A stretch of 22,924 nucleotides of DNA from a virus, in the IMG/VR virus record IMGVR_UViG_3300010413_000181, positions 1 to 22,924 of that record. One strand, given 5' to 3'. This document shows positions 1-22,924 of this stretch, piece by piece; positions within the stretch are counted from its first letter, which is position 1; each line of letters starts with the position of its first letter. A program made the position numbers and the translations under genes. The notes below the pieces were generated by a model, which searched no databases, was not told the DNA's origin, and saw only the letters and a program-made list of their open reading frames with translations.

Positions 1-201
1 AAAGTCAAGTCGCTTCATGAACCCGCCGAACTTGCTCTTGTGCTCTTTAAAGTGATCTCGAATCTCTTTGAAAAGCACCTTCCACTCACCGAGCTCCTCG
101 AGCTCTAGTGTCCCGGCCACCTGGATTGTCTCATCAAAGTAGGAGATGAGCTCCTCAGTGGCGTCCTTGATTGTCGCTACTAGTTCCTTTGCCTGTTCCA
201 T
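1..201 (-). CDS. Hypothetical protein, C-terminus cut by window edge
   Basis: An open frame of 67 codons starts at ATG 201 and runs off the left edge without a stop, so the C-terminus is missing. A ribosome binding site (GTGGAGA) lies about five bases upstream of the ATG, and the gene overlaps the end of the preceding minus-strand gene by 22 bases, as is usual in this operon. The visible part is charged, rich in Glu and Lys, and looks wholly helical (for example EELISYFDETIQ and EWKVLFKEIRDHFKEHKSKF). I do not recognise a family. It has no cysteines or membrane segment in the visible part. It is the most distal gene seen of the early operon. Confidence 0.7.
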   Translation of the reverse strand, partial: MEQAKELVATIKDATEELISYFDETIQVAGTLELEELGEWKVLFKEIRDHFKEHKSKFGGFMKRLDF

Positions 202-479
202 GTCTTCTCCACGTAAGAGCCAGTCTTAGCGTTGAACATGAGGAGGTTGATGTAACCAAACCTCTCCAACCACAGAGCCGCACAGACGGCGTTCAGGACG
301 ACGGGGCCGCTAAGAATAAGATAGTCCTCGGCTTGCACAGGCGTGTCGTCAAAGACCTGCTCAAGCAACTTAATGTCTCCGAAGGGATAGTACCGCTGCT
401 TAAAGATGAAGCTTACCTCTCCGAACTTCGTGGCGTCACTAAAGTCGTGTCCACCATCATGTACAATCCACACCTTCAT
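180..479 (-). CDS. Hypothetical protein, 99 aa
   Basis: This 99-residue protein begins MKVWIVHDGGHDFSDATKFG. It is mixed alpha/beta in appearance: an N-terminal strand (KVWIV), a central acidic part, and a hydrophobic stretch around residues 55-70 (DYLILSGPVVLNAVCAALWL) that could be a buried helix. The ATG overlaps the stop of the upstream gene as TAATG, which implies translational coupling. I recognise no family. An N-terminal KVWIVHDGGHDFSDATKFGE resembles small phage proteins that report rates or numbers rather than enzymes, but this is only an impression and no function is claimed. Confidence 0.75.
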   Translation of the reverse strand: MKVWIVHDGGHDFSDATKFGEVSFIFKQRYYPFGDIKLLEQVFDDTPVQAEDYLILSGPVVLNAVCAALWLERFGYINLLMFNAKTGSYVEKTWNRQRN

Positions 480-997
480 TATAATCTCCCTAACAAGTAC
501 TCTATGATCTCCATGATCGCCTGTTTTTCTTTCCCTTTTGTCACGAACATGACGATCCCCGTGACGTCTTCTCCTTCGGCGAGGTCGGCGGCTGAAGGAA
601 GGTCGGCGTACTTATCATGGTACGCATTGGCCCGTCGCTGGAGCTCTTCCTTCGGATCCTCTAGCGCGTCTTCAAGCTCCTCCAGGTCCGTGACCTTGAC
701 GGCGCCCTTCTTCTTACACGCGGCTTGATGCTTGCCGATGCCTTGTGGCTTGAACTTGTTGCCGCACCACTCACAGCGTACTCGGTTTGTCTCCGTGTCG
801 CCGTCGGCGTAAGCCTTCTTGAACTGGTTGTCGACCGCTTGACCGAGGTTGCAGTTCTTGCAGTTCTCTAGATGAGGGCGCTTAATGTTGGACTTAAGCT
901 CGTCATTGGCTTCGCGCCATGAGATCAAACACGTGCGCTTCGGTATGACGCCACGCTCACAGTTGATCGTGGACCTCTCCCACTCCTGTTGGTTCAT
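479..997 (-). CDS. Zinc-finger protein of unknown function, 172 aa
   Basis: Residues 75-94 form a clear zinc finger, C-x2-C-x11-H-x3-C (C75, C78, H90, C94), in the segment CEWCGNKFKPQGIGKHQAAC. Four more cysteines in the N-terminal part (C13, C23 and the pair C46/C49) could make a second metal site. Residues 104-125 are strongly acidic and probably helical (DLEELEDALEDPKEEL), and the C-terminus (about 145-170) looks like a small alpha/beta unit. The start overlaps the upstream stop as ATGA. Zinc fingers of this type in phage early proteins usually bind DNA or a host protein, but nothing here shows which. The exact role is unknown. Confidence 0.75.
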   Translation of the reverse strand: MNQQEWERSTINCERGVIPKRTCLISWREANDELKSNIKRPHLENCKNCNLGQAVDNQFKKAYADGDTETNRVRCEWCGNKFKPQGIGKHQAACKKKGAVKVTDLEELEDALEDPKEELQRRANAYHDKYADLPSAADLAEGEDVTGIVMFVTKGKEKQAIMEIIEYLLGRL

Positions 998-1239
998 CTT
1001 CTGGCCCTCCGTGGGAGCGCCTTCTTCTTTGCTTGCTTTACTCCCTTCTCTAGGTCCTTGCGCCTGATGCGACGCAGGACAATGTCCTTATTCGTGATCT
1101 TGTGGACCATCACCGGGATGCCCTTAAACGTGTATGAGTCCCCTACGTTGAGGCGTGGCACCTCAGTGCCCTTCATCCGGGTCTTTAGATCCGTCGGACG
1201 GGCATCCCGGAACCTCTCCTTCTTGTGATCATATATCAT
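994..1239 (-). CDS. Small basic protein, 81 aa, unknown
   Basis: The protein has an N-terminal charged part and a probable small beta unit at residues 25-55 (EVPRLNVGDSYTFKGIPVMV, then KITNKDIVLRRI), followed by a very basic C-terminal tail of about 25 residues (KKALPRRARR at the end). The central VGDxYxFKGxPVxVxKITxxDIVLR pattern looks like a small beta-barrel fold that could bind nucleic acid; this is inference. A ribosome binding site (GGAGAG) precedes ATG 1239, and the ATG overlaps the upstream stop as ATGA. No family is recognised. Confidence 0.72.
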   Translation of the reverse strand: MIYDHKKERFRDARPTDLKTRMKGTEVPRLNVGDSYTFKGIPVMVHKITNKDIVLRRIRRKDLEKGVKQAKKKALPRRARR

Positions 1240-1460
1240 AAGTTCTCTCCACTTAGAAAAGCATCAAGCTCTCTATGTCTAAGCTTAATGCACTTAAGAC
1301 CATCAGTAATGAGCGTTACTGTTTCATACCCATAGGTATCGTGTATTCCCTGATCCGTCCATATGAATATAAGGTGCTCAAGCAGGTCACAAAATATGTC
1401 CTTGTTTGCTCTAACCTGAGAGTGTCTACAAGTCTTGCAAGTTTCTAGGTCGTGTAGCAT
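1236..1460 (-). CDS. Small cysteine-containing protein, 74 aa, unknown
   Basis: Cysteines at 8, 11, 24 and 57 (CKTC near the N-terminus) could bind one zinc ion, as in several neighbours. The rest is mixed, with a hydrophobic part DLLEHLIFIW around residues 25-34. The gene is visibly AT-richer than its neighbours and uses more A/T-ending codons. It joins the upstream gene by a TAATG overlap and the downstream gene by ATGA. The tight coupling argues that it is a real gene. No family is recognised. Confidence 0.7.
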   Translation of the reverse strand: MLHDLETCKTCRHSQVRANKDIFCDLLEHLIFIWTDQGIHDTYGYETVTLITDGLKCIKLRHRELDAFLSGENL

Positions 1461-1738
1461 TACGAATCATCCTCTTGAATCTCAGAGCTTTTACAATCGA
1501 CGTGATCACCAATGCCAAGATCTTTAGCATGTTCCCTCCTTAAAGGATACGGCCCGACGTTAGAACCGTCAATCACCACGATCGGTCCTGCGGCCTCCAG
1601 TTGCTTGGCGAACATGGCGTCGGTGATGTCCTTCTGCTTCATGGCGCACTCATAGCACACCATCTCTCCCTTAGGACCATAGGGACGAAGCTCTCGTGGT
1701 CCCTTGCCCTCCGGCTCGCCGCACTTGTAGCACTTCAT
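1460..1738 (-). CDS. Small zinc-ribbon protein, 92 aa
   Basis: Two CxxC knuckles 22 residues apart (C3/C6 in MKCYKCGEPEG and C28/C31 in VCYECAMK) make a typical zinc ribbon in the first third of the protein. A linker follows, then a segment IVVIDGSNVGPYPLRREHA around residues 53-70, and an acidic C-terminus (SSEIQEDDS). The start overlaps the upstream stop as ATGA. Small zinc ribbons of this size are common in phage early operons and in transcription or recombination accessory proteins, but the partner cannot be read from the sequence. Function unknown. Confidence 0.75.
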   Translation of the reverse strand: MKCYKCGEPEGKGPRELRPYGPKGEMVCYECAMKQKDITDAMFAKQLEAAGPIVVIDGSNVGPYPLRREHAKDLGIGDHVDCKSSEIQEDDS

Positions 1739-1935
1739 TCCTTCGCCTTCACTATGATCTTACAACCACGGCGAAATCCATCTTCTTTCCAATCATCATA
1801 GCGAGCATGCAAGGTCTTGTTAAAAGTGTTACCATCCTCTAGATAGCCGAGGCCAAGCGTGTCGCGAAAGTAAGCTATGTCCTGCTCAGTCTCGATCACT
1901 ATCTCCAGGTGATCATCATGGATCTCTAATTTCAT
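1735..1935 (-). CDS. Hypothetical protein, 66 aa
   Basis: A short protein beginning MKLEIHDDHLEIVIETEQDI. The N-terminal part looks like two beta strands, followed by a helix (DIAYFRDTLGLGYL) and a basic C-terminal strand (RRGCKIIVKAKE). It overlaps the upstream gene by about 20 bases and the downstream gene as ATGA. The reading frame is supported by position within a gap-free operon rather than by a recognised domain. No function can be given. Confidence 0.68.
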   Translation of the reverse strand: MKLEIHDDHLEIVIETEQDIAYFRDTLGLGYLEDGNTFNKTLHARYDDWKEDGFRRGCKIIVKAKE

Positions 1936-2125
1936 CTTGTCCCTCCTTTAACATCTGTAGTACGACCCACTTAAATAGACAGTCTAAATTACACCAAACG
2001 AGTTGCGCTCCTTGCGCTACGCGCTCACCATAAACTTCAAAGTCCATTTCACCATGAGCATGGATCACTACTAAACAAGCGCTCTCATGAAGCTCATATT
2101 GTCTTTCACAGTATAGACACCTCAT
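1916..2125 (-). CDS. Small zinc-ribbon-like protein, 69 aa
   Basis: The first residues are MRCLYCERQYE, a CxxC knuckle (C3/C6). A second pair lies at C45/C49 (WCNLDCLFKW), with C17, H22 and H24 between them. The C-terminus is helical and amphipathic (CLFKWVVLQMLKEGQDEI). This arrangement, a knuckle at the N-terminus and Cys pair before a helix, resembles small treble-clef or FCS/MYM-like zinc modules that end in CxxxCF. The ATG overlaps the nuclease stop as ATGA, so the two are probably translated together. Function unknown. Confidence 0.72.
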   Translation of the reverse strand: MRCLYCERQYELHESACLVVIHAHGEMDFEVYGERVAQGAQLVWCNLDCLFKWVVLQMLKEGQDEIRDP

Positions 2126-2892
2126 TTGAACTGGACCTCCCTACTGTGCTTGGGCACCGGCGTGTGCTTGCCGACGACGAGCATCATGAAGCTGTTCGTC
2201 TTGCGATAGCTCACGTAGTGGTGTCTGAGCTTAAACCCGTTGAACGGTGGCGACGCTAGGCCGTTCGCCCACCTCTGGGCCTGGTAGGCAGAGAACCGAA
2301 CAAAGTACTCGTGCCCGACGCCGCCGCGACTACCACTGTCACACCAGCCGGTATATTCTCTTAAGATTTGTTCACCAGCCAGCCGCTGTACCGCTGAGCG
2401 AGGCATGATGATCGCGCCCAACACGTTGTGACTGAGCGCCTTGATGAGCTCGCTCACGGTACCGCAGCTCTTCTTGATGCTCTTGAGACCGTGTACAAAG
2501 CAAACGTAGTAGACCTTCGGGTCCTTGAACGGGTTGCGCACGTCCGCTGCGTCAAGGAAGGGCACCTCCAGGAACTCGTCCGTATATGGAAGCGCGCCGC
2601 CTTCTAGTTCGCCGTACAACCTAAGCTGTCCCATGTCAATCAAGAATCCATAACTCCTTCCACCTCCCTTGATCTCCAGGAGGGTGTGATCTCCTATCGT
2701 CGCGTCCGGATAGACCTTCCAGTCGCCGGTGACCTCTCCGTACTTGGCTCCGAAGAGCTCCACGCCAAGCATCTCAAAGTACTGACCGACGACCACCTTT
2801 ACCTTGGCCGAGTTTAACTTCTGTTCATCCTCGGAGAGCTCCGGAAACAACCAGTTCTTCTGTTGGCGTTGCAGCCAAGGTGGCATCGGCAT
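2122..2892 (-). CDS. PD-(D/E)XK-superfamily nuclease-like protein, 256 aa
   Basis: The signature of a restriction-endonuclease-like fold is visible. There is a glutamate in an N-terminal helix (E40), then PD at 62-63, then the E-I-K triad (E73, K75) nine residues later in DHTLLEIKGGG, then Q89 in the following helix (IDMGQLRLYGE). This order E...PD...ExK...Q is that of PD-(D/E)XK nucleases, in which D, E and K bind the metal and polarise water. The C-terminal half (about 130-256) has no recognised domain. It lies two small genes downstream of the SNF2 helicase, suggesting roles in recombination, replication or host DNA breakdown. The ATG follows the preceding gene's stop by one base and lacks a strong ribosome binding site, so coupling or a start at the in-frame ATG at 2886 is possible. 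Confidence 0.7.
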   Translation of the reverse strand: MPMPPWLQRQQKNWLFPELSEDEQKLNSAKVKVVVGQYFEMLGVELFGAKYGEVTGDWKVYPDATIGDHTLLEIKGGGRSYGFLIDMGQLRLYGELEGGALPYTDEFLEVPFLDAADVRNPFKDPKVYYVCFVHGLKSIKKSCGTVSELIKALSHNVLGAIIMPRSAVQRLAGEQILREYTGWCDSGSRGGVGHEYFVRFSAYQAQRWANGLASPPFNGFKLRHHYVSYRKTNSFMMLVVGKHTPVPKHSREVQFK

Positions 2893-2893
2893 G

Positions 2894-3061
2894 TCATTGA
2901 ATCAGCGCGGCTTGGGCTACCGCCCAAAGTGTGATGGCCTGCATCACCTCACCGATACCTACATTCTTAAATAAAAAGATGTTCGGGTCAGTTCCAAACT
3001 GAACCTCCCAGTCAGAGCTCTCGCCTGGTGGACCGATCCGCTCTATTCTAACCTTCTTCAT
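2894..3061 (-). CDS. Small hypothetical protein, 55 aa
   Basis: An open frame of 55 codons lies between the nuclease and the 104-residue protein, with ATG at 3061 and TGA at 2894-2896. A good ribosome binding site (AGGGAG) sits seven bases before the ATG. The frame overlaps the upstream gene by 14 bases and ends one base before the nuclease ATG, exactly filling what would otherwise be the only gap in the operon. The product starts MKKVRIERIGPPGESSDWEV and ends in a hydrophobic helix (EVMQAITLWAVAQAALIQ). It might be a small single-domain beta/alpha protein or a short membrane-associated peptide. No family is recognised. Confidence 0.65.
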   Translation of the reverse strand: MKKVRIERIGPPGESSDWEVQFGTDPNIFLFKNVGIGEVMQAITLWAVAQAALIQ

Positions 3062-3362
3062 TTATAGGCTCCCTATATTCTGGCATATTAGAAGGCTCCT
3101 CAGAGTGCTCTAAAGGTAACCCATATTTTTCAATATAAGTTATCATAGCTATAGATAGAGCCGCAGTTTGTAATAAGCGTTTTCTAACTTCTACTGAAGC
3201 ATAAGGCGCATTAAGATCTACTGCATCCAATTTAGCTACTCTTTTCCTAAACATTCTTTTCCACTCTTCAAACCCTCGAGATCCGTCAAACCCTCCCCAA
3301 AGAAAATTTTGGACTTTTCGTGCAGCTATAATGGCTTTTACTATATTTAAAGCTTCTCTCAT
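3048..3362 (-). CDS. Hypothetical helical protein, 104 aa
   Basis: The protein is almost entirely helical. It starts MREALNIVKAIIAARKVQNF and contains a Trp-rich part (FLWGGFDGSRGFEEWKRMFRKR), then a long helix around residues 55-80 (EVRKRLLQTAALSIAMITYI), and ends in an acidic, proline-containing tail. A by-eye count of 3061-3360 gives about 37% G+C, against 50-63% in sampled lines of the helicase and nuclease genes on each side, so this gene may have a different history. It is joined to the helicase by an ATGA overlap. I do not recognise the family. Confidence 0.72.
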   Translation of the reverse strand: MREALNIVKAIIAARKVQNFLWGGFDGSRGFEEWKRMFRKRVAKLDAVDLNAPYASVEVRKRLLQTAALSIAMITYIEKYGLPLEHSEEPSNMPEYREPINEEG

Positions 3363-5113
3363 CCTAACAGTAGCTCCCTTATGGACGTCATATCCTTCAC
3401 GTAGTTACTGAGGTCCTTCTTACCTTGAAGGATGCGAACTATCCTCTCATCGATCGAGTTCTCACAACAGATGTCGACGTAAGTCACAGGCAGGTCCTGC
3501 CCGATCCTGTGCGACCGATCCTCCGACTGGATGCGCTTCTCTAAGGCATAGTCGTTAGAGTAGTAGACCACCGTGTGGCAACGGTTCTCCTTCGTCCCTA
3601 TCAGCGTTAGACCGAGGCCACCTGTCCCGGGCTCCCCTACGATGACCTGCAACCCGTCGCTGTTAAACCGCTCCTCAATAGTGTCACGATCAGCGTCCTT
3701 CGTCTTGCCGTACAGCGTGGCGACCTTAAGGCCCTTCTTGCGTAAGTGCGCTTCTATTCTCTCGATGTCATACTGAAAGCGAGCCCAGATCAGGAGCTTA
3801 GAGTGCCACCCTATCTCGTCGAAGATAGAGTCGAGCTCCTTGAGCTTCGTGTCAGCTCCTGGAATGGGTCGCAGTCCTTGCTCGGTGTTCATGAAGCCTG
3901 AGCAGATCTGACTCAACCTAAGCAGTTGGACGATGACGAAGCGCGCCACCAGTTGAGCGCCCTCGAGCTCAGCTACCGCCTGTTCAACCATCTGCTCGTA
4001 CACCAGTCGCTGGTCCGGGCTCATCTCGACCTCTCGTGTCGCATAGTCCTTAGGCGGCAAGTCCAAGCATTGGTCCTTTGTCACGATGAACGAGTACTTG
4101 GCCATGCGTTCCTTAAGCTCGTTCAACTTCTTAGCGCCGTGTACCTTGACGTACCCGCCCTCGCTTCTCGTGAAGTGAGCATAACGATCTCTGAACCGGT
4201 TATAGTCCTCGTACCCCAAGCACGCAGGTTGTAGAAACTCAAACTGCGCCCAGAGGTCTAGAACGTTGTTGACGACCGGTGCGCCTGTCAGGATGACTCG
4301 ACGCTTACAAGAGTCCCTGAGAGAGAGCAACGCCTTTGTGCGTTGAGCCTTTGGGTTCTTAATCCTCGTAGACTCGTCCAACACACATAGGTCAAAGTTA
4401 TACATCGACAATGGTTGAAGCATCGCCTTGACGCTGTCATAAGAGATCACAAACACCTTGAGCGGCACCTGAGCTTTAGCACCGTCGATCAAGGTCTGCA
4501 TGCCTCGGTGTTGCGTAAAGACCTTCTCGATAAAATAGCTGACGTTCGGGTTACGGTGCTTGTCGAACTCACGGAGCCAGACGCCTTGGATCGTCTTAGG
4601 ACAGACAACGAGCACCTTAAAGGGGGGATCGCCCATGCGCGTCTTGGCTTGCCAAAAGCACTCATCAACCACCACCTTAGTCTTACCCGTGCCCATCTCC
4701 ATGAGCAACCCAAAGAACTCTGTGTTGTGCAACGCGTCAAGCGCTACGGTCTGGTGTTTATAAGGCTTGGTAAGACTCTCATCGTAGTCCACTTCAGGCA
4801 CGGTGCCCTCAAAGATGTAGTTCCAACGATGCGTCTGCTTCTTCTCATGACGCTGCTCCGAAAGAGAGCTATACTCTAAAACGACGCGAGCCTCAGGATC
4901 AACCTCGTACTCGTCCTCGTCAAAGTGAGACAACAGGTAGGCAATGTTAGGGATAGTCGTCGGTATGCGCCAGAGCTTGTGCTCCTTAAAGAACCGACGC
5001 TCTGGAAAACCACGAATGCGGTCAAGCAGGTCCTTAAACTCTTCAGCCGTAAGCCGACCGAAGGTGATCCCGAACGCTGCTTCGTCGAGCAGTGAAAGGT
5101 TAAACTTAGACAC
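3359..5113 (-). CDS. SNF2-family DEAD/H-box helicase-like ATPase, 584 aa
   Basis: All core superfamily 2 / SNF2 motifs are visible in order: a Q-motif-like KPYKHQTVAL (117-126), Walker A EMGTGKT (139-145), motif Ia VVCPKTI (169-175), motif II DEST (246-249), motif III LTGAP (275-279), and in the second RecA lobe motif V region GEPGTGGLGLTL (493-504) and motif VI QSEDRSHRIGQ (529-539), which is diagnostic for SNF2 proteins. The N-terminal 110 residues include LWRIPTTIPNIAYLL, reminiscent of the HARP-like region of SMARCAL1-type annealing helicases. The enzyme would use ATP to move on or remodel duplex DNA in phage replication or recombination. The start is GTG 5113, chosen because AAAGGAG lies seven bases upstream; it overlaps the previous stop by eight bases. 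Length is normal for phage SNF2 proteins. Confidence 0.92.
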   Translation of the reverse strand: MSKFNLSLLDEAAFGITFGRLTAEEFKDLLDRIRGFPERRFFKEHKLWRIPTTIPNIAYLLSHFDEDEYEVDPEARVVLEYSSLSEQRHEKKQTHRWNYIFEGTVPEVDYDESLTKPYKHQTVALDALHNTEFFGLLMEMGTGKTKVVVDECFWQAKTRMGDPPFKVLVVCPKTIQGVWLREFDKHRNPNVSYFIEKVFTQHRGMQTLIDGAKAQVPLKVFVISYDSVKAMLQPLSMYNFDLCVLDESTRIKNPKAQRTKALLSLRDSCKRRVILTGAPVVNNVLDLWAQFEFLQPACLGYEDYNRFRDRYAHFTRSEGGYVKVHGAKKLNELKERMAKYSFIVTKDQCLDLPPKDYATREVEMSPDQRLVYEQMVEQAVAELEGAQLVARFVIVQLLRLSQICSGFMNTEQGLRPIPGADTKLKELDSIFDEIGWHSKLLIWARFQYDIERIEAHLRKKGLKVATLYGKTKDADRDTIEERFNSDGLQVIVGEPGTGGLGLTLIGTKENRCHTVVYYSNDYALEKRIQSEDRSHRIGQDLPVTYVDICCENSIDERIVRILQGKKDLSNYVKDMTSIRELLLG

Positions 5114-5330
5114 CCTTGCGCTCCTTTGTCTTTTTAACCCAGTCCGGTTCAGTATAAGCCTGTTTAAGCTTCTCTCGTACTACCTCAAGATCATAAGCTT
5201 TAAACTCAAGGATAACAGTGTGATGAAATTCTGGAGTTGACATGGTGGGATCTCGTTCATCAAGTTCATGATAGATCCACCAAGCAAGTAATTGATCCGC
5301 GTCTAGCGCGTCAAAGTCGGGGTTCGCCAT
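5106..5330 (-). CDS. Hypothetical acidic protein, 74 aa, first gene of early operon
   Basis: This is the first gene after the minus-strand promoter. ATG 5330 has an ideal ribosome binding site, AGGAGG, at 5341-5346, ten bases upstream. The product begins MANPDFDALDADQLLAWWIY and is acidic in its first half, with a basic C-terminus (WVKKTKERKGV). It overlaps the helicase GTG by eight bases, so the two are translationally coupled. It has no cysteines and no membrane segment. As the first product of an early operon it could be a small regulator or a partner of the helicase, but this is inference from position only. Confidence 0.75.
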   Translation of the reverse strand: MANPDFDALDADQLLAWWIYHELDERDPTMSTPEFHHTVILEFKAYDLEVVREKLKQAYTEPDWVKKTKERKGV

Positions 5331-5364
5331 AACTAATATTCCTCCTACTATTATTAATAGGTAT

Positions 5365-5393
5365 ATTATACCACACTGGGTTCAGTGTGTAAA
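5365..5393 (-). promoter_or_regulatory. Sigma-A-type promoter for the minus-strand (early) operon
   Basis: Read on the minus strand, the -35 box is TTTACA (5388-5393), the spacer is exactly 17 bp, and the -10 box is TATAAT (5365-5370) preceded by TGG, an extended -10 element. This is a near-consensus housekeeping promoter. It points toward the ATG at 5330, leaving a short leader that carries AGGAGG. The spacer is occupied by an inverted repeat, so repression by steric block is likely. Confidence 0.85.
5372..5389. promoter_or_regulatory. Operator-like inverted repeat inside the early promoter
   Basis: The perfect inverted repeat CACACTG-GGTT-CAGTGTG fills the spacer between the -35 and -10 boxes of the minus-strand promoter. 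Seven-base half-sites separated by four bases fit a dimeric helix-turn-helix repressor. A protein bound here would exclude RNA polymerase. No repressor gene is present in the window, so the binding protein is unknown. Confidence 0.65.
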
Positions 5394-5440
5394 CAATAAA
5401 AACGTACGCTTATAAATTAATTTTGTAGCGAAGTGCTCTA

Positions 5441-5701
5441 TGTTAAAATAAGTGCACTTTTTATAGATTCACTTTGCGATTAAATAGCGTTGCTATACTT
5501 ATGAAAGTAGGGTAGCCGTTTGTTAAAATAAGTGCACTTTTCTGGGAGAGTAGGATAGCTAGTAGGGTAAGTTGTTTCTTGTGCGTGTATGTTGCAGAAA
5601 ATAATGCACTTATTTTAACATTTCCCTACCTTTCATTTCAAAGAGCGATACGTCAAAGTTAGCATGCCTACTGAATTAGAAAAAGTGCACTTATTTTAAC
5701 A
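5441..5701. repeat. Four ~21-bp elements in a dyad array with ~80-bp spacing
   Basis: The element TGTTAAAATAAGTGCACTTT(T) occurs at 5441-5462 and 5521-5541 on the plus strand, and inverted at 5600-5620 (19 of 21 matches) and 5680-5701 (exact). Starts are about 80, 79 and 81 bp apart, and the array is symmetrical about position 5571. Each copy has a palindromic core AAGTGCACTT. Secondary boxes are also mirrored: ATGAAAGTAGGG at 5501-5512 and its counterpart ATGAAAGGTAGGG inverted at 5624-5636, and ATTCA next to each outer element. The array lies between the divergent promoters, with its outer edges 47 and 26 bp from the two -35 boxes. Likely roles are cooperative regulator binding with DNA looping, or a replication origin; a small transposon-like element is less likely. 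Confidence 0.9.
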
Positions 5702-5727
5702 CAGCGGTGGACATCGTGTTTTAGTCG

Positions 5728-5756
5728 TTGACGAAGCGTATCTAATGTGGTATAAT
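5728..5756 (+). promoter_or_regulatory. Sigma-A-type promoter for the plus-strand (late) operon
   Basis: The -35 box TTGACG (5728-5733), a 17-bp spacer and the -10 box TATAAT (5751-5756) preceded by TGG form a near-consensus extended -10 promoter. It would start transcription near 5763 and read through terminase and all head and tail genes. It shares TGTGGTATAATA with the early promoter. That such a strong promoter drives late genes implies that it must be held off early, plausibly by proteins bound at the nearby element array. Confidence 0.82.
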
Positions 5757-5800
5757 AGAACCAATGATAGTGTAAGACCTTAACTTAAGGTGACCTTCCT

Positions 5801-6301
5801 ATGGGTGAAGAAAAGAGATCACATCGCAGATCCCCACGAAGCACGGGTAAACGTGTAAGTGTAGAGGACCGCGTTAAAGCCTTTAAGTTGTTCGCCCAAG
5901 GATATCTGTTGAAGGACATCGCTACAGAGCTCAACGTGCACGTCAACACTGTTAAGCGTTTTCGAACCGAGGATGAATGGCAAAAGCGCGTTGATCAAAT
6001 TTACGACGAGGTCCTCGATCGTTGTGAGTTGGACTTAGTCAAGAGCGTGGAAGAGAGCTTACGCACCGTTCAAACTTTTAAGCTCAAACTAAAGCACAGG
6101 ATCCTTACGATCCCGGCCAACGCTATCCCGATCACTTTAATTACTCACCTACGAGACCTCCATGACCTCGAACAAGACTTGATGGGACAGCTCGTGGCGA
6201 GCAAGGACTCTGGTGAGCTTAGCTTTTATTCTGAAGAACAACTGGAGGGTTGTATTCGTGCAGAGAATAAGGGAGAGAGCAGCGGAAGAGAAGGCTCGTA
6301 G
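5801..6301 (+). CDS. terS: Terminase small subunit
   Basis: The 166-residue protein has a basic N-terminus and a helix-turn-helix around residues 24-56 (FAQGYLLKDIATELNVHVNT followed by VKRF), the usual DNA-recognition module of small terminase subunits. A helical middle part (about 60-135) would form the oligomerisation core, and the C-terminus is acidic and flexible. It binds phage DNA at the packaging start site and delivers it to the large subunit. Position directly before the large subunit and directly behind the late promoter supports this. ATG 5801 has AAGGTGA seven bases upstream. The end of the gene overlaps the large-subunit start by 44 bases. Confidence 0.85.
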   Translation: MGEEKRSHRRSPRSTGKRVSVEDRVKAFKLFAQGYLLKDIATELNVHVNTVKRFRTEDEWQKRVDQIYDEVLDRCELDLVKSVEESLRTVQTFKLKLKHRILTIPANAIPITLITHLRDLHDLEQDLMGQLVASKDSGELSFYSEEQLEGCIRAENKGESSGREGS

Positions 6302-7655
6302 ACACGTTGTACCTTATACGTGTTTGCGCATGCCGTCTTATCGTCCGCAGCCGTTCCATTGGCACATCGGCGACGCGTTGATGCAGGTCGCTGAGAGGGA
6401 GCTCAAGCGAGTCATCTTCTCTATGCCACCACGACACGGCAAGTCTGAGCTCTGTTCCGTATCCTATCCTCCACACTATATGTCTGGTGGCGAGGAGCGT
6501 AACTTGATCCTGGCTTCCTACGCTTCGTCGTTGGCCACGATCTTTGGCAGGAAGGCCAGGAACATAGTAAAGAGTCCTGTGCACAAGAGGATCTTTCACG
6601 GCGTGACGTTGGCCAAAGACCTTGGCAGTGCAGGATCATATTGGGCGTTGAACAATAAGAACGAGTTCGTGGCCGCTGGCGTGGGAGGAGGCATCACAGG
6701 AAAGGGTGGCGACCTGTTGATCGATGATCCGATTAAGTCGCGAGAGCAGGCTAACAGCGCTGTGTATCGAGAGAAGTTAAAGGACTGGTATCGCGATGAT
6801 GCTCTCACGAGGTTAGCGCCAGGAGGTGCAGTAGTAATTATAATGACGAGGTGGCACTATGATGATCTGGTCGGCTGGTTATTGCGTGAGTGGCCGGAAG
6901 AGAACTGGACCGTGTTCACCTTCCCAGCTATTCAGAACCGAGATCCCGTGTGGTACGATCAACGAACGCCAGGCGAGGCGCTTTGGGAAGCACGCTACTC
7001 TCTCAAGATACTCGAGAAGATCCGGGAGGAGTCCGGGCCGATAACGTTCAACGGACTTTATCAACAGCAGCCTTCGCGTGGTACGCAGGCCATCTTTCAA
7101 CTGCTTTGGATCAAACAGGACTTCAACGCACCGAAGGACTACGATGATCTTAAGAGGACCGGTAGAAAGTTTGCGAGGGTCGTGGCCTCGTGGGACACCG
7201 CCTTTGAGAAGAAGAAGCGCAACGCTTATAACGTAGGCACGTTGTGGGGAGAGGACAACGGGGACTACTATCTGTTGGACCTCTTGCGCTTTCGTGGCGT
7301 GTTTCCTGAAGTAAAGAAGCGCATCGTTGCCTTCCATGAGAAGTGGAAGACCGACGCGGTGCTCATTGAGCGTAAGGCTAGTGGCCATGACTTGCTCCAC
7401 GAGCTACGACACGAGACAGATGTACCTGTGATCGGGATAAAGCCGTGCGGTGATAAGATACAACGAGCCGACGCAGTCAGCGGAAGGTTCGAGGCGGGAC
7501 GCGTTCACATTCCAAGAATAGCTCCGTGGCTCTCTGACTATCTCTCAGAGGTAGACGAGTTCCCTGACACTGCATACCTCGACCAGGTAGACTCCACAAC
7601 GCAGGCGATCTCATGGATGAGTAAACACGGAACACAGGAGGCGATAGCGGCATGA
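6258..7655 (+). CDS. terL: Terminase large subunit (packaging ATPase and nuclease)
   Basis: The packaging motor has an N-terminal ATPase and a C-terminal RNase H-like nuclease. Walker A is PPRHGKS (57-63), Walker B DLLIDD (152-157), and a coupling motif TRWH lies at 197-200. Nuclease acidic residues are D313 in SWDTAF, E371 in VLIERKASG and D405 in RADAVSGRF, the set expected for metal binding. The protein is 465 residues if translation starts at GTG 6258. I prefer that start because GGAGGG (6244-6249) lies eight bases before it; the frame is open further up to a GTG at 6213 with no good binding site. The gene overlaps terS by 44 bases and the portal gene as ATGA. Identification is secure. 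Confidence 0.95.
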   Translation: MQRIRERAAEEKARRHVVPYTCLRMPSYRPQPFHWHIGDALMQVAERELKRVIFSMPPRHGKSELCSVSYPPHYMSGGEERNLILASYASSLATIFGRKARNIVKSPVHKRIFHGVTLAKDLGSAGSYWALNNKNEFVAAGVGGGITGKGGDLLIDDPIKSREQANSAVYREKLKDWYRDDALTRLAPGGAVVIIMTRWHYDDLVGWLLREWPEENWTVFTFPAIQNRDPVWYDQRTPGEALWEARYSLKILEKIREESGPITFNGLYQQQPSRGTQAIFQLLWIKQDFNAPKDYDDLKRTGRKFARVVASWDTAFEKKKRNAYNVGTLWGEDNGDYYLLDLLRFRGVFPEVKKRIVAFHEKWKTDAVLIERKASGHDLLHELRHETDVPVIGIKPCGDKIQRADAVSGRFEAGRVHIPRIAPWLSDYLSEVDEFPDTAYLDQVDSTTQAISWMSKHGTQEAIAA

Positions 7656-9172
7656 GCGAGGAACGACTAGAGTTTATAGTGTGCGACGACGCTAACGTCG
7701 TGTCTTGGTCAGCACTTGACGAGTTCGCGCTAAAGACCAGCGGCGAGGAGAAGTCACAGAAGCTCCCCACGGATCGCTTCGGCACAGAGTACTCCTTGTA
7801 TGGCGTCATGCCGCCGCTCCACGATCCTGATACACTGTTGTATCTCATGGAGCTCAACACGTGGCACGCTCGTTGTTGTAAGGCGAAGGCGCATGACACA
7901 GCGGGCATAGGTTTTGAGCTGGTGCCTGAGGGTGACGAGGTAGAGCCTGAGGTTCAGGCGTTCGTAGATGATCAAGACATAGACCTCACGCTCACTGAAG
8001 CGATGATAGACTTCGAGTCGTTGGGTGCTTTAGCCCTGGAGGTCGTACGTGAACTATACGCACCGGACGGACAACCTAAGATCCTGACTCACGTGCAAGC
8101 CAACACGCTGCGCGTGCACAAGGACGGCAACAAGTTCTTGCAGCGACGTGGTACCAAGAACCGTTGGTTCAAGCGCTTCGGTTATAAGGCAGACGTTGAC
8201 AAGGATGACGGCAAGGAGTACGCCGTAGGGACCTTGGAGCCGACGCGACGAGCAACGGAGATCATCTGGCACGCTGACTACTCGGGACGCTCTGACTTTT
8301 ATGGTTCGGCGCAGATCATTCCTGCGATCGGAGCAGTGGAGGGCATGGTTGCGCTGCGCGACTATAACATAGACTTCTTTAGACACTTCGGAGTGCCGAC
8401 CTTCGCGATCTATATCTCTGGTGACTATAATCTCGGCAAGCCAGTGAGGATCCGAAAGGAAAGTGGCGGCAGCGGAACGATCGGCGAGGAGTATGATAAG
8501 AACGAAGCCAACCACACGCGTACTAACTTCGAGCACGTGATCATCTCTACCATCAAGAACCATCTCGCAACGCTCGCTAAGAACCCACACGCTCCCATGA
8601 TTCTGGCAGTGCCGGGACAAACGCCAGAGTCAAAGGTCGAGATCAAGTTTGAGAAGCTTGCAGCGGAGGTCAAGGAGGCGTCGTTCAGGCTCTATCGCAA
8701 GGACAACAAGGATGAGATTCTCGTCGCCCACGGAGTACCTCCCTACCGGCTCGGTATCGCGGAGGTGGGTTCACTCAGCGGCAACACGGCCGAGGCCTCG
8801 GCGAAGATGTATCGAGACTCGATCATTCATCCACGTAAAGCCATGCTCGCTTCAATCGTGAACAACTTCTTTAAGGCAGGCTTTGAGAGCACGACTAAGA
8901 TAAAGTTCAACGACCTTGATCTAGAGGAGGGTGCAGCGGAACGAGACCTAGCAGACTTTATGTTTGAGAGAGGTGCGATGCGTCCGATAGATCTTATGAA
9001 GATCTTTGGCAGCAAGTTTGGACTTGAGCTTCCAGAGGAGGCGGACGAGCCTGGACTTTATCGATACTATATCAACGGAAAGCCGGTCGGAGATAGTGAC
9101 GTAGACGAAGCGTTCAAGAGCGTTGAAACACTTTTGTATAAAGCAGCAGTAAAGGAGGCGTCCGGTGGCTGA
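7652..9172 (+). CDS. Portal protein, PBSX-like
   Basis: The 506-residue protein matches the PBSX-type portal pattern. Residues 52-90 contain PPLHDPDTLLYLMELNTWHA followed by RCCKAKAHDTAGIGFEL, and the C-terminal third contains VPPYRLGIAEVGSLSGNTAE (about 361-380), typical of the wing and stem region in this family. Twelve copies would form the ring at the capsid vertex through which DNA passes. Length is normal. The gene sits between the large terminase and a minor head protein, the standard order, and its ATG overlaps the terminase stop as ATGA with AGGAGG upstream. Confidence 0.9.
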   Translation: MSEERLEFIVCDDANVVSWSALDEFALKTSGEEKSQKLPTDRFGTEYSLYGVMPPLHDPDTLLYLMELNTWHARCCKAKAHDTAGIGFELVPEGDEVEPEVQAFVDDQDIDLTLTEAMIDFESLGALALEVVRELYAPDGQPKILTHVQANTLRVHKDGNKFLQRRGTKNRWFKRFGYKADVDKDDGKEYAVGTLEPTRRATEIIWHADYSGRSDFYGSAQIIPAIGAVEGMVALRDYNIDFFRHFGVPTFAIYISGDYNLGKPVRIRKESGGSGTIGEEYDKNEANHTRTNFEHVIISTIKNHLATLAKNPHAPMILAVPGQTPESKVEIKFEKLAAEVKEASFRLYRKDNKDEILVAHGVPPYRLGIAEVGSLSGNTAEASAKMYRDSIIHPRKAMLASIVNNFFKAGFESTTKIKFNDLDLEEGAAERDLADFMFERGAMRPIDLMKIFGSKFGLELPEEADEPGLYRYYINGKPVGDSDVDEAFKSVETLLYKAAVKEASGG

Positions 9173-9599
9173 GATCAAAGTTCTCTCAGATAAGCGGATA
9201 GGACATGGCTTTTATTCTCGAAAGCAAGCTGATGTACGTCGACTTGAGCTCGAGATAACGGGGATCGGTTCTACGTTGGTGGACGTGACGCCGCCGCTCT
9301 CAGGAGCGGCGTTACTGGGCTTCGCTGTCACGGTGAAGAATACGAACCCTGCTCCTGGTACGGCGTTGTCTGTACTTGATCTTTATTACGGCTTGACAGA
9401 AGAAGAGCCCAACGTGGCAGGACCCCTGGATGACTCGAGGGATCACTGGGAGAAGGAGACGGGGTTTAGTAACCTGGCCGCTGAGGCGGTGTCCTATGCT
9501 CACTTTAGCCACGAGCCACCCACGTGGTTTGTGTTGAGGGCGAAGACCGCGTCAGGAACAGCAGGACTGCTGTTGACCCTAGATCTAGAGTTGAAGTGA
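9165..9599 (+). CDS. Hypothetical beta-rich structural protein, 144 aa
   Basis: The gene begins with GTG 9165, six bases after AAAGGAGG, and overlaps the portal stop by eight bases. The product appears to be all beta: LELEITGIGSTLVDV, ALLGFAVTVKNTNPAPGTAL, TWFVLRAKTASGTAGLLLTL and similar alternating segments, with no cysteines and no membrane segment. Position between portal and the MuF-like protein suggests a minor head or decoration component. I do not recognise a family. Being beta-sandwich-like, it could sit on the capsid surface, but this is inference. Confidence 0.75.
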   Translation: MAEIKVLSDKRIGHGFYSRKQADVRRLELEITGIGSTLVDVTPPLSGAALLGFAVTVKNTNPAPGTALSVLDLYYGLTEEEPNVAGPLDDSRDHWEKETGFSNLAAEAVSYAHFSHEPPTWFVLRAKTASGTAGLLLTLDLELK

Positions 9600-10330
9600 T
9601 GAAACTGTACTACGCTATAGCTCGGTACAACGGTTTAGTCGCAGTGAAGCGACGGTCCAAGACCGAGATCGAGCTCACTCGAAAGCTTGACAGGCTGTTC
9701 GCTAAGGCTACGCGACAGATGATGGCGCGCGTGAGAGAGCGTGGAGCACCGGAGGTCGTGTTGGCTGGCATGGTGGACGAGCTTGACGGGATCGTGTATG
9801 AGTCGGTGCTTCGCGAGGTTCCAGATGTAGGGGATCCTAGCGGGGTGCTTCGTGAGCAGACCTTTACAGCGTCGCGTAACACTATTGAGCGCATGAAGGG
9901 AAATGTGCTTGAGACACTGGCGGAGGCGAGGGACCTAGGTCTTGGGCAAGACGCAGCGGCGCGCATGTTGCGGGACAACTTTGAGCACATGTCTGACGGG
10001 GAGCTTAAACGAATTGCTCGCACCGAGATCAACGGTGCACAGAACACGAACAAGTTTGCTAAGTTTCAAAAGGCTCAGGTGCAGTACCATCAGTGGTGGA
10101 CTGCGAGGGACAACGATGTGCGGGACTCTCATGAAGAGATGCATGGGCAGATAGTGAGAGTAGGCGAGCGCTTTAGCAATGGAATGTTGCACCCGCACGA
10201 CAGGACGGGACCGATCGAGGAGTGGATCAACTGTCGTTGTACTATAGTTCCCTTCTTGATGCCGTCAGGTATGACGGCTCCGCGTGACGGACCGTTCTAC
10301 CAGAAGGAGCTTATAAAGGAGGCAGCGTGA
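9599..10330 (+). CDS. Phage head morphogenesis protein, MuF-like
   Basis: Residues 137-221 form the MuF core: IARTEINGAQNTNKF, then WWTARDNDVRDSHEEMHGQI, then MLHPHDRTGP and the closing NCRCTIVPF (C212 and C214). The N-terminal half is helical and contacts the portal in related phages. Minor head proteins of this type are packed in a few copies and are needed for correct capsid assembly or early infection. I chose ATG 9599, which overlaps the preceding stop as TGATG and gives 243 residues; the frame is open upstream to 9524, but that would create a 76-base overlap. Confidence in family is high. Confidence 0.88.
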   Translation: MKLYYAIARYNGLVAVKRRSKTEIELTRKLDRLFAKATRQMMARVRERGAPEVVLAGMVDELDGIVYESVLREVPDVGDPSGVLREQTFTASRNTIERMKGNVLETLAEARDLGLGQDAAARMLRDNFEHMSDGELKRIARTEINGAQNTNKFAKFQKAQVQYHQWWTARDNDVRDSHEEMHGQIVRVGERFSNGMLHPHDRTGPIEEWINCRCTIVPFLMPSGMTAPRDGPFYQKELIKEAA

Positions 10331-11514
10331 TGCCGTTTGGTAAGTATCAAAGCTTTGAAGAGTGTGTCTTGGACAATCAGGACAAGGAAAACCCGGAGGC
10401 ATACTGCGCTGCGATTCAAAAAGCAGCGGAGAAGGGGCTTGAGGGTCCCATCGTGTTTAAGAGCGCGTCTAAGCAGATCGTAGTAGGTCCGGTGCTCGTA
10501 CCTGGTGAGCCTGACCACGAGGGAGAAGCGCTCACGGAAGAGAAGATCGAGGAGGTCGCTCATGGTTTTCTGGAGCACTTTCGATACGTTGACGTGGAGC
10601 ACTCCTTGAAGCAGATCGCTGTACCTGTGACAAGTGATCTCCTACGCTTTCCCGAGACGCACGTGATTGACGGAGAGGAGGTCGAGCTTCCGGTAGGCAC
10701 CTGGATGTTAGGTTCAAAGATTCAGGACTCTGAGACGTGGAAGCAAGTGGAGCAGGGAGTGTTCAAAGGTTACTCCGTGATGGGAGTGTCCAGAGAACAG
10801 TATGAGGCTGCGACTAAGACGGCGGCCCCGCGAGGGATGATGTGGGACAACGGTATTCTGCGCAAGATCTTGTTAAGCGACTTAGGCGAGGACTGGATCG
10901 GCGTAGCGGTATCTATCTTGGAGAAGCCGTCCGTGTTTAAGAGTCGGTTCGTGGCCATTAAATCACAATCCGAGGATAGCTGGTGGAGTAAGTTATTCCG
11001 GTTCGACATAAAAGGAGCTTTAAAAACAAAACCTAAAACAAAGGAGGGAATGATCATGCCGTTGACTGACGACGACAGAAAAGAAGTTAAGGACATTTTT
11101 ATAGAGTCCTTGAAGGAAACGTTGCCCGGTGCTTTGAAAGAAGCACAGAGCAACGAGGAGCAGGAGAAAGCTCTTGCGGCTTTGCAGGGGCTCAAGCCGG
11201 AGGAGATAAAAGAGCTCGAAGGTTTGAAGGGGCTCAAGCCGGAGGAGATAGAAGGTCTTAAAAAGCTGGAGACTACTCCCGCACCTCCCGCAGACGAGGT
11301 CGTCAGCGAAGAGGTGAAGAAGGAAATGGAAGCGATGAAGAGCAGGATGGACGAGCAGGACAAGGTCATCGAAAAGATGGGCGAGTTCGCCAGCTCTGCT
11401 GTCAAGTCGCAGGCCCTGCCCGGTGCCGAGGACTTCGCCGCCACGAAGACCGAGGATGATAAGAAGGGCGGAGAGATCAAACGGGACTTTTTCGGTCGCA
11501 GAATCGGCGCCTAG
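10330..11514 (+). CDS. XkdF-like prohead protease fused to scaffold-like domain
   Basis: Residues 1-35 (MPFGKYQSFEECVLDNQDKE, NPEAYCAAIQKAAE) are a short module commonly found at the N-terminus of phage capsid proteases. Residues about 45-205 resemble the XkdF putative serine protease family (Peptidase_S78_2), including GTWMLGSKIQDSETWKQVEQ and the conserved FKGYSVMGV; H91 and S149 are candidate catalytic residues. From about 240 to the end the protein is helical and highly charged, as scaffolds are. It would guide capsid assembly and then process itself and other head proteins. ATG 10330 is preferred over GTG 10327 because AAAGGAGG (10315-10322) then has a seven-base spacing. It is 394 residues. 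Confidence 0.82.
   Translation: MPFGKYQSFEECVLDNQDKENPEAYCAAIQKAAEKGLEGPIVFKSASKQIVVGPVLVPGEPDHEGEALTEEKIEEVAHGFLEHFRYVDVEHSLKQIAVPVTSDLLRFPETHVIDGEEVELPVGTWMLGSKIQDSETWKQVEQGVFKGYSVMGVSREQYEAATKTAAPRGMMWDNGILRKILLSDLGEDWIGVAVSILEKPSVFKSRFVAIKSQSEDSWWSKLFRFDIKGALKTKPKTKEGMIMPLTDDDRKEVKDIFIESLKETLPGALKEAQSNEEQEKALAALQGLKPEEIKELEGLKGLKPEEIEGLKKLETTPAPPADEVVSEEVKKEMEAMKSRMDEQDKVIEKMGEFASSAVKSQALPGAEDFAATKTEDDKKGGEIKRDFFGRRIGA
11056..11514 (+). CDS. Nested in-frame scaffold protein (internal start)
   Basis: Inside the protease gene, AAGGAGG at 11041-11047 is followed eight bases later by the in-frame ATG 11056 (an earlier in-frame ATG at 11050 is too close). Translation from here would give a separate 152-residue protein starting MPLTDDDRKEVKDIFIESLK and made of charged helices, with a repeated GLKPEEI segment. 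The preceding codons are A-rich like an intergenic leader. This mirrors the known arrangement in lambda, where the scaffold Nu3 starts inside the protease gene C. It would give scaffold in excess of protease. Sequence supports the start; expression is inferred. Confidence 0.65.
   Translation: MPLTDDDRKEVKDIFIESLKETLPGALKEAQSNEEQEKALAALQGLKPEEIKELEGLKGLKPEEIEGLKKLETTPAPPADEVVSEEVKKEMEAMKSRMDEQDKVIEKMGEFASSAVKSQALPGAEDFAATKTEDDKKGGEIKRDFFGRRIGA
11187..11250 (+). repeat. 22-bp perfect direct repeat in the scaffold region
   Basis: A 22-bp unit beginning GGGGCTCAAGCCGGAGGAGA occurs at 11187-11208 and again at 11229-11250, exactly 42 bases apart, so the frame is kept. It encodes the repeated peptide GLKPEEI, 14 residues apart. 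A third, weaker LKKLE-type heptad follows. It is a likely site for slippage or recombination that would shorten or lengthen the scaffold by 14 residues. Confidence 0.9.
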
Positions 11515-11546
11515 CGACCTACAAAATTTAAACGGAGGTAAATATT

Positions 11547-12779
11547 ATGGCGTACACGACTGAACAGTTGTTGGCGTTTCTCGACGCCGCGATCAAGGGT
11601 CTGACCACCACGACAACTCTGGGAGCCAGCGTGCTGGAGCCTCAGCAGTTTGACAGGTTCGTAAGGGTCCTTCAACACAAGACCGTTGTCCTGCAGCGGG
11701 CCCGATTGCAGATCATGGACTCGAACCTCGTGGACATTGATCGCATCGCGTTCGCAAAGCGGATCATGGGACCACCGCCTACCGAAGGTCAGGCCAAGAG
11801 CGAAGGCGACTTTGTGTCTCCTGACTTTGCCCAACATCAGCTCATTGCAGCTGACATGCAGGGCGTGGTAGGAATTACGGACAAGATGCTTCGGCGCAAC
11901 CCGGAGAAGAAGGGTCTCATGGACACCATCCTTACGATGATGGCTGAGCGTGCAGGGCTTGATATTGAAGAGCAGGGCATCAAGGGGGACACCGGTTCCG
12001 CTGATCCGTTTTTAGCTCTCAACGATGGATGGCTTAAGCTTGCCAGGCGCAACGTAGTCGAGGACGCATTTGCCGCGTACGACGACGTGTCTACTCCTTC
12101 CTTCTCGACAGCTGTGGGAGAGACTGAGCTCACCGTGTGGTATGACGACGTGCCTATCACCGGCGGGACCTTCGAGATCTACACCACGTCTACTTCTGGG
12201 ACACTGGTCGCGGACGAGGACGGTGATGGGATCATAGACCAGGTCGCCGCTTCTGGCATATCCGGTACCATTGACTACGAGTCCGGCAAAATCGTGCTTA
12301 CGGGTTTGACCGCGTCCACTGACTACTTCGTCAAGTATACAGTCGACTCCTTTGACGTCGACGCTACGTCCGGTGTCCTCTATCCCGAAAACATGTTCGA
12401 CAAGATGATCGAGGTGGTGCCCAAGGAGTACTTTACCAGGCCCGGCGAGTGGGAGATCAACGTGCCTTGGAAGGTGCTCAAAGCCTATCGCAACATCTTG
12501 AAGGCGCGGGGCACTGCTCTCGGCGACGAGTACCAGATGTCAGGCAACGGCAGGGTTCGGGTGCCTTACGAGGACGTGTGGATCCAGTACGTGCCCAACA
12601 TGCCGACTAACCGCGCGTGGCTCACACATCCGGACAACACCATCTACGGAGTGTTCCACGAGGTGGAGGTCGAGCAGGAGAGGGAGGCGAAAAAGAAACG
12701 CACCGACGTGATCATCGATTGCGAGACCGACTACGACTACGAGGAGAGAGAAGCGACGGTCGTTGCACGAATCACTTAA
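11547..12779 (+). CDS. Major capsid protein (HK97-like fold) with inserted beta domain
   Basis: Placement after protease/scaffold, length (410 residues), and a strong binding site (CGGAGG eight bases upstream) fit the major capsid protein. Residues 85-150 (GDFVSPDFAQHQLIAADMQG, GITDKMLRRN, DTILTMMAERAGLDIEEQGI) look like the E-loop and spine-helix region of HK97-fold proteins, and residues 275-410 resume the fold (LYPENMFDKMIEVVPKEYF, PWKVLKAYRN). Between them, about 187-268, lies a Gly/Thr-rich beta domain ending GTIDYESGKIVLTGLTASTD, probably displayed on the capsid surface. It contains DEDGDGIID (223-231), an EF-hand-like calcium loop. The same signature recurs in the tail tube protein. 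Codon use is G+C-rich. Confidence 0.85.
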   Translation: MAYTTEQLLAFLDAAIKGLTTTTTLGASVLEPQQFDRFVRVLQHKTVVLQRARLQIMDSNLVDIDRIAFAKRIMGPPPTEGQAKSEGDFVSPDFAQHQLIAADMQGVVGITDKMLRRNPEKKGLMDTILTMMAERAGLDIEEQGIKGDTGSADPFLALNDGWLKLARRNVVEDAFAAYDDVSTPSFSTAVGETELTVWYDDVPITGGTFEIYTTSTSGTLVADEDGDGIIDQVAASGISGTIDYESGKIVLTGLTASTDYFVKYTVDSFDVDATSGVLYPENMFDKMIEVVPKEYFTRPGEWEINVPWKVLKAYRNILKARGTALGDEYQMSGNGRVRVPYEDVWIQYVPNMPTNRAWLTHPDNTIYGVFHEVEVEQEREAKKKRTDVIIDCETDYDYEEREATVVARIT

Positions 12780-12792
12780 CCTTTTCAGGGTA

Positions 12793-12808
12793 GGGCTCTT
12801 CGGAGCCC
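12793..12808 (+). promoter_or_regulatory. UUCG-tetraloop hairpin just after the capsid gene
   Basis: GGGCTC-TTCG-GAGCCC forms a six-base-pair, G+C-rich stem capped by a C(UUCG)G tetraloop, one of the most stable RNA loops known. It starts 13 bases after the capsid stop and ends 20 bases before the next ATG. It is followed by CTCCCC, not a T-run, so it is not a classical intrinsic terminator. It could stabilise the 3' end of the capsid message or mark a processing site. Confidence 0.75.
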
Positions 12809-12828
12809 CTCCCCGAGGAGGTAAAGAG

Positions 12829-13242
12829 ATGTCAACGATATTTACAAAAGCAGAGCTCTTAGCTTTACCGGGCCTGTGTTCTGACTGGAGAAGAATCATA
12901 GAGAACGATCCAAGGGATAGTGTCACGGCAGAGGAGATGATCGCGGAGGTCAACGCTAAGAACAACAACCCGAACAACTTAATAGTTTGGTTGATGAGCA
13001 AGGGCACAAAGTACGCAGAAGCCTTGATCGACGAAGGTGGGATTAACGTTGATACTTTTAACACTCGGGGGCAGACGGCTCTGTACTTGGCGGTCATGAA
13101 TGATGACACCTCTGTAGCGACTCCCTTAAAACAACGCGGCGCTTCAGACCTGTTCCCTACCTGTAAGAAGTGTAACCCAAGAAAATTAGCTTATAAGAAG
13201 GGTAACCCAGCTATGATCGCGATCATTGAGCAAGGAGGCTGA
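12829..13242 (+). CDS. Ankyrin-repeat-like protein in the head operon, 137 aa
   Basis: Residues 72-107 read as an ankyrin repeat: INVDTFNTRGQTALYLAVMN followed by DDTSVATPLKQRGAS, which matches the consensus with the DxxGxTxLxxA start and the LLxxGA end. Residues about 47-71 (NPNNLIVWLMSKGTKYAEAL, IDEGG) and 115-137 (CNPRKLAYKKGNPAMIAIIE) look like degenerate flanking repeats. The N-terminal 45 residues are helical, and a CKKC pair lies at 112-115. ATG 12829 has GAGGAGG (12815-12821) seven bases upstream; an upstream in-frame ATG at 12763 would overlap the capsid gene and is rejected. Ankyrin repeats bind proteins, so it may act in assembly or as a host-interaction factor. It is an unusual gene for this position. 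Confidence 0.75.
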   Translation: MSTIFTKAELLALPGLCSDWRRIIENDPRDSVTAEEMIAEVNAKNNNPNNLIVWLMSKGTKYAEALIDEGGINVDTFNTRGQTALYLAVMNDDTSVATPLKQRGASDLFPTCKKCNPRKLAYKKGNPAMIAIIEQGG

Positions 13243-13244
13243 AC

Positions 13245-14801
13245 ATGAGTCTTTATGAGGTAGGACTAGGCAAGGCGTATAGCCATCCTCAGGCTGCTGT
13301 AGACCAGTTAGTTATTGATACAGGAGGCTCTTTATTTACTGAGGAGCACGTGATTCGAATCTTTGCTGGTACTTATGTGACTAGTGGTTCCGTGAGAGAT
13401 CCTGTGTTATCTTTGTCTGGTCTACAACCTAATGTAACTCCTGATGTAAGCTATCCACTGTGGATAGAAGCTGCTGAAGACAATGAGGTTATATTTCAAG
13501 GCAGATATGGTATTGTATCTAACGGCAACATCAACTTCGTATACACGAAGGGGCTTAAGATTGAGATAAACAATAACGATGAGACAGACTCCGTCGGTAT
13601 AGGCGTTGCTCCTCCTGGAGTTCTTGATACTACTCCAGAGAGTGGGTGGAAGTGTGAGGATGTAGAGATCGAGCTGACCGCTGGTAGTAATGAGGGTACG
13701 ATAGGTTTTTACACTGGTTTGAGCTATGGGCATTTTTTTACCCGGACTAAGATCACCGGTTTTGAGCGTGGCATAGGTCTTCAGGACACTGATGAACTCA
13801 CTATAGAGCTTATAGTGCTGTCGATAAAGGGCTGTATAATTGACGCGTCAAATGAATGTATAGGCTTTGCTTCGGGCATCGGTGACCAGCCTACCATAGC
13901 AGCTGTGATCGATGGTAGCACCTTTAGGGGGACTATAGGGTTATATCTAAACCGAGAGTCGACCTTTGTCTGGATGGTTTGTTTAAACTCCATCTTTGAT
14001 CATGGAGTAACGGGAGGCATGGTGTTCCAAGTGCCTGATACAGGACTATTGAACATGGGCTTCTACGGTGATGGTAACTTGATCAACGTTGATCAATATC
14101 TTGGAGAGACAAAGTGGGGATACTACCCTAGGAGCTTAGAGGGGATCAACGCTATAACTGGGCAACAAGAGCACAGTTTGATCACCGATGATGTAAAGCT
14201 CGATGCTAACTACGTACCTGAGGCGGACAGTCCGGCGTTAAAGCTTGGAGCAGGACACCCCTATAAAGATTTTAACGGCTTTTTAGGCTCTAGAGGAGTC
14301 TTAGATGCAGGAGCTTTTCAGATCACTCAAGCTGAACAAGTCTCTACGGAAGGATATTGCACTCCTGAAGAGGTCATCTTACACTCCGGAGTGATCTACG
14401 AGGATCTTAGTTTGAATAATGACGTAGAGCTTAACACCGCTATTCAAAAATGGATCAATGAGTGCTCTGACATCATTGACAAGTACTGTGAGACCTCATG
14501 GGAGGTGGGCTCCGTACCAGAGTCCATTCGTCGGGCTTGTATCATGATGGTTTCCGAGATCGTGGCTATGGCACAACAACGAAGGAAGAGCTCCATCATC
14601 AAGGTAGCTGAGTTCTCAGCGAAAGTGCTTCACGATGACGTCTTGACCGAAGACGTGAAGGAGTTGTTGGACCTCGAGTACGCTGGAGGTTCAGTGGAGA
14701 TCGGAGATGACATCGATAACAGTGGCTTGGCCATGGCTACGCTCTCTAGCGAAGACGTGGAAGAGATCACGGAAGAGGATGAATGGCCGCCCCGGGAATA
14801 A
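13245..14801 (+). CDS. Head-tail connector protein with N-terminal beta-helix fusion
   Basis: Two proteins seem fused. Residues 1-359 look like a right-handed parallel beta-helix: an opening typical of the fold (YSHPQAAVDQLVIDTGG, then VIRIFAGTYVTSG), many short alternating strands, and the characteristic closing SPALKLGAGHPYKDFNGFLG with VLDAGAFQ (329-359), as at the end of pectate-lyase-like and poly-beta-helix proteins. Residues 368-480 match head-tail connector proteins of the HK97 gp6 / SPP1 gp15 type: CTPEEVILHSGV, TAIQKWINECSDIIDKYCET, VPESIRRACIMMVSEIVAMA. The last 38 residues are acidic. Connectors alone are about 100-120 residues, so this is greatly enlarged. Such a ring would carry projecting beta-helices at the phage neck. 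The beta-helix part is somewhat A+T-richer. ATG 13245 has AAGGAGG six bases upstream. Confidence 0.8.
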   Translation: MSLYEVGLGKAYSHPQAAVDQLVIDTGGSLFTEEHVIRIFAGTYVTSGSVRDPVLSLSGLQPNVTPDVSYPLWIEAAEDNEVIFQGRYGIVSNGNINFVYTKGLKIEINNNDETDSVGIGVAPPGVLDTTPESGWKCEDVEIELTAGSNEGTIGFYTGLSYGHFFTRTKITGFERGIGLQDTDELTIELIVLSIKGCIIDASNECIGFASGIGDQPTIAAVIDGSTFRGTIGLYLNRESTFVWMVCLNSIFDHGVTGGMVFQVPDTGLLNMGFYGDGNLINVDQYLGETKWGYYPRSLEGINAITGQQEHSLITDDVKLDANYVPEADSPALKLGAGHPYKDFNGFLGSRGVLDAGAFQITQAEQVSTEGYCTPEEVILHSGVIYEDLSLNNDVELNTAIQKWINECSDIIDKYCETSWEVGSVPESIRRACIMMVSEIVAMAQQRRKSSIIKVAEFSAKVLHDDVLTEDVKELLDLEYAGGSVEIGDDIDNSGLAMATLSSEDVEEITEEDEWPPRE

Positions 14802-15244
14802 AAACTACCATCAACCTATCTCACTTAGAGCGTTACGTTGATCGCCTTGAAGTTAGATTGGTTCCGATGGTACTTGAACAAGTCGCCATCTTTCTTTCAG
14901 GAGACATGGCTCGAGAGGCTCCCGTTAAAACTGGTCGCTTACAAGGAGCGGTAGATTTTCCGGTACAAGCTAGCGACAAAGAGTTTTGGATAGACATCGG
15001 GGTTGATTATTGGGAAGCGGTGCAGTTTGGTTCTGGTATTCATGGACCTACTGGACAGCCTTATGAGATAAAACCAAAGAATAAGAAGGCTCTGGCCTTC
15101 GTGGTAGATGGACAGAGGATCGTCGTGGCTAGAGTAAAGGCACACCCTGGGAGAAGGGCGGATCCTTTTATTGATCGAGCCATTGACAACATCGACAACA
15201 ACTTGGACTCAGTGGCGGACCAGGTGTTAAGGAGCTTAGAATGA
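14783..15244 (+). CDS. HK97 gp10-like head-tail joining / tail component
   Basis: The 153-residue protein contains the pattern of the HK97 gp10-like family: MAREAPVKTGRLQGAVDF (about 43-60), DIGVDYWEAVQFGSGIHGPT (71-90), then IKPKNKKALAF and a closing AHPGRRADPFIDRAIDN (about 119-135). Members of this family act at the joint between neck and tail. It overlaps the connector gene by 19 bases, with AGAGG a few bases before ATG 14783, and joins the next gene as ATGA. Confidence 0.85.
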   Translation: MAAPGIKTTINLSHLERYVDRLEVRLVPMVLEQVAIFLSGDMAREAPVKTGRLQGAVDFPVQASDKEFWIDIGVDYWEAVQFGSGIHGPTGQPYEIKPKNKKALAFVVDGQRIVVARVKAHPGRRADPFIDRAIDNIDNNLDSVADQVLRSLE

Positions 15245-15705
15245 CTCTAGTAGAGTTGTTAAACGCGATACGAAAGTATCTTTACACAAAGATCAAAACC
15301 GATCTAGGAGATAGCATCAAGTTCATCTTTGTGGGAAAGAAGATTAAGATAGGGGACCTTAGTTTTCCTATGATCTGGGTGATGCCTATTGACTCTAACA
15401 TCACAGATGAGGGCATGGCAATTCATGAAGAGTGGATCTTAGAGTACTGGGTAGTCTCTCTTGTTCGGAGTGATCGAGATCCAGAAGCAGCTAGAGATCT
15501 AGCAGAGCAGTTAGCTATTAACGCTAGCGCTGCTTTGATCACGGACTATACGGGGAAAGAAAATCGGACCCTTAACGGGCTCGTTTCTTATACAAAGCGG
15601 GTAGGGTTCGCACCTAGCGATGATCGAGTCTTAGATGCAGATGAATCGCTTTACGGGGCAGGGGTGCGCATAAGAATTAGGTTCGAAAACGAGGAGGTGA
15701 AATAA
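15241..15705 (+). CDS. Tail terminator / tail completion protein
   Basis: The product (154 residues) begins MTLVELLNAIRKYLYTKIKT, continues with FPMIWVMPID (42-51) and a strand-rich middle (EEWILEYWVVSLVRSDRDPE), then a helix (AARDLAEQLAINASAALI), and ends in RIRIRFENEEVK. This alpha/beta arrangement, size and location between the gp10-like protein and the tail tube are those of tail terminator proteins (lambda gpU-like), which cap the finished tube and bind the head. Family assignment rests mainly on gene order. It ends in a TAATG overlap with the tube gene. Confidence 0.72.
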   Translation: MTLVELLNAIRKYLYTKIKTDLGDSIKFIFVGKKIKIGDLSFPMIWVMPIDSNITDEGMAIHEEWILEYWVVSLVRSDRDPEAARDLAEQLAINASAALITDYTGKENRTLNGLVSYTKRVGFAPSDDRVLDADESLYGAGVRIRIRFENEEVK

Positions 15706-16982
15706 TGCCGACAGAAGTTTTGAGATACTTAGGTCTCAAGAAAGAGGGAGCCACCTACGCAGAAGACTTGGCGGGCGAGCCAGACGTGCACATTGACATA
15801 GCGTCGTGTAGCTTGGACTCGCCCAACGAGCCCTTCATCACGTACGAGGGTGGCATTGGAAGGATGCCTACGAGGTCCATTCCGGGGGCGTACATTCCTG
15901 CAGGAGGACTGGAGTTCGCTGCACAGGTCTCAACGATGGCGTACATCTTGGACCTGTTGTTAGGAGTCTCCGCTATTGACACGACTAACGAAGGCACTCC
16001 TTCAACTACTAATCCGTTCACGGCGAGCGGAACAACGCACGACATTGACCTGACTGGTCCCATCCTTCAGGGCTCTTTTAAGCTGGATGACGCGGAGGTC
16101 ACTCCTACACAGGAGGCACATGATGACGGCTGGGGTACCATCGTGGAGGACAATAGCTCCGGTGTCGGGGGATGGATTGACTACGCGAGCGGAAAGATTC
16201 ACTTGACAGGACTCACGGACACGGAGGACTACAACTACGAGTATAACGACGGGTACTATGTCCACACAATCACTCCGGTCAAGGGTAACGTGATGCCCAG
16301 CTTTAACGCGTACTGTGGCAAGGACATTTTTGAACACAAGTTCTTGGGTTGCGTGCTCAATCAGCTTGACATCGCAGTTGAGCAAGAGCTCGTGAACCTG
16401 GCACTTGACATTCAAGCTGCGAAGGACGTGAAAAAGACCATGACTGCTTTGACGGCGTTGCGCTTGTCTTCAACCAAGCACGGTGAGAGACAAAGATCGT
16501 GGGCAGACTGTACTCTCCAGATCGGAGACGCAGGAGGATCTCTCTCAGATCTCTCTGCGAAGGTCAGAGCACTGTCGCTGTCCATCGTAAATAACGCCAC
16601 GACCGAAGAGAACGTAGGACTGGGCTCCAGGTTTCCTTACGACGGTACTGCAGGACTCTTGGACATCACAGGTTCTGCGACCTTGCAGTTTGAGAACGCG
16701 GACCTCAAGGAAGACTTCTGGGGCTCCGCCACTGGGCCGACCGACACGCCACAGGACAAAGCACTGCAGTTTAAGATCGACGGTGGCGGGATCACGGAAG
16801 GCAACTGGGGAGACGTGGTCATTGACCTTCCCTTCATGCAGTTGAACGCGGTGAACATCCAACCCAGCGGCAGGGAAAAGTTGATGCAGGAGATAGCTTT
16901 CAAGCTCCTCTATGACACTGACACCGATAAGATCATAGAGGCCACCATCAAAAACTACAATCGGTTACACAACCCAGCTTAA
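15705..16982 (+). CDS. Major tail tube protein with inserted beta domain
   Basis: Location between terminator and chaperone, abundance-type binding site (GAGGAGGTGA) and motifs such as YIPAGGLEFAAQVSTMAYIL with DLLLGV (63-88) support a tail tube protein of the Phage_tube_2 type, which stacks as rings to make the non-contractile tail. At 425 residues it is longer than usual. Part of the excess is an inserted module, about residues 113-190, with GVGGWIDYASGKIHLTGLTD (153-172), clearly related to the module in the capsid protein. The tube resumes at about 195 (VMPSFNAYCGKDIFEHKFLG). No sheath gene follows, consistent with a siphovirus. It overlaps the terminator gene as TAATG. Confidence 0.85.
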   Translation: MPTEVLRYLGLKKEGATYAEDLAGEPDVHIDIASCSLDSPNEPFITYEGGIGRMPTRSIPGAYIPAGGLEFAAQVSTMAYILDLLLGVSAIDTTNEGTPSTTNPFTASGTTHDIDLTGPILQGSFKLDDAEVTPTQEAHDDGWGTIVEDNSSGVGGWIDYASGKIHLTGLTDTEDYNYEYNDGYYVHTITPVKGNVMPSFNAYCGKDIFEHKFLGCVLNQLDIAVEQELVNLALDIQAAKDVKKTMTALTALRLSSTKHGERQRSWADCTLQIGDAGGSLSDLSAKVRALSLSIVNNATTEENVGLGSRFPYDGTAGLLDITGSATLQFENADLKEDFWGSATGPTDTPQDKALQFKIDGGGITEGNWGDVVIDLPFMQLNAVNIQPSGREKLMQEIAFKLLYDTDTDKIIEATIKNYNRLHNPA

Positions 16983-16995
16983 AGGAGGCTGAACA

Positions 16996-17460
16996 ATGAT
17001 GACGGGACAGGACTTAGCGACGATGGAGAGACTGCTGAAAGGCAAGTCTCAGGTGGAGCCAGTGGAGACGAGCATAGGGATTGTTAACATTCGTCCCCTG
17101 ACTCTCTCGGAGAAGTCAAAGGTAGAACAGCTAGAGGTGCGTGGCATCAAGGCGCAGAGCAAGGGCGGCGCCATGACGGGCATGGAGGTCGACATGGAGA
17201 AGATCATGGAGAACGAGTATGAGATCAAAGTACTCGTGTTGTCCTGTGGTCTTAGCTATGACAGGGACCATCGAGTTCAGCCCAAAGAGATACGTGAGTC
17301 AAGCATGGATCCGGACGTGCAAACGCAGCTCGTCAATGCCATCATGGACTTGTCAGGACTAAAACCAGGAGGTATGTCCGCTGCAGTGGACTCCTTTCGA
17401 AAGGAGCAGGCAGGGTCGGGAGCTCAAGCGGATAGTCCTGATGGGGTACCCGCTAGCTAA
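16996..17460 (+). CDS. Tail assembly chaperone
   Basis: The protein (154 residues) lies between tube and tape measure, the invariant place of the tail assembly chaperone. It starts MMTGQDLATMERLLKGKSQV, has a beta part (ETSIGIVNIRPLTLSEKSKV), a helical middle with NEYEIKVLVLSCGLS, and a Gly/Ser-rich low-complexity C-terminus (QAGSGAQADSPDGVPAS). The chaperone binds the tape measure during tail assembly. AAAGGAGG at 16981-16988 lies seven bases before ATG 16996; the next codon is also ATG. The low-complexity end, with a hidden frame after it, suggests that a longer form may be made. Confidence 0.8.
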   Translation: MMTGQDLATMERLLKGKSQVEPVETSIGIVNIRPLTLSEKSKVEQLEVRGIKAQSKGGAMTGMEVDMEKIMENEYEIKVLVLSCGLSYDRDHRVQPKEIRESSMDPDVQTQLVNAIMDLSGLKPGGMSAAVDSFRKEQAGSGAQADSPDGVPAS

Positions 17461-17560
17461 GACGGCTGGTGAACTAACTCCCCTACAGTGGGAGTTCCTT
17501 CTCCGATTATATGCGGAGGTGAATACTCGTGCCGGAAGTGGCAGTAAAAATCACAGGTGA
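17441..17560 (+). CDS. Second reading frame of the tail chaperone (+1 frame), 39 codons or frameshift extension
   Basis: In the +1 frame the sequence is open from 17363 to the stop at 17558-17560. From ATG 17441 it reads MGYPLAKTAGELTPLQWEFL and continues LRLYAEVNTRAG. The core ELTPLQWEFLLRLYAEV is much like the C-terminal domain of chaperones made by programmed frameshifting (pattern ELTP.E...LL..Y). It overlaps the chaperone stop by 20 bases and the tape measure start by 32. A GGGG run at 17443-17446, just before the chaperone stop, is a possible +1 (or -2) slip site; otherwise ATG 17441 could start a small protein, though its binding site is weak. It is too short to be found by a normal length cut-off. 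Confidence 0.55.
   Translation: MGYPLAKTAGELTPLQWEFLLRLYAEVNTRAGSGSKNHR
17476..17496 (+). promoter_or_regulatory. Hairpin after the chaperone stop
   Basis: AACTCCC (17476-17482) and GGGAGTT (17490-17496) can pair in a perfect seven-base-pair stem with a seven-base loop. It begins about 30 bases after the GGGG run and ends about 18 bases before the tape-measure binding site GGAGGTGA. It could stimulate frameshifting or tune tape-measure translation. It lacks a T-run, so termination is not expected. The stem lies within the hidden frame and may be coincidental. Confidence 0.45.
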
Positions 17561-20366
17561 AGAGCAGGTCTCGCAGGCCTTTAAGAAGGCCGAACAAGCT
17601 GGAAAAAGGTCTGCTGAGACCCTTGCTCGAGCCTGGGACAAGACCGGGCAAAGAATGAAGGCAGCCGGTGAACGCATCAACCAGGTGGGTGCGGGCATTA
17701 CAAAGTTGTCGGCTCCTGTAGCTTTGCTCGGTGGAGCCGCTGTTAAGATGGCAGCGGACTTCGAGACCTCTCTTACTAACGTGTCAACCTTGATCAAGGG
17801 AGATGCTGGACCTGCAGTAGCTGAGCTCGAAGCTGGGGTGAAAAGTCTCTTAGAGAGGGTACCAAAAAATGCCGATGAGCTAGGCACCTCTCTGTACGCC
17901 ATCTACTCTGCTGGAATCAACGAAGCCAGTGGAGCTCTTAAGACTCTTGAGGCGTCTAGTAAGCTAGCAGTAGCTGGACTTGGCTCTACTCAAGAAGCGA
18001 CCAACCTTACAACTGTGGCGATAAAAGCTTTTGGTCTAGACGCAGAGGAGGCTGACAAGCACGTTGATGTGTTATTTAAGACTGTTAAGAACGGCATCAC
18101 CACTGTGTCTGCTCTGTCAACTAACTTTGGACAACTAGCGGGACAAGCGTCTGCTATCGATGTTCGCTTTGAAGACATGCAAGCAGCGACGGCTGCGTTA
18201 ACCGCTGTTACTGGTAAGACCGCTCAGTCACAGACACAGTTGGCTGCCTTGTTTAGAGAAGTAGGAGAGGACGGAGGAGCTCTCGACAAAGAGCTCCAGA
18301 AGATGAAGGTAACTAGTAAGGACCTTCGTGACGCGATTAGAGAAAAGGGTGTCGGTGGTGGCTTAGAGTTTATGCGAGACAAGTTAAAGCTCTCTAATGA
18401 GGAGATGAAGAACTTGTTCAGTAGCTCTGAAGCTTCTTTTGCAGCCTTCTCTCTACTTACGTCTGCCAACGAGACTTATAACGATACGCTCGATGACATG
18501 CTTCATGGAACTAACGCTATCAATGAAGCGTTCGAGAAACAAAAGGCTACTGCCAACGCTACATGGCAGATCATGAAGAACAAAGTCACTGTAGCGTTGA
18601 TTGATCTTGGAGATAAAATTCTTCCTAAACTACTTCCGTTGGTGGAAGACTTTGGCGATCTCATTGGAAGATTATCGGATAGATTTTCAAAGCTTTCACC
18701 GGGAATGCAATCCGCTGTCCTAGCCGTCGGAGCCTTAGTCGCAGCCGCTGGTCCTGCTATCCTTATCTTAGGGTCCCTGGTCACCTCGATAGGAGCAATC
18801 GTATCGGGAATAGGAGCAGCGGCTGCGGCCATAGGCGTATCAGTTTCAGGACTTCTCCTACCTATTGCAGCGATCGGAGCAGCGATAGCTTTGTTAACAG
18901 TGGCATGGGCAAAGAACTGGGGAGACATTCGTGGAAAGGCGCAGGCAGCTCTCGAGTTTATACAACCTATGTTGAACGACGTGAAGGCAGCCTTCAATGT
19001 AGTGGTTGAGGACATCAAGGCCGCTTGGGATAAGATCTCCCCTACGGTAATGCCTGTGCTCGAAGAGATCTGGTCTTTAATGCAAAAAATTCTTCCACCT
19101 ATGTTAGAGCTTTTTAAAGCAGTGATGGGTGGAATTTGGAAGGTTATCAAGGCTGGTGTAGGACAGTGGTACATTTTATTTAAGACTGCTGTAGCAACTT
19201 TGTGGGAGATCTTAAAACCAATAGTAGAGCTTGCAGGCATCTTTTTAGAGTTTATAAATGACGCTCTTAATATTCTTAGCTCTGAAGCAGAGTTTGCAGA
19301 GAAGGGTAGAGCTTTAATGGTGGCCTTTGGTTCTGCTATTAAGGCTGCAGCGAACGTTCCCATCGAGGCAGTTAAAGGAATAGTAGGAAGAATACGCAAC
19401 TTACTTCCGAGCTCAGATGCAAAGGAAGGACCTCTCTCTGATCTTACTGCCTCTGGTAAGGCCTTCTCTGAGACAATGGCGTTAGGCATTGCGCAGAAGG
19501 CTATCGAGATGGAGAAGGCTACTAAAGAATCTTTAGCTCGATTAAATCAAATCATCAAGGAGCATAAGTTACCGCCCGTTGTTAAAGCAGAAGATCTCTT
19601 ACGAGAGATAGAGCTTGAAGAGCAACGTACTACTATGATGCTCGAACAACAGCGTAAGCGCGCAGAAGCTTTGGCTTCGCAAAGAGAGTTTGATAACTTA
19701 TCACGGCTTGAACAACTGCGCACTCGTATGGAAGAAGAGTTGCTTCTTCTTGACGAGTTTAATGTAAGACGCGATGAGACAGAGAGATACTGGAGAGACT
19801 TAATCGCGGAAGAAGAAGCACGCATCGCGGAAGAAAACGCTGCTCGTAGAGCTGAGGAACAAGAAGCACAGTTAGCCCAGTTTAACGCGTTTGGTCAGAA
19901 CTTACAGAATTCTTTTACCACAGCTATGCAAGGAGTTCTTGCTCAAGAACAAACCATGGGAGAGGCTCTTAGAAACATCGTGACTAACATCTCTAAAGCT
20001 CTCATCGAACAGATGTTAAAACAAGCCATCGCAGCGATATGGGCTGCAGCTGCTCGTGGTGCAAAGGACATCTGGTCAGGTGCAGCAGCTATGGCTGCAG
20101 GCGCTGCGATGGTAGGAGTAGTCAAAGGAAAATTTGCTGCTTTAGCAGACGGCGGTCTTGTTCGTGGCCCTATGTTTGCACAACTCGGCGAAGCGGGACC
20201 AGAGCTTGTAACTCCCTTAAATCAAGTGGGTGGTTTAGGCATGGGTCCTCAAAAGATCTTTAATCTCACTGTAAATAATAGCTATCCCTACCCTCCACCT
20301 CCTGAACAAGCTCGACAACAAGCTCGAGATTTATTGCGCTACATTGAAGAGGAGCAAGAACGATGA
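17529..20366 (+). CDS. Tape measure protein
   Basis: At 945 residues it is the longest gene here. The N-terminal part carries the conserved tape-measure core: AADFETSLTNVSTLIKGDAG, TSLYAIYSAGINEASGALKT, and TNLTTVAIKAFGLDAEEADK, like the TP901-type family. A long hydrophobic Gly/Ala-rich region lies near 393-462 (LVAAAGPAILILGSLVTSIG and ALLTVAWAKNW), which may insert into the host membrane. A charged coiled-coil part lies near 690-790, and the C-terminus has LVRGPMFAQLGEAGPELVTP, common at the end of these proteins. It sets tail length; at the usual 1.5 angstroms per residue the tail would be near 140 nm. GTG 17529 follows GGAGGTGA by six bases. Confidence 0.93.
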   Translation: MPEVAVKITGEEQVSQAFKKAEQAGKRSAETLARAWDKTGQRMKAAGERINQVGAGITKLSAPVALLGGAAVKMAADFETSLTNVSTLIKGDAGPAVAELEAGVKSLLERVPKNADELGTSLYAIYSAGINEASGALKTLEASSKLAVAGLGSTQEATNLTTVAIKAFGLDAEEADKHVDVLFKTVKNGITTVSALSTNFGQLAGQASAIDVRFEDMQAATAALTAVTGKTAQSQTQLAALFREVGEDGGALDKELQKMKVTSKDLRDAIREKGVGGGLEFMRDKLKLSNEEMKNLFSSSEASFAAFSLLTSANETYNDTLDDMLHGTNAINEAFEKQKATANATWQIMKNKVTVALIDLGDKILPKLLPLVEDFGDLIGRLSDRFSKLSPGMQSAVLAVGALVAAAGPAILILGSLVTSIGAIVSGIGAAAAAIGVSVSGLLLPIAAIGAAIALLTVAWAKNWGDIRGKAQAALEFIQPMLNDVKAAFNVVVEDIKAAWDKISPTVMPVLEEIWSLMQKILPPMLELFKAVMGGIWKVIKAGVGQWYILFKTAVATLWEILKPIVELAGIFLEFINDALNILSSEAEFAEKGRALMVAFGSAIKAAANVPIEAVKGIVGRIRNLLPSSDAKEGPLSDLTASGKAFSETMALGIAQKAIEMEKATKESLARLNQIIKEHKLPPVVKAEDLLREIELEEQRTTMMLEQQRKRAEALASQREFDNLSRLEQLRTRMEEELLLLDEFNVRRDETERYWRDLIAEEEARIAEENAARRAEEQEAQLAQFNAFGQNLQNSFTTAMQGVLAQEQTMGEALRNIVTNISKALIEQMLKQAIAAIWAAAARGAKDIWSGAAAMAAGAAMVGVVKGKFAALADGGLVRGPMFAQLGEAGPELVTPLNQVGGLGMGPQKIFNLTVNNSYPYPPPPEQARQQARDLLRYIEEEQER

Positions 20367-22405
20367 CCGTTGAGTATGCTGTTCTCTTAGAACAAGATGG
20401 TACGTGGCAAGGGGAGATTCACAAACAAGATCAACAGAACAATTATTACTTCTTGATTTCTCCTCGAACTCACGTAGCTCAAGGAGGCTATTACATTCCT
20501 ATAAGCGGCAAGTTAAAGAAGCTTATCTTTTGGGTGGATAATGACGGAGGGCAGCCTGGAACGGTATTATACGGCGCCTTATATAAAGACAGCGACGGAA
20601 CATTAGTAGCAACTAGCACTAACTCTTATTCTGGCTCTGGTAACGAAGAAGCGGTGTTTAACTTTAACACGGCCATTAATTCTGGTGTTTACAAAGCAGC
20701 GGTATATGAGTCAGGAACGCCTAACGCTTATAGGTGGCAGATTCATTATTTAGAGGGAGACATAACTGACAACGGGTATCTTGAAGACAAGTGGTCAGGT
20801 TCTTGGCGACAGTTTAAGACCAGAGATCTTTATCTTAAGGTAGAGGTCCAAGCAAATAACATAGCACAAAAGGTGCGTTCGATCATCATCGATCAAGGAA
20901 AGAGTGATATCGATGGGGAGTTCGAACAGAGTACCTGTGAGATAGTTTTTAACAACAAGGGAGGAGAGTTCTTTCCCGAAAATTCTTCCTCTCCCTATTA
21001 TGGAGCTATTGCTATAAAAAAGACGATCTCTGTGTTTGTCAACGTTGATAGTGAGGGGTACAAGCCTTTATATATAGGCTTTATTAAGCGCATTAGACCA
21101 AGCTTTATTTTTGGGCAAAAGACGGCTTATATACATTTGGTAGATGCATATCATTTTTTAAAAGAAGAAGACGTGTCTCCTGGATCACAAGTAGCTAAAA
21201 AAGCTCATGAACTTATGCAGGCAGTTTTTGACGCGGCTGCTTGGGATTATCCTGTAGATCTTGAAGAAGATCCTATCCCTTTAGCTACGGTTAACTGGCA
21301 GAATGAAGACGCAAGGGATCTAGTTTCTACGATCCTTGAGGTAGGACAACATCACGGCTTTGTAGGGAATGATGGGCGCTTTGTCTTTCGTAACAATCAA
21401 TGGCTCTCTAACAACTCCCCTAAATTTACTTTTGACGCAGACGTGATAGGAGATCAAGATACAGAGCTTAATCTCGAGTACGATTTTAAAGGGATCATCA
21501 ATAGAGTTCGTGTTAAGTATCCCACAGATCTTTGGGAAGAAAATAGCGACGCTACTAGCATTGCTAAGTATGGGCAGATAGATGCACGTATTGATAATGA
21601 GCTTATGCCTACACAACAGTATGCTGACAATGTAGGAGAGTATATTATAGCTTCTAGAAAGGATGAAGTTCCTGGCATCAACGTGTTCGTGCCTTCACGA
21701 AAAGATATTTACAAGAACGTAGGGATCGGAGATCCTTTGCGTTTCATAGTAGCTGATGCGAACCTGGATGAGATCTTTACCATCTTTGGTTTACGACGTC
21801 GAATCATTCCACCCTTCGAGCATGACATTACTATGCGCTGTCGTAAGTGGGTAGAACCTATCCCCATAGCGAGCTATTATTTTTATGAGCCCTTTACTAA
21901 CTATGATGATACAAAACTTCCCGTACTTTTTAGATTGCCTAATGTTCCACATGCAGGACAAACCTTTTCTCTGCCTACAACAGGTAAAATTCAAAATGCG
22001 ACTTATAGAGTTCGCATTTGGAACGTAGGCGCTCCTGTCGCAGTTTACTGCAGAGCAACTATTTGGAACACTTCTGGAGGGGTTCCAACCGGTTCACCTA
22101 TAGCTTATTCCAATTGGGTATATTGCTATTCCAATTTTCTTTACTTGGGTTCAACGTATCAATATTTAAATTTTACTACTTTCACATTCTCAGATGTAAA
22201 TCTTATTACACTGAATAGTGCTAATACCTATATAGTCGCTGTTGAAATAAATAGCGCTTTATTTTACGCATCCCATTTGATAGGCAGGGACGACAATCCT
22301 TATGCAAGTGGCCAGGCATATCAAAGACATTATACACTAGGTTGGCAGAATGGTATATTCGGCGCAAATGGAGATTGCTACTTTAAATTTAAAGTGCTGG
22401 TATAA
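20363..22405 (+). CDS. Tail hub/tip protein with beta-sandwich domains at both ends
   Basis: The middle (about 168-500) resembles tail hub proteins of siphoviruses: GEFEQSTCEIVFNNKGGEFF followed by PENSSSPYYGAIAIKKTISV, the pattern of a first beta domain in gp27/Tal-like proteins, then AYIHLVDAYHFLKEEDVSPG and a C-terminal beta unit. It is flanked by two similar jelly-roll-like domains, about 35-162 and 530-680, each with the order I..G.I....(F/R)(W/I).....P.G......Y..........Y......W......Y.K. Such domains usually bind sugars or form tips. The C-terminal copy is a good candidate for host recognition. The gene is A+T-rich, about 39% G+C by eye. ATG 20363 overlaps the tape-measure stop as ATGA. 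Confidence 0.78.
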   Translation: MTVEYAVLLEQDGTWQGEIHKQDQQNNYYFLISPRTHVAQGGYYIPISGKLKKLIFWVDNDGGQPGTVLYGALYKDSDGTLVATSTNSYSGSGNEEAVFNFNTAINSGVYKAAVYESGTPNAYRWQIHYLEGDITDNGYLEDKWSGSWRQFKTRDLYLKVEVQANNIAQKVRSIIIDQGKSDIDGEFEQSTCEIVFNNKGGEFFPENSSSPYYGAIAIKKTISVFVNVDSEGYKPLYIGFIKRIRPSFIFGQKTAYIHLVDAYHFLKEEDVSPGSQVAKKAHELMQAVFDAAAWDYPVDLEEDPIPLATVNWQNEDARDLVSTILEVGQHHGFVGNDGRFVFRNNQWLSNNSPKFTFDADVIGDQDTELNLEYDFKGIINRVRVKYPTDLWEENSDATSIAKYGQIDARIDNELMPTQQYADNVGEYIIASRKDEVPGINVFVPSRKDIYKNVGIGDPLRFIVADANLDEIFTIFGLRRRIIPPFEHDITMRCRKWVEPIPIASYYFYEPFTNYDDTKLPVLFRLPNVPHAGQTFSLPTTGKIQNATYRVRIWNVGAPVAVYCRATIWNTSGGVPTGSPIAYSNWVYCYSNFLYLGSTYQYLNFTTFTFSDVNLITLNSANTYIVAVEINSALFYASHLIGRDDNPYASGQAYQRHYTLGWQNGIFGANGDCYFKFKVLV

Positions 22406-22414
22406 GGAGGCTGT

Positions 22415-22681
22415 ATGGAAATGAATTCGTTGGCGGATCTTGGCGTTCCTATTGTGGCGCTCGGTATGGTATTGAAGTGGGTCGTGTTGCCCATGATAAG
22501 CACATGGAAGCAACGCAACGGTAGTCACGCTACAATGGAACAACAGATCTTAGGGATGTTGATGGCTAAGGATGAGTACCATAGGTTCTTGATCTATGGT
22601 GATAAGACTCGGGAAGCTGTTGATAAGCTTCGCGAAGCGGTTGAGGCTTTAACTAAAGAACTAAGGAGGGGCAGAGTATGA
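22415..22681 (+). CDS. Putative holin or lysis-associated membrane protein, 88 aa
   Basis: One hydrophobic segment near residues 9-27 (GVPIVALGMVLKWVVLPMIS) is followed by a charged soluble part with a helical C-terminus (AVDKLREAVEALTKELRRGR), probably a coiled coil. A single membrane segment plus a coiled coil next to an amidase is reminiscent of small holin or XhlA-type lysis proteins, but with the membrane segment at the N-terminus rather than the C-terminus. AAGGAGG at 22404-22410 serves either ATG 22415 or ATG 22421 (10-base spacing). It joins the amidase as ATGA. The holin role is inferred from position. Confidence 0.6.
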   Translation: MEMNSLADLGVPIVALGMVLKWVVLPMISTWKQRNGSHATMEQQILGMLMAKDEYHRFLIYGDKTREAVDKLREAVEALTKELRRGRV

Positions 22682-22924
22682 AAGTTTGTCTAGACGCAGG
22701 ACACGGTGGGAAGGATCCGGGTGCCAGTGGCGGCGGGTTAAAGGAGAAGGACCTCACGCTTGACATCGTGCACAGCATGGTGCCGTTGTTAGAGTTGAAA
22801 GGCATAACGGTGGTCCTTACACGAACTGGCGACGAGCGCGTAGAAAATACAGCACGCTGTGACGTGGCTAACAAAGCGAACTGTGACCTGTATATAGCGG
22901 TACATTGTAACGCAGCGCTCAATC
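22678..22924 (+). CDS. N-acetylmuramoyl-L-alanine amidase (endolysin), partial
   Basis: The first 82 codons are present and the gene runs off the right edge. The sequence is a textbook Amidase_3 N-terminus: VCLDAGHGGKDPGASGGGLK, then EKDLTLDIV, VVLTRTGDERVENTARC, and LYIAVHCNAA. The expected zinc ligands H9, E23 and H76 are all visible. It cleaves the bond between muramic acid and the stem peptide of peptidoglycan and would release progeny together with the upstream membrane protein. Start ATG 22678 has AAGGAGGGG upstream and overlaps the previous stop as ATGA. Any C-terminal wall-binding domain lies outside the window. Confidence 0.93.
   Translation, partial: MKVCLDAGHGGKDPGASGGGLKEKDLTLDIVHSMVPLLELKGITVVLTRTGDERVENTARCDVANKANCDLYIAVHCNAALN

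Follow-up and report, generated by a model that had tools for sequence, protein, structure and literature searches.

A head-tail adaptor gene of a tailed phage was found to carry, in a single reading frame, an N-terminal extension of 359 residues that is predicted to fold as a right-handed beta-helix, and the same fusion recurs in five further, divergent records. The stretch of DNA analyzed (the window) is a 22,924-bp IMG/VR record with a canonical late module. This runs from the small terminase, large terminase (phrog_38, E = 1.8e-105), portal, MuF-like protein and XkdF-type protease (PF14550) through the XkdG-type capsid, an ankyrin-like gene, the fusion gene, an HK97 gp10-like Neck1 protein, a probable tail terminator and the tail tube to the tape measure. 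The order is the same as in Drs3, vir075 and PhiF3, where the slot of the fusion gene is occupied by a stand-alone adaptor gene of 120-140 aa. The minus strand of the window holds a divergent block of early genes at positions 180-5330, among them a Pam3 gp32-like gene (180-479) and one for an SNF2-type helicase (3359-5113).

The sequence-only reading had proposed an uninterrupted frame in which about 360 residues precede a complete connector, and this description proved accurate. The open reading frame has 518 codons, begins with ATG and is unbroken, and the connector begins at residue 370, where its stand-alone homologues start. We considered that a free adaptor might be made from an alternative internal start and rejected this candidate: the window has no start codon within ~28 codons ahead of the adaptor half, and the start codons before the adaptor in the fusion homologues are scattered and not conserved. 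Since the window holds no re-initiation site ahead of the adaptor, each adaptor subunit should bear an N-terminal beta-helix. Table 1 gives the coordinates of the gene, its parts and its neighbors.

Table 1. Features of the fusion gene and the surrounding late genes in the window
Feature	Position	Strand	Basis
Major capsid protein (XkdG-like) with inserted domain at ~12153-12338	11547..12779	+	homology
Ankyrin-like small protein directly upstream of fusion gene	12829..13242	+	profile
Shine-Dalgarno AGGAGG of fusion gene	13233..13238	+	strong; sequence inspection
Beta-helix/head-tail adaptor fusion gene, 518 aa	13245..14801	+	single ORF; homologous fusions
Predicted right-handed beta-helix domain, residues 1-359	13245..14321	+	AlphaFold2, fold matches, family HMM
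N-terminal cap helix of beta-helix, residues 15-26, PQAAVDQL motif	13287..13322	+	AlphaFold2, homologue conservation
C-terminal cap motif SPALKLG..DAGAFQ, residues 329-359	14229..14321	+	kept in relatives; pLDDT partly low
Short linker, residues 360-369	14322..14351	+	alignment, AlphaFold2
Head-tail adaptor domain, residues 370-477; helices 374-381, 393-415, 426-448, 469-476	14352..14675	+	homology, model
C-terminal tail, acidic, low-confidence, residues 478-518	14676..14798	+	AlphaFold2
HK97 gp10-like tail completion/Neck1 protein	14783..15244	+	phrog_5, E 4.2e-7
Probable tail terminator	15241..15705	+	phrog_4204, E 0.021; gene order
Tail tube protein with inserted domain at ~16059-16244, homologous to that of the capsid	15705..16982	+	homology

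A profile search had been suggested for both halves of the protein; among PHROGs, Pfam and NCBIfam families, it gave a significant match for the adaptor half only. Residues 371-475 match phrog_27112 (E = 3.4e-14). The Pfam models scored below their cut-offs, gp6-like PF05135 reaching 13.7 bits of the required 21.2 with the window protein and Mu gp36-like PF07030 17.0 of 24.7 with L090, one of the other fusions, so we assigned the adaptor by homology to stand-alone adaptors and not by Pfam. By tblastn, the window protein found vir075 (2e-9) and Drs3 (3e-6) at the corresponding gene position; with the whole protein as query, the post-capsid genes of these two phages, of 120-140 aa, were the sole matches in the phage collection, and they covered the adaptor part only. 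Methanogen viruses, PhiF3 among them, and many uncultivated phages have at this position a stand-alone adaptor gene of 120-143 residues, whose product begins at a YCT motif that corresponds to residue 371 of the fusion protein. The adaptors of Drs3, vir075 and PhiF3 (phrog_27112) have a homologous domain at 24-32% identity, in the same gene position and order, but lack a beta-helix; the post-capsid genes of these phages are unannotated or misnamed. A search with a family HMM located the adaptor domain past the capsid gene in some 45 loci. In the structural model, predicted helices span residues 374-476, as in a helical adaptor fold, and a search of BFVD returned the head-tail connector ctQf419 and the Gordonia phage Volt adaptor, both with a probability of 1.00, a TM score by target of 0.49-0.52 and modest E values (0.01-0.07). 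Adaptor genes in two other loci (L140, 8247-9092; L127, 5191-5922) have insertions of ~50-160 residues inside the adaptor domain, not at its N terminus.

The beta-helix itself had been guessed from motifs, and the predicted structure bears the guess out. From a single sequence, AlphaFold2 returned an unusable model (pLDDT 34). With an input of 14 rows, six fusions and eight adaptor-only or adaptor-part rows, of which only the six cover the beta-helix, one model contained both a beta-helix and a helical adaptor. Its mean pLDDT is 70.1, with 88-95 in the first four ten-residue blocks and weak confidence at residues 337-353 and 360-368; the C-cap is partly under 50. Serial strands follow the cap helix from residue 35 to 286, and the N- and C-terminal motifs that had been quoted as hallmarks of the fold are conserved across homologues. 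Among PDB entries, Foldseek ranked pectate lyase Pel9A first (E = 4.6e-4, probability 1.00) and the HK620 tailspike next. With VIA-align 2, the model aligned to solved right-handed beta-helices along 243-295 residues at Z scores of 18-25, namely to PL6 alginate lyases, Pel9A, rhamnogalacturonan lyase, AlgE4 and the Sf6 and HK620 tailspikes. The HK620 and Sf6 tailspikes and the PL6 and PL9 polysaccharide lyases are like the predicted residues 1-359 in fold, but their identity to them is just 8-17%, and the two tailspikes are trimers at the tail tip. Such likeness of a predicted fold to lyases and tailspikes does not demonstrate a function. The model shows a single-chain parallel beta-helix with an N-terminal cap helix, as in pectate-lyase-like proteins. 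Residues 1-360 had no match in Pfam, PHROGs or NCBIfam. In Pfam and NCBIfam, even E values as high as 1 brought up no beta-helix model, so we place the domain among the pectate-lyase-like beta-helices by its predicted fold only. PDB sequence profiles matched neither half of the fusion protein. A profile built from the six fusions matched, in 1 of 395 genomes, a bacterial beta-helix protein with a similar C-cap, SPA..DIGAFE (E = 2.2e-4), and separately, also in 1 of 395, a Mu-like adaptor gene (E = 5.5e-4).

The sequence-only reading had called for a search for other phages with this fusion. Single-protein scans of IMG/VR with either half or with the terminase gave no relatives, but alignments of the capsid protein did find them, and capsid-gene matches were then used to collect neighboring genes from IMG/VR and GTDB genomes. 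A first search of genome contigs with a two-row fusion profile gave no matches. The same fusion, with the same junction, is present in five more divergent records at 29-36% identity to the window protein: L090 (509 aa; contig from an FCB-group MAG); L006 (498 aa); L094 (502 aa); L095 (500 aa, with an identical copy in L097 and a truncated one in L096); and L105 (624 aa, with 110 additional N-terminal residues). Taken by half, identity to the window is 24-33% for the beta-helix and 38-46% for the adaptor. Independent fusions in five divergent genomes refute the idea that two genes were joined by a sequencing or assembly error, the very outcome against which the earlier reading had staked its claim. 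Genes of this family can indeed be damaged: a related beta-helix gene in L086 is broken by a 20-bp tandem duplication (1761-1866), in which assembly error and real decay are indistinguishable (we concatenated its two pieces for alignments); still, the chance that the fusion is such an artifact is negligible. Within the phylum of the FCB-group MAG, the beta-helix fusion was found in 1 of 132 genomes, this being the MAG's own contig, and the whole fusion was found in none of the 395 genomes of the phylum of a Bacteroidetes MAG. In a contig of a Bacteroidetes MAG (L091, 1539-4918), genes that by eye are methyltransferase-, nucleotidyltransferase- and radical-SAM-like replace the neck genes after a phage capsid gene. 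The L006 record has a repeat-rich insertion around the tail chaperone region (13980-15059), with reading frames of a ~20-residue repeat, NAAVPAANKAGEDACATITG.

In a capsid-protein tree of 45 loci, all six fusions fall within one nine-member clade (support 100/99) and none of the 36 loci outside it has one; on this tree, the beta-helix label requires at least two changes. Members of the same clade differ in what they carry at this end of the adaptor. An unrelated domain of ~110 residues replaces the beta-helix in L098 and L104, where the two copies are 44% identical to each other; it has no convincing family match and is plausibly a beta-sandwich. The remaining member, L099/L100, has the adaptor alone, with no N-terminal domain. 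L086, which has another neck module, places the same beta-helix family ahead of a different, stopper-like connector. The segment N-terminal to its beta-helix resembles that of L105 (35% over 199 residues, E = 2e-25), the domain after the beta-helix matches phrog_797 (E = 5.6e-4) and, weakly, a head-tail connector family, and the gene is flanked by a putative adaptor gene and a gp10-like one, the expected position of a stopper. Because clade members swap or drop the beta-helix, and L086 joins it to a different connector, the N terminus of the neck protein is a swappable slot. L104 also has, at 670-2082 between its capsid and adaptor genes, a free-standing 471-aa protein whose start looks beta-helix-like by eye; the L104 adaptor itself bears the ~110-residue domain, not a beta-helix. 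Between the adaptor and the tail terminator we saw no stopper-type gene in the clade or in Drs3 (window 14783-15705; L003), only the gp10-like gene.

The beta-helix also changes faster than the main structural genes. Between L094 and L097, identity is 60.5% for the beta-helix, against 72.6% for the adaptor, 86.8% for the capsid, 83.6% for the portal, 78.6% for the terminase and 78-83% for tail genes; two small accessory genes diverge even more than the beta-helix. Set against the same two records, the window shows 75-76% identity in its capsid protein and 31-33% in the beta-helix. In a dN/dS comparison of L094 and L097, synonymous sites were saturated, so the faster divergence of the beta-helix is no proof of positive selection. 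Base composition was considered as a sign of import. The GC content of the beta-helix stretch is 0.44-0.46, against 0.55-0.57 for the capsid gene, but the adjoining adaptor and tail-completion genes are likewise low, so import is not inferable from composition, and we dropped this line of evidence.

Other parts of this virion have additions too. The capsid and tail tube proteins have a common inserted domain (SGTIDYxSGKIxLTGLT) that is 45% identical over 62 aa (E = 2e-13), and two more copies lie in an extra gene after the L098 capsid gene (L098, 7288-8298). With these inserts and the beta-helix of the neck, head, neck and tail all bear accessory domains. As far as sequence goes, the shared insert and the fast divergence of the beta-helix would fit a virion decorated for surface contact. 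The ankyrin-like gene upstream of the fusion is present in five of the six fusion loci (in the others at L090 9269-9748, L094 7269-7583, L095 2231-2530 and L105 465-863) and in none of the other loci compared. The profile used for this gene included one row in the wrong frame, and the true window gene was still found at E = 1.9e-17. Its product is possibly an assembly helper.

What might a beta-helix do at this place? Adaptors are 12-mers between portal and stopper in phage 812 (PMC12886913), R4C (PMC10276861) and Douge (PMC13033339). By homology, the fusion gene product would be a dodecameric head-tail adaptor, its N terminus extended by a complete single-chain beta-helix, and about 12 beta-helices would stand out from the neck all the way around it, as accessory domains on the virion surface. 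An outward beta-helix is topologically sensible, since adaptors of other phages carry a beta-sandwich outside the neck (N-terminal in R4C, and in phage 812); since the domain before the R4C adaptor core lies outside the channel beside the capsid, beta-helices so placed would be expected to encircle the neck. The copy number, the orientation and the sugar contact are all inferred, and the 12-fold crown that had been proposed from the gene alone is likewise drawn by analogy. We lean towards accessory beta-helices that ring the neck on its outside and serve chiefly for low-affinity contact with surface glycans in adsorption, where they would add to the accessory domains of capsid and tail tube. 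Beta-helices in phages usually handle glycans, which by analogy makes a sugar role a reasonable lead. Phage Douge, for one, binds host glycans with Ig-like domains borne by its capsid and its tail tube (PMC13033339). Our grounds for favoring surface contact are all indirect: the beta-helix is a large domain, a near relative dispenses with it, other clade members exchange it for another domain, it recurs on a second neck protein, and it changes faster than the main structural genes. A bolder version, in which a mobile beta-helix cassette is swapped among neck proteins of different phages and with other domains, giving a roughly 12-fold glycan-binding crown that sets adsorption from the neck and not from the tail tip, is one we put forward only tentatively.

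A serious rival, if a rather less likely one, is that the beta-helix has only a structural role, like the one proposed for the R4C adaptor. It would then pack on the capsid around the portal vertex and stabilize the head-neck junction or absorb the symmetry mismatch, with no host contact. The N-terminal Ig-like domain of the R4C adaptor touches the capsid, and its role is taken to be one of local stability; the authors of that work argue against a role in adsorption since the domain lies against the head (PMC10276861); the beta-sandwich of the phage 812 adaptor contacts the capsid as well (PMC12886913), and the ~110-residue domain found in the same slot in L098 and L104 is about the size of the R4C attachment domain. 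However, 359 residues of beta-helix are far more than a brace requires, and L099/L100, in the same clade, has no domain of this kind at all. The beta-helix also outpaces its would-be capsid partner in divergence, and in L086 it sits on a different neck protein. Sequence cannot decide between host contact and bracing of the shell, and a secondary bracing contact with the capsid shell would be compatible with glycan contact as the main job. A further reading makes the beta-helix a depolymerase at the neck, a lyase or hydrolase that breaks down polysaccharides of capsule or matrix in the manner of the phi29 gp12 appendages. In its favor, the solved structures most like the model are those of polysaccharide lyases, glycoside hydrolases and tailspikes, and collar appendages of phi29 do digest teichoic acid (PMC9863714). 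We nevertheless hold enzymatic activity to be improbable. A fold match does not show activity, no catalytic family in Pfam or NCBIfam matches the beta-helix, and no complete known active site was recognized in the six fusion sequences. Conservation of polar residues in the coil body is scattered across these few sequences, with N248, D276 and K290 kept in six of six; its scarcity also counts against one shared ligand site.

Parts of this arrangement are already known. The phi29 gp12 appendage has a beta-helix fold. Twelve of these glycan-acting appendages sit at the phi29 collar (PMC9863714), but gp12 is a separate trimeric protein, outside the connector ring, with a C-terminal chaperone that is absent from the virion, whereas in the window the beta-helix is N-terminal in the adaptor chain and the C-terminal part is the adaptor. 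The lactococcal neck passage structure (collar/whiskers) is an optional, variable neck decoration that may carry carbohydrate-binding modules (PMC9863714, PMC4759559); unlike the fusion, it has a gene of its own, nps, which precedes that of the major tail protein, and it is not joined to the adaptor. Outside the channel, the adaptors of R4C, RcGTA, phage 812 and Mycofy1 bear an additional domain, which in R4C is N-terminal (PMC10276861, PMC12886913), but this is a small Ig-like or beta-sandwich domain, thought structural in R4C, and not a beta-helix of 359 residues. The window protein shares with R4C and RcGTA an accessory domain N-terminal to the adaptor, which here is a predicted beta-helix instead of an Ig-like domain. 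Collar beta-helix spikes, optional neck decorations and N-terminally extended adaptors are thus known. What appears to be new is a beta-helix built into the adaptor chain: both halves are of known kinds, and we found no earlier description of a beta-helix on a head-tail adaptor in the open-licence PMC literature. Adaptors are usually regarded as conserved plumbing. In a clade whose adaptors carry a tailspike-like fold and swap it for another domain, the neck would become a platform from which the host is contacted, and the clade offers a direct test of whether neck-borne domains serve adsorption or hold the shell together.
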